From contig CP107851.1 in the NCBI GenBank assembly GCA_036013505.1, positions 2,604,001 through 2,668,000 on the forward strand: DNA of 64,000 bases, read 5' to 3'. The stretch is from Streptomyces sp. NBC_00510. GTDB taxonomy: Bacteria > Actinomycetota > Actinomycetes > Streptomycetales > Streptomycetaceae. The translations under genes were made by a program, and so were the position numbers. The notes beneath the pieces were generated by a model that searched no databases, had not been told where the DNA came from, and worked only from the letters and a program-made list of their open reading frames with translations. Of the stretch, positions 1 through 64,000 are shown in pieces (position 1 is the stretch's first letter; each line of letters starts with the position of its first letter).

Positions 1-67
1 TCGCCGACGGACCCGACTGCACATGCGTCATATCCAGGACGCGCACACCTTCGAGTGCCTTGGTCAC
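1..67 (-). CDS. frc: formyl-CoA:oxalate CoA-transferase paralog, 5' end only
   Basis: Only the first 22 codons lie in the window; the gene runs off the left edge. Read on the minus strand from a GTG at 67 it gives [20 protein letters not shown], the N terminus of a class III CoA-transferase of the Frc type. It matches the complete frc gene at the other end of the window residue for residue. The last 49 nt visible here are identical to that gene; the five differences fall in the first 18 nt. A GAGGTGG ribosome site lies just upstream of the GTG. The family moves CoA from formyl-CoA to oxalate. Whether this copy is complete or functional cannot be seen. Confidence 0.85.
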   Translation of the reverse strand, partial: MTKALEGVRVLDMTHVQSGPSA

Positions 68-118
68 AACGGCCACCTCACAAGTCCAACGACGGGTCGG
101 GAGTGGTGCGTCGGGATC

Positions 119-145
119 CCATACTGCAGATTGCATACCGTATGG
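119..145. promoter_or_regulatory. inverted repeat / operator upstream of the left frc copy
   Basis: CCATAC (119-124) and GTATGG (140-145) form an inverted repeat. Inside it, CATAC-C-GTATG (134-144) is a smaller perfect palindrome. The 12-mer TGCATACCGTAT (132-143) recurs with one change (TGCATACAGTAT) upstream of the frc gene at the right end. It sits about 65-75 nt before the GTG start, as expected for a repressor or activator site. The sequence type resembles GntR/FadR-family operators; that assignment is inference. Confidence 0.55.
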
Positions 146-234
146 AGTAACCATGGTTGCGGCCCGCACGGTGGATGTCCAGAGAACGCGGGCAAAGATT
201 TCCCCCGCGATCCCTATGGATGACCCACGGTCAC

Positions 235-251
235 CGTGTTAAATTAACACG
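235..251. promoter_or_regulatory. perfect palindrome, probable TetR auto-operator
   Basis: CGTGTTAAATTAACACG is a perfect 8-bp inverted repeat around a central A. It is AT-rich in a GC-rich genome and ends 31 nt before the start of the TetR gene. This is the usual place and form of a TetR-family auto-operator, and the site could also act on the divergent frc promoter. Confidence 0.65.
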
Positions 252-282
252 AAGATTCGTTTTTTAATCGAGGGATGAATCC

Positions 283-885
283 ATGCCGAAGGTCACGCAG
301 GAGTACATGGAGGCCCGCCGCCGGCAGATCCTGGACGCGGCGCGCCGCTGCTTCCTGCGGGACGGGTTCCATTCCACGTCCATGCAGGACCTCTTCGCGG
401 AGTCGGGCCTCTCGGCGGGCGCGGTGTACCGGCACTTCGCCAGCAAGAACGAGATGATCACGGCCATCGTCGAGGAGAGCATGCGTGACGTCCTGGCGAT
501 GGTCCACGGTGTCGCCAAGGACCGTCCCAGCAGCTCCGTCGGGGACCTGATGGCCGATGTCTTCGACATCGTGAAGGCCAAGACCGCCGAGCAGAACATC
601 GCCGGGCTGTCCGTGCTGGCCTGGTCCGAATCCCTGCGGAACCCCGCACTGGCGGAGCAGTTCAACGACCTGCTGGCCCAGATGCGCTCCGCCCTCACCG
701 AGGTCATCCGGGAACACCAGCAGAGCGGCACCCTGACGCGTGAGGCCTCCCCCGAGGCGATCGGCGCCGCGCTCCTGTGCACCCTGCCCGGCTACATCCT
801 CCACCTGGCCATGGGTGACTCCGAGGCCGTCGAGGGGGTTCCCGACGCCCTCCGCGCGCTCTGGCCCGATGCGGCACCGTCCTGA
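283..885 (+). CDS. TetR/AcrR-family transcriptional regulator
   Basis: This 200-residue protein has a typical TetR N-terminal helix-turn-helix: RRRQILDAARRCFLRDGFHS at residues 12-31, then a recognition helix with SGLSAGAVYRHFASKNEM at about 45-62. The C-terminal two thirds is a helical ligand domain of normal length. ATG 283 is supported by GAGGGA 7-8 nt upstream. It is divergent from the left frc copy, and a perfect palindrome lies between them, so it probably represses itself and perhaps frc. It converges on the 2-oxoacid dehydrogenase operon. The ligand is unknown. Confidence 0.9.
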   Translation: MPKVTQEYMEARRRQILDAARRCFLRDGFHSTSMQDLFAESGLSAGAVYRHFASKNEMITAIVEESMRDVLAMVHGVAKDRPSSSVGDLMADVFDIVKAKTAEQNIAGLSVLAWSESLRNPALAEQFNDLLAQMRSALTEVIREHQQSGTLTREASPEAIGAALLCTLPGYILHLAMGDSEAVEGVPDALRALWPDAAPS

Positions 886-915
886 CACCGCACCGCGCGC
901 GGCGGGCTGGGGCGC

Positions 916-1449
916 TCAACGCGGCATCGGCCGGCCGGGCATCTCGCGGACCCGGCCCTCCAGGTGCACCCGGCACCGCGTGTGCTCCGGGAGGGCCAGG
1001 TCCCACAGTCCCGCGAGGAACCGCACGTCCACGCCGACCGTCACGGCACGGCCCGGGCCCCGCCCGGCGATGTCCAGCCGGACCAGGGCGGCGACGTCGG
1101 TGATGCCGTTGAGCGTGAGCATCGCGATGAGGGCCCGGCGGGTGCCGGTGTCGTCATAGGGGCGGACAAGCCGCAGCGTCCCACCGGAACCCGCGAGTTG
1201 GCGCCCCAGGTCCGTCCGGCGCCACGATCCGCCGGCCTCGTCCGCGCCGGGTATCCGAAAGCGCACCAGTCCCCCGGCCGGTCCGCCGACGCCATGGCCG
1301 ACGAGGAACGCCTCCTCGAGGTGCAACGGCAGGGACGAGAGGAGCCGGTCGCGGCGCCCGCTGCGCAGCCAGTTGCCGGCCCCGCGGCTGCCGTTGCCGC
1401 CGTCCGGTGGCGGCACTGAGGCATGGGGGATCCGGCGTCCGGGCTTCAT
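916..1449 (-). CDS. conserved hypothetical protein, last gene of the 2-oxoacid dehydrogenase operon
   Basis: I do not recognise this 177-residue protein. Its ATG overlaps the stop codon of the upstream dihydrolipoyl dehydrogenase gene (ATGA), so the two are translationally coupled, and the reading frame has normal third-position GC. The first 45 residues are basic and low in complexity. Residues from about 43 on (LHLEEAFLVGHGVGG and later VTVGVDVRFLAGLWDLAL) look like a folded soluble domain. No signal peptide or membrane segment is visible. By position it should serve the same pathway as the E1-E2-E3 complex, but nothing in the sequence shows how. Confidence 0.65.
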   Translation of the reverse strand: MKPGRRIPHASVPPPDGGNGSRGAGNWLRSGRRDRLLSSLPLHLEEAFLVGHGVGGPAGGLVRFRIPGADEAGGSWRRTDLGRQLAGSGGTLRLVRPYDDTGTRRALIAMLTLNGITDVAALVRLDIAGRGPGRAVTVGVDVRFLAGLWDLALPEHTRCRVHLEGRVREMPGRPMPR

Positions 1450-2825
1450 CCGTGCCTGTGCAAGGGCTTGCCCGCGAGAGCGAGGAACGCCTCCCCCAGG
1501 GCCTCGTTCTGGGTCGGGTGAGCGTGGACGAGGGGGGCGACGTCGCCCGGATGGGCTTCCCAGGCGACCGCGAGCTGTGCCTCCGCGATGAGCTCGCCCA
1601 CCCTCGCACCGACCATGTGGACCCCTACCACCGGGCCGTCCTTCTCACGGACCAGCTTCACGAAGCCGGACGTACCGATGATCTGGCTCTTGCCGTTGCC
1701 CGCCAGGTTGTACTCGACGCTCTCCACCCGGTCGGCACCGAGCTCCTCCTCGGCCTGCGCTTGCGTCAGGCCGACCGACGCGACCTCCGGGTCGCAGTAG
1801 GTGACGCGGGGGATGTGTGCTTCGGCGATCGGTGCCGGGGCCAGACCGGCGATCTCCTCCGCGACGAAGATCCCGTGCTGGAAGCCGCGGTGCGCGAGTT
1901 GGAGACCTTCGACGACGTCCCCGACGGCGTAGACACCGGGTACCCGGGTCCGGAGGCCGGCGTCGACCTCGACGAATCCGCGGTCCAGCGTCACTCCGAC
2001 GTCCTCGAAGCCCATGCCGGCCGTGCGGGGTCCCCGCCCGACGGCGACCAGCAGGACCTCGGCCTCCAGGGCCTCGCCCGCCTCGAGACCGACGAAGACC
2101 CCGCTCGCGCTCTGCTCGACGGCGGCGACCCGGACGCCGGTGCGCACGGTGACCCCACGTCGCCGGAAGGCACGCTCCAGGGCCTTGCCGCAGGACCGGT
2201 CCTCGTTCGGGACCAGGCTCGGGAGCGCCTCGACGATGGTCACGTCGACGCCGAACGAGCGCCACAGGCTCGCGAACTCGACACCGATGACACCGCCACC
2301 CAGGATGATGGCGCTGCGCGGAAGCTCCGGCAGGGAGAGCGCCTCCGTCGACGACAGGATCCGACCGCCGAACTCCAGCCCCGGCAGGCTGCGGGCCACG
2401 GACCCGGTGGCCAGGACCACGGCGTGCGCCGCGCAGTAGTCGACCTCACCGACCCGCACGGCCGTCGGCGACACCAGGTGCCCGCGTCCCCGGACCAAAG
2501 TCACGTCATGGGCCGCGACGAGTCCTTGCAGCCCCTTGTACAGGCGGTCCACGACGCCGTCGCGATAGGCGTACACGCCGGGGACGTCGATGCCCTCGAA
2601 GGAGGCACGGACGCCGATCGACGCGGCGTGCCGGGACAGTTCGGCGACCTCGGCGGCGTGCAGCAGGGCCTTGGTCGGGATGCAGCCGCTGTGCAGGCAC
2701 GTTCCGCCGAGCTTGTCCTCCTCGACGAGGGCGACGCTGAATCCCAGTTCCGCGCCACGGAGCGCGGTGGCGTAACCTCCCGATCCACCGCCGAGGACGA
2801 CGAGGTCGAAAGTGCTCTCCGTCAT
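1446..2825 (-). CDS. lpd: dihydrolipoyl dehydrogenase (E3)
   Basis: This flavoprotein reoxidises dihydrolipoyl groups on E2 with NAD+. The 459-residue length fits the family. The N terminus has the FAD-binding GGGSGGYATALRGAELG, followed by the redox disulfide motif GGTCLHSGCIPTK (two Cys separated by four residues). A second Rossmann motif, ILGGGVIGVEFASLW, binds NAD. The C-terminal interface domain ends with HAHPTQNEALGEAFLAL, whose His-Pro-Thr and Glu are the usual active-site acid/base elements. It is the third gene after E1 and E2 on the minus strand and is coupled to a small hypothetical gene by an ATGA overlap. Confidence 0.96.
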   Translation of the reverse strand: MTESTFDLVVLGGGSGGYATALRGAELGFSVALVEEDKLGGTCLHSGCIPTKALLHAAEVAELSRHAASIGVRASFEGIDVPGVYAYRDGVVDRLYKGLQGLVAAHDVTLVRGRGHLVSPTAVRVGEVDYCAAHAVVLATGSVARSLPGLEFGGRILSSTEALSLPELPRSAIILGGGVIGVEFASLWRSFGVDVTIVEALPSLVPNEDRSCGKALERAFRRRGVTVRTGVRVAAVEQSASGVFVGLEAGEALEAEVLLVAVGRGPRTAGMGFEDVGVTLDRGFVEVDAGLRTRVPGVYAVGDVVEGLQLAHRGFQHGIFVAEEIAGLAPAPIAEAHIPRVTYCDPEVASVGLTQAQAEEELGADRVESVEYNLAGNGKSQIIGTSGFVKLVREKDGPVVGVHMVGARVGELIAEAQLAVAWEAHPGDVAPLVHAHPTQNEALGEAFLALAGKPLHRHG

Positions 2826-2859
2826 GCCGCGTTCTCCTTCTCCTCGCGTTCGCCGGTGT

Positions 2860-4119
2860 TCACAGCAGGATCCGGAGCGGGTGTTCGAGCACGTCCACGA
2901 ACTCCTTCAGCCACTCGGCCGCGGTGGCGCCGTCCACCGCCCTGTGGTCGACGGCGAGGGTCAGCCGCAGGACGGACGCGACGTCGACCGCACCGTCCTC
3001 GACGACCGCTTCCTGCCGCACCGCGCCGACGGCCAGGATCGCGGCCTGCGGCGGGTTGATGATCGCCGCGAAGTCCTCGGTGCCGTACATGCCGAGGTTG
3101 GTGATCGAGATCGTGCCGCCCTCCAGTTCGTCCTGCCGGAGCTGGCGCTCCTTCGCGCGGGCGATCACGTCCTTCGTCGCCGCGGCGACGCCGCTCATCG
3201 ACAGGGACTGCACACCGCGGACCACCGGGGTGACCAGACCGCCGTCGGTGGCGACGGCCACGGCGATGTCGACGTCCGAGAAGTGCCGGATCGAGGTGTC
3301 GTCCCACTGCACGTTCATCGCGGGAACGCCCGTGTGCGCGGACGCGATCGCCTTGACGAGCAGGTCGTTGACCGACACCCGCACGCCCTGACCGGCGTTG
3401 ATCTGCTGCCGCAGTGCGAGCAGCGCGTCGACGCGTGCGCTCCCGCGCAGATAGAAGTGCGGCGTGTTCCGCTTGCTCTCCGTCAGCCGGCGGGCGATGG
3501 CCGCCCGCATCCGCGTGTTGGGGACGTCCACGAAGCGCGCGCCGGCCGCGGGGGCCGGACGGGTCGCGTTCTCCGCCCCGGTCTTCGCCGACGCGGTCGC
3601 CTCCTCCTGCTGGGCCGGCCGGGCGGCGGCCGCCTCGACGTCGGTGCGCCGGATGCGTCCGCGCGGGCCGCTCCCCGTCACGGCGTTCAGATCGACGCCG
3701 AGTTCGCGTGCGAGACGTCGCGCCAGCGGACTGGCGAAGAGGCGCTCGCCCCCGTCGCGTGCCGCCCCGGTGGGCGCCGGAGCGACCGCGCCCGCCGGCG
3801 CCGAGGCCGCGGAGGCGGCCACGGGAGCCTCTCCGCCGCCCAGCGAGGCCACCAGTTCGTCGACCGCGGACGCCGGCTCGTGCGGCGCTCCCCAGACCGC
3901 GATGGGCGTACCCACCGGCACCGTGGTGCCCGCGTCCACCAGGAGGCGCAGGAGGACGCCGTCGCTCTCGGCCTCCACGTCGACCACGGCCTTCTCGGTC
4001 TCCACCGTGACGATCGAGTCGCCCGCCGAATAGGGGGTGTTCACACCGACGTTCCAGCACTCCAGGATCGCCTCCGCGGTGTTGGCGGCGATCTCGGGCA
4101 TGCGCAGCAGCTCAGCCAT
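2860..4119 (-). CDS. dihydrolipoamide acyltransferase (E2) of a 2-oxoacid dehydrogenase complex
   Basis: This core subunit carries the acyl group on a lipoyl arm and passes it to CoA. The 419 residues show one lipoyl domain at about 1-77 with the lipoylated Lys in VETEKAVVDVE (Lys43), then an Ala/Pro-rich linker. A peripheral subunit-binding domain follows at about 128-163 (FASPLARRLARELGVDL), and the catalytic domain ends with HRAVDG at 392-397, the conserved His-x3-Asp-Gly motif. The start overlaps the E1 stop by 8 nt. A single lipoyl domain is usual for acetoin or branched-chain complexes. The true acyl substrate is not evident. Confidence 0.94.
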   Translation of the reverse strand: MAELLRMPEIAANTAEAILECWNVGVNTPYSAGDSIVTVETEKAVVDVEAESDGVLLRLLVDAGTTVPVGTPIAVWGAPHEPASAVDELVASLGGGEAPVAASAASAPAGAVAPAPTGAARDGGERLFASPLARRLARELGVDLNAVTGSGPRGRIRRTDVEAAAARPAQQEEATASAKTGAENATRPAPAAGARFVDVPNTRMRAAIARRLTESKRNTPHFYLRGSARVDALLALRQQINAGQGVRVSVNDLLVKAIASAHTGVPAMNVQWDDTSIRHFSDVDIAVAVATDGGLVTPVVRGVQSLSMSGVAAATKDVIARAKERQLRQDELEGGTISITNLGMYGTEDFAAIINPPQAAILAVGAVRQEAVVEDGAVDVASVLRLTLAVDHRAVDGATAAEWLKEFVDVLEHPLRILL

Positions 4120-6301
4120 TGTTCTGCCCCCGCGTGATCTCGCGGAGCTTGGCGACGACTTCCTCCGTGGAGGCGAACGCGGCGCGTTCCAGCACCTTGC
4201 TGATGCTCGGCGACGCCTCGCCGCCCGTCACCCGTTCGATCGGGGCGTCGAGCCAGTCGAACAGCCGTCGATGGATCTCGTCCGCGAGCCAGCCGCCGTA
4301 GGAGGTGCCGAGGGCGCCCTGCTCGGCGATGAGCACGTTGTTGGTCTTCCGCACCGATCGCGTGATCGTGTCCCAGTCCAGGCTGGCCCGGTCCAGCCAG
4401 CGCAGGTCGACGACCTCGGCGTCCACTCCCGTCCGCTCGACGGCCTCCAGCACGGCCGGCGTCATCGCGAGATAGGTGAGGATGGTCAGGGCAGCGCCCT
4501 CACGGCGTACGGCGGCCTTGCCGACCGGCAGGTGGTGGTCGTGGTTGTCCGGCAGTCCCGGACCGGTCGAGTTGTACAGATCGACGTGTTCGAGGACCAC
4601 GACTGGGTCGTCGCAGGCCAGGGCGGTGTTCATCAGGCCGACGTAGTCGAACGGCGTCGACGGCGCGACGATGCGCCAGCCCGGCGCCGTCGCGAAGATG
4701 CCGGCCGGGTCCATCGAGTGCTGCGACCCGTAGCCGGTGCCGGTGGCGACCTTGCTGCGCAGGACGAACGGCACCTTGCCCTCGCCTCCGAACATGTGGC
4801 GGGCCTTCCCGATCTGGTTGAACAGCTGGTCCGCCGCCACCCACATGAAGTCGGCGTACATGAACTCCACGATCGGGCGGAACCGGCCGTCCAGGGCCAG
4901 TCCTCCCCCGAGGCCGGCGAACGCGTTCTCCGATATCGGCGTCCCGATCACGCGGTCGGGGAACGCCTCGCTCAGGCCGCGGGTGGCGCCGTTGGTGCCG
5001 CCGTTGAGGCGGTGCACGTCCTCCCCCATCACCACGACGCGTGGATCGGTCTCCAGCCGGCGCCCCATCACCCCGGCGACGGCGCCGATGAACGTGACGT
5101 CGGTCAGGTCGCCGGCGAAGTCCCCGGCGTCGGTGAACTCGATCCCGGCCAGCTCCGACAGGTCGCCCCGGACGCCCTCGTCGACGAACGCCGGGTCCGG
5201 CCACTCCGAGGGCACGATCCGCCGCTCACCCGGCTTGCCGCCCGGCCGCGGTTCGAGGATGACGTCGCCGAGCTCGATCATGAGGCCCTTGGCGCGCTCG
5301 ATCGTCTCGGCGACCGCCTTCTTGGTGAGGATCCTGCGGCGCACCAGGTGTCGCACGATGGTGTCGAGGGGGTCGCGGGCACGCCACTGCGCCTCCTCCT
5401 CCCTGGTCCGGTAGCGGAACGCCGAACCGGCGAAGGGACCGTTCTGGTGGAAGTAGCGGTAGACATCGGCCTCGATCATCGTCGGGCCGTCGCCGCCCCG
5501 CATGTGCGTGAGGGCCTGCTGCGTCACGAGGTGCACGGCCAGCGGATCCATGCCGTCGACCTTCCAGCTCCGGATGCCGAAACCCGGGCCGCGGCCGGAC
5601 AGCCGCGGCTCCGCGGTGACTTCGGATACGTGGGTGGACACGGCGTACAGGTTGTTCTCGACGAAGAAGCACAGGGGCAGTGACCACGCCGCCGCGAGGT
5701 TGAGGGTCTCCAGCGTGGATCCGATGTTGATCGCGCCGTCGCCGAAGAACGTGAAGGCCACCGCGTCGGTGCCGGCCTCCTTGTGCGCCCAGGCGGAACC
5801 GGCCGCGAGCGGTACGCCCCCGCCGACGATCGCGTTCGTCCCGATCGCGCCGGCCTCGTGCCACTGCAGGTGCATGCTGCCGCCCCGGCCGTGGCTGAAG
5901 CCGCGGTCCAGTCCGCAGATCTCGCGCAGACTGCGCAGGAGCACGGCCCGCACGTCCTCGGGGAACGGCTTCGTCGGCTCGATGCCCTTCGGATGCAGAT
6001 GGGCGAGCGCCTTGGCGAGGAACTGGTGATGACCGCGGTGCGAGCCGTTCACGGTGTCCTGCGACGTCAGGGCGAAGCACGCGCCGACCGCCCCGCCCTC
6101 CTGGCCGATGCTGGAGTGCGCGGGACCGTGGATGAGCCCGTCCGCGGCGAGCTCCAGGACGTACTCCTCGAAGGTCCGGATCAGCACCAGCTGGCTGAAC
6201 ATGCCCGTCAGGAGGTCCGGAGCCGCGGCGTCCCAGTCGTCCTGGGTGACGACGAACTCCGACCACGCGGCGTTGGCTTCGAGTGTGTTTTCCGCAGGCA
6301 T
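4112..6301 (-). CDS. 2-oxoacid dehydrogenase E1, alpha and beta subunits fused
   Basis: This thiamine-diphosphate enzyme decarboxylates a 2-oxo acid and acylates E2. In most bacteria of this class alpha and beta are separate genes; here one 729-residue chain holds both. The alpha half (about 1-330) has the TPP/Mg motif from FFGDGAINIG (GDG at 187-189) to ENN at 215-217. The beta half starts near residue 385 (VTFIGAVAGVMGRRL) and contains GTPISENAFAGLGGGLAL and the YADFMWVAADQL region. ATG 6301 has a GAAGGGGG site. The gene heads an operon E1-E2-E3-hypothetical, transcribed away from the VOC-GntR pair, with a TTGGATCCAA palindrome in the shared promoter. Acetoin, branched-chain or another 2-oxo substrate are all possible. 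Confidence 0.93.
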   Translation of the reverse strand: MPAENTLEANAAWSEFVVTQDDWDAAAPDLLTGMFSQLVLIRTFEEYVLELAADGLIHGPAHSSIGQEGGAVGACFALTSQDTVNGSHRGHHQFLAKALAHLHPKGIEPTKPFPEDVRAVLLRSLREICGLDRGFSHGRGGSMHLQWHEAGAIGTNAIVGGGVPLAAGSAWAHKEAGTDAVAFTFFGDGAINIGSTLETLNLAAAWSLPLCFFVENNLYAVSTHVSEVTAEPRLSGRGPGFGIRSWKVDGMDPLAVHLVTQQALTHMRGGDGPTMIEADVYRYFHQNGPFAGSAFRYRTREEEAQWRARDPLDTIVRHLVRRRILTKKAVAETIERAKGLMIELGDVILEPRPGGKPGERRIVPSEWPDPAFVDEGVRGDLSELAGIEFTDAGDFAGDLTDVTFIGAVAGVMGRRLETDPRVVVMGEDVHRLNGGTNGATRGLSEAFPDRVIGTPISENAFAGLGGGLALDGRFRPIVEFMYADFMWVAADQLFNQIGKARHMFGGEGKVPFVLRSKVATGTGYGSQHSMDPAGIFATAPGWRIVAPSTPFDYVGLMNTALACDDPVVVLEHVDLYNSTGPGLPDNHDHHLPVGKAAVRREGAALTILTYLAMTPAVLEAVERTGVDAEVVDLRWLDRASLDWDTITRSVRKTNNVLIAEQGALGTSYGGWLADEIHRRLFDWLDAPIERVTGGEASPSISKVLERAAFASTEEVVAKLREITRGQNNG

Positions 6302-6348
6302 CGGGTGCCCCCTTCGATCAACCGGAGTGCATCGACCCTGTCACAGAG

Positions 6349-6358
6349 TTGGATCCAA
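6349..6358. promoter_or_regulatory. GntR-type operator, site A
   Basis: TTGGATCCAA is a perfect 10-bp palindrome in the 133-bp gap between the divergent E1 operon (start 6301) and the VOC-GntR genes (start 6435). It is the best match in a set of similar sites ahead of other units in this island. The likely binder is the FCD-type GntR regulator encoded two genes away. Confidence 0.7.
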
Positions 6359-6411
6359 TGACAAGGTTCTGCTCGACAGATTGCCGCACGGACGGGACCA
6401 TTGCGGCAGTG

Positions 6412-6423
6412 TTCGGATCCAAA
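6412..6423. promoter_or_regulatory. GntR-type operator, site B, overlapping a ribosome site
   Basis: TTCGGATCCAAA is a near-palindrome with one mismatched pair. It ends inside AAAGGAGGAA (6421-6430), the ribosome site of the VOC gene at 6435. A regulator bound here would block the VOC-GntR transcript, fitting autoregulation of the GntR gene. Confidence 0.6.
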
Positions 6424-6434
6424 GGAGGAAGATC

Positions 6435-6947
6435 ATGACTCTGCCCGGCCTCATGCGCCTGGACCACATCGGCTTCACGGTGCCGGACCTGGACCAGGCG
6501 CACGCATGGCTCGTGGACGTCCTCGGCTGCGAGTACCTGTACTCGATCGGCCCGTTCAGCGCGACGGACGACTGGATGGCGGAGCACCTGAACGTGGACG
6601 CGCGCACGGTCATGCGCCGGCTGAGCTTCTACCGGTGCGGCGAGCAGGCGGTGTTCGAGGTCTTCGCGTACCAGGCGGACGCGCAGCGGAAGGCCGTCCC
6701 GCGCAACAGCGACGTCGGCGGCCACCATGTCGCGCTGTACGTCGAAGACCTCGACGACGCGGTGTCGTTCCTGAGGGCGAGGGGCGTTCCCGTGCTCGGC
6801 GACCCGACCGCCAGCGCCGGGCCATCACAGGGGCAGCGGTGGGTCTACTTCCTCTCGCCGTGGGGGATGCAGTTCGAGCTGGTGTCGTATCCTGAGGGCA
6901 AGGCCTTCGACCGCGACCCGTCACAGTTCAGAGGTGACCGCTCTTGA
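6435..6947 (+). CDS. VOC-superfamily (glyoxalase/dioxygenase fold) protein
   Basis: The 170-residue protein shows two vicinal-oxygen-chelate half-motifs. The first begins LMRLDHIGFTVPDLDQAHAW, with a candidate metal His at residue 11. The second begins GGHHVALYVEDLDDAVSFL, with His at about 97-98, and ends with MQFELVSYP, where the Glu is the usual last ligand. Members of this fold include glyoxalases, epimerases, extradiol dioxygenases and resistance proteins, so the reaction is not fixed by sequence. AAAGGAGGAA lies 5 nt before ATG 6435. Its stop overlaps the TTG start of the GntR gene (TTGA), so the two form one unit. Confidence 0.88.
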   Translation: MTLPGLMRLDHIGFTVPDLDQAHAWLVDVLGCEYLYSIGPFSATDDWMAEHLNVDARTVMRRLSFYRCGEQAVFEVFAYQADAQRKAVPRNSDVGGHHVALYVEDLDDAVSFLRARGVPVLGDPTASAGPSQGQRWVYFLSPWGMQFELVSYPEGKAFDRDPSQFRGDRS

Positions 6948-7627
6948 CCCCCGCGCAAGCTCGCGATCCGCGCGGGTCGGACAGCGTCAGGAGCCAGCAC
7001 ATCGCGGGCATCCTCCGCGAGGAGATCCTCGCCGGCCATCTGACGCCCGGCACCTGGTTGCGCCAGGACGAGATCGCGGCGCGCCTCGGCACGAGCCGGA
7101 TCCCGGTCCGCGAAGCACTGCGGATCCTGGAGTCCGACGGCCTCACCGAGTCGTTCCCCAACCGGGGCTCCCGGGTGCCGATGCTCAGCCTCCAAGAGGT
7201 GAACACCTACTACCGGATGCGCGAGCGCCTCGAGCCACTGACCCTGGTCGAGTCCCTCCCCCATCTCGCCGATCACCAGATCGAGCGCCTGGAAAGCCTC
7301 CAGGACGAGATCGAGAACCAGGGCGACGTCAGCCGGTTCCTCCTGCTGGACCGCGAGTTCCACATGACCACCTACGCGGGGTGCCCCAGCGACCACCTGC
7401 TGGCCATCACCGAGCGGCTCTGGAACTCCACCCAGCACTACCGCCGTGCGTTCATGGTGCTCGCCGACCCGGACCGGGCCACCATCGTCAACGCCGAGCA
7501 CCGGCTGATCCTCGACGCCGTACGGCGCCGCGATCCCGAGGACGGCGAGCGGTACCTGACCGGGCACATCCGTCGCACGAGGGTCCAACTCACGGCGCAC
7601 CCGGAACTCTTCACCGAGAAGCACTGA
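6944..7627 (+). CDS. GntR-family (FadR/FCD) transcriptional regulator, probable master regulator of the island
   Basis: This 227-residue protein has an N-terminal winged helix: LREEILAGHLTPGTWLRQDE, then LGTSRIPVREALRILESDGL at about 46-65. The C-terminal FCD ligand domain contains Asp and His residues (DREFHMTTYAG and later EHRLILDAVRRRD) of the kind that bind metal and carboxylic-acid ligands. TTG 6944 overlaps the VOC stop by 4 nt and follows GAGGTGA at 6931. FCD regulators usually answer to small organic acids and bind short palindromes. The TTGGATCCAA-like sites ahead of the E1 operon, its own operon, the aldehyde dehydrogenase, the SDR/M24 gap and the NrtS-like operon make it the natural candidate. 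Confidence 0.92.
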   Translation: MTPAQARDPRGSDSVRSQHIAGILREEILAGHLTPGTWLRQDEIAARLGTSRIPVREALRILESDGLTESFPNRGSRVPMLSLQEVNTYYRMRERLEPLTLVESLPHLADHQIERLESLQDEIENQGDVSRFLLLDREFHMTTYAGCPSDHLLAITERLWNSTQHYRRAFMVLADPDRATIVNAEHRLILDAVRRRDPEDGERYLTGHIRRTRVQLTAHPELFTEKH

Positions 7628-7632
7628 CGCGA

Positions 7633-7673
7633 GCGGGACACCGGAGCTCCCGAGGAGCGAACCGGCGTCCCGC
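7633..7673. terminator. hairpin after the GntR gene
   Basis: GCGGGACACCGG (7633-7644) pairs with CCGGCGTCCCGC (7662-7673) with one mismatch, just past the GntR stop. No U-run follows, as is common in Streptomyces terminators. Confidence 0.55.
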
Positions 7674-7735
7674 CCTGCGCGGAGCACGCTCGGCCGCGCG
7701 TTCCGAACCCCCGGTCCCGGCAGCGATACCCGCGC

Positions 7736-7824
7736 TTGAATGTATCCAACTTGAGGCGATGAAGGACGCACGCGCCACAACACCCTTGGCACACCATCCC
7801 GGTGGAGCCTACAGTGGATCCAAT
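7736..7824. promoter_or_regulatory. promoter region of aldehyde dehydrogenase with GntR-type sites C and D
   Basis: Two partial copies of the island palindrome lie upstream of the GTG at 7862. TGTATCCAA (7741-7749) is the weaker. GTGGATCCAAT (7814-7824) keeps the TGGATCCA core and ends 38 nt before the start codon, within the expected core promoter. Paired sites suggest cooperative repression. Confidence 0.55.
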
Positions 7825-7861
7825 CAAGGCTCATGGATGCCCACGCCACGAGGAGAGCGCC

Positions 7862-9238
7862 GTGCCTATCGCCACCGTCAACCCCGCTACCGGTGAGCTC
7901 GTCGAAAAGTTCGCTCCACTCACCGAGGAACAGGTCGACCAGCGGCTGACGCGGGCGGAAGCCGCGGCCGCGACGCTCCGGGCGACCGGCTTCGACACCC
8001 GCGCCCGGTGGATGCGGGCCGCCGCGGACCTGGTCGAGGCCGAGGCGGACCGGACGGCGCCCATGCTCACCGTCGAGATGGGCAAGCCGATCGCGCAGGC
8101 CCGCGCGGAAGTGCTCAAGTGCGCGCACGCGATGCGGTTCTACGCCGACAACGCCGAGACCCTGCTGGCCGACCAGCCGCTCGCCGACCCGCGATCGGTC
8201 AAGGCCTCGGCCGCCTACACCTCCTATGAGCCTCTCGGCGTCGTCCTCGCCGTGATGCCGTGGAACTACCCGATGTGGCAGGTGATCCGCTTCGCCGCTC
8301 CGGCGCTGATGGCCGGCAACGTGGGCCTGCTCAAGCACGCCTCGAACGTCCCGCAGTCCGCGTTGTACCTCGACATGCTCTTCGAACGGGCGGGCTTCCC
8401 CGGCGGGTCGTTCCAGGCCCTCCTCATCGGTGCAGCCGACGTCGAAGCCGTCGTCCGCGACCGGCGCGTCGCCGCCGTGACGCTCACCGGGTCCGAGCCA
8501 GCCGGGCGGTCGATCGCGGCGATCGCGGGCTCGGAGGTGAAGAAGGCCGTACTGGAGCTGGGCGGGTCAGACCCGTTCATCGTGCTGCCCTCCGCCGACG
8601 TCCGCGCGGCGGCCCGGACCGCTGTGACCGCGCGCACGATGAACAACGGCCAGTCGTGCATCGCGGCCAAGCGGTTCATCGTCCACACCGAGGTGTACGA
8701 CGAGTTCGTCGAGGCCTTCGTCGCGGGCACGAAGGCGCTGACCGTCGGCGATCCGCTCGATGAGGACACCGAGATCGGGCCGATCGCCACGGAGTCCGGC
8801 CGGCGCGAACTCGCCGAACTGGTCGACGACGCCGTCTCGCAGGGCGCCGTCCTGCGCTGCGGCGGGTCCGCGGTCGGTACCGAGGGGTGGTTCTTCGAGC
8901 CGACCGTGCTGGAGGAGGTCACCCCCGCGATGCGGGTGTACCGGGAGGAGGCCTTCGGTCCGCTGGCCGTCGTCCACCGGGTCGACGACATCGCACAGGC
9001 CGCGGCGCTCGCCAACGACACCACCTTCGGCCTCAGCTCGTCGGTGTGGACCACCGACCCCGACGAGGAACGGTTCCTGATCCCCCGGCTCGAGGCAGGC
9101 GCCGTCTTCGTCAACGGCATGAGCGTCTCCTACCCCGAACTGCCGTTCGGCGGCGTGAAGGACTCGGGCATCGGCCGCGAGCTCGCCGCGGAGGGCATCC
9201 GGGAGTTCTGCAACCTCAAGACGGTCTGGAAGGGCTGA
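7862..9238 (+). CDS. NAD(P)-dependent aldehyde dehydrogenase, succinate-semialdehyde dehydrogenase type
   Basis: This enzyme oxidises a semialdehyde to the acid. The 458-residue protein has the family signatures: MPWNYPMWQ near 132-140, catalytic Glu232 in LELGGSDPF and nucleophile Cys266 in NNGQSCIAAKRF. The short N terminus and wording of these motifs match actinobacterial GabD-like succinate-semialdehyde dehydrogenases; the actual aldehyde is inferred from context only. The GTG start at 7862 is preferred because GAGGAGAGC precedes it and VNPATGEL is the normal family N terminus. It has its own promoter with GntR-type sites and ends at a strong bidirectional terminator. Confidence 0.92.
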   Translation: MPIATVNPATGELVEKFAPLTEEQVDQRLTRAEAAAATLRATGFDTRARWMRAAADLVEAEADRTAPMLTVEMGKPIAQARAEVLKCAHAMRFYADNAETLLADQPLADPRSVKASAAYTSYEPLGVVLAVMPWNYPMWQVIRFAAPALMAGNVGLLKHASNVPQSALYLDMLFERAGFPGGSFQALLIGAADVEAVVRDRRVAAVTLTGSEPAGRSIAAIAGSEVKKAVLELGGSDPFIVLPSADVRAAARTAVTARTMNNGQSCIAAKRFIVHTEVYDEFVEAFVAGTKALTVGDPLDEDTEIGPIATESGRRELAELVDDAVSQGAVLRCGGSAVGTEGWFFEPTVLEEVTPAMRVYREEAFGPLAVVHRVDDIAQAAALANDTTFGLSSSVWTTDPDEERFLIPRLEAGAVFVNGMSVSYPELPFGGVKDSGIGRELAAEGIREFCNLKTVWKG

Positions 9239-9255
9239 CGGGAGCCGCTCCCGCA

Positions 9256-9303
9256 GAGCACGAGCAGGACGCCCGCCGACCGGCGGGCGTCCTGCTCGTG
9301 CTC
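9256..9303. terminator. strong bidirectional terminator
   Basis: Two perfect 23-nt arms (9256-9278 and 9281-9303) are separated by the dinucleotide AC. The hairpin sits between convergent genes and overlaps the stop codon of the minus-strand gene that ends at 9302. Confidence 0.85.
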
Positions 9304-10366
9304 AACGTGCCATTTTGGCCCAGCGGTTCAGCGTCCCGCTCTTGTCGTCATAGGTGAGCCAGGTCCCGTCGCCGAGCGGACGCACATAGCTGTCGACGTC
9401 GCCCGTGGGATACCCGACCCTCCCGCGTATCTCCAGGCTGTGCGCGTCGAGCAGCCAGTGGCGGGCCTGTTCCGGATCCTCTGCGGAGTCGATCGTCGAG
9501 GCGATGACCGTGTCGGCGTCCACGAAGCCGCAGCCGTAGTCCCAGCGGGGCGGGTCCTCGCCGTCGGCCGGATCGGGCGAGACCTCGGCGAGTACGGTGC
9601 CGTCCAGAGCGTGCAGTTGCAGGTCCCACCCGCTGTGCTCGACGGTCAGGAAGCCCGGATGCCCCGCATGGACGTCCATCAGGATGCGGTCCATGCCCTC
9701 GTTGAGGTCCCAGCCGGTCAGCTCGCCGCCGTCCCGGCGCGCCCAGTGCAGCAGGACGCCGTCCTGGCCCATGCCGATGCACAGGCCCATGTGGACACCG
9801 TCCGGGTGGGACAGATGATGCGAACCGGATGCCGCGCTGCCCAACGGCAGCCGGGCCAGCTCCCGTCCGTCCCGGGCGTCCAGGACGACCCAGCGCTCCT
9901 CCCAGCCGCCTTCCGCCGGCTCGACCACGACGTGCGCCCAGACGAGCCGGCCGTCGTCCGAGACCCGGCAGGATCCGTGCTCGTGACCGGCGCACACCTC
10001 CTGCTCGTCCCCCGTGTGCGGGTGGCCGATCGCGGGCCCCCAGCAGGCGTGCCGGTACTCCCACAGCGTCTCGCCGCCGCTGCCCACCGCCCGTACCGCG
10101 CGCTGGCCCGAGAACACCGCGAACGTGCCGTCGGGACTCACCGAGTGGACGCCGCGGTCCCACCCGGGCCAGGGAAGGGGGAAGACGGCGGCCGGCACGC
10201 GCTCACCCGCGAACACCTCGCCCAGGTCGTGGACCTCCAGCTCCCGCCCGTTGCCGAGCAGGGCGCGGCACGCACCGCCCCCGCGGCTCTCGAACGCGAA
10301 GCCGTTGACGAGTGCGCCCCCACCCGGCAGCCGGACCGAGTCGCGCAGTTGTGCGGTGATCGACAT
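9302..10366 (-). CDS. hypothetical protein, probable beta-propeller
   Basis: I do not recognise this 354-residue protein by family. Repeated Trp/Asp/Gly-rich beta-strand blocks (GGETLWEYRHACWG, SDDGRLVWAHVVV, WVVLDARDGRELARL, LQLHALDGTVLAEV, GDGTWLTYDDKSGTLNRW) suggest a WD40- or PQQ-like propeller. No signal peptide or membrane span is visible, so it is probably cytoplasmic. It is transcribed alone downstream of pntB. A link to the catabolic genes is not shown; it may be an unrelated resident gene. Confidence 0.75.
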   Translation of the reverse strand: MSITAQLRDSVRLPGGGALVNGFAFESRGGGACRALLGNGRELEVHDLGEVFAGERVPAAVFPLPWPGWDRGVHSVSPDGTFAVFSGQRAVRAVGSGGETLWEYRHACWGPAIGHPHTGDEQEVCAGHEHGSCRVSDDGRLVWAHVVVEPAEGGWEERWVVLDARDGRELARLPLGSAASGSHHLSHPDGVHMGLCIGMGQDGVLLHWARRDGGELTGWDLNEGMDRILMDVHAGHPGFLTVEHSGWDLQLHALDGTVLAEVSPDPADGEDPPRWDYGCGFVDADTVIASTIDSAEDPEQARHWLLDAHSLEIRGRVGYPTGDVDSYVRPLGDGTWLTYDDKSGTLNRWAKMAR

Positions 10367-10399
10367 GGCCCGACGGTAGCGGACCCCACCGACAGCGGG

Positions 10400-11839
10400 T
10401 CACAGGACCCTGAGGATGTCCTCGACGCGGTCCTTGGCGTCGCCGAAGAGCATGGCGGAGTTGTCGCGGTAGAAGAGGGGGTTCTGGACCCCGGCGTAAC
10501 CGGAGGCCATGGAGCGTTTGAAGACGATGACGTTCTCGGCGTTCCAGACCTGCAGGACGGGCATGCCGGCGATGGGCGAGCCCGGGTCCTCGGCGGCCGC
10601 GGGGTTGACGGTGTCGTTGGCGCCGATGACGAGGACGACGGCGGTGCCGTCGAAGTCGTCGTTGATCTCGTCCATCTCCAGCACGATGTCGTAGGGGACC
10701 TTGGCCTCGGCGAGCAGGACGTTCATGTGGCCCGGCAGCCGGCCCGCGACCGGGTGGATGCCGAAGCGCACGTCGACGTCGCGCTCCCTGAGCTTGCGGG
10801 TCAGCTCGGCGATGCCGTACTGGGCCTGGGCGACGGCCATGCCGTAGCCGGGGGTGATGATCACCGAGTCGGCCGATCCCAGGAGCTCGGCGACGCCCTC
10901 GGCGGTGATCTCGCGGTGCTCCCCGTAGTCCTTGTCGTCGGCGGGGCCGGCCTCGATGCCGAACCCGCCGGCGATCACCGACAGGAAGGACCGGTTCATC
11001 GCCTTGCACATGACGGAGGACAGGTAGGCGCCCGAGGAGCCGACCAGGGCGCCGGTGATGATCAGCAGGTCGTTCTCCAGCAGGAATCCCGACGCCGCGG
11101 CCGCCCAGCCGGAGTAGGAGTTCAGCATCGACACGACGACCGGCATGTCACCGCCGCCGATCGAGGCGACCAGGTGCCAGCCCAGGGCCAGCGCGACGAT
11201 CGTGACCGCAACCAGCAGCCACAGCGCCGGGTCGATCACAAACCACGTGGTGAGGACGGCGAACGCGGCCAGGGCGCCCAGGTTGAGGAGGTTCTTGCCG
11301 GGCAGCATCAGCGGGGCCGACTTGATCCGCGCCGAGAGCTTGAGGAACGCCACGACCGAGCCGGTGAAGGTCACCGCGCCGATGAAGACGCCGATGAACA
11401 CCTCGGCGGAGTGGATCCCGAGTAGGTCCTGGGCCCTCAGTGCCTGGGCCTCGGCACTGCCCGGGCCGTCCAGGGCGGCCTCCACGTGCAGGTAGCCGTT
11501 CCAGCCCACCAGCACCGCCGCCAGGCCCACGAAGGAGTGCAGCAGGGCGATCAGTTCGGGCATCCCGGTCATCTCCACGACCCGTGCCCGCCACAGCCCG
11601 ACGGCGGCGCCGACCGCCACGGCGCCGATCATCAGGGCCAGACCGGCTCCGGAGATGTCGTGGTCGATCGCCAGCACGGTCGTCGCGGCCAGGGCCACCG
11701 CCATGCCGCCGATGCCGAAGGTCTTGCCGGCCTTGGCGGACTCGTGGTGGGACAACCCGGCCAGTGCCAGGATGAAGAGCAGGGCCGCGACGATGTAGGC
11801 CGCCGCCGCGCCGGTCTCGACGGTCATCAGATCAGACAT
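10400..11839 (-). CDS. pntB: NAD(P) transhydrogenase beta subunit
   Basis: PntB is the membrane and NADP(H)-binding half of proton-translocating transhydrogenase, which makes NADPH from NADH at the expense of the proton gradient. The 479 residues comprise about nine N-terminal hydrophobic helices ([37 protein letters not shown] and others). A soluble C-terminal domain begins near 300, with [19 protein letters not shown] and the NADP-site region [26 protein letters not shown]. It follows pntA by 12 nt in one operon. NADPH could feed the flavin reductase and reductases of the island, but that is inference. Confidence 0.95.
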
Positions 11840-11851
11840 GGCAGAGCCCCT

Positions 11852-13405
11852 TCAGCTTCTCGAGAACATGGAGAGCATCCGGCGGGTCACGGCGAAGCCA
11901 CCGAAGATGTTGACGGAGGCCAGCAGGATCGCGATCGTCGAGAGCGCGGTGACGCCCCCGCCGTTCGGGGGCCCGTCGTGCCCGATCTGCATCAGGGCGC
12001 CGACCACGATGATCCCGGAGATCGCGTTGGTCACGCTCATCAGCGGTGTGTGCAGGGCGTGGTGCACCTGCCCGATCACGTAGTAGCCGATCACGATCGC
12101 CAGCGCGAACACCGTCAGGTGCCCCAGCAGCATCGGTGGTGACAGGGCGGCGAGCAGGAACAGCACCGTGGCGCAGACGCCGACCACGGCGAACCGACGC
12201 CGGGCCGGCACCGGTCGCCTGCCCTGGGAGCCGGCCGGCTTCGCCGCCGGGGGCGCGGCCGTGGCGTCCGGGGCGGCGGACACCTGGACCGGAGGCGGCG
12301 GCCAGGTCTGCTCGCCGTCGCGCACCACGGTCATCGACCGCTGCACGACGTCGTCGAAGTCCAGCACCAGCCGGCCGTCCTTGGACGGGGTCATCAGCTT
12401 CATCAGGTTGACCAGGTTGGTGCCGTACAGCTGGGAGGCCTGCGCGGGCAGCCGGCCGGGCAGGTCGGTGTAGCCGATGATCGTCACACCGTTGTCCGTG
12501 ACCACCGCCCGGTCCTTGACCGTGCCCTCGACGTTGCCGCCGTTCGCCGCGGCCAGGTCCACGATCACGCTGCCCGACCTCATCGACGCCACCATCTCCG
12601 CGGTGATCAGCGTCGGCGCCGGACGCCCCGGGATCAGTGCCGTCGTGATCACGATGTCCATCTCCGTGATCCGGTCCGTGTACAGCCGCGCCGCACGGGT
12701 GTTGTAGTCCTGCGACATCTCCTTGGCGTAACCCGTCGCCGACACCTCCACCTCGCCGGCGTCCTCGACCTCGACCGAGAGGTACGCGCCGCCCAGCGAC
12801 CTGACCTGGTCGGCGACCTCGGGCCGCGGGTCGGTGGCGTACACGACGGCACCCAGGCTTCCGGCGGCACCGATCGCGGCCAGACCCGCCACCCCCGCAC
12901 CGCAGACCAGCACCTTCGCGGGCGGCACCTTGCCGGCGGCCGTCACCTGGCCGGTGAAGAAGCGGCCAAAGACGTGCGCGGCCTCCACCACCGCCCGGTA
13001 ACCGGCGATGTTCGCCATCGACGACAGCACGTCCAGCGACTGCGCCCGCGACATACGGGGCACCGCGTCCATCGCCAGCGCCGTGATCGGCCGCCGCGCC
13101 AGGTCCTCCACCAGCGCGGGATCGAACGCCGGGCTCATGATGCCCACGACCGTCGCTCCCGGCTTCAACCCGTCCAACTGCTCCGGCGAGAGGGCGTTCA
13201 CACCGAGCACGACGTCCGCCGCCAGCGGGTCACCGAGTCTCGCGCCGGCTTCGGCATAGGCCTCGTCCGGGAAGCTCGACAGCGCCCCCGCGCCCGGCTC
13301 CACCAGGACGTCGTACCCCAGCTTGACCAGCTGGACCACCGTGGCGGGCGTCGCGGCGACGCGCGTCTCGCCACGGCGGGCTTCGCTCACGATTCCGATC
13401 AGCAT
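11852..13405 (-). CDS. pntA: NAD(P) transhydrogenase alpha subunit
   Basis: The 517-residue alpha chain has the NAD(H)-binding domain (about 1-380), which starts [20 protein letters not shown] and includes [21 protein letters not shown] Pro/Ala linker follows, then a C-terminal membrane part of about four helices that includes [20 protein letters not shown]. This is the fused E. coli-type arrangement; many other bacteria split it into PntAA and PntAB. A terminator at 13470-13503 separates it from the SDR gene upstream, so pntAB probably has its own promoter in the short gap. Confidence 0.95.
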
Positions 13406-13469
13406 TCCCAGAACTCCAGGTGTCGAAGGTGCAGGGCATTCGGGGGACAGCCGTCACGCCGACCAGGAA

Positions 13470-13503
13470 CGCCATCCAAGACCGGTGGCGGTCTTGGATG
13501 GCG
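13470..13503. terminator. terminator after the SDR gene
   Basis: CGCCATCCAAGACC (13470-13483) and its exact complement at 13490-13503 form a 14-bp stem with a 6-nt GGTGGC loop. It lies 20 nt downstream of the SDR stop on the minus strand. Confidence 0.8.
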
Positions 13504-13522
13504 TCGGCCCGGGGACCCGCGA

Positions 13523-14332
13523 TCAGGCGACGGGCTTCGACAACCCGCCGTCGACGCGCAGCACCTGACCGGTCATGTAGGAGGCGTCGTCGGACGCCAG
13601 GAACGCCGCCGCGGCGCCGATCTCGGCAGGCTCGGCCCAGCGGTCGAGGCGGATCCCGAGCCCCTTGACCATGCCGGCCCGGACCTCTTCGGCGCTCTTG
13701 CCCTGCTGCTTGGCCATGGCCTCGGTCTTGGTGAGCCAGCCCTCGGTCTTCGTCATCCCCGGGGAGATGGCGTTGACCCGGATGTTGCCGGCCGCCGCCT
13801 CGGTCGCCAGGTAGCTCGTGAGCGCGACCACGCCCGCGTTCACGATGGCCGTGGGACCGGTGTTCGGGATCACCGCGTGCGCGGTCGCGCCGACGACGTT
13901 GATGATGCTGCCGCTGCCGGTCCGGCTCAGGAACGGGAGGGCGGCCTGCGCGACGCGGAGGAACCCGATCAGCTTCGTGTCGAAGGCGGACGCGACGACG
14001 TTCTCGTCGGCCTGCTCCAGGGGGGAGGGCGCGAGCTGCGGACCCGCGTTGTTCACGACGATGTCAAGGCTGCCCTGCCACGCGTGCACCTCCGCCAGCG
14101 CGTTGTCGACGGACTCCGCGTCGGTGACGTCCGCGACGACGGGGAGCACGTCCTCCGCGCGCCCATCGGCGGTGAGACGACCGGCCGCGGCCTTGACGGC
14201 CGCTTCGTCCCTGGCCGCGATCGCGACCTTGGCGCCGCGCTCGAGCAGCGCCTGCGCGATGGCGAAGCCCAAGCCCCGGCTACCACCGGTCACGAAAGCC
14301 GTCCGGCCCTCCAAGTTCCAACCTGCGGCCAT
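13523..14332 (-). CDS. SDR-family protein lacking the usual catalytic residues
   Basis: The 269-residue chain has a clear Rossmann start, LEGRTAFVTGGSRGLGFAIA, with TGxxxGxG at about 15-22, and NNAG near 92. Aligned from the conserved IIN strand to the VVALT helix, the stretch is the same length as in classical short-chain dehydrogenases. The catalytic Ser, Tyr and Lys positions, however, hold Gly, Thr and Asn (IINVVGATAH, then GPTAIVNAG). It therefore cannot use the standard proton relay and may bind a nucleotide only, or catalyse a different step. It is divergent from the M24 gene, and an island-type GGATCC site lies in the gap. Confidence 0.88.
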   Translation of the reverse strand: MAAGWNLEGRTAFVTGGSRGLGFAIAQALLERGAKVAIAARDEAAVKAAAGRLTADGRAEDVLPVVADVTDAESVDNALAEVHAWQGSLDIVVNNAGPQLAPSPLEQADENVVASAFDTKLIGFLRVAQAALPFLSRTGSGSIINVVGATAHAVIPNTGPTAIVNAGVVALTSYLATEAAAGNIRVNAISPGMTKTEGWLTKTEAMAKQQGKSAEEVRAGMVKGLGIRLDRWAEPAEIGAAAAFLASDDASYMTGQVLRVDGGLSKPVA

Positions 14333-14373
14333 GTTCGGTTCCTCCAGTCAGCGGCTGATCCTTCTGCCGAGAG

Positions 14374-14381
14374 TGGATCCG
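14374..14381. promoter_or_regulatory. weak GntR-type site E
   Basis: TGGATCCG lies 42 nt before the SDR start in the 277-bp gap between the SDR and M24 genes. It keeps seven of the eight core bases of TGGATCCA but lacks the symmetric last A. The rest of the gap shows no other clear signal. Confidence 0.35.
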
Positions 14382-14609
14382 ACGCTCGAAGGCCACAGCA
14401 AGCAGCGCTAACGCTCGGTTCACAGGCGGACCGACAGGCCGGCTCACACCTACCGGCGGGGTAACGGCGCGCGGCGCACACTGAGCCGTGCGCAGCCTGC
14501 TCCGAGGCGAGGGACCGCCAGGTCCCCCACGGGTGCGCGCACCAGACCGTCACCGGTGGTGCGCATGTGTCTCCCCTACCCGCGACTTCCGCATGGCAAA
14601 GGACTTGTG

Positions 14610-16010
14610 ATGGCGATTCCGACGTTTGGACCGAACGCGGTCGACTGGGAAACCCGTATCGACATGAACAGGCTCCGCGACGAGCGGCTGGCGCGTCTGC
14701 GCGCCTCGTTGGAGCAGTCCGACCTCGGAGCCGTCCTGGCCTTCGACTTCGCCAACATCCGGTACATGACCTCGACCCACATCGGCACGTGGGGCATCGA
14801 CAAGATGATCCGGTTCTCCCTGCTGGTCAGGGGAGGGGAGCCGATCGTCTGGGACTTCGGTTCGGCCGCCAGGCACCACCAGCTGTACAACCCGTGGCTG
14901 GACTACTCGAACGCCCAGGCCGACGGCGATCCGCACGGAGCCCACCACGGAGCCGACGCCCGCAACCCCAGCGGCGCCCGCGCCGGCATCTCGACGCTGC
15001 GCGGCGCCATCAACCCGCTGGTCGGGATGGCCGACTCCGTCGCCCGGAAGATCAAGCACGAGCTCGAGCTCTACGGGCTGCTGGACGAGCCGCTCGGCGT
15101 CGACGTCATCGAGCTCCCGGTACTGGCGGCCCTGCAGAACGCGGGCGTGACGGTGGTGGACGGCCAGCAGGTGTTCATGGAGGCCCGGCGCATCAAGACC
15201 CGCGACGAGATCCATCTGCTCACGCACGCCTGCTCGATGGTCGACGCCGCCTACGAGAACCTCTACGAGTTCCTCCGGCCGGGTGTGCGCGAGAACGAGT
15301 GCGTGGGCGTGGTGGCGAAGACCCTCTACGACCTCGGCTCGGAGTTCGTCGAGGGCGTCAACGCGATCTCCGGGGAGCGGTGCGCGCCGCACCCCCACGT
15401 CTTCTCGGACCGCATCGTGCGGCCCGGTGACCCGGCCTTCTTCGACATCCTGCACAGCTACAACGGTTACCGCACCTGCTACTACCGCACGTTCGCCGTC
15501 GGCAGTGCCTCGTCCGCCCAGCGCGACGCCTACACGCGGTGCCGCGAGTACATGGACGAGGCGATCAGTCTCGTCCGGCCCGGGGCCACGACGGCCGACG
15601 TCGTGTCGGTGTGGCCGACGGCGCAGGAGTTCGGGTTCGCGGACGAGGAGGCGGCCTTCGCGCTGCAGTACGGCCACGGCGTCGGGCTGTCGATCTGGGA
15701 GAAGCCGGTGTTCTCCCGGCTGGTGTCCCTGGAGCATCCCGAGGTGCTCCAGGAGGGCATGGTGTTCGCGCTCGAGACCTACTGGCCGTCGAAGGACGGC
15801 TGGGGCGCGGCCCGGATCGAGGAGGAGCTCGTGGTGACCGCGGACGGCTGCGAGGTCATCACCAAGTTCCCCGCGGAGGAGCTTCTCGTCACCGGCCGGC
15901 GCTACTTCACCGTCTCGGGACCGCTGCCGGCCGAGCGCGACTCCCAGTCGCACCTGAACACGTTCGCGGGGACCCGGACCAAGCACCGGGACGACGCCGC
16001 CGGTCTGTGA
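14610..16010 (+). CDS. M24 (creatinase/aminopeptidase P fold) family protein, DddP-like
   Basis: This 466-residue protein has the two-domain pita-bread fold. The N-terminal part (DLGAVLAFDFANIRYMTSTHIGTW, then EPIVWDFGSA) is very like DddP, the M24 enzyme that cleaves DMSP. The C-terminal domain has HGVGLSIWEKP, FALETYWP and EEELVV, covering the late His and two Glu ligands. In the region that normally supplies metal-binding Asp residues, however, it reads FFDILHSYNGYRTCYYRTF: only the first Asp remains and the second is replaced, apparently by Cys or Tyr. It may act without the usual metal pair, as creatinase does. ATG 14610 follows AAAGGA by 7 nt. Substrate unknown. Confidence 0.85.
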   Translation: MAIPTFGPNAVDWETRIDMNRLRDERLARLRASLEQSDLGAVLAFDFANIRYMTSTHIGTWGIDKMIRFSLLVRGGEPIVWDFGSAARHHQLYNPWLDYSNAQADGDPHGAHHGADARNPSGARAGISTLRGAINPLVGMADSVARKIKHELELYGLLDEPLGVDVIELPVLAALQNAGVTVVDGQQVFMEARRIKTRDEIHLLTHACSMVDAAYENLYEFLRPGVRENECVGVVAKTLYDLGSEFVEGVNAISGERCAPHPHVFSDRIVRPGDPAFFDILHSYNGYRTCYYRTFAVGSASSAQRDAYTRCREYMDEAISLVRPGATTADVVSVWPTAQEFGFADEEAAFALQYGHGVGLSIWEKPVFSRLVSLEHPEVLQEGMVFALETYWPSKDGWGAARIEEELVVTADGCEVITKFPAEELLVTGRRYFTVSGPLPAERDSQSHLNTFAGTRTKHRDDAAGL

Positions 16011-16038
16011 CCGCGAGGGCCGTCCAGGACCTCACACA

Positions 16039-16087
16039 GCGGCCGGCGCCTTCCCCTCCCCCCTGGGCGGTGGAAGGCGCCGGCCGC
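16039..16087. terminator. bidirectional terminator between convergent genes
   Basis: Two 16-nt perfect arms (16039-16054 and 16072-16087) flank a 17-nt C-rich loop, between the M24 stop and the stop of the minus-strand oxidase. Confidence 0.8.
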
Positions 16088-16094
16088 CGTGCGG

Positions 16095-17513
16095 TCAGCG
16101 GGTGGTCGCAGGGGCGATGTTCTTGTTGAACCGGAGCAGGTTGTGCGGGTCCCAGGCGGCCTTGACCGCACGCAGCCGCCGGTGCTTGGCCTCGCTGCCG
16201 TGCACCCCGCGCCGCCACTGTTCGCCGAGGTCGTCGCTGAGGTTGGCGTAGCCGTTCGTCAGCGCGTGCGGCCGCATCGCCTCGGTGAGGGCCGTCGCCC
16301 AGTCGTCGTACTCCGCGTCACGCTCGGGTACGTCCCACTTGCAGATGGCCTCCCACAGCCAGGCGGCACCCTCGCGGGAGAAGGCCGTGGCGTCCTCGTC
16401 GCGGTCCTCGGATATCGCGCCGCCCATGAACGAGAGGTTGAGCGAGTAGATGTCGCCGGGCTTCGACGGCACGGTGGCGACGTGCTCCAGCAGTACGTCG
16501 ACGGCGTCGGCGGACAGCGCCGGCAGATACCCACCCCGCAGGTTCATGCGCATGCCGTAGGGGGCGACCGCGTCGAGCATGCTGTTGGCCCGGACCCACG
16601 TCGTCTGCCCGACGAGGTCGGCCAGCGGCCGGCCGAGCGCCGCGAGCGGCTCGACGACCTCGGGGGCCGCGGCGGGTTCCCCGGTGTGGACCACGACGAG
16701 GATCAGCACCGGCTTCCCGTGCACCTCCTCGGGCAGCATCGGCGCAGGGGGCGCCGGGGCGATCGCGACCAGCAGTCCCAGCTCCCGCGGGGCCGTGGCC
16801 AGCTGGGCCGGGAGCTTTCCGAGGACGTCGGCGGCCTGGTCGAAGGGGAAGATCAGCTGTCCCGCGACGACCTCGGGACCGATCGGGTGCGCGCGGTACT
16901 CGAGCGAGGTGACGACCCCGAAGTTGCCGCCCCCGCCGCGCAGCGCCCAGAAAAGCTCGGTGTTCTCGGTATCGTCGGCGCGGACCTTGCGGCCGTCCAC
17001 GGTGATCACGTCGCAGCCCAGCAGATTGTCGACGGTGGCGCCGTGGCGGCGCATCAGGTAACCGATGCCGCCGCCCAGGGTCAGCCCGGCGACGCCGGTG
17101 CTGCTGACCGTCCCCGCCGGCACGGCCAGGCCGTGACGCTGTGCGGCGGCGTCCATCTCGCCGAGTGTGACGCCCGGCTGGGCCCGTACCACCCGGGTCT
17201 GCGGGTCGACGGTGACCGCCCGCATCGCCGAGAGGTCGACGACCAACGCACCGCCGGGCATCGCGTAGCCGTCGGAACCGTGCCCGCCGCTGCGCACGGC
17301 CACGGGAATGGCGCGTGCGGAGGCGTAGCGCAGGACGGTCGCGACATCCTCCTCGTCGGCACACTGTGCGATCAGCGCCGGGCCTTCGTCGGCGGCACGG
17401 CCCTGGTAGAGCGCACGCGCCGTGTCGTACCGGTCGTCGGCGGGGCGCAGCACCGTGCCGCGGAAGCCGGTGGGGAAGTCGGAGTGGGAGCGGGGTTGTG
17501 TCGACACGCTCAT
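16095..17513 (-). CDS. FAD-linked oxidase, berberine-bridge/VAO type
   Basis: The 472-residue flavoprotein has the PCMH-type FAD domain. AVRSGGHGSDGYAMPGG carries His78, which usually holds FAD by an 8-alpha bond, and AGLTLGGGIGYLMRRHG and LFWALRGGGGNFGVV follow. The second covalent anchor, a Cys in bicovalent members, is absent (VSSTGVAG). The C terminus ends with the BBE motif YANLSDDLGEQWRRG and WDPHNLLRFNKNI. Relatives oxidise sugars, alkaloids or aromatic side groups; no export signal is seen. ATG 17513 with AGGAGG upstream is chosen over longer in-frame starts. It is divergent from a TetR gene with a palindrome between them. Confidence 0.9.
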   Translation of the reverse strand: MSVSTQPRSHSDFPTGFRGTVLRPADDRYDTARALYQGRAADEGPALIAQCADEEDVATVLRYASARAIPVAVRSGGHGSDGYAMPGGALVVDLSAMRAVTVDPQTRVVRAQPGVTLGEMDAAAQRHGLAVPAGTVSSTGVAGLTLGGGIGYLMRRHGATVDNLLGCDVITVDGRKVRADDTENTELFWALRGGGGNFGVVTSLEYRAHPIGPEVVAGQLIFPFDQAADVLGKLPAQLATAPRELGLLVAIAPAPPAPMLPEEVHGKPVLILVVVHTGEPAAAPEVVEPLAALGRPLADLVGQTTWVRANSMLDAVAPYGMRMNLRGGYLPALSADAVDVLLEHVATVPSKPGDIYSLNLSFMGGAISEDRDEDATAFSREGAAWLWEAICKWDVPERDAEYDDWATALTEAMRPHALTNGYANLSDDLGEQWRRGVHGSEAKHRRLRAVKAAWDPHNLLRFNKNIAPATTR

Positions 17514-17546
17514 GAGGCCTCCTGTGTCGGGAACGCACGAGGTAAC

Positions 17547-17563
17547 CGGAAATTCAATTTCCG
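17547..17563. promoter_or_regulatory. perfect palindrome between FAD oxidase and TetR genes
   Basis: CGGAAATTCAATTTCCG is a perfect 8-bp inverted repeat around a central C. It lies 34 nt before each start codon of the divergent pair, the classical position for one TetR operator controlling both genes. Confidence 0.75.
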
Positions 17564-17596
17564 CTTGCGTCGTCAGGACACTAACATCGGTGGCAA

Positions 17597-18259
17597 ATGA
17601 ACCCGTTGACACCCCCCGGCGGCCGCCCGCTGCGCGCCGACGCCCGCGAGAACGTCCGACTGATCCTGCAAGCCGCCCGGGAGGTCTTCGCCGACCGCGG
17701 CTACGAGGTGTCCATCGAGGCGGTCGCCCGCCGCTCGGGATTGGGGATGGGCACCGTCTACCGCCACTTCCCGAGCAAGAACGCCCTGGTCGAGCGCGTG
17801 GCGATCGACGTCATGACGGATACGTCCCTCGAGATCCGGCACGTCTCGGAAGCCGAACCCGATCCCTGGGTGGTCTTCACGCGGGTGGTGCGCTACATCG
17901 CCCAGGTCCGCAGCAGCCAGCTGTTCCCCGTCAGCCGGAGGCGGACGATGGAGCCGGGGCCCGAGCTCGTCGCGGCCCGCGAGGCCCTGCTGACCGACTT
18001 CGCCGAGGTGGTGGCACGGGCCCAGGACGCCGGGAGCCTGCGCGAGGACGTGACCGTCTTCGACCTCGTCCTCATGCTGAACTCGATCCCGGCCCAGATC
18101 CCGCAGGACGGCGGCAGCGACCCCTCGGTGGACCTGGCGGGCCGCCAACTCGGGGTGTTCCTCGACGGCCTGCGCTCCCCCGGCGGGGAGTCGCTGCCGT
18201 CACCGGGTGCCGGCCGGCGCGACCTGGACCGGTTCTTCCGTACGCGCTTCGGCCTCTGA
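17597..18259 (+). CDS. TetR-family regulator, probable repressor of the divergent FAD oxidase
   Basis: The 220-residue protein has a TetR helix-turn-helix: RLILQAAREVFADRGYEVSI, then RSGLGMGTVYRHFPSKNALV at about 46-65. The remainder is a helical ligand domain. The ATG at 17597 leaves an 83-bp gap to the divergent oxidase that contains one perfect palindrome. The pairing suggests the oxidase substrate or product is the ligand. Confidence 0.92.
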   Translation: MNPLTPPGGRPLRADARENVRLILQAAREVFADRGYEVSIEAVARRSGLGMGTVYRHFPSKNALVERVAIDVMTDTSLEIRHVSEAEPDPWVVFTRVVRYIAQVRSSQLFPVSRRRTMEPGPELVAAREALLTDFAEVVARAQDAGSLREDVTVFDLVLMLNSIPAQIPQDGGSDPSVDLAGRQLGVFLDGLRSPGGESLPSPGAGRRDLDRFFRTRFGL

Positions 18260-18616
18260 CCCGGCCCCGGTCGCCACCATCCCAGGCCGTTTCGGATCCA
18301 TTCGGCCCCGCAGGAGCCAAGATTTGCCCATCAGGCGGTTGAGTTTGGATCCATCTCCTGCCATGGTGGAGAGTGACGGAACCCGGACAGCGCCACCGTG
18401 ACGGAGCGTCACAGATGTGACGCACAGGGCGCCTTGGGCCGCACCGTGCCCCGGCGAGCGTGACCGGTGGAGCGCCGGCCCCCGGCGGGAACGACACCAC
18501 GATCCTCCCGCCGGGGCGCCCAGGCGCCTCCTCCTCCCGCGGGCGGGCGGTGAGATCCGCGCCCTCGGGAACCCGCCGCGGACCGCGACGTGACGTCCAG
18601 AGCGCCGAAGGACACC
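18260..18616. promoter_or_regulatory. promoter region with GntR-type sites F and G
   Basis: This 357-bp stretch holds no gene that I can support. It contains two copies of the island palindrome: TTCGGATCCATTC at 18291-18303 and TTTGGATCC at 18344-18352 (core TGGATCCA at 18346-18353). The centres are about 54 bp apart, five helical turns, which would place both on one face of the DNA. They lie about 260-320 bp before the NrtS-like gene, so the promoter is probably just downstream of them with a long leader. Confidence 0.5.
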
Positions 18617-18991
18617 ATGAGCTCACCCGAGCAAGACCCTCAAGCCAGGACTCCCCCTGTCGCATGGAGCGTGGCGCTGCGGGGTGCGGTACGAGGCAGG
18701 GCCATGGCGCAGACGACCACCGCCGCCCTGATCGTCGGCTCGACCCTGTTCATGGTCAACCTGTACTCGCAGGTCAGGGACGGCCCGTTCACCTGGGCAC
18801 TCGCGGCTCGCACCGCACTGACCTTCCTCGTGCCGTGGCTCAACGCGACGATGGGGATCACGATCGGCCTGCGACGCCCCGGCACTTCACCCCGCCGCCC
18901 GGCCCCGCCCCAGGCCACGGCCACTCCCCCGGAGCCCGCCCCACCCTCACCCCAAGCCGGCTGCCTCCAGCCGGGATTCCTTGAAAGGTAA
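18617..18991 (+). CDS. small two-helix membrane protein, NrtS-like
   Basis: The 124-residue protein has two transmembrane helices (ALIVGSTLFMVNLYSQV at about 40-56 and ALTFLVPWLNATMGITIGL at about 69-87). The pattern resembles the small NrtS-type proteins annotated as nitrate/nitrite transporters. A Pro-rich cytoplasmic tail follows. ATG 18617 is preferred over an earlier start because GAAGGA lies 5 nt upstream. Its TAA shares the A of the next gene's ATG (TAATG), so it is coupled to the AhpD-like gene. The NrtS assignment rests on pattern only. Confidence 0.75.
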   Translation: MSSPEQDPQARTPPVAWSVALRGAVRGRAMAQTTTAALIVGSTLFMVNLYSQVRDGPFTWALAARTALTFLVPWLNATMGITIGLRRPGTSPRRPAPPQATATPPEPAPPSPQAGCLQPGFLER

Positions 18992-19581
18992 TGCCCATGT
19001 CACTGGTCCCGCTGCTCACTTCCGACGAGTTCTCCTCGGTCGACCAACCCGCTCTCACCCAGGGGATGCGTGCGTACGGCGAGGTGCTGAACACCTGGGC
19101 GGGCATCGGGAACAGTCCCGGCCTGCTCGCCACCTACCTTCCCTTCCTCAGGCAGGTCAACGGACCGGGCTCGCTGGACGGGCGCGTGAAGGAGCTGGTC
19201 GCCGTACGCGTCGCCGTGCTCAACCACTGCCGCTACACCACGAGTCACCGCTGCACGTCGGCGCTCGCCAAGGGGGTGTCGGTCGACGAGCTCACGGCCG
19301 TCGCGGGCGGCGATCTCGGGGGCTTCACCGAGCAGGAGCGGCTGGCGCTCCGGCTGGCCGAGGAGATGACGGTCTCCCTTCCGGCCGTCCCCGTGGAGAG
19401 CGGCCTCACCGGCGTCTCGACGGATGTCCGCGACGAGGCGCAGCAGGTGTTCGACGCGGCCCAACTCGTGGAGCTCGTGATGTGCATCAGCATGTGGAAC
19501 GCCCTGTCACGCTTCCACCGTGTCATGGCCTTCGAGCTGGACATGCCCGAGCCGCCCGCACCCGTGGCGGCCCAGCTCTGA
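18991..19581 (+). CDS. carboxymuconolactone decarboxylase / AhpD-like protein with an altered CxxC
   Basis: This 196-residue helical protein has the CMD/AhpD core KELVAVRVAVLNHCRYTTSHRCTSA. AhpD-type enzymes carry CxxC followed by His for peroxide or disulfide chemistry; here the second Cys is Thr (CRYT) while the His is kept (SHR). It may be a decarboxylase-like or redox-inactive member. It is coupled to the NrtS-like gene upstream through TAATG and ends at a strong terminator. The unit is probably under the two upstream GGATCC sites. Confidence 0.87.
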   Translation: MPMSLVPLLTSDEFSSVDQPALTQGMRAYGEVLNTWAGIGNSPGLLATYLPFLRQVNGPGSLDGRVKELVAVRVAVLNHCRYTTSHRCTSALAKGVSVDELTAVAGGDLGGFTEQERLALRLAEEMTVSLPAVPVESGLTGVSTDVRDEAQQVFDAAQLVELVMCISMWNALSRFHRVMAFELDMPEPPAPVAAQL

Positions 19582-19596
19582 GACCGCGCGGGATCC

Positions 19597-19628
19597 GAGG
19601 CCGGCCGGACGGGAGTCCGGCCGGCCTC
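19597..19628. terminator. bidirectional terminator
   Basis: GAGGCCGGCCGGAC (19597-19610) and its exact complement (19615-19628) form a 14-bp stem with a GGGA loop between convergent genes. Confidence 0.85.
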
Positions 19629-19644
19629 ACGCGCATCCGGACGG

Positions 19645-20532
19645 TCAGCCGGAAATCTGTCCGGCTTCACGCTGCAGCCGGATGAGGAGGGACATGAAGT
19701 CCTGCTCACCCAAGCCGGTCGAGATGCACGCCTGGAGCAGTTGCTGCACGACGCCGGTGACCGGCAGCGGGACCCCGCCGGCTGCCGCCGCTTCGAGGGC
19801 CAGGTCCAGGTCCTTGCGCATGAGCCGCGAGCTGAACGTCGACGTGTAGTCATCCGCCAGCAGCGGCCCGATCTTGTACTTCACCAACGGTGACGCGACC
19901 GCCGAGGCAGCGACGACCTCCAGCAGCCGCTCGCGCTGCACGCCGTGGGCCTCGGCCAGGGCGACGCACTCCGCGAGGAGCTCGGCCGTCCCGGCGACCA
20001 TGAGGTTGAGGGCCAGCTTGATGATGCGGGCGGCATCCCCCTCGCCGCTGTGGAACACATGGGGCCCGATGTCGCGCAGCAGGCCCTCCACGGACGCGAA
20101 GACGGCGTCGTCACCCGACGCGATGATCGTGAGGTTCCCGGCACGCACGACACCCGGGTTCCCGCTCACAGGAGCGCGCAGGTAGCCGATACCGGCGGCC
20201 TCGGCTCCGGCGGCCACGTCACGGGACACCTCCACGGAGACGGTGCTCATGTCGACCAGGACCCGTCCCTTGCCGGACGCGGCGTGGGCGAGCCCACCGT
20301 CCGGCGCGAGCGCGACATCGGCCAGGGCGCGGGAGTCCGCGACCATCGTGATGCACACCTCCGACCGGTCCCACGCCTCACCGGGGGCGCCGAGCTCGAT
20401 CGCGCCCTGAGCCACCAGGCCGTCCGCCCTGCCTTTCGACCGGTTCCAGACACTCACCTCGTGGCCTGCGCCGATGAGTCGTTCGGCTATGGCGGATCCC
20501 ATCTGACCGAGACCCAGCACGGATACGTTCAC
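19645..20532 (-). CDS. 3-hydroxyisobutyrate dehydrogenase-like reductase
   Basis: This is a beta-hydroxyacid dehydrogenase of about 295 residues. The N-terminal Rossmann motif is VSVLGLGQMGSAIAERL, substrate-site residues lie in YLRAPVSGNPGVVRAGNLTI (the usual APVSGG with one change), and the catalytic Lys is in IIKLALNLMVAGTAEL. Relatives reduce or oxidise 3-hydroxyisobutyrate or tartronate semialdehyde; some act as imine reductases. GTG 20532 is preferred because GGAG stands 6 nt before it; an ATG at 20538 directly abuts GGAG, which is too close. The flavin reductase gene lies upstream on the same strand. Confidence 0.9.
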   Translation of the reverse strand: MNVSVLGLGQMGSAIAERLIGAGHEVSVWNRSKGRADGLVAQGAIELGAPGEAWDRSEVCITMVADSRALADVALAPDGGLAHAASGKGRVLVDMSTVSVEVSRDVAAGAEAAGIGYLRAPVSGNPGVVRAGNLTIIASGDDAVFASVEGLLRDIGPHVFHSGEGDAARIIKLALNLMVAGTAELLAECVALAEAHGVQRERLLEVVAASAVASPLVKYKIGPLLADDYTSTFSSRLMRKDLDLALEAAAAGGVPLPVTGVVQQLLQACISTGLGEQDFMSLLIRLQREAGQISG

Positions 20533-20642
20533 GTTCATCTCCTGAGACGGTGCGCGACATGCGCAAGGGGTTGTCGATCCCACCCGGGCCCGACCGATCG
20601 CGGTGGTGCGCGGCGCCGGCCCGGGCACCGGGTGAGGGTTCG

Positions 20643-21182
20643 CTATATCGATGCGGACAGCTGCCAGTCGAAGGCGAGCTGCGCGTGGGAACGGGGATCG
20701 CAGAGGCTGCCGAATCCCCCGGCGAAGTACACGAGGGGGTCCGAGTCGGCCTCGTAGCCGCAGCTGACCACCTTCCCGATGAAGACCGTGTGGTCTCCCC
20801 CGGCGACCTCCTTCTGCACGTCGCAGGCGAAGTAGGCGACCGCGCCGTCCACGACGGGGAGCTCGTGGTCGGCCCGCAGGCCCATGCCGGCGAACTTGTC
20901 GTCGCACCGGCTCGCGAACCGCAGCGCGTGGTGCTCCTGTCCCCGTGACAGGACGCTGACCGCGAAAACCCCGGAGCCGGAGATCGCGTCCCGCGTCGCA
21001 AGGGTGTTCCCGACGCACACCAGGAGCATGAGCGGATCCAGCGAAACGGACGCGACGGCGCTGGCCGTCATCCCTGCCGGGCCGTTCGGCGTCCTGGTCG
21101 TCACGATCGTGACGCCGGTCGTGAACCGCGACATTGCTCCGCGGTAGACGACGGACATGTCCTGCGCGGTCGACGTACCCAT
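20643..21182 (-). CDS. flavin reductase (HpaC-like)
   Basis: The 179-residue protein is a flavin:NAD(P)H reductase of the HpaC type. These enzymes supply reduced FAD or FMN to two-component monooxygenases. Visible family motifs are FTTGVTIVTTRTPNGPAGMTASAVASVSLDPLM near the N terminus (split here as TTGVTIVTT and GMTASAVASVSLDP) and the C-terminal HTVFIGKVV. It stands 3.3 kb from the HpaB-like oxygenase with a regulator gene in between, all on the minus strand, so it is the obvious partner. The start ATG has a GGAGGGC-type site. Confidence 0.9.
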   Translation of the reverse strand: MGTSTAQDMSVVYRGAMSRFTTGVTIVTTRTPNGPAGMTASAVASVSLDPLMLLVCVGNTLATRDAISGSGVFAVSVLSRGQEHHALRFASRCDDKFAGMGLRADHELPVVDGAVAYFACDVQKEVAGGDHTVFIGKVVSCGYEADSDPLVYFAGGFGSLCDPRSHAQLAFDWQLSASI

Positions 21183-21302
21183 GGTGCCCTCCGTTGCGTG
21201 TGACGAGATGGCCCCGGCACCGCCTGTGCCCAGGCGGCCCGGGTGTGGCTGACGGCGTGTTCGCCGGCTTCACCGGCTTCTGCGGCGCGAACGGGCGCGG
21301 GC

Positions 21303-24300
21303 CTAGCGGCGCAGTTGCGCGACCAGTCGGCGGACCTCGTCGGACGGCGGTACGCCGAGCTCCCGCATGCGCACCGCGTACCGTTGGTAGAGGGCCAGCA
21401 CGGCGTCATCGCTGCCGCTGGCGTGCGCCAGTTGGATGGCCAGCCGCCAGGCCTGCTCGCGGTACGGGTCCTCTCGGAGCACGTAGTCGACCAGTCCCTT
21501 CGCCTGGCGGTACCGGTTCATCCGGTAGGCGAGCTTGGCCGCGTCGACCCGCGCCGACAGGAAGGTCTCGGCGAGGAGCACGCGGCGCTCGGCGACCCAC
21601 GCACCGGAGACCGTCGCGAGATACGGCCCCCTTTCGGCGCTGCTGAGGGCGTGGGCCAGCGTCTGGAGGCGGATCTCCCCGTCCTGCCTGCCGGCCTGGG
21701 CGATGAGGTCGGCCGCGCGCTGCGCCGAGCCCATGGCCACCGCGGGGCCGGGCATGCGGAAGACGTCGCCGTCCTGCCTCGGGCCCAGGTCGTCAGGCAG
21801 GACCTCACGAAGCCGGTAGAGGGCCTGCCTCAGGTAGTTGCGGCCGGCGGCGTCGTTACGACCGCCGAAGAGCGCCCCGAGGAGCTCCTCGCGTGTGGCC
21901 CTGCGGTCGGGTCTCCCGAGCAGGTAGCTGAGGAGCTCGACGCTCTTGGTCAGCCGGGGCTGAGCCGTGTTCCCGTCGACGGTGAGGACCGGCTCGCCGA
22001 ACTCCTCGAGCACCAGACGCGGCGTACTCACGTTCACGCGGACGGGATGCGGGCCCGACAGCGCCGCGAGGACCTCGTACCACGGTGACATGCGGCTGGA
22101 CTTGGTGTCCGCGGCTCTGGCCGCGACCGACGGCATGTCGGTGAGGGCCGTCAGCAGCAGGTGTTGTGATCCGTGCGTCGAGGCCGAGGTCATCGCGAGG
22201 TCGGCCGTGGCGTCGGACTGGTCCTCGAGGCCGAGACGCCACTGCGCCTCGGCCAGGTAGACGGCGGCCGTCGGGAGATCCAGGTGGCGGTCGCCCCTCT
22301 GCATGCTCAGGACGCATTCCGCGAGGAGCTCGTAGGCCTCGGCGTCCTTGTCCTGCAGGAGCATCGACAGGCCCGACCAGACCTGCCACGTCTCCCGGGT
22401 GAGGACGTACTCCGAGGCACCGTTGGCCGCCGCTTCCGCCAGCACGCGGTCGGCACGCCGCGTGTCGCCCTCGAGGCGCAGCCGCAGCTTGGCCTCGACG
22501 AGCAGGCTCATGTTCCGGTACACCTTCGATCCGGTCGACGCGATGAGGTCCCTGCCACGCTTGATGGACGCGCAGGCCTCCTCTCCCCGGCCGAGGTCCA
22601 GCATGAGGTCGACGGCGTCGACGGCGTGCAACCAGACCGGCTGCGACGAACCGCTGCGCGGCTCGAACATCGACATCGCGGCGTCGAGTCGTCCGGTGGC
22701 CCGCAGCGCGGCGACGACCCAGGGGCCGCCCAGGATCGTCCGCCACGGGTCGAACGAACCCACGTCGTCGAGTCCTTCGAGGCGACCGCGCATGAAGGCC
22801 AGCCGCATCAGCAGACCGTCGACCGGGCCGGACGGCGTGGGCGAGTACTCGGGGAAGGGCGGTGGCTCCTCGCCGGTGGCGAGCGCGATCAACGTGTGCG
22901 CGATGAGCCAGTTCCGGCCCGGTGACAGCTGGTCGGCGACGGACCGCGCCTCCTCGATCCGACCGGAGTGCCACAGGCACCAGCAGGCAAGGACGTGGGC
23001 CTCCTCGAAGTCGGGGGCACCCGGCTCCGGAAGCCACGCGTATCCGTGACGATCGACGAGTTCCACTCCGCGGTCGCACTGCTCCAGTGCGAAGGCGACG
23101 CGCAGGATGACCGAGCCGATCTCCGGGGTCGGAGTACGGGCCGACCCTCCCAGCGCGTCGAGCCAGCGTGCCGCCGGCTCGAAGTCCATCCGCGCCACGA
23201 GGCTGGGAAGCGCCGCGGCGGCCAGCCGCCCGGCCGCCTCCAGGTCCCCGAGCCGCAGCAACTCGTCGACGGCTTCCTCGCGTTCGCCACGGGCGATCAG
23301 GAGCTCGGCGTGCCGGCGACGGACCGCGGTGAGCGTCCCGGCGTCCTGCCGCCCCAGGACGACGCGCAGGAAGTCGCGGAACACCGGGTGCGGCGTCATG
23401 CGGGAACCGTCCGGCGACCACGTCACCGGAAGATGCCGGACGCGCAGGTCCGCCATGACCTGGGCGGCGTTCTCCTGGCCCAGGGCGCGGGCGCCCTCGA
23501 CCGATATCTCCGCCAGCAGACTGGTGTGGAGGAGGAAGGTCCTCTCCACCGGGGAGAGCGAGTTGAAGACGTTCGCCGCGACGTAGGACCGCAGCGAGTC
23601 GGGATCCAGCTCGCGGGAGCGCGCATGCCGCCATCCTTCGAAAAGGACCCCGGTCACCCAGCCCCCCGTCGCCGCCACGGCCCGGGCCGGATGCACGTCG
23701 ACGTGGCCGACGGTCCGCAGCGCGGCGTCGGCTTCCTGGGCGTCGAAGGCGAGGTCGCTCTCGATCAGCTCGCCCACCCGGTCGCGTTCGCTCGTCGGGC
23801 CCGGGTCGAGGTGGACGTCGACACGCGAGATCAGTACGAGGTTCACACCGGACGGCAGGTAGCGCGCGAAGGACGAGAGCACGGCAACGCAGCTCTCGTC
23901 GGCGGCGATCCGTTCCACGTTGTCGCACACGAGGATGAGGCGACTTCCCTGGAGGCTCTCGGCCAGCAGCCCGGCCGCCTCACCGATGTGGAGGCTGCTG
24001 CCCAGGGCGTCGGAGGCCACGTCGGCGGCGCCGGCGACAGCGCCCTCGAGAGCCGCTTCGAGGTAGACGAGCAGGCGCCCTGCCGCCCGCTCCGTGCCGT
24101 CGAGCGACAGCCAGGCGACGGGCCGGTCGAGGCCGCTCACGGCCAGGGCCACCGCCGTGGTCTTGCCGGCCCCGGCCGTCGCGAAGACGTTCACCACGGT
24201 GTGGCGGTCCAGCATGTCCCGCAGACGTCGATTGAGCCTCTCGCGGACGACGACGTCCTTCGCCGGCTCCGGCGCCGCCAGTTTCCGCCGGATGATCGCG

Positions 24301-24359
24301 CGATGGTGCCGTCCGGACGCGTTCGGGCCGCTCGGCCGGTCGGAATCAGAGTCACCCAT
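21303..24359 (-). CDS. large MalT-like ATPase regulator with C-terminal DNA-binding and BTAD domains
   Basis: The 1018-residue protein starts with a STAND-type ATPase: Walker A NVFATAGAGKTTA near 55-70, then RLILVCDNVERI. A long helical repeat region of about 300-770 follows. The C-terminal 250 residues contain a winged-helix domain (KSVELLSYLLGRPDRRATRE, then NYLRQALYRLREVLPDDLGP) and a bacterial transcriptional activator domain (DAAKLAYRMNRYRQAKGLVD, REDPYREQAWRLAIQLAHAS). This order puts the DNA-binding part at the C terminus, unlike SARPs. Lying between the oxygenase and its reductase, it probably activates them. The inducer is unknown. Confidence 0.9.
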   Translation of the reverse strand: MGDSDSDRPSGPNASGRHHRAIIRRKLAAPEPAKDVVVRERLNRRLRDMLDRHTVVNVFATAGAGKTTAVALAVSGLDRPVAWLSLDGTERAAGRLLVYLEAALEGAVAGAADVASDALGSSLHIGEAAGLLAESLQGSRLILVCDNVERIAADESCVAVLSSFARYLPSGVNLVLISRVDVHLDPGPTSERDRVGELIESDLAFDAQEADAALRTVGHVDVHPARAVAATGGWVTGVLFEGWRHARSRELDPDSLRSYVAANVFNSLSPVERTFLLHTSLLAEISVEGARALGQENAAQVMADLRVRHLPVTWSPDGSRMTPHPVFRDFLRVVLGRQDAGTLTAVRRRHAELLIARGEREEAVDELLRLGDLEAAGRLAAAALPSLVARMDFEPAARWLDALGGSARTPTPEIGSVILRVAFALEQCDRGVELVDRHGYAWLPEPGAPDFEEAHVLACWCLWHSGRIEEARSVADQLSPGRNWLIAHTLIALATGEEPPPFPEYSPTPSGPVDGLLMRLAFMRGRLEGLDDVGSFDPWRTILGGPWVVAALRATGRLDAAMSMFEPRSGSSQPVWLHAVDAVDLMLDLGRGEEACASIKRGRDLIASTGSKVYRNMSLLVEAKLRLRLEGDTRRADRVLAEAAANGASEYVLTRETWQVWSGLSMLLQDKDAEAYELLAECVLSMQRGDRHLDLPTAAVYLAEAQWRLGLEDQSDATADLAMTSASTHGSQHLLLTALTDMPSVAARAADTKSSRMSPWYEVLAALSGPHPVRVNVSTPRLVLEEFGEPVLTVDGNTAQPRLTKSVELLSYLLGRPDRRATREELLGALFGGRNDAAGRNYLRQALYRLREVLPDDLGPRQDGDVFRMPGPAVAMGSAQRAADLIAQAGRQDGEIRLQTLAHALSSAERGPYLATVSGAWVAERRVLLAETFLSARVDAAKLAYRMNRYRQAKGLVDYVLREDPYREQAWRLAIQLAHASGSDDAVLALYQRYAVRMRELGVPPSDEVRRLVAQLRR

Positions 24360-24532
24360 CGGATGTCGCGCCTCCGTGATCCTCAGTGCTCCCGCGGAAG
24401 TTCCGGCTCGTCCCGTACGCCGGCCGAACCATGTGTGTCGTCGGTGCCCACCCGCACCGGGTCACCCGTCGGTACCGGGTGCGGCGGTTCGCGACCGGCG
24501 GCGGCCGCGAACCTCTCCGCACCGTCGCCGGT

Positions 24533-26062
24533 TCAGCGGACCCGTGAGCCCTCGAGCCGTGCTCCGTCGAGACGCCGGGCGTACTCGGCCTGCTCGGTGT
24601 AGGCCGTCACCTCGGGGACTTCGGGCTCCGCAAGACCGCAGACCTTCCGGGCCAGCTGGGTGAGCGGCCCGGAGGGCGACAGTTCCGAGCGCTTCATCGT
24701 GAGCATCCGGGTACCGAGCATCGGCGTCCCGTTGAACTGCTCGAAGGTGCTGATCCGGTCGCCGAAGTCCGTGAGGAAGAGGTCACGGATGACGCGCGAG
24801 ATGCGGATGCGGTCGTAGGGCTCGCCGACCGCGCCTGCCTGCAGGGGCGCGAGCCAGTCGTGCAACGCGGGGTTCTGCCACTGCTCCTCGGTCGGGAACA
24901 GCAGCGAGGCACGGCCGGCGAGGTCGATGACCTCGTTCCGCATCTCCGCGTACCTCTCCAGGTAGTACGACCGGCCGAAGTCGAAGAGGAGGACGTTCGG
25001 CTTGTAGAGCCCCGCCGGGGAGATGAACCCCTCCGTCTCGGAGGCGATCACGTGGGCCCGGATCGTCTGGTAGAACTCGACGAGTCGCGCCAGGCGCGCC
25101 TGGACCGGCGGGAGCTGATACGTACCGAGGTGCTCGGTCATCAGCATCGCGAGCCCGGCCATGAGCTCGGCGCGGACCATCGTCCGGATGAGCGCCTCGT
25201 AGTGCACCCAGTCGAAGATGCGCTGCGGGTAGAGCGACGCGTGCTCGGGGCTGCCGATGTGGAAAACGCGCTCCCACGGGATGAACACGTTGTCGAAGAT
25301 GACGGTGCATTCCAGCTCGTCGCCGGCGGAGGACAGCGGGTGGTTCTCGGGATCGTCACGTACCGTCGCCTCGCGGGAGACCATCACGACGCCTGGCGCA
25401 TTGGCCGGACAAGCGGCGTAGATGACCTGTTCGCTCTCGATTCCCGGCCGGAAGAAAACACCGATGTGAATGTAATCGGCGAACGGCGTACCGGTGCTCA
25501 CGGCCTTGACGCCGTTGACCACGATGCCGTCGTCCCGGGTCTCCACGACGCGCAGCGCGGTCTGCGCCGCATTCTGCTTGGACCGGTCGACCTGGGGGTC
25601 GATGAAGGCGAAGGCGCAGTTGAAGTCGCCCTCCTTCACGAGCTCCAGGAAGTCCCGGATCCCCACGGTCAGATCACGCCCGCCGGTGCCCACCGACTGG
25701 TCGCTCCACGGCTGCGGGTCCTCCTCGTAGGTGACCAGGCCGTAGTTGTTCGCGCACGGGGTCCGCCCCGTCGATCCCCCGTCGAGTTCCCGGACCACGG
25801 TCTCCAGGTACACACGCTTGCGGCGCAGCCCCGCGGCGTCCGTGTGCGTGAACCACATCATCGAACGACGCACTCCGCCGTCGTCGACGAAGGTCATGAC
25901 GTCCTGCATCTCGGGCTCGTGGTGCAGGTCGTAGAACTGCGCTATCCGCCCGGCCTGCGCCCTGGTCTTCGGGTGCGTCGTGACGTCGTCGACCAGCTCA
26001 CCTCCGACCCAGACCACGCGCCCGTCCCTGAGGGACTCCAAGTACTGGTCGCCAGTTCGCAT
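24533..26062 (-). CDS. HpaB-like flavin-dependent monooxygenase, oxygenase component
   Basis: This 509-residue protein belongs to the 4-hydroxyphenylacetate 3-hydroxylase/HpaB family, which uses reduced flavin and O2 to hydroxylate phenols and related rings. It starts MRTGDQYLESLRDGRVVWVGG, the standard opening. It also has FNCAFAFIDPQVDRSKQ, VVNGVKAVSTGTPFADYIHIG and FDNVFIPWERVFHIG. The active-site segment RKRVYLETVVRELDGGSTGRTP differs from the textbook GxMGRSPD. ATG 26062 is chosen because GAAGG stands 9 nt upstream and it matches the family N terminus. The flavin reductase at 20643 is its likely partner. A 9-bp inverted repeat lies in its promoter. Confidence 0.92.
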   Translation of the reverse strand: MRTGDQYLESLRDGRVVWVGGELVDDVTTHPKTRAQAGRIAQFYDLHHEPEMQDVMTFVDDGGVRRSMMWFTHTDAAGLRRKRVYLETVVRELDGGSTGRTPCANNYGLVTYEEDPQPWSDQSVGTGGRDLTVGIRDFLELVKEGDFNCAFAFIDPQVDRSKQNAAQTALRVVETRDDGIVVNGVKAVSTGTPFADYIHIGVFFRPGIESEQVIYAACPANAPGVVMVSREATVRDDPENHPLSSAGDELECTVIFDNVFIPWERVFHIGSPEHASLYPQRIFDWVHYEALIRTMVRAELMAGLAMLMTEHLGTYQLPPVQARLARLVEFYQTIRAHVIASETEGFISPAGLYKPNVLLFDFGRSYYLERYAEMRNEVIDLAGRASLLFPTEEQWQNPALHDWLAPLQAGAVGEPYDRIRISRVIRDLFLTDFGDRISTFEQFNGTPMLGTRMLTMKRSELSPSGPLTQLARKVCGLAEPEVPEVTAYTEQAEYARRLDGARLEGSRVR

Positions 26063-26738
26063 CAAATGCCACCTTCTGCCCTCGCCCAAGCACCGGCGTG
26101 CATGGACTGCTGTCTCGCGGGCCGTCATTCGAGTTCCACTCGGCAGGACATCGCCGGGAAATCGCCGCGAATCCGTTGGTGAATCCGATCTCAGCGCGCG
26201 GGAAACCGGCGGATCAGCGTCGCGATCGACCGGTCATTCGAACCGCCCGATTCGAATGAAGGAAAGCCCGCCCTGCCGTGAAGTTGAAATTGCCTCGGCC
26301 GTTGATTACCCGAGCCTAGCCAAGTGTTGTTAGCCGGGCGTTAATCGCGACGCGGCGTCGGCGATATCCCCGGGAACTCCTGCGACGGGGCGTCGCGCCC
26401 CGGGCGGGCATGTCGCCGACCCCCCTCTCCACCCCCGGGACACGCTCCACGACCATGCCCACCCCCTTCGCGAACGACCGTTCCTTTTTGTCGGCCCCCA
26501 TCCTGCGGCGCCACCGGACGGCACGTCAAGATGAATGTTCATTTTTCTGGATCGGCACCTCATGCCGCGATCCCGCGACCTGCGCCTCCCCGGCCTGGGA
26601 GCAGCGTCGGCCACGGACGTCGCATAGCCGCCATGTCCCATTGGGTGAGCTCGACCCCGCGACCGGCTCCGGTCGGTCATCGACAGGCTCGGCCCCGGTG
26701 CGGGGCCCTGGCCGGCGCCCCTTGACCCGAAAAGCAGA
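26063..26738. promoter_or_regulatory. long intergenic region with an inverted repeat upstream of the HpaB-like gene
   Basis: No gene can be supported in this 676-bp gap. Its AT content is higher than around it, as in promoter DNA. TCATTCGAA (26234-26242) and TTCGAATGA (26251-26259) form a perfect 9-bp inverted repeat with an 8-bp spacer, 170-200 bp before the HpaB-like start. This is a good candidate for the MalT/BTAD-type activator or another regulator. ATGAA-TG-TTCAT near 26533 is a weaker repeat. Beyond that I see nothing. Confidence 0.5.
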
Positions 26739-26761
26739 AGACCCCTGATGAACAGGGGTCT
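26739..26761 (-). terminator. rho-independent terminator of the TetR gene
   Basis: AGACCCCTG (26739-26747) and CAGGGGTCT (26753-26761) form a 9-bp stem with a 5-nt loop. On the minus strand it is followed by a T-rich run (TCTGCTTTTC), giving a classical terminator about 40 nt past the TetR stop. Confidence 0.85.
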
Positions 26762-26801
26762 CGAAACGCGTCAGGTGGCAGGCTTCGTCGCGCCCCGGTG
26801 T

Positions 26802-27395
26802 TCAGTGACCCATCGGGCGCAGGCCGGTCAGGACGAGGTCCACGGCGTCTTCGGCCCAGCCCATACGGCCGCCACGGCCGGCCATGTAGTCGGCATAGAA
26901 GGGGCCGAGGAGTCCGGAGACGGCCGCTTCCAGATCGGCGCCGGGGCGGATCTCGCCGCGGTCGCACGCCTGCTCGAGGGCCTGGCGCAGCAGGGCGCGC
27001 CGGGGCATTACGGTGCGCTCGCGCAGGAGGGCGAGGAGTTCGGGGGTGTGGGCTTCTTCGGCGAGACAGGTGCCGATCAGTGCCATGCCGCGGACGCGGT
27101 CCACGGTCGCGGCGAAGTCCTTGAGGATCGCTGTCAAGTCGGCCCGCGTGTCACCGCTCGGCGGCGGGGCGTCGGCCATCCGCAGGGCCGCCAGCGCCGC
27201 GGTCAGGAGGTCCGCCTTGGTCTTCCAGCGCAGGTGGATGGTGGACTTGCTGACCTGCGCGGCAGCGGCGACCTGGCTCAGACTCATCCGTGTGTAGCCG
27301 TGCGAGGCCAGCAACTCCAGCGCCGCTTGGAGAATGGCCGCGTCCTTCTCGGCCGACCGCGGCCGCCCGGCGCTCTTGGTCTGAGTGTCACCCAT
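26802..27395 (-). CDS. TetR-family regulator
   Basis: The 197-residue protein has a TetR helix-turn-helix: AILQAALELLASHGYTRMSL, then AAAAQVSKSTIHLRWKTKAD at about 38-57. A C-terminal helical domain of the common TetR_C type for small repressors follows (RGMALIGTCLAEEAHTPELL). ATG 27395 (MGDTQTKSAGRPRSAEKDA) is preferred over a longer frame that would run through the operator. A 37-bp perfect inverted repeat lies just upstream. The original target was probably the NmrA-like or F420-reductase-like gene now reduced to stumps next to it. Confidence 0.9.
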   Translation of the reverse strand: MGDTQTKSAGRPRSAEKDAAILQAALELLASHGYTRMSLSQVAAAAQVSKSTIHLRWKTKADLLTAALAALRMADAPPPSGDTRADLTAILKDFAATVDRVRGMALIGTCLAEEAHTPELLALLRERTVMPRRALLRQALEQACDRGEIRPGADLEAAVSGLLGPFYADYMAGRGGRMGWAEDAVDLVLTGLRPMGH

Positions 27396-27409
27396 CCCGA
27401 CAGGATAGG

Positions 27410-27446
27410 CGGGTATCCGCACCGAGTGGTTCGGTGCGGATACCCG
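27410..27446. promoter_or_regulatory. 37-bp perfect inverted repeat, TetR operator
   Basis: Two exact 16-nt arms (27410-27425 and 27431-27446) around GTGGT lie 15 nt before the TetR start and 25 nt past the end of the neighbouring stump. Each arm contains GGTATCCGCACCGA. It may serve as operator, terminator of the incoming minus-strand transcript, or both. Confidence 0.65.
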
Positions 27447-27470
27447 TGCTGCCCTGAGACAGGGCGGTGA

Positions 27471-27618
27471 TCAGAACATGTCAGTGTTGCTCCGGACCCA
27501 CTGGCGGTAGGTGCGCGCCGGGCGCCCGGTCGGCTCTTCGGTGGCGGTCGAGACAGGCAGTGCCGCGGCCTCGGGGCCGAGGACGGCTCGAAGGGATTCC
27601 TGGCCCGGCCGGTCCGAG
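27471..27618 (-). pseudogene. C-terminal stump of an NmrA-like NAD(P)-binding protein
   Basis: The minus frame ending at 27471 reads SLRAVLGPEAAALPVSTATE and then GRPARTYRQWVRSNTDMF before the stop. This is the typical C-terminal tail of NmrA/azoreductase-like NAD(P)-binding proteins. Nothing of the Rossmann N terminus remains, because the adjacent sequence upstream belongs to another gene's 3' end. It is a fragment, not a functional gene. Confidence 0.55.
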
Positions 27619-27845
27619 TCAGGCGCCGGTGCGGGCTCCGGCGATGTGGAAGTTGAAGTCGGCATGGCCCAGCGCGCCCCACAGCCGCAGCCAGATCGGC
27701 AGGAGCATCTCGGTGCCGCGGGCGGTGGTGATGTCACCGAGGTCGATGACGCTCGCCTCGGCCCAGCCGAAGGAGACGAGCAGTTCGGTGACGGCCTTCT
27801 TGGCGTCGGTGTCGTCGCCGGAGACGAAGACGCTGAGGAGCCGCT
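27619..27845 (-). pseudogene. C-terminal stump of an NADPH-dependent F420 reductase-like protein
   Basis: Read on the minus strand, the segment gives [20 protein letters not shown], then [20 protein letters not shown] and [18 protein letters not shown] before TGA at 27619. This is the C-terminal third of an NADPH:F420 reductase-like protein. The coding match stops abruptly near 27845, where the signal peptide of the isoamylase begins in the opposite direction. The break marks a recombination junction. Confidence 0.7.
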
Positions 27846-30188
<2,343 letters not shown>

Positions 30189-30448
30189 CCCGGTCCCCGA
30201 ACGCGTGGCGGGTACGCCCCGGCCCGGACGGGACTGACGGCAGTCTCGACCGGGCTGCGCGCCTGCCGCGCCCCGCCGTGTACCGGCACCAGGTGACCGA
30301 CAGCCCGGAAAGCAGCCCGCCGCGCCCGCAGTCCAGGGAGCGGGGCCGCAGGGTCCAGAATGCGGCCCGCACCGGTTCGTTCGGTGGCCGTCGCGGTCGG
30401 TGAACAGGCGATGGCTGTCTCCGTCCTCGCCGGTAGACTGGTGCTCCT

Positions 30449-31474
30449 ATGCGTAAGCGCTCCGTCTCGCCGGCTCCCACCGTCAACGATGTGGCACGTA
30501 TCGCGGGGGTATCCCGCCAAACGGTCTCCAACGCCCTGAACACACCGGATCGCTTGCGCCCGGAGACGCTGGACCGCGTGCTCCGGGTGATCAAGGAGAT
30601 CGGCTATGAGCCCAACCGGGCGGCGAGGTCGCTCAGGACCCAGGCGTCGCGGCAGATCGGCTACTGCGTCGAGGTAGGGCGGGGTGGCACATCGAATGTG
30701 ATCCTCGACCGATTCCTGCACGCGCTCGCGGCGGCGGCCCAGGAGAACGGCTACCGCGTGGTGATCTGCGCCGCGCAGGATTTCCAGGACGAGCTGGCGA
30801 CGTACGACGAGATGCTGCGCACGTCCAGCGTCGACGCCTTCATACTGTCCCGGCTGGACCCCGGCGATCCCCGACCGGAATGGCTCGCCTCACGGAACGC
30901 GCCCTTCGTGGGCTTCGGCCGGGCGTCCCATGCCCCGCCCGGGCAGTTGTGGGTTGATGTGGACGGCGCAGCCGGCATCGGCGCGGCTGTGGACCACCTC
31001 GTCGCCAGAGGTCACCGGGAGATCGCGTTCCTCGGGATGGAGGAAGGCAGCGGGCCGGGACAGGACCGCCTGCTCGGATGGCGCCTGGCCATGGAACGGC
31101 ACGAACTGGTCGCCCGCAACTCCGCCCGCTCGCCCGACACGATCGACGACGGCGCCGCCGCTGCCGCTGAACTGCTGCGCGCCCGGCCCCGCCCCACGGC
31201 GGTGGTGGCGGCCAGTGACACCCTGGCGCTGGGGTGTTACACGGCAGTCCGGGACCAGGGGCTGGCCATCGGGCGGGACGTGGCAGTGGTCGGCTTCGAC
31301 GACTCCCCTGCCGCCGCGCTGGTCCAGCCCTCGCTGACCACGCTGCGGCAGCCGTTGACCGAGGTCGGACGTGCGGTGATCAGGCTGCTGACCGCCCTCC
31401 TGGCAGGGAGCCCACCCGCCGCTTCCGAGTACGTTCTGTTCGAACCGGAGTTGATCGTCCGTGAGAGCTCCTGA
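30449..31474 (+). CDS. LacI-family transcriptional regulator of the alpha-glucan locus
   Basis: The 341-residue protein has the LacI headpiece VNDVARIAGVSRQTVSNALN and hinge YEPNRAARSLRTQ, then a periplasmic-binding-protein-like core (GYCVEVGRGGTSNVILDRF, DVAVVGFDDSPAAALVQPSL). Such proteins repress sugar uptake operons and release DNA on binding a maltodextrin or similar sugar. It stands between the isoamylase and the debranching/ABC genes, all on the plus strand. The 260 bp before it show no gene. A decayed copy of its last 20 codons follows it. Confidence 0.93.
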   Translation: MRKRSVSPAPTVNDVARIAGVSRQTVSNALNTPDRLRPETLDRVLRVIKEIGYEPNRAARSLRTQASRQIGYCVEVGRGGTSNVILDRFLHALAAAAQENGYRVVICAAQDFQDELATYDEMLRTSSVDAFILSRLDPGDPRPEWLASRNAPFVGFGRASHAPPGQLWVDVDGAAGIGAAVDHLVARGHREIAFLGMEEGSGPGQDRLLGWRLAMERHELVARNSARSPDTIDDGAAAAAELLRARPRPTAVVAASDTLALGCYTAVRDQGLAIGRDVAVVGFDDSPAAALVQPSLTTLRQPLTEVGRAVIRLLTALLAGSPPAASEYVLFEPELIVRESS

Positions 31475-31845
31475 CGCTCGCGGCAATCCGCCCGCTGCTT
31501 CCGCGTAGGTTCTGCGGGACGGGAGTTGACCGTCGGCGGGAGCACCTGAGTTGCTCCACACGGAACACCACGGAAACGTTGAGGAAACTCCCCCTAGTCA
31601 GGTGGTCCACCACATGGCATAGTCCTGCGCGTCGCAGTTTTGATCGTTCAACTTCCGGATGCCGACCACGGTTCGAGCTCGGCGCCCGGACTCTGTACGT
31701 CAGCGACCGCCGATCGGCTGCGTGTCCACCGCTGCTGTCTTCCGCATTCACGGTCGACGCACCGGGTGACGGCACCAGCCCATGAATTCGGCGGCGGTTG
31801 CGCTGCGCGGCCCCACCAGTGACCCGCTTGACCGAAGGAGGCAGG
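31475..31845. promoter_or_regulatory. intergenic region with a decayed lacI 3'-end copy and a possible LacI operator
   Basis: The first part (about 31485-31550) is a degenerate tandem copy of the 3' end of the LacI gene: GCTTCCG, GTTCTG, GGAGTTGA and CCGTC recur in order with the same spacing as at 31420-31470. At 31571-31591 the sequence CGGAAACGTTGAGGAAA has the AACGTT core typical of LacI/GalR operators and could control the following debranching gene. The remaining DNA up to 31845 holds no gene I can support. Confidence 0.45.
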
Positions 31846-33879
31846 GTGACAATCCCTCACCCACCTGCGCTGCACGACCTCGTGACCGTGCTGCGTGCCC
31901 CCGCCGCCGCGCTGTGCGGGTCGGACGGCCAACTGCGGACGGGCGGCGCGGACGGCTACTACGACGACGACCGCCGGATGCTCTCCCGGCTGGAGGTCGA
32001 GATCGTCGATGCCGAGGTCCGGCCGGTGGGCCGGTCACTGACCCGGTCGTCCGAGGCCCGGTTCACCGCCGTCGTGCAGCCGGTCCGCGGAGCTGCGGCC
32101 GACACGGACCTGATGCTGGAGCGCCGCCGGGTGCTGACGCACAGCGCCCTTGAGGAGCACCTGAGGCTGCGCACCTTCGGCGACGCCCCCCTGCGCGTGC
32201 GGGTGCGGGTGCGCGCCGAGTCGGACCTGGCTCCCGTGCACGAGGTCCGGTCGGGCGAGCGCATCCGCCCTGTCCCCCCGGTCACCGCCGGCGGTGAGGT
32301 TCGCTGGGACCGCGACGGCACGGGGGTCGTCCTGACCGCGGACCCGGCGCCGGCCGAATGCCGGGGAGAGGACGGTACGGCCGTCCTGTGCTTCGAGGCC
32401 GAACTGCCGCCCGGAGGCTCCTGGTCGCTCTCCCTTCGCGTGTGCGCATCGCCCGACACCGACCCGGCGAGTACTTCCGCGCGCGTGCCGCGGACCGACT
32501 TCAGCGCGCCACTCGACTCGCTGCCTCCGCCATGGGCCGCGCCCACGCAACCGCCGGTCGACCACCGCCGGGCGCGCCTGCTGCACAGCAGCCTCGAGGA
32601 CCTGCAGGCCATGCTGCTGTGCGACCCTCTCGATCCGCGGGACCGCTTCCTCGCCGCCGGGAGTCCTTGGTACTTCACCCTCTTCGGACGCGATTCGCTC
32701 TGGTCCGCCCGGATGCTGCTGCCCCTGGGCACCGCGGTTTCCGGGGGCACGCTGCGCACCCTCGCCCGCAGGCAGGGCCGGCGGGACCTGCCCGAGGCGG
32801 AGGAGCAGCCAGGAAAGATCCTGCACGAGGCGCGCCCGGAGCCGCTGCGGCTGGGCAGCCTCACACTGCCCCCGCTGTACTACGGCACGGTCGACGCCAC
32901 GGCGCTGTGGGTGCGCCTGCTGCACGACGCCTGGCGGGCGGGCCTGCCCGAGGCCGAGGTCGCCGAGCTGCTGCCGCACCTGCGGAAGGCCCTGCGGTGG
33001 ATCACCGAAGCGGGTGACGCCGACGGGGACGGGTTCCTCGAGTACCGGGCCACCGTCCCGGGAAGCCTGGCGAACCAGGGCTGGAAGGACTCCCACGACG
33101 GGGTGCGCTGGTCCGACGGACGGCTCGCGGAGGCACCGCTGGCACTGTGCGAGGTTCAGGGGTACGCGCATGCCGCCGCCGTGCAGGGCGCTGACCTGCT
33201 GGAGAGCTTCGGTGCCGGCGGAGCGGAGCTGCTGCGGGACTGGGCGGCCCGGCTGCGTGAGCGTTTCCGCGAGGCGTACTGGGTCTGCGACGACGTCGGG
33301 CCCTATCCGGCGATCGCGTTGGACGGGGCCAAGCGGCCGGTGGACGGCGCCTCCTCCAACATGGCCCATCTGCTCGGCACCGGGCTGCTTTCACCCGACG
33401 AGGCGGCTTTGGTCGCCCGCAGACTGTCCGCGCCGGACATGGACTGCGGATTCGGACTGCGGACCCTCTCCTCCACCAGCGCTGCCTTCAACCCGATGAG
33501 CTACCACTGCGGCAGCGTCTGGCCGCACGACACAGCCATCGCCGTGCTCGGGTTGGCCGCCGAGGGCTACCACGAGGTGGCCCGCTCACTGGCGAACGGA
33601 GTGGTCGAGGCCGCGGAACGCTTCGGATACCGACTGCCGGAGCTGTACGGAGGGGTCTCGGCGGCCGACAGCGGGCCTCTGCCCGCCTATCCCTCGGCCT
33701 GCCGTCCCCAGGCCTGGGCGGCCGCCGGGGCGGTGGCGGTCATCGGGTACCTGGAGAGCCGGGCCGCGGCGCCCTCTCCGGGCACCCCGCCTCCGCAGGC
33801 GGGGAACGCTCCGGCGCTCCCGGTGCCGACCCACCGGACAGACACTCGACCCGGACACAGCGGGCGTCTCAGGTCCTGA
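31846..33879 (+). CDS. amylo-alpha-1,6-glucosidase-like (glycogen debranching) enzyme
   Basis: The 677-residue protein has an N-terminal beta domain typical of the glycogen-debranching family (SDGQLRTGGADGYYDDDRRMLSRLEVEI, given here as two parts around GYYDDDRRM). It also has an (alpha/alpha)6 catalytic domain: WYFTLFGRDSLWSARMLLPL, TVDATALWVRLLHDAWR, NQGWKDSHDGVRW and NPMSYHCGSVWPHDTAIAV. These carry the acidic residues of the GH133/MGH group. No signal peptide is visible, so it acts on imported oligosaccharides in the cytoplasm. GTG 31846 is chosen because AAGGAGG lies 6 nt upstream. The C-terminal 45 residues are Pro-rich and unstructured. Confidence 0.9.
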   Translation: MTIPHPPALHDLVTVLRAPAAALCGSDGQLRTGGADGYYDDDRRMLSRLEVEIVDAEVRPVGRSLTRSSEARFTAVVQPVRGAAADTDLMLERRRVLTHSALEEHLRLRTFGDAPLRVRVRVRAESDLAPVHEVRSGERIRPVPPVTAGGEVRWDRDGTGVVLTADPAPAECRGEDGTAVLCFEAELPPGGSWSLSLRVCASPDTDPASTSARVPRTDFSAPLDSLPPPWAAPTQPPVDHRRARLLHSSLEDLQAMLLCDPLDPRDRFLAAGSPWYFTLFGRDSLWSARMLLPLGTAVSGGTLRTLARRQGRRDLPEAEEQPGKILHEARPEPLRLGSLTLPPLYYGTVDATALWVRLLHDAWRAGLPEAEVAELLPHLRKALRWITEAGDADGDGFLEYRATVPGSLANQGWKDSHDGVRWSDGRLAEAPLALCEVQGYAHAAAVQGADLLESFGAGGAELLRDWAARLRERFREAYWVCDDVGPYPAIALDGAKRPVDGASSNMAHLLGTGLLSPDEAALVARRLSAPDMDCGFGLRTLSSTSAAFNPMSYHCGSVWPHDTAIAVLGLAAEGYHEVARSLANGVVEAAERFGYRLPELYGGVSAADSGPLPAYPSACRPQAWAAAGAVAVIGYLESRAAAPSPGTPPPQAGNAPALPVPTHRTDTRPGHSGRLRS

Positions 33880-34016
33880 AACCGCCGAGGGCTGACGGGA
33901 AAAGCCTGACAGCAGAACGTCGGCGCAGTGTGCACGCTCACGATCCGATGTGATTTTTTCGCTGCCGCACCATTCGAATCCGCGCCCACCGGCGCTGCTC
34001 AACGAGGAGCAAGGGA

Positions 34017-35309
34017 ATGACCAGTCGAAGAATTCTGCAGGCGGCCGCTGTTGCCGCGGCCGCCGCACTCGCCGCCAGTGCGTGCAGCAGCAACGGGACG
34101 GACAAGAACGCGGGAGACCAGGGCTCCGGTGATCGCGGTCCCATAACCCTGGCCACCGGCAAGGACACCTCCGGCAATCTGCAGAACCTGCTCGACGAGT
34201 GGAACTCCGCGCACCCCAGGGAAAAGGCCACCATCACCGAACTGCCCACCTCCGCGGACGCGCAGCGTCAGCAGATGGTGCAGAACGCCCAGGTGAAGTC
34301 GGACGCGTACTCGGTGCTCGGCCTCGACGTGACCTGGACCGCCGAATTCGCCGCCAACCGCTGGATCGACCAACTGCCGGCCGAGGACTTCCCACTGGAC
34401 GGGCTGCTGCCGTCAGCCGTCGACACCGCGAAATACCGGGGCAAGGTGTACGCGGCCCCGTACCAGTCCAACGGCGGGATGCTCTTCTACCGCACCGACC
34501 TGCTGAAGAAGGTCAAGGCCGAGGCGCCGACCACCTGGGCCGAGTTGGCGGCCGTCTGCAAGAAGGTCCTGAAGCTGCCCGAGGCCTCCAAGATGAGCTG
34601 CTACGCGGGCCAGTTCGACAAGTACGAGGGCCTGACCGTCAACTTCTCCGAAGCCGTCCAGTCCGCCGGCGGGGAACTGTTCGACGACAACGGCAAGCCG
34701 ACCGTCGACACACCCGAGGCGAAGGCCGGCCTGAAGTGGCTCGTGGACAGCTTCAAGGACGGCACCATCCCGAAGGAGGCGCTGACCTACCAGGAGGAGA
34801 ACGGCCGCGAGGCCTTCCAGGCGGGCAAGCTCATCTTCCTGCGCCAGTGGCCGTATGTGTGGAACCTCGCCAACGAGACCGACGGCTCCTCGAAGGTGGC
34901 GGGCAAGTTCGACGTCGCTCCGCTGCCGGGAATGAACGGCCCCGGCTCCTCCACCCTGGGAGGCCTGAACCTGGCCGTGTCCACATTCGCCCCGCACAAG
35001 GCGTCCGCGCGGGACTTCATCAAGTTCCTGACCGGTGAGGAAGCCCAGCGCTCCAACCTGCTGAAGGCAGCGGTCGCGCCGACCCGGGCGAACCTGTACA
35101 GCCAGGCCGACCTTCAGAAGAAGTTCCCCTACCTCGCGACGCTCGGCAAGTCGATCGAGAGTGCCCGGCCCCGGCCGAAGGCCGTGCGCTACGGCGATGT
35201 CACCGCGGCCATCCAGAACGCCATTTATCCGGTGGTCTCCGGAAAGGCGAGCCCCGACACCGCGCTCACCGACCTGCAGCAGCAGTTGGAGAAGATCACC
35301 GCAGAGTGA
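34017..35309 (+). CDS. ABC sugar transporter, lipoprotein solute-binding component
   Basis: The 430-residue protein has a lipoprotein signal (RRILQAAAVAAAAALAASAC) with the lipidated Cys at 23, followed by a family 1 extracellular binding-protein fold (FAANRWIDQLPAEDFPLDGL, QSNGGMLFYRTDLLKK, FLRQWPYVWNLANETDG, LGGLNLAVSTFAPHKASARD). It captures a sugar, probably maltodextrin or another alpha-glucoside, outside the membrane and hands it to the two permeases encoded next. An AAGGGA site precedes ATG 34017. The 137-bp gap before it may hold a second promoter. Confidence 0.93.
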   Translation: MTSRRILQAAAVAAAAALAASACSSNGTDKNAGDQGSGDRGPITLATGKDTSGNLQNLLDEWNSAHPREKATITELPTSADAQRQQMVQNAQVKSDAYSVLGLDVTWTAEFAANRWIDQLPAEDFPLDGLLPSAVDTAKYRGKVYAAPYQSNGGMLFYRTDLLKKVKAEAPTTWAELAAVCKKVLKLPEASKMSCYAGQFDKYEGLTVNFSEAVQSAGGELFDDNGKPTVDTPEAKAGLKWLVDSFKDGTIPKEALTYQEENGREAFQAGKLIFLRQWPYVWNLANETDGSSKVAGKFDVAPLPGMNGPGSSTLGGLNLAVSTFAPHKASARDFIKFLTGEEAQRSNLLKAAVAPTRANLYSQADLQKKFPYLATLGKSIESARPRPKAVRYGDVTAAIQNAIYPVVSGKASPDTALTDLQQQLEKITAE

Positions 35310-35392
35310 GCCGTCCCCGGCCGGGCGCGTTGCGCCCTCCGCGCTCCGTGCCCGGCCGGGGCGATCGGCGTTCCCCCGAAGAAGGACACCTC

Positions 35393-36394
35393 GTGACCAC
35401 CACCATCCGGACAGCCACCGCGCGTCCTGTCCCAAGGCTCCGCAAGAGCCGGGGTGACGGCCGCCTCGCGGCCGCCCTGCTCTCGCCCACCCTCCTCGTC
35501 CTCGGCCTGGTCATCGCCTATCCCCTGGTGGCCGCCATAAGGGCCTCCCTCTTCCAAGAGGGCCAGGGCCTCGACGCCGACGGCTTCGTGGTGGAGGGGG
35601 AGCGATTCGCGGGCCTGCGCAACTACACGGACGCGTTCTCAGGGACCAACGCCTCGGTGTTCTGGAATGCCTTCTGGAACACCACGTTCTTCACCGTCAC
35701 CACCGTGTCGATCGAGGTGCTCATCGGCATCGCGATGGCCATGGTCATGAACCACGCCCTGCGCGGGCGCGCCGTCGTACGCGCGGCCATTCTGGTGCCA
35801 TGGGCCATCCCTACGGCCGTCTCCGCGCTGCTGTGGCGGTGGGTCTTCGACGTCAACGGCGTGGCCAACGCCCTGCTCGGCCGGCAGATCCTGTGGACCG
35901 CAGACGGGTGGCAGGCGAAGCTGGCGGTGATCGTCGCCGACACGTGGAAGACCGCGCCGTTTATCGGCCTCCTGGTTCTCGCGGGCCTGCAGTTGATACC
36001 CCGTGAGCTCTACGAGGCGGCCCGGGTCGACGGCGCCGGTCCCTGGCGCCAGTTCCGCAGCATCACACTGCCCCTGGTCAAACCCACCCTGCTGATCGCC
36101 GTCCTGTTCCGCATCCTGGACGCGCTGCGCATGTTCGACCTGCCCTTCGTCCTGATCGGCGGCCGGAAGCACGAGGTGGAGACGCTGGCGATGCTCGCGT
36201 ACTACGAGGCCAGCAATGTGCGCTACGGCCCCGCGGCCGCCTACGCGACCCTCCTGTTCGCCTACGTCGTCATCGTGGCGTTCGCGTTCGTGAAGCTGCT
36301 CGGCACGGACCTCATCGGAGAGGCCAGAGCCCGCCGGCGCACCGCCCGCACGACCCGGATGCCCGCCCCGGCACGAAAGGCCACCACCGCATGA
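35393..36394 (+). CDS. ABC sugar transporter permease, MalF-like
   Basis: The 333-residue protein has six transmembrane helices and the EAA loop that contacts the ATPase (LYEAARVDGAGPWRQFRSITLP). The N-terminal helix is LLSPTLLVLGLVIAYPLVAA. GTG 35393 is preferred because GAAGGA stands 8 nt upstream and the frame before it is Pro/Arg-rich noise. It ends with an ATGA overlap to the second permease. No ATPase gene follows; in Streptomyces the shared MsiK protein usually energises such importers. Confidence 0.93.
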   Translation: MTTTIRTATARPVPRLRKSRGDGRLAAALLSPTLLVLGLVIAYPLVAAIRASLFQEGQGLDADGFVVEGERFAGLRNYTDAFSGTNASVFWNAFWNTTFFTVTTVSIEVLIGIAMAMVMNHALRGRAVVRAAILVPWAIPTAVSALLWRWVFDVNGVANALLGRQILWTADGWQAKLAVIVADTWKTAPFIGLLVLAGLQLIPRELYEAARVDGAGPWRQFRSITLPLVKPTLLIAVLFRILDALRMFDLPFVLIGGRKHEVETLAMLAYYEASNVRYGPAAAYATLLFAYVVIVAFAFVKLLGTDLIGEARARRRTARTTRMPAPARKATTA

Positions 36395-37254
36395 CCGCCG
36401 CCGACCACCCCGTACCGGCCCCGGCCCGGCGGCTGCGCCCGACGGCCCTGCTGCGGCCCCTGGGCATCGCCGCCATCGTCTTCTACTGTCTCGCGCCGTT
36501 CTACTGGATGGTCGTGTCGAGCTTCCGGCGCCCGACCGACCAGTTCCAGCTCTCGCTGCTGCCCCATCCGTGGTCCGGCGCCAACTTCGCCGCGGTCTTC
36601 AGGCCGGACGTCGGCTTCCAGCGCTCGCTGCTCAACAGCCTCGTCGTGGCCGGCGTGACCACCGCGCTCACGCTGCTGGTCGGCACCGTCGCGGCCTACG
36701 CGCTGGCCCGCCTGGAATTCCGCTTCAAGGGCGCTGTCGCGGCGGTCATCATCGCCACGTCCATGTTCCCCGGGATCTCGCTCATCATCCCGTTGCTGAA
36801 GCTCTTCTCGGACATCGGATGGATCAACACCTACCAGGCCATGGTCGTCCCCAGCATGTCCTTCGCCCTTCCGCTGGCCGTGTGGACGCTCACCGCGTTC
36901 TTCCGCCAACTGCCGGCGGAACTGGAGCAAGCCGCCATGGTGGACGGCTGTACTCGGGGGCAGGCATTCCGGAAGGTCATCATTCCCATCGCCGCTCCGG
37001 GCATCTTCACCACGGCGATCATCACCTTCATCGCTGCCTGGAACGAATTCATCATCGCTCTGTCCATGGTCAACCAGAAGTCGATGCAAACGGCGACCGT
37101 CGCCATCTCGCGCTTCACCGGCGCCTATCGCTTCGACCAGCCGTACGGCACGCAGATGGCGGCCGGTGTCCTGGTCACAGTGCCACTCGTCATCGCCGTA
37201 CTCGTCTTCCAGCGGCGCATCATCGCCGGACTCACCGCCGGCGGCGTGAAGTAG
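36391..37254 (+). CDS. ABC sugar transporter permease, MalG-like
   Basis: The 287-residue permease has six membrane helices and the EAA motif ELEQAAMVDGCTRGQAFRKV, followed by IIPIAAPGIFTTAIITFIAA. It overlaps the first permease by 4 nt (ATGA), so the pair is made together. It closes the importer unit. After it, 230 bp show no gene before a recombinase remnant. Confidence 0.93.
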   Translation: MTAADHPVPAPARRLRPTALLRPLGIAAIVFYCLAPFYWMVVSSFRRPTDQFQLSLLPHPWSGANFAAVFRPDVGFQRSLLNSLVVAGVTTALTLLVGTVAAYALARLEFRFKGAVAAVIIATSMFPGISLIIPLLKLFSDIGWINTYQAMVVPSMSFALPLAVWTLTAFFRQLPAELEQAAMVDGCTRGQAFRKVIIPIAAPGIFTTAIITFIAAWNEFIIALSMVNQKSMQTATVAISRFTGAYRFDQPYGTQMAAGVLVTVPLVIAVLVFQRRIIAGLTAGGVK

Positions 37255-37488
37255 GGGGCTGTTCCCGGGTGGTGGACACCAGACCGTGCGCCGACGTCCA
37301 GCGATCTCGTTCGGACACGCGGCCGGCCTGGGCATCGGCCTGGAAACCCTCCAAGGACCAGCCGCCACCAGGGGATCCGCTGCCCGGCGGTGGACGGTTG
37401 AGCGCACGCCGGGCCGGCCGATGTTCCCCCGCCGGCCGGCCCTGACGGCGAGGCCTCCCCTACCGATCCGAGGCCGTCGTCCACGGCC

Positions 37489-37760
37489 AACAAAGTCGAC
37501 CACCCCCGCGACAACCGCGTCCGCGAGCGCGATGTCGTGCCCGAGCTCGACGCGTGGGTCTCCCTGCGGTTCGCTCCATGCCGGAAGGCAACCGCCATCG
37601 ACCGGATGCACAAAGCGCGACTCGTGCGTGCCGATGCAGCCGCCGCCACCGCAGCCCCAACTGCGCACCGGCAACCCTGCGTGTTCTCGCACGAGCGGAT
37701 CGCCGAGCTCGTGACTGCAACAGGAGACGCGGCCGGTACGTTCCGCAACGCCCAGGGGCG
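37489..37760 (+). pseudogene. remnant of a large serine recombinase (C-terminal part)
   Basis: The plus frame around GTG 37537 reads DHPRDNRVRERDVVPELDAW, VSLRFAPCRKATAIDRMHKA and, after a gap, SHERIAELVTATGDAAGTFR. These are the helical pieces following the zinc-ribbon in large serine recombinases (compare TVYLREDEVCRALDRW in the recombinase at 56-57.8 kb). The catalytic N terminus and middle are missing. It marks an old mobile element at the right border of the alpha-glucan locus. The 230 bp upstream hold nothing I can identify. Confidence 0.6.
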
Positions 37761-37785
37761 GCCACCCGAGCGGAGGGCTGACAGC

Positions 37786-38682
37786 TCAGTCGGCGGCCGA
37801 CCGCTCCCCGTGCCGGATGGGACAGCCACGCATGCCGGGGATCGGGCGGGTGCCCAGTTCGTCCAGCCGGTAGCCGTTCGGGTAGCCCTTGATCTCCCAG
37901 TTCTGCCGCGCGTAGTGCGGGGCGCGCCGTGGCGGCATCAGACGGACGGCGCGTCCGCGCAGCCGTACCGCGCGGCGGACGAACGCGCGCGTGGCGGCGC
38001 TCGGCGGGGTGTAGCGGAAGGCCCGTAGCAGCGGTTCGTCGAGCAGGGTGAGCGTCGTGGTGCGCAGTAGGGGGCGCAGCTGGCGCGGATACCAGGAGGT
38101 CATCAGGGCGAGCGTGGCCTCGGAGACCCGCCGCGCGTCCTTGTCCCAGGCGAAGTGGGCCGCCTCGTAGGTGTCGAGGCAGTGCTCGAACTCCTCGTAG
38201 GTCTCGGGGATGCCCTTGATGCCCATGTGCCGACCCAGCGTGCAGTAGTGGACGGCGCTGGCCACGGTTTCGTGGCGCGACAGCCTGCGCCAGCCGTAGG
38301 CGTCGATCCACCGTTTGGGCATCACGACGAACGTGCAGAGCACGTACCGCATGTCGTCGTTGCTGATGTCGTAGCTGCGGTGCATCTGGTTGATGCGGCG
38401 GATCGCTGTGCGGCCCTGTCCGCTGTCGAAGCCGTGTTCGATGACGGCGTCGAGGAGCAGGGACGTGTCGTCGTACCGCTTCTGTGTCCGGTCGGTGAGC
38501 TCGGCCGTCTCGGCGAGCAGCCGGCCGATGCTGGGCACGGCGTACGTTCGGTACAGGGCGAGCTCAAGGGACCGGGTGAAGTCCCACGGAAACTCGTATG
38601 CCGACGCGAGCCGATAGATCTCCGAAGCGTCCCTGTATGGGTCCAGCCGCCGGATCTGTTCCAGACGTTCGAAGCGCTTCAC
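37786..38682 (-). CDS. MpaB/latex-clearing-type oxygenase family protein (DUF2236-related)
   Basis: The 298-residue protein starts VKRFERLEQIRRLDPYRDAS and has the conserved blocks YEFPWDFTRSLELALYRTYA, VPSIGRLL, QKRYDDTSLLLDAVIEHGFD, RINQMHRSYDISNDDMRYVL and PKRWIDAYGWRRLSRHE. These are typical of a large actinobacterial group related to MpaB and latex-clearing protein, thought to be haem-dependent oxygenases. GTG 38682 is chosen because AAGGGGGA lies 7 nt upstream; longer in-frame starts to 38841 have no ribosome site. The cellular substrate is unknown. No signal peptide is seen. Confidence 0.85.
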   Translation of the reverse strand: MKRFERLEQIRRLDPYRDASEIYRLASAYEFPWDFTRSLELALYRTYAVPSIGRLLAETAELTDRTQKRYDDTSLLLDAVIEHGFDSGQGRTAIRRINQMHRSYDISNDDMRYVLCTFVVMPKRWIDAYGWRRLSRHETVASAVHYCTLGRHMGIKGIPETYEEFEHCLDTYEAAHFAWDKDARRVSEATLALMTSWYPRQLRPLLRTTTLTLLDEPLLRAFRYTPPSAATRAFVRRAVRLRGRAVRLMPPRRAPHYARQNWEIKGYPNGYRLDELGTRPIPGMRGCPIRHGERSAAD

Positions 38683-38939
38683 CAGACCGTCCCCCTTCTG
38701 CCGCCGGGGATCCAACTCTACGCCCATGGGGAGGAAATGGACGGTCAACCAGAGCAGCCACGCAAGGGGAAGGTCGTCAGGACGCGCTGCGGACCGGCGG
38801 GCAGTGGCGGACAAGGAGCTGCTCAGTGGCGTGACCGCCAACCTCGTGCTCGCACTGCGGCGCCACCACCGCCTGTCGCTGGCGGACGCCGCCGACTAGG
38901 AGCTGTCCGGCCGATCACGCTGGTCGTTAGGGTTCTGGC

Positions 38940-39203
38940 GTGTCGAAGACCAGCGTGAGCAACGAGACCGAGAGCATGCTCTCCTTGTGGGTGGAGCCTT
39001 CGGGAACCGACCACTGGATGCGCCCAAGTGAGCAGTTCACCGTCGTGACGGAGTTGGAGCCCGAGGAGTCGCCGTTCAATGTCGCTGTCCACGCCCAGGG
39101 CATCACGGTGTGGGTGAACTCGGCCAACTCCTCCGAGGTCGTCGACAAGGACGGCGTTGTCGTTCCGTGCGGGCACCAGCGTCCAGCTGATCCGGGGTGG
39201 TAA
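38940..39203 (+). CDS. small hypothetical protein, probably truncated by the adjacent IS
   Basis: This 87-residue frame starts at a GTG (MSKTSVSNETESMLSLWVEP) and has natural-looking composition (FTVVTELEPEESPFNVAVHA, GITVWVNSANSSEVV). I do not recognise the family. Its stop codon TAA at 39201-39203 falls exactly where the IS element seems to begin, so the last residues may be IS-derived and the original protein longer. Confidence 0.5.
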   Translation: MSKTSVSNETESMLSLWVEPSGTDHWMRPSEQFTVVTELEPEESPFNVAVHAQGITVWVNSANSSEVVDKDGVVVPCGHQRPADPGW

Positions 39204-40188
39204 CCAGTCTGGTCTTCAGGACTTTAGCCAGATGACGAGCGCGGCCACAGTGACGGTGCCAAAGAAGACGTAGCCGCGCTTGTCGTAGCGAGTAGCCACC
39301 GCTCGGTGGTTCTTGAGCTTGTTGATGGCCCGCTCGACGGTGTTCCGCTTCTTGTACCGCTCCTCGTCGAAGCCCGGCGGCCGTCCGCCGCGTGATCCCT
39401 TACGCAGGCAGGCGGCCCGGCTGTCGGTCTTCTCCGGGATCGTGTGCCGAATACCTCGGCGCCGCAGGTACTCACGACAGGGGTGGTTGCTGTAGGCCTT
39501 GTCCGCGGCGACGCTGTCCGGCTTGCTGCGGGGCCTGCCCGACCCGACTCGAGGAACACAGATCTTCTCCAGTACCGGCTTGAACTGTGGGCTGTCGCCG
39601 CGTTGGCCTGGGGTGATCAGCAGGGACAGCGGGCGGCAGCGTCCGTCTGCGCTCAGGTGGATCTTGCTGGTGAAGCCGCCCCGCGAGCGGCCCAGTCCCT
39701 CACCGCTTCCACCACCTCCGCCAGCCGGTCGGCCAGGCTCTGCCACGGAGGTTCGGCCTGGTGTTCCGCCGCGTCGTCCCCCTTTGACGTGGCCGGGGCG
39801 GGCGGCGGATCGTTGCGAGCGCCGGCCGCGTGCTGGTGCGCGCGCACTCGTCGAATCGACCGAGACGTCCCAGTCGATGTCACCCGCGGAGTCGGCCGCG
39901 GCCTGGACTTGCTGCAGCAGACGTTCCCAGGTGCCGTCCGCCGACCACAGCCGGTGGCGCTCGTAGACCGTCTTCCACGGCCCTAACCGCTCGGGCAGGT
40001 CACGCCACTGCACCCCGGTCGGCACCCGGTGCAAGATCCCGCCGATGACCTGACGGTGGTTCCGCCAGCGCCCACAACGGCCGTTGCTCACTGGCAGGAA
40101 CGGCCGCAGCCGTTCCCACTCGGCAACCGACAAGTCACCACGCTGATCCCGCCCCACGCCCGGACCAACGAGCCGCAGACGAGCTAGT
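39203..40188. mobile_element. IS5-family insertion sequence
   Basis: The element is defined by its DDE transposase on the minus strand. Candidate terminal repeats are ACCAGTCTGGTCTTCAGG at the left (39203) and the complement of the right end, ACTAGCTCGTCTGCGG (ending at 40188), matching at about 13 of 17 positions. The exact borders and target duplication are not certain. It interrupts the small gene at 38940 and abuts a hydrolase fragment. Confidence 0.7.
39216..40157 (-). pseudogene. IS5-family transposase with two compensating frameshifts
   Basis: The uninterrupted 313-codon frame starts MGRDQRGDLSVAEWERLRPF and has all three acidic blocks: DWDVSVDSTS (Asp), VAADKAYSN (Asp) and KKRNTVERAINKLK (Glu). 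Between the first Asp and GEGLGRSRGGFTSK, however, the normal IS5 sequence is in another frame: VRAHQHAAGARNDPPPAP up to WQSLADRLAEVVEAV is found at 39653-39883. In the open frame this stretch is Arg/Gly-rich nonsense. Two small indels, near 39858 and 39690, shift out of and back into frame. The protein probably has a scrambled 60-residue segment and may be inactive. Confidence 0.75.
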
Positions 40189-40212
40189 CACATGATCGGC
40201 CCGGGACAAGCC

Positions 40213-40434
40213 CTAGGCGCAGGCCGCCGCCGCAGTCCGCCCCCAGTAGCCGCCGCTGCCGGGCACGGTCCGCGTCATCCCAGCGGCGGAGAGGAACGCC
40301 TGGACCTTGGCCCGGCCCAGCTCGTTCCACAGCGCCGTCGTGGCGTTGTCCGCACAGTTCCGGCGCCTGGTCGGCCACCGGGGCAAGAAGCGGGCACTCG
40401 TCGCGGTCTGCTGGCGGCCTACCAACGCATGCAC
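40213..40434 (-). pseudogene. fragment of a serine hydrolase (beta-lactamase-like)
   Basis: The minus frame reads NCADNATTALWNELGRAKVQ, AFLSAAGMTRTVPGSGGYWG and stops soon after. The first block resembles the SDN motif region of penicillin-binding/beta-lactamase-like serine hydrolases, with Ser changed to Ala. Neither the catalytic SxxK part nor the KTG part is present. It lies between the IS element and selB and is best read as a stump. Confidence 0.4.
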
Positions 40435-40565
40435 GGTTTGAAGCGGCGGGGACTGGAGACGGAGCGGAAGCCACCACGCCAGTCCCCGACCCTACTGAGG
40501 CTTCCGCTACCGCACCTCCCCCCGCATGGGCAACACCCCGGACAGCTCCAGCGAGAACGCCGGCT

Positions 40566-42359
40566 TCAGGGTGGCGCGTTGACCGGCGCCGGTCGACCGC
40601 GCGGCGCGCAGCGGCGGCGCCTGTCGGGAAGCAACTCGGTGATGCCCTGACCGTCGCAGTGTTCCAGCAGGGGAACGGTGACACGGCGGCTGGACTCCAG
40701 GGCGCGGCTCGCCGTTCCCACGGTGAACGGCTGGTCGAGTTCGCTCAGCCGGTCGGCCGCCAGCCGCGGGGCGTCCGGCAGCAGCACCACATGCTCCGCG
40801 AGCCGCAGTACGGCCCCATGGCGCACCGCCGCGGCGAGCTCGCGGCGGCCGAGGCCGAGTTCCGCCAGCCGCTGGGCCCGGGGGGCGGCGAACGGCCGGC
40901 CGACGAGCTCGGCGGTGAGACGGCCCACCGCGTCCGCGACAGCGGCGGGCAGGGAGTCGGGTCCGCTGGTCACGCGCCCGAGGCTCAGCCGCAGGGGTGG
41001 TGTGACCAGTGCCTCCACCAGGGACGTGGAGGGCAGTCCGAGGCGGTGCCGCGCGATGTCCACCGGTACGCCCTCCTCGGCGGGCCGCTCGGTGCCGTAG
41101 GCGGTGACCAGTTCGGTCAGCCGGGCGCGCAGGGCGGTCCAGTGGACGGGCTCGGCGAGCCAGTCGCCCGCGACCGGCACGGTGTGGACGGCCACCCCCA
41201 TCGCGGTCAACTCCTGGCGCGTGACCAGCAGTCGGCGCCGTAGTTCGTCCGCCTCGCTCGGAGCGCCGAGAGCATCGCCCAGTTCGGCCGCGCGCCGTGC
41301 CGCGGCACCACGACGCAGGAGGTCCGGTGGCCGGGGATCGAGCACCGTCAGCCCGGCCAGCACCCGCCGCAGACCGGGATCGCGCAGCACCGCGCGGTCG
41401 CCGATGCGCAGCGGCAGCGGCGCCGGCAGGGTCAGCCGGACGATGTCCGCACCGAGCAGCCGGACGTGTACCGGCACGGCGGCCGAGCCGATGTGGGCGA
41501 CGGCGGTGCGGGGCAGCTCCCCGGCCGGTGTTCCGCCGTGTACGCGCACGTCGCAGCGCAGACAGGGGACGAAGCTGCCGGGCGTGAGCAGTGCGTCGCC
41601 GCGGCCCGTCGACTCCTTGTCGAGACCGCGGAGGTTGACGGCGAGCCGAGCGGTCGCCCGCACCAGGCCGGCCTCCTGGCCCAGGGCCTGCAGCGCCCTG
41701 ACGCGCACGGAACGGCCGGAGCGGGCGGTCACCAGGACGTCGCCCCGCCGGATCCGCCCAGCACCGAGCGTGCCGGTGACCACCAGCCCGCTGCCGCGCA
41801 CGGTGAAGGCGCGGTCGATCCACAGCCGCACCGGGGCGTCGGCGTCCCCGTCCGGCAGTCGCGCGGCCAGCCGGTCGAGGGCGGCGCGCAACTCCGCGAG
41901 GCCCGTGCCGGTGCGGGCGCTGACGGCCACGGCCTCGACGTCGCCGAGGGTGCTGGACCGGATCCGGTCCAGTGCCTGTGCCGTGGCGGGGCCGGGGCCG
42001 GCCAGATCGCAGCGGGTGACGGCGAGCAGTCCGTGCCGTACGCCCAGGGCGTCCACGGCGGCGAGATGCTCGGCGGACTGCGGCTTCCAGCCCTCGTCCG
42101 CGGCGACGACGAACAGCACGGCGGGCACGGGCCCCACGCCGGCCAGCATGGTGGGGACGAACCTCTCGTGTCCCGGGACGTCGACGAACGCGAGCCGCTC
42201 GCCCGAGGGCACATCCGTCCATGCGAAGCCCAGGTCGATGGTCAGACCACGGCGCCGTTCCTCCGCCAGCCGGTCGGGGTGGGTGCCGGTCAGCGCGTGG
42301 ATCAGCGTGCTCTTGCCGTGGTCGACATGCCCGGCCGTCGCGATGACCCGCATGCTCAC
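40566..42359 (-). CDS. selB: selenocysteine-specific elongation factor
   Basis: SelB brings Sec-tRNA to the ribosome at UGA codons marked by a SECIS hairpin. The protein of about 597 residues has the GTPase motifs ATAGHVDHGKSTLIHALTG (G1), DVPGHERFVPTML (G3) and TRCDLAG (G4), then beta-barrel domains. The C-terminal winged-helix region (LPSTSLVEALVTPPLRL, GLGRRELAAAVRHGAVLRL, QPFTVGTASRALESSRRV) binds the SECIS RNA. GTG 42359 overlaps the selA stop (GTGA); an ATG at 42353 is a close alternative. It follows selA in one operon. Confidence 0.95.
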   Translation of the reverse strand: MSMRVIATAGHVDHGKSTLIHALTGTHPDRLAEERRRGLTIDLGFAWTDVPSGERLAFVDVPGHERFVPTMLAGVGPVPAVLFVVAADEGWKPQSAEHLAAVDALGVRHGLLAVTRCDLAGPGPATAQALDRIRSSTLGDVEAVAVSARTGTGLAELRAALDRLAARLPDGDADAPVRLWIDRAFTVRGSGLVVTGTLGAGRIRRGDVLVTARSGRSVRVRALQALGQEAGLVRATARLAVNLRGLDKESTGRGDALLTPGSFVPCLRCDVRVHGGTPAGELPRTAVAHIGSAAVPVHVRLLGADIVRLTLPAPLPLRIGDRAVLRDPGLRRVLAGLTVLDPRPPDLLRRGAAARRAAELGDALGAPSEADELRRRLLVTRQELTAMGVAVHTVPVAGDWLAEPVHWTALRARLTELVTAYGTERPAEEGVPVDIARHRLGLPSTSLVEALVTPPLRLSLGRVTSGPDSLPAAVADAVGRLTAELVGRPFAAPRAQRLAELGLGRRELAAAVRHGAVLRLAEHVVLLPDAPRLAADRLSELDQPFTVGTASRALESSRRVTVPLLEHCDGQGITELLPDRRRRCAPRGRPAPVNAPP

Positions 42360-43684
42360 CGACCCGCGGCACGCAGCACCGCGGCGAGGACGTCGCCGTC
42401 GCACGCCTCCGGCACGCACCGCAGGTCCAGCAGCAGCCGACCGCGCACCACCCGGCCCAGCACCGCCGGTTCACCGGTGCGCAGCGGCGCCGCGAGGCCG
42501 TCGGGCAGGCTTACCGCACAGGACGGCAGAGCGGTCCCGGGGGCGCCGCCTCCGCCGACCACCGCCTCACAGGGCACGACCCGGGCGTCCAGGCCCCGCC
42601 GCGCAAAGTCCTCGGCCAGGCGCAGCGTGCGTGTGCGCTGCTCCGGCAGCGGCAGGTGCAGGGCGGCGTGCACGGGTGGCTCGGGACCGCGCAGAGTCGC
42701 CTCCAGCGCGGCCAGGGTGAGCTTGTCCACGCGCAGGGCACGGGCCAGGGGATGACGGCGCATCCGCTCCACCGTGTCGGCCCGGCCGAGGATCAGCCCC
42801 GCCTGAGGACCGCCGAGCAGCTTGTCCCCGCTGGCGGTGACGAGCGTGGCCCCGGCCCGCAGCATCGTGGCCGCATCCGGCTCGTCCGGCAGCAACGGAT
42901 CGGGCGCGAGGAGGCCGGAGCCGATGTCGACCACGACGGGCAGGCCCAGCGCCGCCAGTTCGCCGGCGTCCACGCCCTGGGTGAAGCCGCTCACCGTGAA
43001 GTTCGACGGGTGGATCTTGAGGATGAATCCGGTGTCCGGGCCGACGGCGTCCGCGTAGTCGTCGAGCCGGGTCCTGTTGGTGGTGCCGACCTCGCGGATC
43101 CGGGCGCCGCAGGAGGCCAGCAGCTCGGGTATCCGGAAGCCGTCGCCGATCTCCACGAACTCGCCCCTGCTCAGCAGGACCTCGCGCCCCGCGGCCAGCG
43201 TGGCCACCGCCAGGGCAAGGGCGGCGGCACCGTTGTTCACCACGTGCACGGCCCCCGCGGCCGGTACGGCCTCCCGCAGGGCCGCCATGGCACTGCGGCC
43301 ACGCGGCGCCCGCCTGCCGGTGCTCAGGTCCAGCTCGACGTCCGTGTAGCCGCCGGCCGCCGCCATCGCCTCCAGCGCGGACGGCGAGAGCGGTGCCCGC
43401 CCCAGATTGGTGTGCAGCACCACGCCGGTGGCGTTGTGTACGGTGCGCAGCCCGGCCGCGTACGGGGGAAGCGCGGCGAGCGCGGTACCGACGGCGTCGT
43501 CCGGCCCGATCCGCCCTTCGCGTACGGCCTGCTGGGCGGTGGCGACCGCGGCCTTGACGACGGTCCTGCCCAGCCGCGCGGACACCTCGCTCAGCCGGGG
43601 ATCGCCGAGCAGCAGCGTGGTGCTCGGCACCCGCCGCCGGGGATCCGCAGGCGGCTCCCGCCGCTCGTCCGCCACCCGCGCCAC
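42356..43684 (-). CDS. selA: L-seryl-tRNA(Sec) selenium transferase
   Basis: SelA converts Ser-tRNA(Sec) to Sec-tRNA(Sec) with selenophosphate, using PLP. The 442-residue protein has the family blocks VHNATGVVLHTNLGRAPLS, RGEFVEIGDGFRIPELL, KIHPSNFTVSGFTQGV and the PLP lysine in TASGDKLLGGPQAG (Lys288). GTG 43684 is the first plausible start after the tRNA-Sec gene (43675 is an alternative); longer frames would run through the tRNA. The stop overlaps selB. Confidence 0.95.
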   Translation of the reverse strand: MARVADERREPPADPRRRVPSTTLLLGDPRLSEVSARLGRTVVKAAVATAQQAVREGRIGPDDAVGTALAALPPYAAGLRTVHNATGVVLHTNLGRAPLSPSALEAMAAAGGYTDVELDLSTGRRAPRGRSAMAALREAVPAAGAVHVVNNGAAALALAVATLAAGREVLLSRGEFVEIGDGFRIPELLASCGARIREVGTTNRTRLDDYADAVGPDTGFILKIHPSNFTVSGFTQGVDAGELAALGLPVVVDIGSGLLAPDPLLPDEPDAATMLRAGATLVTASGDKLLGGPQAGLILGRADTVERMRRHPLARALRVDKLTLAALEATLRGPEPPVHAALHLPLPEQRTRTLRLAEDFARRGLDARVVPCEAVVGGGGAPGTALPSCAVSLPDGLAAPLRTGEPAVLGRVVRGRLLLDLRCVPEACDGDVLAAVLRAAGR

Positions 43685-43699
43685 CCCGATCGAAGTCAG

Positions 43700-43792
43700 C
43701 GGAGGCGGACGGGAATCGAACCCGCCTGGCCCGGATCCCGGACCACACCGATTTTGAAGATCGGGAGGGGCACCAGCCCGCCCAACGCCTCC
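43700..43792 (-). tRNA. selC: tRNA-Sec (anticodon TCA)
   Basis: The minus-strand sequence starts GGAGGCGTTGGGCGGGCTGG and ends CCGTCCGCCTCC plus discriminator G. It folds into a long acceptor stem, an anticodon arm CCGAT-CTTCAAA-ATCGG with anticodon TCA, a long variable arm and a T arm GCGGG-TTCGATT-CCCGT. The 93-nt length, long variable arm and TCA identify selenocysteine tRNA. It stands between selA and selD, directly upstream of selA on the same strand. Confidence 0.95.
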
Positions 43793-43848
43793 GGGGCATG
43801 ATTGTGATCCACGCACACTGCGGGGGCAAGGGGTGAAATGATCGTCGT

Positions 43849-44883
43849 ATGAAGCCAGTTGGCCCCGCAGCCGGATCCGCCGTGCCCGTCCGGCTGACCC
43901 AGTACGCACACGGTGGCGGCTGCGCCTGCAAGATCCCTCCGGGGGAGCTGGAGGCGATGGTCGCGGGACTGATGCCGGGGCCGGGCGGAGCTCGTGCCGA
44001 CGGGGACCGGCTGCTGGTCGGAATCGACGACGGCGACGACGCCGCGGTCGTGGGCACCGGCGACGGCTCCGCCCTGGTGTCGACCGCCGACTTCTTCACA
44101 CCGGTCGTCGACGACGCCCGGGACTGGGGCCGGATCGCCGCCGCCAACGCACTGTCCGACGTCTACGCGATGGGCGGCCGGCCCGTCGTCGCGCTCAACC
44201 TGCTGGGCTGGCCCCGGGACGTCCTGCCCGCCGAGCTGGCCCAGGAGGTGCTGGCGGGAGCGTTCGAAGTCGCCGGAAAGGCCGGCTGTTTCGTCGGCGG
44301 CGGCCACAGCATCGACAGCCCGGAGCCGCTCTACGGAATGGCAGTGACCGGTCTGGTCGACCCGGACCGGATACTGCGCAACGACGCCGGCCGGCCGGGT
44401 GTCCCGCTCACCCTGACCAAGCCGCTGGGCGTCGGGATCCTCAACAACCGCCACAAGCAGACGGGCGAGGTGTTCCCGCACGCCGTCGCCAGTATGGCCG
44501 CGCTCAACGACCGCGCCAGTGCCGCGGCCCTGGAGGCCGGCGCCGTGTGCGCCACCGATGTGACCGGATTCGGGCTGCTCGGCCATCTGCACAAACTGGC
44601 CCGCGCCAGCGCCGTCACCGCCGTGGTGGACTCTGCCGCCGTCCCCGTACTCGACGGCGCCCGCGAGTCCCTGCGCGCCGGGTACGTCAGCGGCGGCACG
44701 AGGCGCAATCTCGACTGGGTGCGCCCGCACCTGGACGCGGGACGGACGAGCGACGACGAGCTGCTCGTACTCGCCGACGCGCAGACCTCCGGCGGTCTGC
44801 TCGTCGCCGGGGAGCTGCCGGGACATCCGGTCATCGGGGAACTGGTCCCCGCCGTCGCCGGGACGACACTGGTGATCCGCTGA
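43849..44883 (+). CDS. selD: selenide, water dikinase (selenophosphate synthetase)
   Basis: SelD makes selenophosphate from selenide and ATP, the selenium donor for SelA. The 344 residues carry the N-terminal loop HGGGCACKIPPGEL, with catalytic Cys25 and Lys28. This position is Cys, not Sec, in this copy. Further motifs are GIDDGDDAAVV, FTPVVDDARDWGRIAAANAL, SDVYAMGG and CATDVTGFGLLGHLHKLARA. It is divergent from tRNA-Sec and selA, so the four components may share a control region of about 56 bp. Confidence 0.96.
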   Translation: MKPVGPAAGSAVPVRLTQYAHGGGCACKIPPGELEAMVAGLMPGPGGARADGDRLLVGIDDGDDAAVVGTGDGSALVSTADFFTPVVDDARDWGRIAAANALSDVYAMGGRPVVALNLLGWPRDVLPAELAQEVLAGAFEVAGKAGCFVGGGHSIDSPEPLYGMAVTGLVDPDRILRNDAGRPGVPLTLTKPLGVGILNNRHKQTGEVFPHAVASMAALNDRASAAALEAGAVCATDVTGFGLLGHLHKLARASAVTAVVDSAAVPVLDGARESLRAGYVSGGTRRNLDWVRPHLDAGRTSDDELLVLADAQTSGGLLVAGELPGHPVIGELVPAVAGTTLVIR

Positions 44884-44900
44884 GCGCCGCGGCCGGCCCG

Positions 44901-45839
44901 TCACCGGTAGCGGATGTGCAGGTGGTTGTCGTGGTTCGGGTAGCTCGTGGTCAGCCCCTCCGAGATCAGCTGCGGATCGTTGAAGAAGACCAGCTCGACG
45001 TGGCCGGGGGCCTTCGCCCGGATCTCCTGCACGAGCCGGCGGGTGGCCGCGCGGTCGTACGTCGACGACTGCCAGGTGATGCGCCCGGCGGTGCACTGCG
45101 CCGAGTCGGTGCGGATCGGCCACACGTCGATGTCCATCCCGACCTCGTGGCTGGCGTGGCCGGCGATGTCACCGCCGTGCTCGAAGCCCGCGTCGCCGAC
45201 CGGCAGCCGGCCGTTCCCGGTGCCGGCGAAGGTGGCCGCGGCCGCCTCCAGTTGACCGACGGCGCCCGCCGTCGCCCAGTGGGCGTTGGCGTTGCCGTCG
45301 GGGCTCTGCGCGCACATCGTGCCGGTGCCGAAGTTGATGTTCTCGTAGTGCCAGAGCAGGTTCTTCCACGTGGTCGGTCCGACGACGCCGTCAACACCGA
45401 GCCCGGCGTGCGACTGGAAGGTGCGGACGGCCGAGTCGGTGGCGGGTCCGAAGTCCCCGTCGAGGGCCAGGCCGGCGCCCCGCTTGGCGTTGAGCAGCGA
45501 CTGCACGGCCTTCACCGCCGGCCCGTTGTCGCCCTGCCGTACGGTGACGGCGAGCGCGCCCCAGGTGGCGGGCCCGACGATGCCGTCCGCGGTGAGGCCC
45601 TTGGACTGCTGGAAGTCGACCACCGCGCTCCGCGTGCCCGAGCCGAAGACGCCGTCCACGGCCACGGTGCGGCCGTGCGCGGCGAGCAGGTGCTGCAGCG
45701 CGACGACGTCGGTACCGCGGGTGCCGTTGCTCGTCAGCGGGAACGCGGCCTGGGAGAAAGCCTGCGCGGGAACGCCCAGTCCGAGGAGCAGACCGGCCAC
45801 GGCAGCGAACAGCGTGATGATGCGTGCGAGTTGTCTCAT
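44901..45839 (-). CDS. secreted M74 (MepA-like) murein endopeptidase with two peptidoglycan-binding domains
   Basis: The 312-residue exported protein starts with a Sec signal peptide (LARIITLFAAVAGLLLGLGVPAQA). Two PG_binding_1 modules follow at about 38-95 (LQHLLAAHGRTVAVDGVFG) and 98-158 (VQSLLNAKRGAGLALDGDFG). The catalytic part resembles penicillin-insensitive endopeptidase MepA: ASHEVGMDIDVWP and NHDNHLHIRYR supply the metal His and Asp. MepA enzymes cut D-Ala-diaminopimelate cross-links in the cell wall. It is followed closely by the DUF1906 gene on the same strand, 10 nt apart. Confidence 0.88.
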   Translation of the reverse strand: MRQLARIITLFAAVAGLLLGLGVPAQAFSQAAFPLTSNGTRGTDVVALQHLLAAHGRTVAVDGVFGSGTRSAVVDFQQSKGLTADGIVGPATWGALAVTVRQGDNGPAVKAVQSLLNAKRGAGLALDGDFGPATDSAVRTFQSHAGLGVDGVVGPTTWKNLLWHYENINFGTGTMCAQSPDGNANAHWATAGAVGQLEAAAATFAGTGNGRLPVGDAGFEHGGDIAGHASHEVGMDIDVWPIRTDSAQCTAGRITWQSSTYDRAATRRLVQEIRAKAPGHVELVFFNDPQLISEGLTTSYPNHDNHLHIRYR

Positions 45840-45849
45840 GGTTCCTTCC

Positions 45850-47622
45850 TCACTTTCCTGACTGGAGGGCGCCCCAGGTGGCGGGGCCGACGACGCCGTC
45901 GACGCCCAGCCCGCGCGAGGACTGGTAGTCGCGTACGCCCTGTTCGGTGCCCGGGCCGAAGACGCCGTCGATGGCCACCGTCCGGCCGAGCGCGGCGGTC
46001 AGGGCGCGCTGCAGGCGCGTGACGGCCTCTCCCGTCGAGCCGTTCTGGATGGTGGGAGCGGATCCGCGGGACAGCAGGGCGGTCCAGGTCTTCGGGCCGA
46101 CCACGCCGTCGGCCGTGAGCCCTCTGCTGGTCTGGAAGTTCCTGGTGGCGGTGGTCGTGGCGGGGCCGAAGACTCCGTCCGGAGCCCCCGGATCGTAGCC
46201 GGCGGCCTTCAGCAGGCACTGGGCCGCCTTGACCTGGTCGCCGGTCGAGCCGCTCTGAACGGTGATGTATGCGGTGAAGTCGAGGTTCACCCCGGTGCAG
46301 CTGGGCGCGGGCGGGGTGCCGGTGCCCACGTCCAGGTAGTCGCGGTCGATGTTGATCGAGTAGCCGCCGTAGGACTCGGTGACCTCACCCACGTACTGGT
46401 GGATCCGCTGGTGGTTGGACCAGTAGGTGGCCGGCACGTAGGTCCCGGTGTTGGTGTCGGCGGCGCCGTTCCACCACGCGTAGAAGATGTGGTCGACGCG
46501 CGTGTAGGCGCTGTTGTTGTACTCGCTTGCGGCGTCCTTGATGCCGGAGGCGGCGCTGGAGTAGTAACCCGACAGATAACCGCTGCTGTGCAGCCGCTCG
46601 GTCCAGCCGGACAGATAGGACAGCACGGCCGCCTTGCAGGAGGTCGTGGAGGTGTACGCCTCGATGTCGCTGTAGATGGCGCTGCCCGCCGGGATGCCGA
46701 GGCTCGACGCGGCGGAGATGGCGCCGGCCGCGGCGGTGACGCCCTGGGACTTGGCCGTGGCGGGGTCGGCGGACATCTTCAGCGAGAAGCTGGTGCAGGG
46801 CGCCTGGCGGCCTACGTCGATGGGGAACAGACGCCATCCGTTGCCGGTCTGGCTTGTCACCCAGCTCGCGGTCAGGTTCGGCTGGGCGCAGCCGCGGAAG
46901 GAGCCGCTGATGTAGACACCTACCGCGCTGTACGGCGAGCTCGCGTGCCAGGCGTTCATGGCGGTCTGCGACGGCGCGGTGCAGGCGTCGAAGCCCTTGC
47001 CGAGGTAGCTGCCCGGCTGCGGGCCCGCCGCGGCCAGGGGAGCAGTGGCGGACTGCTGCGCGGCTGCGGACTGCTCTGATACGCGGGGCAGTTCGGTGCG
47101 CCTGGCGCCCGCGGTGAGCTCCGCCGAGCCGAGCACGCCGCGTACCAGGCTCTCGGTCGCCGGGGTGTGGGCGGCGGTGACGAGGACACCGGCGTCCTCG
47201 ACCGCGACCCGGATGGTGTCGTTGCTGGACGCGGCGGCCGGGGCGGTGGCCTCGCCGCGCTGCGTCCGCGCCGTCGCCGCCGTCACCTGGCCTGCTGAAC
47301 GTGCGGTGATGGGCTCGACGACGATGCCCGCCGTACGCCCGACGACCCGGGCGGGGCAGTCGTTCTGGTCGACGGGCTCGCCTATGTAGACGGCGGGTCT
47401 GTCGAAACGGAGACAGGCGCGCGGGTTCTCGGTCAGGTCGACCACCTGCCAGTCCGCGGGCACTTCGATACGGTAGCCGTGATAGCTGACGGTCTGCCGG
47501 GTGTTCTCGGACGAGGCAGCCGCCAGGGCGGGGCCGGGGACGGCGGACGCGCCTATACCGGCGAGCACCGCCAGCGCGGCCGTTGCGGCGCGGGTGCGCC
47601 AGGGCGTGCGGGACGACGACAT
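45850..47622 (-). CDS. secreted DUF1906 glycoside-hydrolase-like protein with two peptidoglycan-binding domains
   Basis: The 590-residue exported protein begins with a signal peptide (RTRAATAALAVLAGIGASAV...ALA) and has an N-terminal region of unknown type. A Rv2525c/DUF1906 glycoside-hydrolase-like TIM-barrel domain occupies about 210-430 (GKGFDACTAPSQTAMNAWHA, AVGVYISGSFRGCAQPNLTA, GSAIYSDIEAYTSTTSCKAA, INIDRDYLDV). Two C-terminal PG_binding_1 modules follow (AAQCLLKAAGYDPGAPDGVF and LQRALTAALGRTVAIDGVFG). The domain is thought to act on cell-wall glycans. ATG 47622 is chosen because the signal peptide starts there and AGGA lies upstream. Confidence 0.88.
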   Translation of the reverse strand: MSSSRTPWRTRAATAALAVLAGIGASAVPGPALAAASSENTRQTVSYHGYRIEVPADWQVVDLTENPRACLRFDRPAVYIGEPVDQNDCPARVVGRTAGIVVEPITARSAGQVTAATARTQRGEATAPAAASSNDTIRVAVEDAGVLVTAAHTPATESLVRGVLGSAELTAGARRTELPRVSEQSAAAQQSATAPLAAAGPQPGSYLGKGFDACTAPSQTAMNAWHASSPYSAVGVYISGSFRGCAQPNLTASWVTSQTGNGWRLFPIDVGRQAPCTSFSLKMSADPATAKSQGVTAAAGAISAASSLGIPAGSAIYSDIEAYTSTTSCKAAVLSYLSGWTERLHSSGYLSGYYSSAASGIKDAASEYNNSAYTRVDHIFYAWWNGAADTNTGTYVPATYWSNHQRIHQYVGEVTESYGGYSINIDRDYLDVGTGTPPAPSCTGVNLDFTAYITVQSGSTGDQVKAAQCLLKAAGYDPGAPDGVFGPATTTATRNFQTSRGLTADGVVGPKTWTALLSRGSAPTIQNGSTGEAVTRLQRALTAALGRTVAIDGVFGPGTEQGVRDYQSSRGLGVDGVVGPATWGALQSGK

Positions 47623-47810
47623 CAGGGCATTCCTACTCGGGTGCGGAGGTGAGTGGGGAGAGCGCCGCGACGGATGTGCCACCCGCCGGGACGAGCGTTG
47701 CCCGAGGCCGGCAACCGGCCGGCCGCGTGACTGTCGGGCGGTGCGGGTACGCCCCCCGGGCCGGGCGCCGACCCGGGGTGACGGAAAGCGATGCGTGTCA
47801 GGCCAGTTGC

Positions 47811-48545
47811 TCAGACGCCGCAATTGGGCGCGGACCAGGAGCGGCTGGTGCGTCCGTCCACGTGGGTGTGGTCGTTGTGGTCGGGATAGCCGGGACCGAA
47901 GATGCCGCCGAAGCCGTGGTAGCGCGCCCGCTGCGCCAGCTGGCAGAGCGACGGGCTGCCGACCAGGTCGGCGGCGTCACCGTACAGATGCCGGCTGTTC
48001 GAGGCTCCGCCCGCCGCGCTGTTGCAGGCGTACGAGCGGAATCCGCTGGACACGGAGATCGGGGTGTCGCCCAGGGCGTGCCGCATGGCCTCGAGCTTCC
48101 ACATCGTGCGCAGGGCGTTGGCCTTGGCCGTCGCGGCACTGACGGCACCGCCCTCCCAGGTGGAGTTGCACTTGTTCAGCTCGGAGTAGGCGAAGTGGAT
48201 GGGCGTGCAGTCCGGGTCCTGCAGCGCGTAGATCTTGCTGTACGTCTGGGAGCCCGCGACGCCGTCCGCCGCCAGCCCGTACGCCTGCTGGAACTTGGTG
48301 ACCGCGGCCTTGGTCCGCGGGCCGAAGTTGCCGTCGACGGAGAGGATCTCGCCGAAGTCCACGTGCCCGGCCACCCGGATCTGCAGCTGGGTCACATCGG
48401 CGCCCGACATGCCCTCGGACAGGGTGCGGCCCCAGGTGTAGCACTCGTCGGCCTGGGCCGGGCCGGCCATGGCGACCATACCGCCCAACGCAGCTGCCAT
48501 GAGCATGACAAACGAGAGGACGAGTCGGATCGTACGTCTTAACAT
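47811..48545 (-). CDS. secreted zinc D-Ala-D-Ala carboxypeptidase (M15) with peptidoglycan-binding domain
   Basis: The 244-residue protein has a signal peptide (RLVLSFVMLMAAALGGMVAM...AQA), one PG_binding_1 module at about 46-106 (VTQLQIRVAGHVDFGEILSV) and an M15 catalytic domain like the Streptomyces albus G DD-peptidase. Zinc ligands are visible as His186 and Asp193 in SRHLYGDAADL and His228 in HNDHTHVDG. It trims the terminal D-Ala of muropeptides outside the cell. ATG 48545 has GGAGG upstream. The 329 bp beyond it hold no supported gene. Confidence 0.93.
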   Translation of the reverse strand: MLRRTIRLVLSFVMLMAAALGGMVAMAGPAQADECYTWGRTLSEGMSGADVTQLQIRVAGHVDFGEILSVDGNFGPRTKAAVTKFQQAYGLAADGVAGSQTYSKIYALQDPDCTPIHFAYSELNKCNSTWEGGAVSAATAKANALRTMWKLEAMRHALGDTPISVSSGFRSYACNSAAGGASNSRHLYGDAADLVGSPSLCQLAQRARYHGFGGIFGPGYPDHNDHTHVDGRTSRSWSAPNCGV

Positions 48546-48874
48546 CGCGCTCCTCCATACCGATCCTGAGTTCCCCAGCGAGGGGGCTGAGCAGAGTTTG
48601 ACCGCGCAAGCGCGGCGTGTCCATAGCGTCACCGTACGCCACAGGAGCCCGACCTCTGGCACAACCGGACGGCAGGCGGAGGCCGTTGCGCCTTGCGGTG
48701 CGAAGCTGCTGTTCCGCCCACTGTGCATGCCTGCCGGGAAGCTCCACGTCGCCCGGGCCGGCCTGCGGCGGCGCGCCGCAGGCCCAGGCGCACCACCCCG
48801 CCACGTCCTGTCCACCAGACAGTGGGGCGGCTTCGTACGGCCTCGGCGCCGTGGCACGACATCGGGCCACGGTG
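48546..48874. other. intergenic stretch without a supported gene
   Basis: This 329-bp gap lies between the M15 gene (start at 48545, minus) and the end of the membrane-protein gene (48875, minus). The promoter of the M15 gene must be in its left part. Open frames here are short and Arg/Gly-rich without family features. I see no repeat or RNA. Confidence 0.4.
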
Positions 48875-49648
48875 CTACCGGAGCCCCGCGCAGGCGACAG
48901 TGGCGATCAGCACGGAGCACACCACGGTCATGCCGCTCAGCCGCCGCGCGAGCAGGTCGTCCCAGCCCTCCCCGTCGCCGGAGAGCCGGCGCAGGGCAGG
49001 CGTGAGCGCCCGGCCCGCGCCGAAGCCGAGTCCGGCGGCCAGAGCGGGCGCGTAGGAGCCCCCGGACAGCAGCACCGCGACCGCCAGCGCGTACGGAGCG
49101 CTCGCCGAGACATAGGTGCGCACGCCCGTACCGAGCTCGAAGCCGAACTGCAGGGCGCCCCACGTCAGATGGCGACGCAGCACGTCCTGCGGTATCTGCC
49201 GTGCGTTCTGCGGCAGCCGCAGCGTCAGCCTGCCCGCGTCGCGCAGCGCGGCGAGCAGTGCCACGGCCACGATCAGCCCCTGCCGTCCGCCGGCCGGGAG
49301 CGGTGTGAACAGACCGGAGAACAACCACAGCACCCCGGCCGTCAGTACTCCGCCGGCCAGCAGACCGATGGTGAACACGCCGAGTACCAGCGCCTGTCTG
49401 TACGTTGCCCGCCAACCTGGCGAGGCCAGCGCGAACGCGCTGTTGCGCGTTCAAACGGAGCCCGAGAGCGAGTAACCGGCAAGGCCGCCGGTGATCGCCC
49501 AGGTCAGCATGGGGGCGTAGAGGGCGGTGGCGATCGCCACCGTCCCCAGCACCGCCACGGGCAGGGCGGGATCGGTGAGCAGCGTCCGTACACCACCGGC
49601 ATGGTTCGCCGGCCGGGCCACGTGGCGGCCGGACTCCCCGGGACTCAC
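48875..49648 (-). pseudogene. integral membrane protein split by an in-frame TGA, last gene of the Mau-like operon
   Basis: From GTG 49648, directly after the stop of the Cys-rich gene, the frame gives one long hydrophobic segment (LPVAVLGTVAIATALYAPML) and ends SLSGSV at TGA 49451-49453. The same frame continues without a break (TRNSAFALASPGWRATYRQA, VFTIGLLAGGVLTAGVLWLF, LIVAVALLAALRDAGRLTLR, ALAVAVLLSGGSYAPALAAG) to 48875. Together it is a 257-codon, four-to-five-helix membrane protein. No ribosome site stands before the second part. GAACGCGC-AACA-GCGCGTTC forms a perfect hairpin starting at the G of the TGA. It could be a nonsense mutation (from CGA or TGG) or recoding, given the Sec machinery 6 kb away. 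The family is unknown to me. Confidence 0.6.
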
Positions 49649-50566
49649 CTAGACCGTCCCGGTCAGCGTGCGCCAGGTGTTCTGGCCGACCACGCCGTCG
49701 GCCGTCAGCCCGTGCAGGGACTGGAACGAGACCACGGCCTGGAGTGTGAGCGAACCGAAGTTGCCGTCGACCGTCAGCGCGTAGCCGTGCTTGTTGAGCT
49801 GCCGCTGGGCGCCGCGCACGGCGTGGTTCACGTCTCCCTGCCGCACGGTGGCGACCAGGACCGGCCACGTGGCCGGACCGACGCTTCCCGTGGGGCTCAA
49901 TCCGTTCGCCGACTGGAACTCCTCGACCATCGCCTCGGTGTCCGGCCCGAAGATGCCGTCGACAGCCGTCGGATGGCCGTGGTGGGTGAGCAGGTGCTGG
50001 ACGGTGTGGACGTCGGGCCCGGTGGCGCCGCGGCCGATGGTCGGCCAGTTCACGGAGCCGGGGCAGCCGCAGTCGGTGGTCCAGCGGCAGATGGACTTCA
50101 CCCAGCCGGAACCGGTGTTGCGGTAGCCGTCGTGGCAGCGCCGCTCGATACCGCAGCCGCAGGTGCCGCAGGCCGCGCTGAAGCGCCACAGCCAGCCGTC
50201 GTAGGTCCCGGCGTAGCACTGGTTCGGCCGCAGGGTCCAGGTGACACCGTCCGACCGGTGGAAGCCGGTGTTCGTCCCTGACGTCACGCACGCGTCGGCG
50301 TACACGGTGCTGGGCCCGCAGCCCGGCGAGCAGTTGTGGTCCTCCGCGTAACTCGGGCACGCACCGGTCCAGATGTCGTAGCCGTCGGCGTACGCCTGCC
50401 GGGCGGCGGAGAACACCCCGAGCGCGGCGAAGCCCGCGGCGGTCGCCGCCTGCAGCACCGTGCGCCTGCGCGGCGCGAACGACGGCAGGGCCCCGCGCCT
50501 GGTCCGCGAGCCGCGGCCGCCGCTCCCCGACCGGCGAAGTGTGGGCACGTCGTCCAGTGACGTCAT
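49649..50566 (-). CDS. Tat-type exported 12-cysteine protein with two peptidoglycan-binding domains
   Basis: The 305-residue protein has a twin-arginine signal (APRRRTVLQAATAAGFAALG, cleavage likely after AYA at 60). A compact Cys-rich domain at about 61-170 carries 12 Cys (70, 79, 83, 93, 117, 133, 136, 138, 144, 160, 166, 168) and several Trp. Two PG_binding_1 modules follow (VQHLLTHHGHPTAVDGIFGP and AQRQLNKHGYALTVDGNFGS). I do not know the Cys-rich domain. The count of 12 Cys and the MauD/MauE-like genes directly upstream recall the methylamine dehydrogenase light chain MauA, but the Cys spacing differs, so this is analogy only. Its ATG overlaps the MauD-like stop (ATGA). Confidence 0.85.
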   Translation of the reverse strand: MTSLDDVPTLRRSGSGGRGSRTRRGALPSFAPRRRTVLQAATAAGFAALGVFSAARQAYADGYDIWTGACPSYAEDHNCSPGCGPSTVYADACVTSGTNTGFHRSDGVTWTLRPNQCYAGTYDGWLWRFSAACGTCGCGIERRCHDGYRNTGSGWVKSICRWTTDCGCPGSVNWPTIGRGATGPDVHTVQHLLTHHGHPTAVDGIFGPDTEAMVEEFQSANGLSPTGSVGPATWPVLVATVRQGDVNHAVRGAQRQLNKHGYALTVDGNFGSLTLQAVVSFQSLHGLTADGVVGQNTWRTLTGTV

Positions 50567-51165
50567 CGCAGGCTCCTCGGCGTCGCGGGATGGATGTCGT
50601 CGAGCAGCCGCAGCAGCGCAGTGGGCGAGCCGAGCGGTTCCGAACGGGCGATCCGGCCCTCCGCGTCGATGGCCACCGCATAGGGGGTGGCGGGGATGTC
50701 GTACGCCGTGAACAGGTCCGCATGGCCACCGCGGACCGGTACGGTGCCATCACCTGTCTGGGGTGTGGGGCCCGCGTAGAGCGCGAACACCTGTGGGGCG
50801 ACAGGGTCGCGCTGACCTGGGTCACGCTGACCTTGGCCCCGGCCCTGATCTTGGCCCAGGCCTTGACGGACCGTCCAGGCTCCGGCTTCGGCGAGCACCT
50901 GGACGCAGGTGCCGCAATCAGCGTCGAGGAACAGCAGCAGCGCGGGGCGGCCTGGCGTCGGGAGGCCGTCGAGCCGTGCCGTGTCGTCCGGCCTGGCCGT
51001 GTCGAGCCCGGGCGCGGGCGCGCCGGGGGCGATGCCTGCCCGCCCGGGGCGGTGCGGCTGGGCGCGCGACAACTGGTGCACCTGCCTGACCAGTCCCGAG
51101 ACGACCAGCGCGAGCAGCGCGATCGCCGCCCACGAGGCGATCAAGGCGCTGGTGGTGAAATCCAT
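50563..51165 (-). CDS. MauD-like membrane-anchored thioredoxin-fold protein
   Basis: The 200-residue protein has one N-terminal transmembrane helix (ALIASWAAIALLALVVSGLV) and an extracytoplasmic thioredoxin-like domain with LLLFLDADCGTCVQVLAEAG (Cys84 and Cys87, CxxC) and IPATPYAVAIDAEGRI containing the cis-Pro. A low-complexity Gln/Gly/Asp-rich insert (QGLGQDQGRGQGQRDPGQRD) interrupts it. MauD proteins help form disulfides in the MADH light chain. Its start lies inside the end of the MauE-like gene (25-nt overlap) and its stop overlaps the Cys-rich gene, so the three are coupled. Confidence 0.85.
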   Translation of the reverse strand: MDFTTSALIASWAAIALLALVVSGLVRQVHQLSRAQPHRPGRAGIAPGAPAPGLDTARPDDTARLDGLPTPGRPALLLFLDADCGTCVQVLAEAGAWTVRQGLGQDQGRGQGQRDPGQRDPVAPQVFALYAGPTPQTGDGTVPVRGGHADLFTAYDIPATPYAVAIDAEGRIARSEPLGSPTALLRLLDDIHPATPRSLR

Positions 51166-51779
51166 CGCGACGACACTCCTTCTGTGGTCCGGTGCACGGT
51201 GGCGTTGGTCGGCGGGTGATCGTGGGCAGCGGCCGGCGCGGTCATCACCGGGGCCGGGGCCGGCTCGTACATGGCGGCGGGCAGGGACCACAGCAGCACG
51301 GTGCAGGAAGGTGCGGCGAGCATCAGCGTGACCAGCTCCGCCGTGGACAGCCGTACCGGGCCGGCCCCGGCGATGACCGCGCCGGCCGCCGCGAGTCCGG
51401 CCAGGGCCGCGGCCCGCCGGGTCACCCAGCGGCTGAGGGGCAGATCCCGGCGCGAGCAGCCGCACGGACCCCCACGACCGAGGGCGAGGACGTGCCGCGT
51501 GTAGAGCGCATAGAGCCCGAGGAGAGCGGCCCCCGCGGCGAGTACGCCCTGCAGCACCCGCTGGTGACCTGTCGTCAGCGCGGCCACGCCGACCACCCCG
51601 AGGGCGCCCTCGGTGACCGGCAGGACGGCCGCCGCGAGCCGGCGCGACTGCGGTCCCAGCACGCCGTGCGCCCGCAGTGCCTCTCCCAGGGCGGCGGGAC
51701 GCGCCGCGTGGGAGCCCGTACCCACGAGCAGACTCAGTACGACGATCGCGGCGGTGAGCCCGCCGTAGAAGCCGATCAC
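51141..51779 (-). CDS. MauE/DoxX-like membrane protein
   Basis: The 212-residue protein has about four to five membrane helices (LTAAIVVLSLLVGTG, VLPVTEGALGVVGVAALTTG, VLAAGAALLGLYALYTRHVL, AALAGLAAAGAVIAGAG, AELVTLMLAAPSCTVLLWSL) and the GGPCGCSRRDLPLSRW loop with paired Cys typical of MauE. MauE passes electrons or disulfides together with MauD during maturation of a Cys-rich exported partner. GTG 51779 follows the upstream gene by 7 nt. The C-terminal tail is His/Ala/Pro-rich and cytoplasmic or external. Confidence 0.82.
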   Translation of the reverse strand: MIGFYGGLTAAIVVLSLLVGTGSHAARPAALGEALRAHGVLGPQSRRLAAAVLPVTEGALGVVGVAALTTGHQRVLQGVLAAGAALLGLYALYTRHVLALGRGGPCGCSRRDLPLSRWVTRRAAALAGLAAAGAVIAGAGPVRLSTAELVTLMLAAPSCTVLLWSLPAAMYEPAPAPVMTAPAAAHDHPPTNATVHRTTEGVSSRWISPPAP

Positions 51780-51786
51780 CGCCGGG

Positions 51787-52488
51787 TCACCCCGTGAGCC
51801 GCAGCTTGAGTCGCCCGAGGGCCTCGGGCACCCGCTCGACGGACGTCGACGCCAGCGGCACCACCGTGGCCCAGATCTCCGTCGACGAGAGCACGAAGAA
51901 CGGGCTGCCGTCGGAGAGTGTGTCGCGGAACAACTCGCCGGACGCGACCGCCACCCCCTTCCAGGGCGGAAGCTGGGCGGTGTGCTCCCTCGTACGCCGC
52001 GACAGCTCCAGCAGCCCGAGGCCGGGCACCTCCTTGATCACCGTCGCGGGCCGCGCGAAGGCACTTCCGGCCGACGGACTGGGCTGGAGAGTGAGCCCGT
52101 ACGTGCTCTCGGCGATGCCCACCGACCGCAGCAGCCCGAGCACTTCGGCCACGCTCAGGCCGTACAGCCGGGTCACGAGTGCGTGGCGCTCGCCGCGCCA
52201 CACGACGAGCAACGGCCGCTCTACGAGCCCCGAGCGCGGCTCGCGCTCGATCGACTCAAAGATACGCAGCTTGCCTTTCTGGAAGGTGAGCTCGGCATCG
52301 GGCGCTCCGAGGCCCAGGGAAGCGGCGACATCGTCGCCTAAAGTGGCCGGTCCGGCGGTGAACTCGACCAACCGCCCACCGACCACCACCTCGACGGCCG
52401 AGGTGCACGCCGCCCGCAGATCGAGGTCGCCCTCCAGGCGGTACGTCCCGCCGTCGAGGGCGCGATGAGTGACGAACGATGCGACCAT
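51787..52488 (-). CDS. hypothetical protein, first gene of the Mau-like operon
   Basis: I do not recognise this 233-residue soluble protein. It starts MVASFVTHRALDGGTYRLEG and includes LEGDLDLRAACTSAVEVVVG, RPLLVVWRGERHALVTRLYG and SPFFVLSSTEIWATVVPLAS. No signal peptide, membrane helix or metal motif is seen. ATG 52488 is chosen over 52494 and 52524 because AGGAGG lies 6 nt upstream. It leads the operon with the MauE-like, MauD-like, Cys-rich and membrane-protein genes, so it may be a cytoplasmic partner or modifying enzyme. Confidence 0.8.
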   Translation of the reverse strand: MVASFVTHRALDGGTYRLEGDLDLRAACTSAVEVVVGGRLVEFTAGPATLGDDVAASLGLGAPDAELTFQKGKLRIFESIEREPRSGLVERPLLVVWRGERHALVTRLYGLSVAEVLGLLRSVGIAESTYGLTLQPSPSAGSAFARPATVIKEVPGLGLLELSRRTREHTAQLPPWKGVAVASGELFRDTLSDGSPFFVLSSTEIWATVVPLASTSVERVPEALGRLKLRLTG

Positions 52489-53127
52489 GTGCATCCTCCT
52501 GGGGGGCGCGGGGCGGTGCGGCATCGCGGCCCAAAGGAAGCTAAGACGAGGGGCATGAACCTGTCAATACAGCGATCGGCGGCGAAGACCGCGTCGAAGG
52601 ACTCGGTGTACTTCGCATCCCGGTCCCGGATCGGAAACGCAGCGAGTCGACCCGCACGCCCCAGCTCGACGGCGAGGTCTCTCGCAAGTTGGCCGCGTCG
52701 GGCTGATGGAAGACGGAGCGGTCGGTGGGCGAGGCTCACGCGGCTGGTGCGGGCAGGCAGCAGGCCCACGTGGGTGGCCGTGGCGAGGTCTCGGTAACAC
52801 CTTGGCCGCCGAGAAGCCCCTGCGGGGTCTACCCGTGTAGAGCCGTTGGTGGCATGTTGGTGCGGCACCACGCGCAGGCTGGCCCGCCATCCGTCCTGAC
52901 GGGAGTTCACGCATGCCCAAAACCGCAATCCCTCAGGGCATCTGCAGCTCCGTCACCGGCTCGCCGACTCCCGTCGGCGTGGCGTGGGCGGGCCGCCCCA
53001 AACCAGGGCGAAAGGAGGCCCAGGCGTTCAGGGCCCGATCCGGGCGCGGGTTGCGCGGTCCGGATCGCACAGCGGGCGGCCCGCGTGCTGCTGTGGCACA
53101 TCACTTACCACCAGTGGAGGACTTTCC
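52489..53127. other. intergenic region between the Mau-like operon and the M23 gene
   Basis: This 639-bp gap contains the promoter of the leftward operon next to 52488, a transposase remnant near 52550-52700, and the promoter of the rightward M23 gene with GTGGAGG at 53114. The rest shows no supported gene. Confidence 0.5.
52550..52700 (-). pseudogene. transposase remnant (rve integrase core)
   Basis: The minus strand reads QLARDLAVELGRAGRLAAFP, then IRDRDAKYTESFDAVFAADR before it breaks off. This is the segment around the second Asp of IS3/IS481-type integrase cores (RDRDxKxTxxFDxVFAAEG). Neither the start nor the C-terminal Glu block is present. A similar remnant lies at 54.3-54.6 kb. Confidence 0.65.
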
Positions 53128-54093
53128 ATGCACTCAGGAAGACTTCGATCCGTTGGCGTCACCGTACTGACCGTGGTGACCGCGTTCCTCGTCGCGCTGC
53201 TGCCGGCAACCCAGGCCCAGGCTCTGCCCGCCTGGCCGTCGATCAGCGAGGGCGCGAGCGGGGTGGACACCAAGGCCGCGCAGTATCTGTTGCGGTACCA
53301 CGGTTCCGGCATCGCGGCGGACGGGCAGTTCGGACCGGCCACCCGCTCGGCCGTAATCAGCTTCCAGACCGCCCGCGGACTGACCGCCGACGGCACGATC
53401 GGCGCGCAGACGTGGCCACACCTGATCGTCTCGGTGAGCCAGGGATCGACCGGCGAGTCGGTGAAGGCGGCGCAGACCCAGCTCAATGCATACGGTGCGG
53501 GCATACCCGTGGACGGGCAGTTCGGACCCGTCACCAACAGCGCGGTGCGCTCCTACCAGAGCTCCCACGGTCTCACCGTCGACGGCACGGTCGGGCCGCA
53601 GACCTGGCAGAGCCTCCTCGGCACCAACGGTGCGGACAGCGGCGGTGGCGGCACCCCGTCCGGTTACTCGCTGCCGCTCGCCCGGAGCGCTGTCCCCCGG
53701 TCGGACTACGCGGCTCCGCACTACGGCACCACTCCGGCCATCGACCTGATCGTGAGCTACGTCCCGGCATACGCGATCAAGAGTGGGGTCGTCGACCACT
53801 ACAACAGCGAGACCTGTGGCATCGGTATCCGGCTGCTCCAGTCGGACGGTTCGCGCTTCGTCTACTGCCACCTCAGCGCACGTTCCGTGGCCGACGGTGT
53901 CCAGGTGGCGGCCGGCACCCGAATCGCCACCACCGGCGACACCGGCAACTCCGGCGCACCCCACCTGCACGTGGAGATCAGGACCAGCGACGGCGTGGCC
54001 CACTGCCCGCAGGGCTACCTGCTGGCGATCTACGACGGCCGCACACCGCCCACCTTCGGCTCTCTGCCGACCAGCGGCTGCACCACCGCCTGA
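53128..54093 (+). CDS. secreted M23 peptidase with two peptidoglycan-binding domains
   Basis: The 321-residue protein has a signal peptide (VTVLTVVTAFLVALLPATQA), two PG_binding_1 modules at about 45-98 and 105-164 (both with ADGQFGPATRSAV-like blocks) and a Gly-rich linker. The LytM/M23 domain has His198 and Asp206 (PHYGTTPAIDL), His248 (YCHL) and His279-His281 (HLHVEI), which form the zinc site and catalytic His. Such enzymes cleave peptide cross-bridges of the wall. ATG 53128 follows GTGGAGG by 7 nt. It is the only plus-strand member of the wall-hydrolase island and is bracketed by transposase remnants. Confidence 0.92.
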   Translation: MHSGRLRSVGVTVLTVVTAFLVALLPATQAQALPAWPSISEGASGVDTKAAQYLLRYHGSGIAADGQFGPATRSAVISFQTARGLTADGTIGAQTWPHLIVSVSQGSTGESVKAAQTQLNAYGAGIPVDGQFGPVTNSAVRSYQSSHGLTVDGTVGPQTWQSLLGTNGADSGGGGTPSGYSLPLARSAVPRSDYAAPHYGTTPAIDLIVSYVPAYAIKSGVVDHYNSETCGIGIRLLQSDGSRFVYCHLSARSVADGVQVAAGTRIATTGDTGNSGAPHLHVEIRTSDGVAHCPQGYLLAIYDGRTPPTFGSLPTSGCTTA

Positions 54094-54154
54094 ATGGAGC
54101 AGCGCCGTCCACCACGCAGCCGCGACGGGCCCGCACCGCTCCGGCATGTACGCG

Positions 54155-54191
54155 AAAGGCCCTGACCGGCGTCCGTCCAGTCAGGGACTTT
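54155..54191. terminator. hairpin after the M23 gene
   Basis: AAAGGCCCTGAC (54155-54166) and GTCAGGGACTTT (54180-54191) pair with one mismatch around a 13-nt loop, 60 nt after the M23 stop, with an A-run on the left and a T-run on the right. Confidence 0.75.
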
Positions 54192-54262
54192 CGATTCGTA
54201 CAGTGGTGGTCTTCACGGCGCTGCCGAAGGCTGTGCCGTTCAGAAACCCATCGCTGCTGGTC

Positions 54263-54600
54263 AAGCCGCGTACCTGTACTCGTTGATGACGCCGCCCAGT
54301 ACTCGGGTGCGGAGTCGGTGCGCGGTCAGGTGGGTCGAGGACGCCGGGTGCCCCTGGGCGAGGGGAGGAAGTCGTCCCCGGGCCTGGTGGGGGCGGTGTG
54401 CGTTGTAGTGGAGGGCGTAGATGTCGAGTACGCGTCGAGCGTGGGCTTCTGACCCTTTCGCAGTGCACGTTCACCCGCGGGGAACGCGGCGCCGTCTTCA
54501 GGGTCTCGATGCCCTCGGCCGCGAAGACTGTGTCGAAGGATTCGGTGTACTTGCCGTCCCGGTCGCGGAGCGGCTGCCCCGTAGGCTACGAGCAGGGGGA
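54263..54600 (-). pseudogene. transposase remnant (rve integrase core, C-terminal part)
   Basis: On the minus strand, pieces in shifting frames read [37 protein letters not shown], a Pro-rich stretch, and the family C terminus [13 protein letters not shown] before a stop near 54263. This is the second half of an IS3/IS481-like transposase with frameshifts. It is like the remnant at 52.55 kb and on the same strand. Confidence 0.7.
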
Positions 54601-54983
54601 TGTGCGACCGCAGAAAGCCGAAGTTCCGGGACTGCTGGGCCAGTCGGGCCAGCTTCGCATTCTGGGTGCCGGGCGAGCCGACCGCACTCATGCTGTGTCA
54701 CCACTTTCCGGGCGGGTGAGCCGCGTAGTATGAGCAGTGCGACTTGATCGCCGTACGAGCCTACTTGGGGATTTCCGAAGTCGGACCGGTTTTTACGCCC
54801 ACCTAAGAGCGGACTTTCCGGGGTGCGGTGGAGGCCGTGGGTATCCCGAGGACTTGAACCTGCGTAAGCCCGTCGCGACGCCAGACGATCAAGCCATACA
54901 AGCCGTCGCTGATACTGGTCGCTCCCCCTTCAGCTCGCGCCGTCGAACATATCCGCAGGTCAACGCCGCACGTACGACCAGCC
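54601..54983. other. stretch without a recognisable gene
   Basis: The 383 bp between the transposase remnant and the next weak frame show no gene, repeat or RNA that I can support. Composition is a little lower in GC than the flanks, as in decayed DNA. Confidence 0.35.
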
Positions 54984-55364
54984 GTGTTTTGTCGCTCCTG
55001 CCCAAAAGTCGAACCTACGGCCAACCGCGTGACCACGTCACACCCGGGGCCCACGCTCTGCCCACGACATCACGGCCGCCGGCCGCCACCGCGGAGCCTC
55101 CCTCGCCCTGCGAACGCCCTTGAGATCGCCGCCGATCGCACGCTCGACACCACCGTACCGGGGCTCGCCCGAGCAACGATGCGGGCCAAGATGCTCTGCC
55201 TGCGCCACTACACGGCGGCGCAGACCGCCCGCCGCGCCAACGCCGTCTGTGCGCACCTCTGCCTGGGGTGCCACTACCACCACTACGAGATCGGCCCCAC
55301 CCGCGACCAGGTGCGTGCCTGGCAAGCAGAGGTCTGCGCACTGGTTCAGATACTGGCCGCATGA
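54984..55364 (+). CDS. possible small hypothetical protein, Cys/His-rich C terminus
   Basis: This is a weak case. The 126-codon frame has an irregular N-terminal half, but its C-terminal 65 residues (ATMRAKMLCLRHYTAAQTAR, CAHLCLGCHYHHYEIGPTRD, QVRAWQAEVCALVQILAA) have natural composition and a cluster of Cys and His that could bind a metal. The start is unclear; ATG 55178 would give 61 residues. No family is recognised, and it may be a remnant. Confidence 0.25.
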   Translation: MFCRSCPKVEPTANRVTTSHPGPTLCPRHHGRRPPPRSLPRPANALEIAADRTLDTTVPGLARATMRAKMLCLRHYTAAQTARRANAVCAHLCLGCHYHHYEIGPTRDQVRAWQAEVCALVQILAA

Positions 55365-56012
55365 CCGGCATGCCCCACCATGTCCGCCCGACGGCCCCAC
55401 CGCAGGCCCGGCAAACGCGAGTTCCGCACCCCTGAACGTAACTGGATCGCGCTGGATGAATCCGACGCCCCGTCGGCCATATCCAGCAAGGGGGACGGCG
55501 CCAGGGCCGGCCCGGAACGAGGCCGCCCCCGGTTGACGTAGGGGTTCGCCGGAATGGGCGCCGCGATGCTGGCGCGGGGCCTAAACGTTGAAGCGGAACT
55601 CCACCACATCCCCGTCCTGCGCACGTCGTCTACTCGTCCCTCCACCCGCGCCTTGCCCCTGGCGCGGGTCTTCGGCCACCGAGCCCGCTCCACCAGGCTC
55701 TCGGCCAACGCAGGACGTCAAATCTGCCGTGCGACATGCCGATAAGGGATGTGTCAGCACCAAGGAGCTCTCTGGCCCCGGCGCCCAGCGGCGCATGCCC
55801 CCAATCCCCATCCGAGCGGCGCTCGAATCCGGACAGCCTCGGGAAGATTCACGTGGACCTCCCCGAGGCGCCTCTCGAGGTGACCGAGCCCGTCGCTGCC
55901 GCCCTTCTGAATTTCCTGCGCGTCCTGGCTGCCGATCCGAGCCTGCCGCGCCCCGAGGCCACGGACAGCGAGGGGGGCGGGCGGCCGCTGGCTCTTCTCG
56001 ACCCTTCGAGAT
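55365..56012. other. decayed region upstream of the recombinase
   Basis: No complete gene is supported in these 648 bp. A plus frame near 55840-56010 reads KIHVDLPEAPLEVTEPVAAA and LLNFLRVLAADPSLPRPEAT, which looks like a genuine short coding stretch just before the recombinase start. Such small genes often precede serine recombinases. Its beginning cannot be placed, so it is not called as a gene. Confidence 0.35.
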
Positions 56013-57796
56013 ATGACAGATCGCCACACAACGCCCGCAACAGAATGCACGCCACACGCACATGGGGTCTCACCGCTCGTGATCCGTTTCGCCTTCGCCG
56101 GACGCTGCTCGACCGAGGACCTGCAAGATCCGGAGGCCTCCAGAAACTGGCAGCTCACCCGCGTCCGAGCCCTGATCGAGCCCGCCGGGGGCCACATCGT
56201 CACCGAGTACTTCGACATCGGCCACAGCCGCTCCCTGCCCTGGCAGCGCCGCCCCCGCGCCAACGCACTCCTTAAGGCCCTCCGCGACCCGCACCGCGGA
56301 TTCGACGCCGTCGTCATCGGCGAGCCGCAGCGCACCTTCTACGGCAACCAGTTCGGCAACACCTTCCCCGTCTTCGTCCACTTCCACATCCCCCTGTGGG
56401 TGCCGGAGGTCGGCGGACCCATCGACCCCGACAACGAAGCCCACGACCTCGTCATGTCCGTCTTCGGCGGCATGAGCAAAGGAGAACGCAACCGCATCAA
56501 AATCCGGGTACGGACCGCCATGAGCTCCCAAGACCAGCTCCAGGGCCGCCACCTCGGCGGACGCCCCCCATACGGGTACCTGCTCGGCGACGCCGGGCCC
56601 CACCCGAATCCGGCGAAGGCCGCGGCCGGACAGCGCATCCACCGGCTGGAACCCGACCCCGCCGCCGCCCCCATCGTGGCGCGGATCTTCCAGATGTACG
56701 TCGGCGGCATAAGCGACAAGGCCATCGCCACCCAACTCACCCGGGAAGGCATCCCCTGCCCCTCCGCCCACGACCCGGCCCGCAACCCCACCGCAAGAAA
56801 ACCGCCTGGCAAGCCGGCGCCGTCCGCGCCATCCTCACCAACCCCCGCTACACCGGCTACGAAATCTGGAACAAGCAGCGCAAGGAAGAGCACCTCTACG
56901 ACGTCGACGACGTCACCCTCGGCCACCGCACCCGCATGACCCACAACCCGGCCGAACAATGGGCATGGTCCAACGAAACCGCTCACCAGGCGCTCGTCAC
57001 CACCCAACTCTTCGACACCGTCAAGACAATCCGTCAGCAGCGCGCCCGCGCGCCGCAGCGCCTCGAACGCCCCGGACGACAACGAGGGCCGGGGCAACGG
57101 GCGTACGCGCTGCGAGGGCGGGTGCGATGTGAGACGTGCGGGCGCAAGATGCAGCCCGCGACGATCCGCCACACGGTCTACTACCGCTGCGAGTTCAAGG
57201 ATTAGGAGCAGTCCCTGCACCCCGGGCTGGATCACCCCCGGACCGTGTACCTGCGGGAGGACGAGGTGTGCCGGGCCCTGGACCGGTGGATCGCGCAAGC
57301 CTTCCTCCCCGACCGGCTCGCCGCCACCCTCACCGCCCTCGCCCACGCCAGCGCGGCAGCGAACGCGGCCGAGACCCTCACCCCGGAGCAGGCGCAAGCC
57401 CGCAAGACGGTCAAGGAATGCGAGCGGCGTCTCGCCCGCTACCAGGCCGCCCTCGAAGCCGGCGCCGACCCCGCCGTCGTCACCCAATGGATCAACCAGG
57501 CACAAGCGGACAAGGAGACAGCACGCACAAAGCTCGACACGCCACCCCCCGCCACCCGAAAGAAGGAAACGCCACTCACAGCCGACCAGATCCGGGAGAT
57601 CACTGAGAGACTCGGAGACATCGCACAACGCATCCATGCCGTCGACGCCGAGAAGAAGGGCCCGCTCTACGAAGCGCTCGGGATCACGATCAGCTACAAA
57701 TATGCAGGTAGGGCCGCGACCGTCAGGTCGAGGCCCTCATCCGCGTATCGCTACAGCGAGTGTCCGAGGGGGGACTTGAACCCCCACGCCCGATAA
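56013..57796 (+). pseudogene. large serine recombinase, frameshifted and with an in-frame TAG
   Basis: These enzymes integrate and excise phages and conjugative elements. ATG 56013 opens VIRFAFAGRCSTEDLQDPEA, with the catalytic Ser in CSTEDLQDP, followed by RRPRANALLKALRDPHRGFD, VMSVFGGMSKGERNRIKIRV and LGGRPPYGYLLGDAGPH. Near 56790 one base is lost and the frame shifts: HRKKTAWQAGAVRAILTNPR continues in another frame. That frame ends at TAG 57203-57205 after YYRCEFKD and goes on in phase with TVYLREDEVCRALDRWIAQA and a coiled-coil tail to 57796. At least two lesions make it non-functional as written. Its 3' end overlaps the tRNA-Leu gene on the other strand. Confidence 0.85.
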
Positions 57797-57845
57797 AGGG
57801 CACTAGCACCTCAAGCTAGCGCGTCTGCCATTCCGCCACCCGGAC
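57761..57845 (-). tRNA. tRNA-Leu (anticodon GAG)
   Basis: The minus strand gives GTCCGGGTGGCGGAATGGCA, an anticodon arm CTAGC-TTGAGGT-GCTAG with anticodon GAG, a long variable arm and a T arm GGGGG-TTCAAGT-CCCCC. It closes with CTCGGAC plus discriminator A. CCA is not encoded. The long variable arm fits tRNA-Leu. The last 36 nt of the decayed recombinase frame run into its 3' end, as if the element once integrated here. Confidence 0.96.
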
Positions 57846-57974
57846 AGGTGATCCGCAGGGCTGGCCCCGCGGCGACAGGCACAACGATACCAAGGATTCG
57901 GGGTGGGTTTCACCTGCGTATCCGCAGGGTGCACAGGGTGCCGGGGCCGTGTGGGCCCCGGCACCGGAGTGGTC

Positions 57975-59519
57975 CTACACAGCCTCGGGCGGCATCAGGT
58001 GGTAGCCGGGGAAGTTCCCCGGGGGGCGTTCGCCCGCGGGGCCGCGCGTGACGGCGCGGACCAGCAGGTCGCCGCCGACGAAGGCGCCGCGCCAGGAGGC
58101 GCCGAGGCCGCCGAAGGGCTCGGCGCGGTCGCCGCGGGACCGGGGCCTGTTGTGGCCGACCTTGAAGGCGCGGATGTCCGGGGCGAGGCGGGCGTAGGTG
58201 TCCTCGTCGTCGGTGGAGAGGGTGGCGACGAGGGCGCCGTCGCCGGCGTTCATGGCGGCCAGCAGTTCCGCCTCGGTGTCGACCAGGACGATCGTGTCGA
58301 CCGGGCCGAAGGGTTCCGCATGGTGCAGCGGGGAGGTGGCGGGCGGGTCGAGGAGGGTGACCGGCGCCAGGTAGGCGGAGGTGTCCTGGCCGGGCAGCAG
58401 GCGGGCGTCGGCGAGGCTGCCGCGGTGGAGCGGGGTGGCGCCGCGGTCGATGGCCTCGGAGACGAGGTCCTCCAGTTCCTTGGCCTTGGCCGCGTTGATC
58501 AGCGGCCCGAAGTCGAGCTCGGGAAGGTCGTCCCCGGGGTCGTCCACGGCGAGCGGGTGGCCCAGGCGCACGGAGCGCACGACGGGCAGGTAGGCGGACA
58601 GGAAGTCGGCCAGGAGTTCGCGCCGCACGACGAAGCGGGGGTAGGCGGTGCGGCGCTGCTTGGCGTAGTCGAAGGTCCCGCGGAGGTGACCGGCCAGGGA
58701 CTCCCAGTCGCTGTAGTCCCACACGCCCCAGGTGTTCAGGCCCTCCTGTCCGATGACATGGCGTAATCCCGGGTCGGTGAGGGCGGCGGCGACCCGGTCG
58801 CCCGCGTCCCGGCCGCCGACGGAGCAGACGCAGCCGATCTCCGGGGCCCGCACCAGCGCCTCGCAGACCTCGTCGCCGCCGCTGACCAGGGTCACCGGTA
58901 CGTCCTCGCGGGCGATGAGCGCGCAGGCGAGGGTGAGGCAGGCCGGGCCCCCGTCGGTGGGGGTCCTGGCGATGGCGGCGTTGCCGGCCAGCGCCTGCAC
59001 GAGCATCGCGTGCACCAGGATGCTCATGGGGTAGTTCCAGCCGGCGATGTTGCCGACCGGGCCGGGCAGCGGGCGGCGCCACTCGACCATGTCGTCGATC
59101 CCGCCGACGTACCAGCGGACTCCGTCGATGGCCCGGTCGACGTCGGCCAGGGCGAGCCGCCAGGGTTTGCCGATCTCCCAGACCAGGAGGAGGGCGAGCA
59201 GCACGCGGTGCTCGGCCAGGGCGTCCAGGGCGGCCGAGACCCGCGCCCTGCGCTCGGGGAGGGGGATCACCCGCCAGGCGCGGTGCTGGTCGAGGGCGGC
59301 GCGGACGGCCTGCCGGGCGGTGTCCACGTCGAGCCGGGGCACCCCGGCGACGGGGGTGCCGTCGACCGGGCTGGTGGCCGGCAGGATCCGGCCGTCGGCC
59401 CGCCAGGCCCCGGCCCACAGGTTGAGCACGCGGTCCTCACGGAACGCCTCGGGGGCGGCCCGCAGGCACCGCCGCCAGGCGTCCGTCCAGGCCGTTCCGG
59501 GTTTGAGGGTGAGGGTCAT
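57975..59519 (-). CDS. aldehyde-dehydrogenase-superfamily protein with Arg at the catalytic Cys position
   Basis: The 514-residue protein has ALDH-fold blocks: GNIAGWNYPMSILVHAMLVQ, ALAGNAAIARTPTDGGPACL, VIGQEGLNTWGVWDYSDWES and LHHAEPFGPVDTIVLVDTEA. Where the nucleophile Cys is expected (GQRCT-like) it reads YAKQRRTAYPRF: codon CGC (Arg) instead of TGC. If correct, ordinary aldehyde oxidation is lost. It is the last gene of the sucC-sucD-carbonic anhydrase unit, overlapping the carbonic anhydrase by ATGA. The substrate in that context may be glyoxylate or another C2 aldehyde, but this is a guess. Confidence 0.85.
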   Translation of the reverse strand: MTLTLKPGTAWTDAWRRCLRAAPEAFREDRVLNLWAGAWRADGRILPATSPVDGTPVAGVPRLDVDTARQAVRAALDQHRAWRVIPLPERRARVSAALDALAEHRVLLALLLVWEIGKPWRLALADVDRAIDGVRWYVGGIDDMVEWRRPLPGPVGNIAGWNYPMSILVHAMLVQALAGNAAIARTPTDGGPACLTLACALIAREDVPVTLVSGGDEVCEALVRAPEIGCVCSVGGRDAGDRVAAALTDPGLRHVIGQEGLNTWGVWDYSDWESLAGHLRGTFDYAKQRRTAYPRFVVRRELLADFLSAYLPVVRSVRLGHPLAVDDPGDDLPELDFGPLINAAKAKELEDLVSEAIDRGATPLHRGSLADARLLPGQDTSAYLAPVTLLDPPATSPLHHAEPFGPVDTIVLVDTEAELLAAMNAGDGALVATLSTDDEDTYARLAPDIRAFKVGHNRPRSRGDRAEPFGGLGASWRGAFVGGDLLVRAVTRGPAGERPPGNFPGYHLMPPEAV

Positions 59520-59968
59520 GGCTGCCCCGCTCGCTCACGGCGGATCTCCCGCAGCGCACCACCACGGGTGTAGAGGAATCCCCGCACCACCTCGGTGTGG
59601 GGCAGCTCCGTGGCGGCGCGGAGGCGGGCCATGCACGCGCGCAGGTCCTGCTCGGGGTCGCCCAGCACCGCGCAGTCCTCGTGGTGCACCAGCACGATCT
59701 CGCGGGTGCCGCCCTGCAGTTGGCTCAGCCGGAGCGAGCGGAGGGTGTCGGGGGTGACGCACCCGCCCGCGTTGCGGATGACGTCGGCGTCGCCCGGCCG
59801 CAGCCCGAACATCGCCTCGACGCCGAGCCGGGCGTCCATGCACGCGACGACGGCGACTCCGGTGCGGGCCCGCGTCCTTGTGAGGTCGATCGGTACGAGT
59901 GCCGCGCCCACGTCGTACCTGCGGGTGAGCAGCTGCTCCACGCCCGCGGCCCCGGTGGGGGCGGTCAC
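59516..59968 (-). CDS. beta-carbonic anhydrase
   Basis: This zinc enzyme interconverts CO2 and bicarbonate. The 150-residue protein has the beta-class zinc ligands Cys43 and Asp45-Arg47 in ACMDARLG, plus His96 and Cys99 in VHHEDC. It is coupled to sucD (GTGA overlap) and to the aldehyde dehydrogenase gene (ATGA overlap). In oxalate breakdown, decarboxylation of oxalyl-CoA releases CO2, which would explain its place here. Confidence 0.92.
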
Positions 59969-60840
59969 CGCAGCAGCCCGCGCACGAGCCGCGCGGTCTC
60001 CGAGGGGGTGCTGCCGACCTTGACGCCGGCGGCCTCCAGCGCCTCCTTCTTGGCCTGGGCGGTGCCGGAGGAGCCGGAGACGATGGCGCCGGCGTGGCCC
60101 ATGGTCTTGCCCTCGGGCGCGGTGAAGCCCGCGACGTAGCCGACGACCGGCTTGGTCACCAGGCGGGAGACGTAGGAGGCGGCGCGTTCCTCGGCGTCGC
60201 CGCCGATCTCGCCGATCATGACGATCAGGTCGGTGTCGGGGTCGTCCTGGAAGGCGCGCAGGCAGTCGATGTGGGTGGTGCCGATGACGGGGTCGCCGCC
60301 GATCCCGACGGCGGTGGAGAAGCCGAGGTCGCGCAGCTCGTACATCAGTTGGTAGGTGAGCGTGCCGGACTTCGACACCAGGCCGATGCGGCCGGAGGTG
60401 GTGATGTCGGCCGGGATGATGCCCGCGTTGGACTGTCCGGGGCTGATGAGCCCGGGACAGTTGGGCCCGATGACGCGGGTGCCGGAGGCGACCGCGCGGG
60501 CCCGGAAGGCGACCGTGTCGTGCACGGGGACGCCCTCGGTGATGACGACGACGAGCCCGAGGCCGCCGTCGACGGCCTCGTCGACGGCGGCGCGCACGAA
60601 GGGCGGCGGCACGAAGACGACGCTGACGTCGGCGCCGGTCATGCCGACCGCCTCCTTGACCGAGCCGAAGACCGGGACGGTGCGCCCGTCGAACTCGACC
60701 CTCGTGCCGGCCTTGCGCGGGTTGACGCCGCCGACGACGTCCGTCCCCGAGGCGAGCATGCGGCGGGTGTGCTTCATGCCCTCCGAGCCGGTCATGCCCT
60801 GGACGATCACCTTGCTGTTGCGGTCGAGGAAGATGGCCAT
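59965..60840 (-). CDS. sucD: succinyl-CoA synthetase-type CoA ligase, alpha subunit
   Basis: The 291-residue subunit has the CoA-binding Rossmann start [20 protein letters not shown] and the phospho-histidine loop [20 protein letters not shown]. It also has [20 protein letters not shown], where the NCPG segment contacts CoA. It works with the adjacent beta subunit; TCA-cycle sucCD are normally elsewhere, so this may be a second set dedicated to formate/oxalate or other acyl-CoA conversion. ATG 60840 follows sucC by only 5 nt. A very long open frame on this strand (59965-63231) is an artefact. Confidence 0.94.
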
Positions 60841-60845
60841 CGCGA

Positions 60846-61985
60846 TCAGCTCCTTGCGGGCTCGGCGGCCCGCGCGGCCGCGCCGTCCATGGTGTCCAGC
60901 TGCTGTACGAGGGGGCCCAGCGCCGCCGCGGCCGCGTCGAGAATGGCCCGGCCGCGCTCGGCGTTGTTGCCGTCGAGGCGGACGACGAGGGGCTTGGTGA
61001 GCTCGACCAGGTCGAGGGCCTGGACGATGCCGTCCGCGACGGCGTCGCAGGCGGTGATGCCGCCGAAGACGTTGACGAGCACGGAGGCGACGTCGGGGTC
61101 GGAGAGGATGACGCCGAGCCCGTCGGCCATGACCTGGGCGGAGGCGCCGCCGCCGATGTCGAGGAAGTTGGCGGGGGCCCCGCCGTGGTGGGCGACCACG
61201 TCGAGGGTGCTCATCACCAGGCCGGCGCCGTTGCCGATGACGCCGACGGTGCCGTCGAGCTTGACGTAGTTGAGGCCCTTGGCGCGGGCGGCGGCCTCCA
61301 GGGGGTCGCCCTCGCCGGGGGTCTCGTACGCCTCGTGGTCGGGGTGGCGGAAGCGGGCGTTGGCGTCGAGGGAGACCTTGCCGTCCAGAGCGAGGACGCG
61401 GCCGTCCGTGGTGCGGACCAGCGGGTTGACCTCGACCAGCAGGGCGTCCTCGGCGGTGAAGACCTCCCACAGTGCGGTCAGCACGGGCACGGTCTCCTCG
61501 GGGAGTCCGGCCGCTTCGGCGATCTGCCGGGCCTTCTCCTCGGTGACGCCCTCGGCGGCGTCGACGGGGACGCGGGCCAGGGCCTGCGGCCGGGTGGCGG
61601 CGACCTCCTCGATGTCCATGCCGCCCTGGGCCGAGGCCATGGCGAGGAAGGTGCGCTCGGCGCGGTCGAGGAGGAAGGAGACGTAGTACTCGTCCTGGAT
61701 GTCGGCGGTCGGCGTCAGCATGACCTTGCCGACCGTGTGGCCCTTGATGTCCAGGCCGAGGATGGCGCGGGCCTTCTCCTGCGCGTCCGCGGGGTCGGAG
61801 GCGAGCTTCACGCCGCCGGCCTTGCCGCGGCCGCCGGTCTTCACCTGGGCCTTCACCACGACCTGCCCGCCGAGGCGTTCGGCCGCGGCCCGGGCCTCGG
61901 CGGGGTCGTCCACCACGTGGGCGGCGAGCACGGGGACGCCGTGCCGCGCGAAGAGCTCCCGTGCTTGGTACTCGAACAGATCCAT
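60846..61985 (-). CDS. sucC: succinyl-CoA synthetase-type CoA ligase, beta subunit
   Basis: The 379-residue beta subunit starts [20 protein letters not shown] and has the ATP-grasp parts [40 protein letters not shown] and [20 protein letters not shown]. The C-terminal flavodoxin-like domain includes [19 protein letters not shown]. It leads the minus-strand operon and is divergent from frc with a palindromic control region of 187 bp between them. The pairing with frc suggests a role in forming or using formyl-CoA, oxalyl-CoA or succinyl-CoA. Confidence 0.94.
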
Positions 61986-62072
61986 CGTCAAACGCACCTG
62001 CCCTGACTCGGGGTCGAACGATAATCCGGTGCAGACCTCTGGACACCGGGTCGTCCATGCGGGATAAACGTC

Positions 62073-62108
62073 TGCATACAGTATTCGTCGCCTGTATGCA
62101 ATGTACAG
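62073..62108. promoter_or_regulatory. compound inverted repeat between sucC and frc
   Basis: TGCATACAG (62073-62081) and CTGTATGCA (62092-62100) are perfect 9-bp arms with a 10-bp spacer. CTGTA-N7-TACAG (62092-62108) adds a third half-site. TGCATACAGTAT at 62073-62084 matches the site at 132-143 upstream of the left frc copy with one difference. It lies 65-100 nt before the frc start and about 90 nt before sucC, so one regulator can control both directions and the distant frc. Confidence 0.7.
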
Positions 62109-62172
62109 ACCGCGGGGTGGAATCCCGCGTTCGGCCCGCTCGCCGGCCCCCCGACCGGAAGGAACCTTGGTT

Positions 62173-63402
62173 GTGACGAAGGCTTTGGAGGGTGTGCGCG
62201 TCCTGGATATGACGCATGTGCAGTCGGGTCCGTCGGCGACGCAGTTGTTGGCGTGGCTGGGTGCGGACGTGGTGAAGCTGGAGGCTCCGGGTGGTGACAT
62301 CACGCGGCGTCAGTTGCGGGATGTGCCGGGGGTGGACAGCTTGTACTTCACGATGCTGAACGCGAACAAGCGGAGCATCACGCTGAACACCAAGACCCCG
62401 CGCGGGCGGGAGATCCTGACCGAGCTGATCGCGCGCAGTGATGTGATGGTGGAGAACTTCGGGCCGGGTGCGGTGGACCGGATGGGGTTCACCTGGGAGC
62501 GGATCCAGGAGATCAACCCGCGGATCGTGTACGCCTCCATCAAGGGCTTCGGGGAAGGCCCGTACACCGCCTACAAGGCCTACGAGGTGGTCGCGCAGGC
62601 GATGGGCGGGTCGATGGCCACGACCGGCTTCGAGGGCGGTCCGCCCATGGCCACCGGCGCCCAGATCGGCGACTCGGGCACCGGGGTGCACGCGGTGGCC
62701 GGGATCCTGGCCGCCCTCTACCAGCGCACCCACACCGGCCGCGGACAACGCGTCCAGGTCGCCATGCAGCACGCGGTGCTCAACCTGTGCCGCGTCAAAC
62801 TCCGCGACCAGCAACGCCTGGCCCACGGACCGCTGGCGGAGTACCCCAACGAGGACTTCACCGACGAAGTCCCGCGTTCGGGCAACGCCTCCGGCGGCGG
62901 ACAGCCCGGCTGGGCGGTCAAATGCGCCCCCGGCGGCCCCAACGACTACGTCTACGTCATCGTGCAGCCCGTCGGCTGGCAACCCCTGGCCGAACTCATC
63001 GGCCACCCCGAACTGGCCACCGACCCCGAATGGGCCACCCCCGAAGCCCGGCTGCCGAAACTCGCCAAAATGTTCCAGCTCATCGAGGAATGGACCACCA
63101 CCCTGCCCAAATGGCAGGTCCTGGAAGAGCTCAACACCCACAACATCCCGTGCGGGCCCATCCTGTCCACCAAGGAGATCATCGACGACGCCAGCCTCAA
63201 GGCCAACGACATCGTCGTCGAAGTCGACCACCCCGAACGCGGCACCTACACCACCGTCGGCAACCCCCTCAAACTCTCCGACTCACCCACCACCATCCAC
63301 CGCTCACCCCTCCTCGGCGAACACAACCACGACATCTACACCACCGAACTCGGTCTCTCCGCCGAGGAGCTGGGCGCGTTGCGGACCGGCGGGGTGATCT
63401 GA
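62173..63402 (+). CDS. frc: formyl-CoA:oxalate CoA-transferase (class III CoA-transferase)
   Basis: Frc activates oxalate with CoA from formyl-CoA, the first step of oxalate breakdown. The 409-residue protein has the family N terminus [21 protein letters not shown] (shown as [11 protein letters not shown]), KLEAPGGD and [12 protein letters not shown]. The catalytic Asp167 is in [16 protein letters not shown], matching Asp169 of the Oxalobacter enzyme, and the Gly-rich active-site loop is [13 protein letters not shown] 62173 is chosen because GGAAGGAA lies 7-8 nt before it; an ATG at 62101 lacks a ribosome site. It is followed by an OFA-type transporter gene. No oxalyl-CoA decarboxylase is in the window. 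Confidence 0.93.
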
Positions 63403-63593
63403 CCGATGGCGGACGCCGGGCGGCGCGAGGACGTACGGTCGCACACCACAGAGCAGCCGGTGGCGGTGCTGGGCACCGTCCACCGGTGGGCCGGGGCAGC
63501 GGGGCTGCCCTGACCCGACGCACCACCCGTGACGGGGCCGGGCGCGCGTGAACCGCGCGGACCGGGCCCGCCGCGCAGCACGAAAAGAGCACG

Positions 63594-63641
63594 GGGGCCG
63601 GCACGGGTCGGTCTCCACGGAGACCGACCCGTGCCGGCCCC
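63594..63641. terminator. strong terminator between frc and the transporter gene
   Basis: Two exact 23-nt arms (63594-63616 and 63619-63641) are joined by the dinucleotide AC. It stands 190 nt after the frc stop and 45 nt before the transporter start, so the transporter is probably transcribed from its own promoter or reached by readthrough. The region 63403-63593 contains no supported gene. Confidence 0.8.
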
Positions 63642-63685
63642 AGGTCCAGGGGGCGCTGGCCAGACTCTTTCGAGGCAGGGGAATC

Positions 63686-64000
63686 ATGACAATGGCGTCA
63701 ACGACATCGACGTCCCAACGACCCGTCACCTATCGAGAGGTGACCGACCACAACGGCCGGGTGTTCCGCGTCGGCGAGACCGACATGGACATCATGGGCC
63801 GGAAGCGCAAGTGGATGGTCATCCTGCCGTGGGTAGGCATGATGGGCATCAGCTCGGCGGAGTACGCGTTCGCGTCCGCCGAGGACACGCTCCACACCGC
63901 ACATGCGTGGAGCAGCCTGCACATCTTCTGGATGCTCGGGGTCTGGGTGTTCTTCCAGGCCGCGGTGGCCTTCCCGGCGGGCAAGCTCCGCGAGTCGGGG
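63686..64000 (+). CDS. MFS transporter, OFA (oxalate/formate antiporter) type, N-terminal part
   Basis: The gene runs off the right edge; 105 codons are visible. A hydrophilic start (MTMASTTSTSQRPVTYREVT) is followed by GRKRKWMVILPWVGMMGISS, AEYAFASAEDTLH and WSSLHIFWMLGVWVFFQAAV with AFPAGKLRESG, the first two helices and loop of an MFS protein. The wording and the position next to frc fit the actinobacterial OFA subgroup that moves oxalate or formate. ATG 63686 has GGGGAA 5 nt upstream. Confidence 0.75.
   Translation, partial: MTMASTTSTSQRPVTYREVTDHNGRVFRVGETDMDIMGRKRKWMVILPWVGMMGISSAEYAFASAEDTLHTAHAWSSLHIFWMLGVWVFFQAAVAFPAGKLRESG

Follow-up and report, generated by a model that had tools for sequence, protein, structure and literature searches.

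Within the window, the 64,000-nucleotide stretch of Streptomyces sp. NBC_00510 DNA that was analyzed, five minus-strand genes, here designated A, B, C, D and E′, occupy positions 48875-52488. The window also carries a selB-selA-tRNA-Sec-selD cluster (40.6-44.9 kb), 4 kb from this operon.

51787..52488, minus strand: gene A, which opens the operon, is conserved and has no recognized family
51141..51779, minus strand: gene B, a MauE family membrane protein with a PCGC motif (PF07291, 41.5 bits; cut-off 27)
50563..51165, minus strand: gene C, a MauD-like, thioredoxin-like CxxC protein with a hydrophobic N-terminus
49649..50566, minus strand: gene D, with a twin-arginine motif, a 12-Cys domain (about residues 61-168) and two PG_binding_1 domains
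48875..49648, minus strand: gene E′, a predicted membrane selenoprotein of 257 residues with Sec at residue 66 (LSGSV-U-TRNS), a putative distant relative of DsbD/CcdA
49451..49453, minus strand: TGA codon of E′, predicted to be read as Sec; TGA/TGC exchange in distant homologues follows SelA
49408..49424, minus strand: bacterial SECIS-type hairpin (CUCGCCA-GGU-UGGCGGG) with a 7-bp helix, its apical loop 33 nt past the UGA
43849..44883, plus strand: selD, selenophosphate synthetase (TIGR00476, 375.3 bits; cut-off 125)
43699..43792, minus strand: tRNA-Sec (selC), anticodon TCA (ARAGORN; RF01852, 72.5 bits; gathering threshold 47)
42356..43684, minus strand: selA, selenocysteine synthase, start inferred (TIGR00474, 401.6 bits; cut-off 267.9)
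40566..42353, minus strand: selB, Sec-specific elongation factor, start inferred (TIGR00475, 279.7 bits; cut-off 242.25)

Organization and conservation of the operon

Genes A and B are separated by 7 nt, B and C share 25 nt, and C and D share 4 nt. The original prediction of five minus-strand genes with gaps under 10 nt thus holds for A through D, and extends to the last gene only if E′ begins at the GTG at 49648 and its TGA is read through. Conservation of gene order, which that prediction had named as a check, is evident: among 29 close loci (30 were found, of which L037 was a chance match), A through E are complete and in order in 27, the exceptions being L025, where a contig end truncates the operon, and L029, a MAG in which A-D are present and E′ is absent. 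The operon is therefore real and conserved, with synteny reaching beyond Streptomyces. Weak matches to the D domain in L007 and L037, and a match of 39 residues in L044/L048, were discarded as chance. Gene A, present in 28 of the 29 close loci and also in L045-L047 and L093, found no match in Pfam or NCBIfam.

The assignment of B as a MauE-like membrane protein is borne out by a score above the curated Pfam cut-off. Gene C carries the CxxC expected of a MauD-like thioredoxin (Cys 84 and Cys 87) behind an N-terminus that is hydrophobic by eye, but at 19.1 bits it falls well short of the MauD equivalog TIGR02661 (cut-off 188.6). Its counterpart in the distant locus L090 (7241-7825) matches MauD at 3.6e-29.

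The features first attributed to D are all present. Its twin-arginine motif, RRRTVLQ, was recognized by eye, as the TAT profile TIGR01409 matches the relatives in L083 and L090 and not D itself. The 12 cysteines (residues 70, 79, 83, 93, 117, 133, 136, 138, 144, 160, 166 and 168) are invariant among the 27 sequences of alignment A1, and PG_binding_1 (PF01471) matches in two stretches (118.2 bits, cut-off 23; 1.7e-34). The Cys domain, which is 71-98% identical to the window's copy in 26 relatives, matched no known family in Pfam, NCBIfam or PDB sequence searches; neither of the outcomes that would have refuted the original prediction, a known enzyme or toxin family or a lack of synteny, was therefore observed. 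An AlphaFold model of the isolated domain reached a pLDDT of 36, too low for a fold to be assigned to D. In L045-L047, D ends directly after the Cys domain; the system can thus do without the wall anchor, and the original picture of a wall-anchored, disulfide-rich Tat protein beside MauE- and MauD-like genes is otherwise supported.

The in-frame TGA of E′

Ordinary ORF calling starts E at 49378, which is 270 nt past D. From the GTG immediately after the stop of D, the frame passes through the TGA, so that the last gene, described earlier as a multi-helix membrane protein, is indeed polytopic but longer than reported and a predicted selenoprotein. The site is TGA in all 32 close loci (the window, 28 from the main search and three of family f17) and in all 26 rows of alignment A2. 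Mean pairwise differences at the three codon positions are 0.15/0.12/0.34 in the 20 codons upstream of the TGA and 0.11/0.16/0.26 in the first nine codons downstream; a single conserved UGA site with coding-like sequence on both flanks, the pattern sought in a selenoprotein gene, was found in 32 of 32 close loci. A start downstream of the TGA is not conserved, as five of the 32 contain no ATG, GTG or TTG for about 38 codons. Initiation at a TTG overlapping the TGA was rejected because that frame runs into TAA in L009 and L015.

An evenly drawn sample of 396 Actinobacteriota genomes yielded E′ homologues in 68. Across 65 distant loci the codon is TGA in 57, TGC (Cys) in eight and nothing else, most commonly within a WSP- or FGP-[U/C]-GxSM motif; the Cys form is known only from these distant homologues, since the close ones all have TGA. 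A TGA copy occurs in 56 of 63 genomes with a readable site (the window's own genome excluded), and SelA is present in 53 of these 56 compared with none of the seven Cys-only genomes (Fisher p 2e-7). One genome, G645, has both a Cys and a TGA copy, together with SelA. The three TGA genomes in which SelA was not found are G737 (94% complete), G775 (68%) and G788 (73%). Likewise, of 14 operon genomes searched, all but the M. phytophila draft (G918) have SelA, 13 in total, as against 24 of 200 in the family.

The hairpin behind the UGA has the features of the bacterial SECIS model given in PMC13188914, namely a G in the first two loop positions, a loop 16-37 nt past the UGA and an MFE of -7.5 or lower; in the window the GGU loop lies at 33 nt and the MFE is -13.2. 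Among 30 sequences, 90% of the helix cells are paired, and covariation is 0.378 versus 0.204 in shuffles (0/500), with two of five covariation measures not clearly above shuffles (44/500 and 334/500). In a scan of the distant loci, a hairpin was found in 54 of 57 with TGA, 36 of them at a codon-shuffle fraction of at most 0.05, and in two of eight with Cys, none at that level. The three TGA loci in which the scan found none are L088, L135 and L152, and no pairing in the common register is seen in L086, L087 and L091. Taken whole, the 62-65-nt stretch is not more stable than its shuffles in most of ten sequences, with z values running from -2.40 (the window) up to +0.66.

The linked sel genes complete this picture. 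Of 32 operon loci, 19 include selD in their stretch, and in 13 (L014, L016-L024 and L026-L028) it directly precedes gene A and is read from the same strand, an arrangement that may place the operon and the supply of selenium under common control. The original prediction mentioned neither the sel cluster nor the in-frame TGA.

Taken as an ordinary stop, the TGA would end a small two-helix protein, with E re-initiated behind it or produced by low-level, selenium-free leakage. Standard ORF calling does return two ORFs, yet this reading is scarcely credible: TAA and TAG never occupy the site, the TGA/TGC exchange tracks SelA, protein-like conservation begins right after the TGA without a conserved start, and a covarying hairpin follows. 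Based on TGA conservation, Cys exchange, SelA co-occurrence, the hairpin and the linked sel genes, the in-frame UGA should be read as selenocysteine.

Kinship and structure of E′

No Pfam family matched E′ of the window itself. Among 30 members of its family, nine match DsbD_2 (PF13386; best 2e-10) and four match DsbD_TM (PF02683; best 3.8e-6) at E<=1, and these matches suggest that E′, too, is distantly related to DsbD/CcdA. Like DsbD/CcdA, the E′ family appears to be polytopic, with a helix broken at the chalcogen residue and thioredoxin-like genes nearby. Unlike DsbD/CcdA, which have two redox cysteines, it falls below Pfam detection in E′ itself and has one Sec: a second redox Cys was not found in the family alignment, where a single Sec/Cys column is invariant, and thus Sec would be the sole conserved redox residue of E′. 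In the predicted model (pLDDT 88, pTM 0.87), Sec66 heads a half-helix at residues 65-75, with a similar helix break at 175-183. Modeled in this way, Sec66 would sit where DsbD/CcdA carry their first redox Cys, that of the 'SPC' motif.

No PDB entry matched the E′ model in Foldseek at E<=0.001, nor did PDB profile searches with the family alignments return a related chain. In a fold comparison (VIA rows), NqrE (Z 6.2) and RnfA (Z 5.6) matched weakly, on a par with unrelated, MFS-type transporters; CcdA is absent from these rows, an absence that proves nothing. No model in NCBIfam 20.0 matches E′ (E<=10) or the alignment of 30 members (E<=1), and a standard gene caller would therefore truncate E′ at the TGA. 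A table of 119 selenoprotein families published in 2026 omits the family, nor was a report of it among the matches of literature searches (including PMC13188914, PMC12013277, PMC5029168 and PMC4498112). A further close parallel is TsoB, given in Table 1 of PMC13188914 as a rhodanese/DsbD fusion-like selenoprotein (NF045694). Judging by its name, TsoB resembles E′ in being a selenoprotein with a DsbD-like part; it differs in its two Sec residues (UxxxxU) and rhodanese part, and NF045694 is matched by neither E′ nor the 30-member alignment.

A putative selenium-dependent envelope pathway

In seven of the 57 distant TGA loci (L137, L143, L145, L146, L147, L155 and L167), E′ runs on into a MauE-like part with CGC, and these fusions match the MauE-like protein of L090 at 3.7e-30 to 6.9e-20 (phmmer, small database). 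By loose motif rules, a MauE-like protein is encoded in 32 of 65 distant loci, a thioredoxin-like CxxC protein in 41 and a Tat-type Cys-rich protein in 47; the last was not seen in the other 18, partly owing to contig ends. The operon probably encodes a selenium-dependent envelope disulfide pathway, in which E′, together with its MauE-like partner and the thioredoxin-like protein, most likely matures the wall-anchored 12-Cys protein D. The neighboring selABCD genes would decode the UGA, with the hairpin acting as the bSECIS. Sec66 and the PCGC cysteines of B, if in contact, could form a split transmembrane thiol relay that holds the CxxC of C reduced outside the cell, assuming that electrons flow in that direction. 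C might then form or shuffle six expected disulfides of its presumed substrate, Tat-exported D, which would be fixed to the wall through its two peptidoglycan-binding domains.

This arrangement is reminiscent of the Mau system of methylamine dehydrogenase, as B belongs to the MauE family, C is MauD-like and the presumed client D, Tat-type and exported, has 12 Cys. MauF is the CcdA-like Mau accessory protein, and its counterpart in the operon is the predicted selenoprotein E′. No match to the light chain (PF02975) occurs here, and the client differs and carries wall-binding domains.

Several other roles have been considered. E′ could be a membrane transporter or sensor of selenium species that supplies selD, assisted in redox chemistry by the Mau-like genes, as the placement of selD upstream of A might suggest. 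This is unlikely, given that distant E′ homologues adjoin thioredoxin-like and Tat Cys-rich genes, that relatives of E′ are DsbD-like, and that the Cys form is kept in seven SelA-less genomes, where a selenium supply would have no evident use. The Tat motif, the 12 Cys and the MauE and MauD-like neighbors would also suit D as an enzyme with a quinone cofactor, like the light chain of methylamine dehydrogenase, in a Mau cluster reduced to its maturation genes, as would the 'NTCPPGS..AGWW' look of the 18-Cys relatives (alignment A7), presumably common to that light chain. Nevertheless, PF02975 found no match in the genome or for D (hmmscan) at E<=1, nor among ten 18-Cys-type relatives at E<=10, in searches run without a true light-chain positive control; PDB sequence matches of D and its relatives include no light chain, and Trp50 of D is lost in L045-L047, where the GWxW pair alone is kept. 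We regard this reading as more doubtful still.

Nothing found supports the effector role that the original prediction had allowed for D. A wall-displayed antimicrobial or effector, with the remaining genes as its folding and immunity equipment, would accord with a secreted, Cys-rich, wall-binding protein whose adjoining genes resemble wall hydrolases. Such a role is very improbable, as 71-98% identity in the Cys domain is unlike fast-evolving effectors, and no toxin family in Pfam or NCBIfam matches D.

Returning to the envelope disulfide pathway, it could well be that the operon represents an unrecognized and widespread actinobacterial system, in which 'SPUG', a DsbD/CcdA-like transporter with one selenium, joins MauE and MauD-like partners in building diverse Tat-exported, wall-displayed Cys-rich proteins. 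A membrane thiol transporter with a single Sec would, if true, be a new way of moving electrons or disulfides across a membrane, and the operon draws attention to a little-studied, functionally uncharacterized class of exported Cys-rich proteins. The SPUG pathway may be a main reason for keeping Sec machinery in many Actinobacteriota. As a putative selenium demand beyond formate dehydrogenase, E′ would also bear on why a Streptomyces-type genome has two complete sel sets, for this genome keeps a second full set alongside the operon-linked one. Like the operon, the Sec-dependent formate dehydrogenase locus has its own selA, selB-like and selD-like genes and tRNA-Sec adjoining a UGA-containing gene; unlike the operon, it encodes a known selenoenzyme family and lies at a separate position, 9.28 Mb.

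The five-gene operon and its last gene

All five minus-strand genes of the operon described in the original prediction are confirmed in the window, transcribed from A to E′:

51787-52488, minus strand: A, no family match
51141-51779, minus strand: B, scores 41.5 bits for Pfam MauE (cut-off 27)
50563-51165, minus strand: C, CxxC motif, hydrophobic N-terminus and a MauD match below threshold (19.1 versus 188.6 bits)
49649-50566, minus strand: D, 12 Cys, two PG_binding_1 domains and, judged by eye, a twin-arginine motif
48875-49648, minus strand: E′, the whole gene when its in-frame TGA is read through

The earlier gene list, correct as to the existence of the five genes, gave the last one too short. 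Ordinary ORF calling places its start at 49378, 270 nt behind D, and the intervening space is filled by a same-frame ORF of 65 codons that stops at TGA 49453-49451. With this codon read through, E′ starts at 49648, directly behind the stop codon of D.

The gene order is also conserved. Thirty close loci were found, one of which (L037) is a chance match and was dropped; the other 29 derive from Streptomycetaceae, Micromonosporaceae and one Stackebrandtia MAG. The order A-B-C-D-E′ is kept in 27 of them, the exceptions being a locus interrupted by a contig end (L025) and one that lacks E′ (L029). The same five genes are present in three more distant loci of family f17 (L045-L047), where D stops after the Cys domain and is devoid of the wall-binding part. 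None of D's 12 Cys varies among the 27 sequences of its alignment (A1). Genes of peptidoglycan-binding appearance flank the operon (44901-45839, 45850-47823 and 47811-48482 on the minus strand and 52984-54093 on the plus strand, the last judged by eye only); one flanking gene has an M15 peptidase domain, and similar peptidoglycan-binding-type matches lie near E′ in L008-L013.

Reading of the in-frame TGA as selenocysteine

The TGA of E′ is almost certainly read as selenocysteine (Sec66). It is the site codon in all 32 loci compared (the window, 28 of the 29 close loci and the three of f17), residing in the strongly conserved context LSGSV-TGA-T[R/H]NS, and third codon positions are the most variable both upstream and downstream of it. 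Re-initiation from a usual start codon behind the TGA is ruled out as an account of the conserved peptide, because ATG, GTG and TTG are absent from the ~38 codons after the TGA in 5 of the 32 loci.

Located 3′ to the UGA is a hairpin whose GGU loop starts 33 nt after it, a position that fits the published bSECIS model (PMC13188914). The seven pairs are formed in 90% of cells among 30 aligned sequences (A5), and with the register slid, pairing reaches at most 57%. Covariation is 0.378 versus 0.204 in shuffled alignments, with none of 500 shuffles as high; two other measures, pairs changed on both sides (44/500) and further pair types (334/500), are unremarkable against the shuffles. Of ten sequences, most show no unusual stability over the whole 62-65-nt stretch (z from −2.40 to +0.66 among the ten). 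One distant locus, L083, has a different stem (UCCGCUC/GAGCGGA) with spacing and loop unchanged.

Within the window itself, the minus strand encodes selB, selA and tRNA-Sec and the plus strand selD; SelA, SelB and SelD all exceed curated cut-offs, and the tRNA is detected by both ARAGORN and Rfam. The strain's genome holds two tRNA-Sec genes above the gathering score, SelA above cut-off at two places, and SelB above cut-off once and slightly below at the other place. It keeps two separate Sec systems, since a second set (a selD-like ORF, selB, selA and tRNA-Sec) resides at L094 (9.276-9.294 Mb), adjoined by a gene resembling formate dehydrogenase that contains an in-frame TGA (..NQARI-U-HSATVP..). 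Among the 32 operon loci, selD falls inside the fetched stretch in 19, none of them from f17. SelA is found in 13 of 14 operon genomes searched, which were chosen mostly for the absence of sel genes from the fetched stretch; the sole miss is the draft G918. SelA exceeds the cut-off in 24 of 200 genomes of the family sample and in all four that carry the D domain, the strain's own included (Fisher p 1.6e-4; a weak D-domain match in G120 is left out of this count). A transposase-like ORF (39216-40157, minus strand; by eye) lies near selB, from which the island of sel genes and operon might be mobile.

Exchange of selenocysteine and cysteine across the phylum

A search of 396 genomes of the phylum with the close alignment gave matches in 12, and the distant loci inspected included eight with TGA exactly at the site and two with Cys. 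A second search, using a broader E′ alignment (A3) that takes in nine sequences from the same sample, found matches in 68 of the 396 genomes at E<=1e-5, and stretches were fetched for those able to cover the site. Across 65 loci from 63 genomes, the site reads TGA in 57 and TGC in 8, with no others; the site was unreadable in G727, G798, G816 and G883. The A3 model favours Cys at this column because TGA was read as Cys in the alignment; codon identity was taken from the DNA. The hairpin scan was positive in 54 of 57 TGA genes (offsets mainly 33, 29 or 32) versus 2 of 8 Cys genes, and the codon-shuffle fraction was 0.05 or lower in 36 of 57 versus 0 of 8.

SelA, searched in 67 homologue genomes and 13 without a homologue, is present in 53 of the 56 TGA-bearing genomes versus none of the seven in which every copy has Cys (Fisher p 2e-7, which is not a formal significance, as the genomes share kinship), in three of the four site-unread genomes, and in five of the 13 controls. 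The 53 include G574, whose SelA is split and under the cut-off; the TGA genomes without SelA are G737 (94% complete), G775 (68%) and G788 (73%). The SelA-positive G645 carries one Cys copy and one Sec copy (L129 and L131, respectively) on different contigs. Two divergent homologues (L178 and L179) with LP-U-GPN at the site, both in SelA-positive genomes, form a distinct subgroup.

The E′ family, its partners and a possible thiol relay

E′ has no match in Pfam or NCBIfam, and no model in NCBIfam 20.0 matches its family; searched against Pfam at E<=1, 9 of 30 members reach DsbD_2 (best 2e-10) and 4 of 30 reach DsbD_TM (best 3.8e-6). The AlphaFold model, rated good (pLDDT 88, pTM 0.87), places Sec66 at the head of a half-helix (65-75) and shows a second break at 175-183; two such breaks are presumably what a two-repeat DsbD/CcdA fold would display. 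Comparison with the PDB gave weak matches. Among the chalcogen positions of the family, only the Sec/Cys column is invariant. No report of the family was among the literature matches listed, nor is it present in a 119-family selenoprotein table, whose closest entry, TsoB, is a rhodanese/DsbD fusion-like selenoprotein with a different motif (PMC13188914). In four Cys forms (L127, L128, L129 and L085), E′ extends into a further ~250-residue part that lacks a CGC motif and, judged by eye, may be a beta-propeller-like domain.

By loose motif rules, a census within 4.5 kb of the 65 distant sites found MauE-like genes at 32, thioredoxin-like CxxC genes at 41, and Cys-rich Tat genes (at least eight Cys) at 47. 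E′ is fused to a MauE-like part with a CGC motif, forming its C-terminal half, in L137, L143, L145, L146, L147, L155 and L167; six of these fall within the 32, and L155 escaped the motif rule. In very small databases, the fusions match the MauE-like protein of L090 at 3.7e-30 to 6.9e-20 (phmmer), and five of the seven match the B-family profile of the window at 4e-10 to 7e-5. Profile searches also match the C counterpart of L090 to MauD (3.6e-29) and find MauE in L083 (5.3e-13).

The best-supported reading of the operon is a selenium-dependent membrane thiol relay serving C and D, and a role in maturation is somewhat favoured. The codon, the hairpin, the Sec machinery, the family, the gene order and the E′-MauE fusions are direct results of the analysis; the contact of Sec66 with B, the direction of electron movement and the part of D as client are proposals. 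E′ and B would form the relay across the membrane, Sec66 presumably contacting the PCGC motif of B; the relay would serve the external thioredoxin C, which in turn would serve the disulfides of D as the putative client, and it is in this direction that electrons are presumed to move.

The putative Cys-rich clients elsewhere vary: one type has 10 Cys (CGHxYTTxSCPHP), another has 18 Cys and long C-terminal parts, and there are further types. Pfam and PDB searches with ten stretches, mainly of the 18-Cys type, gave no match to the methylamine dehydrogenase light chain. In L138, L144, L160, L163 and other loci, 18-Cys Tat proteins lie downstream of E′, and their long C-terminal parts contain GPLGYP-like motifs of LGFP-like appearance. 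In these proteins the Cys-rich domain may thus be joined to a different kind of wall-binding module.
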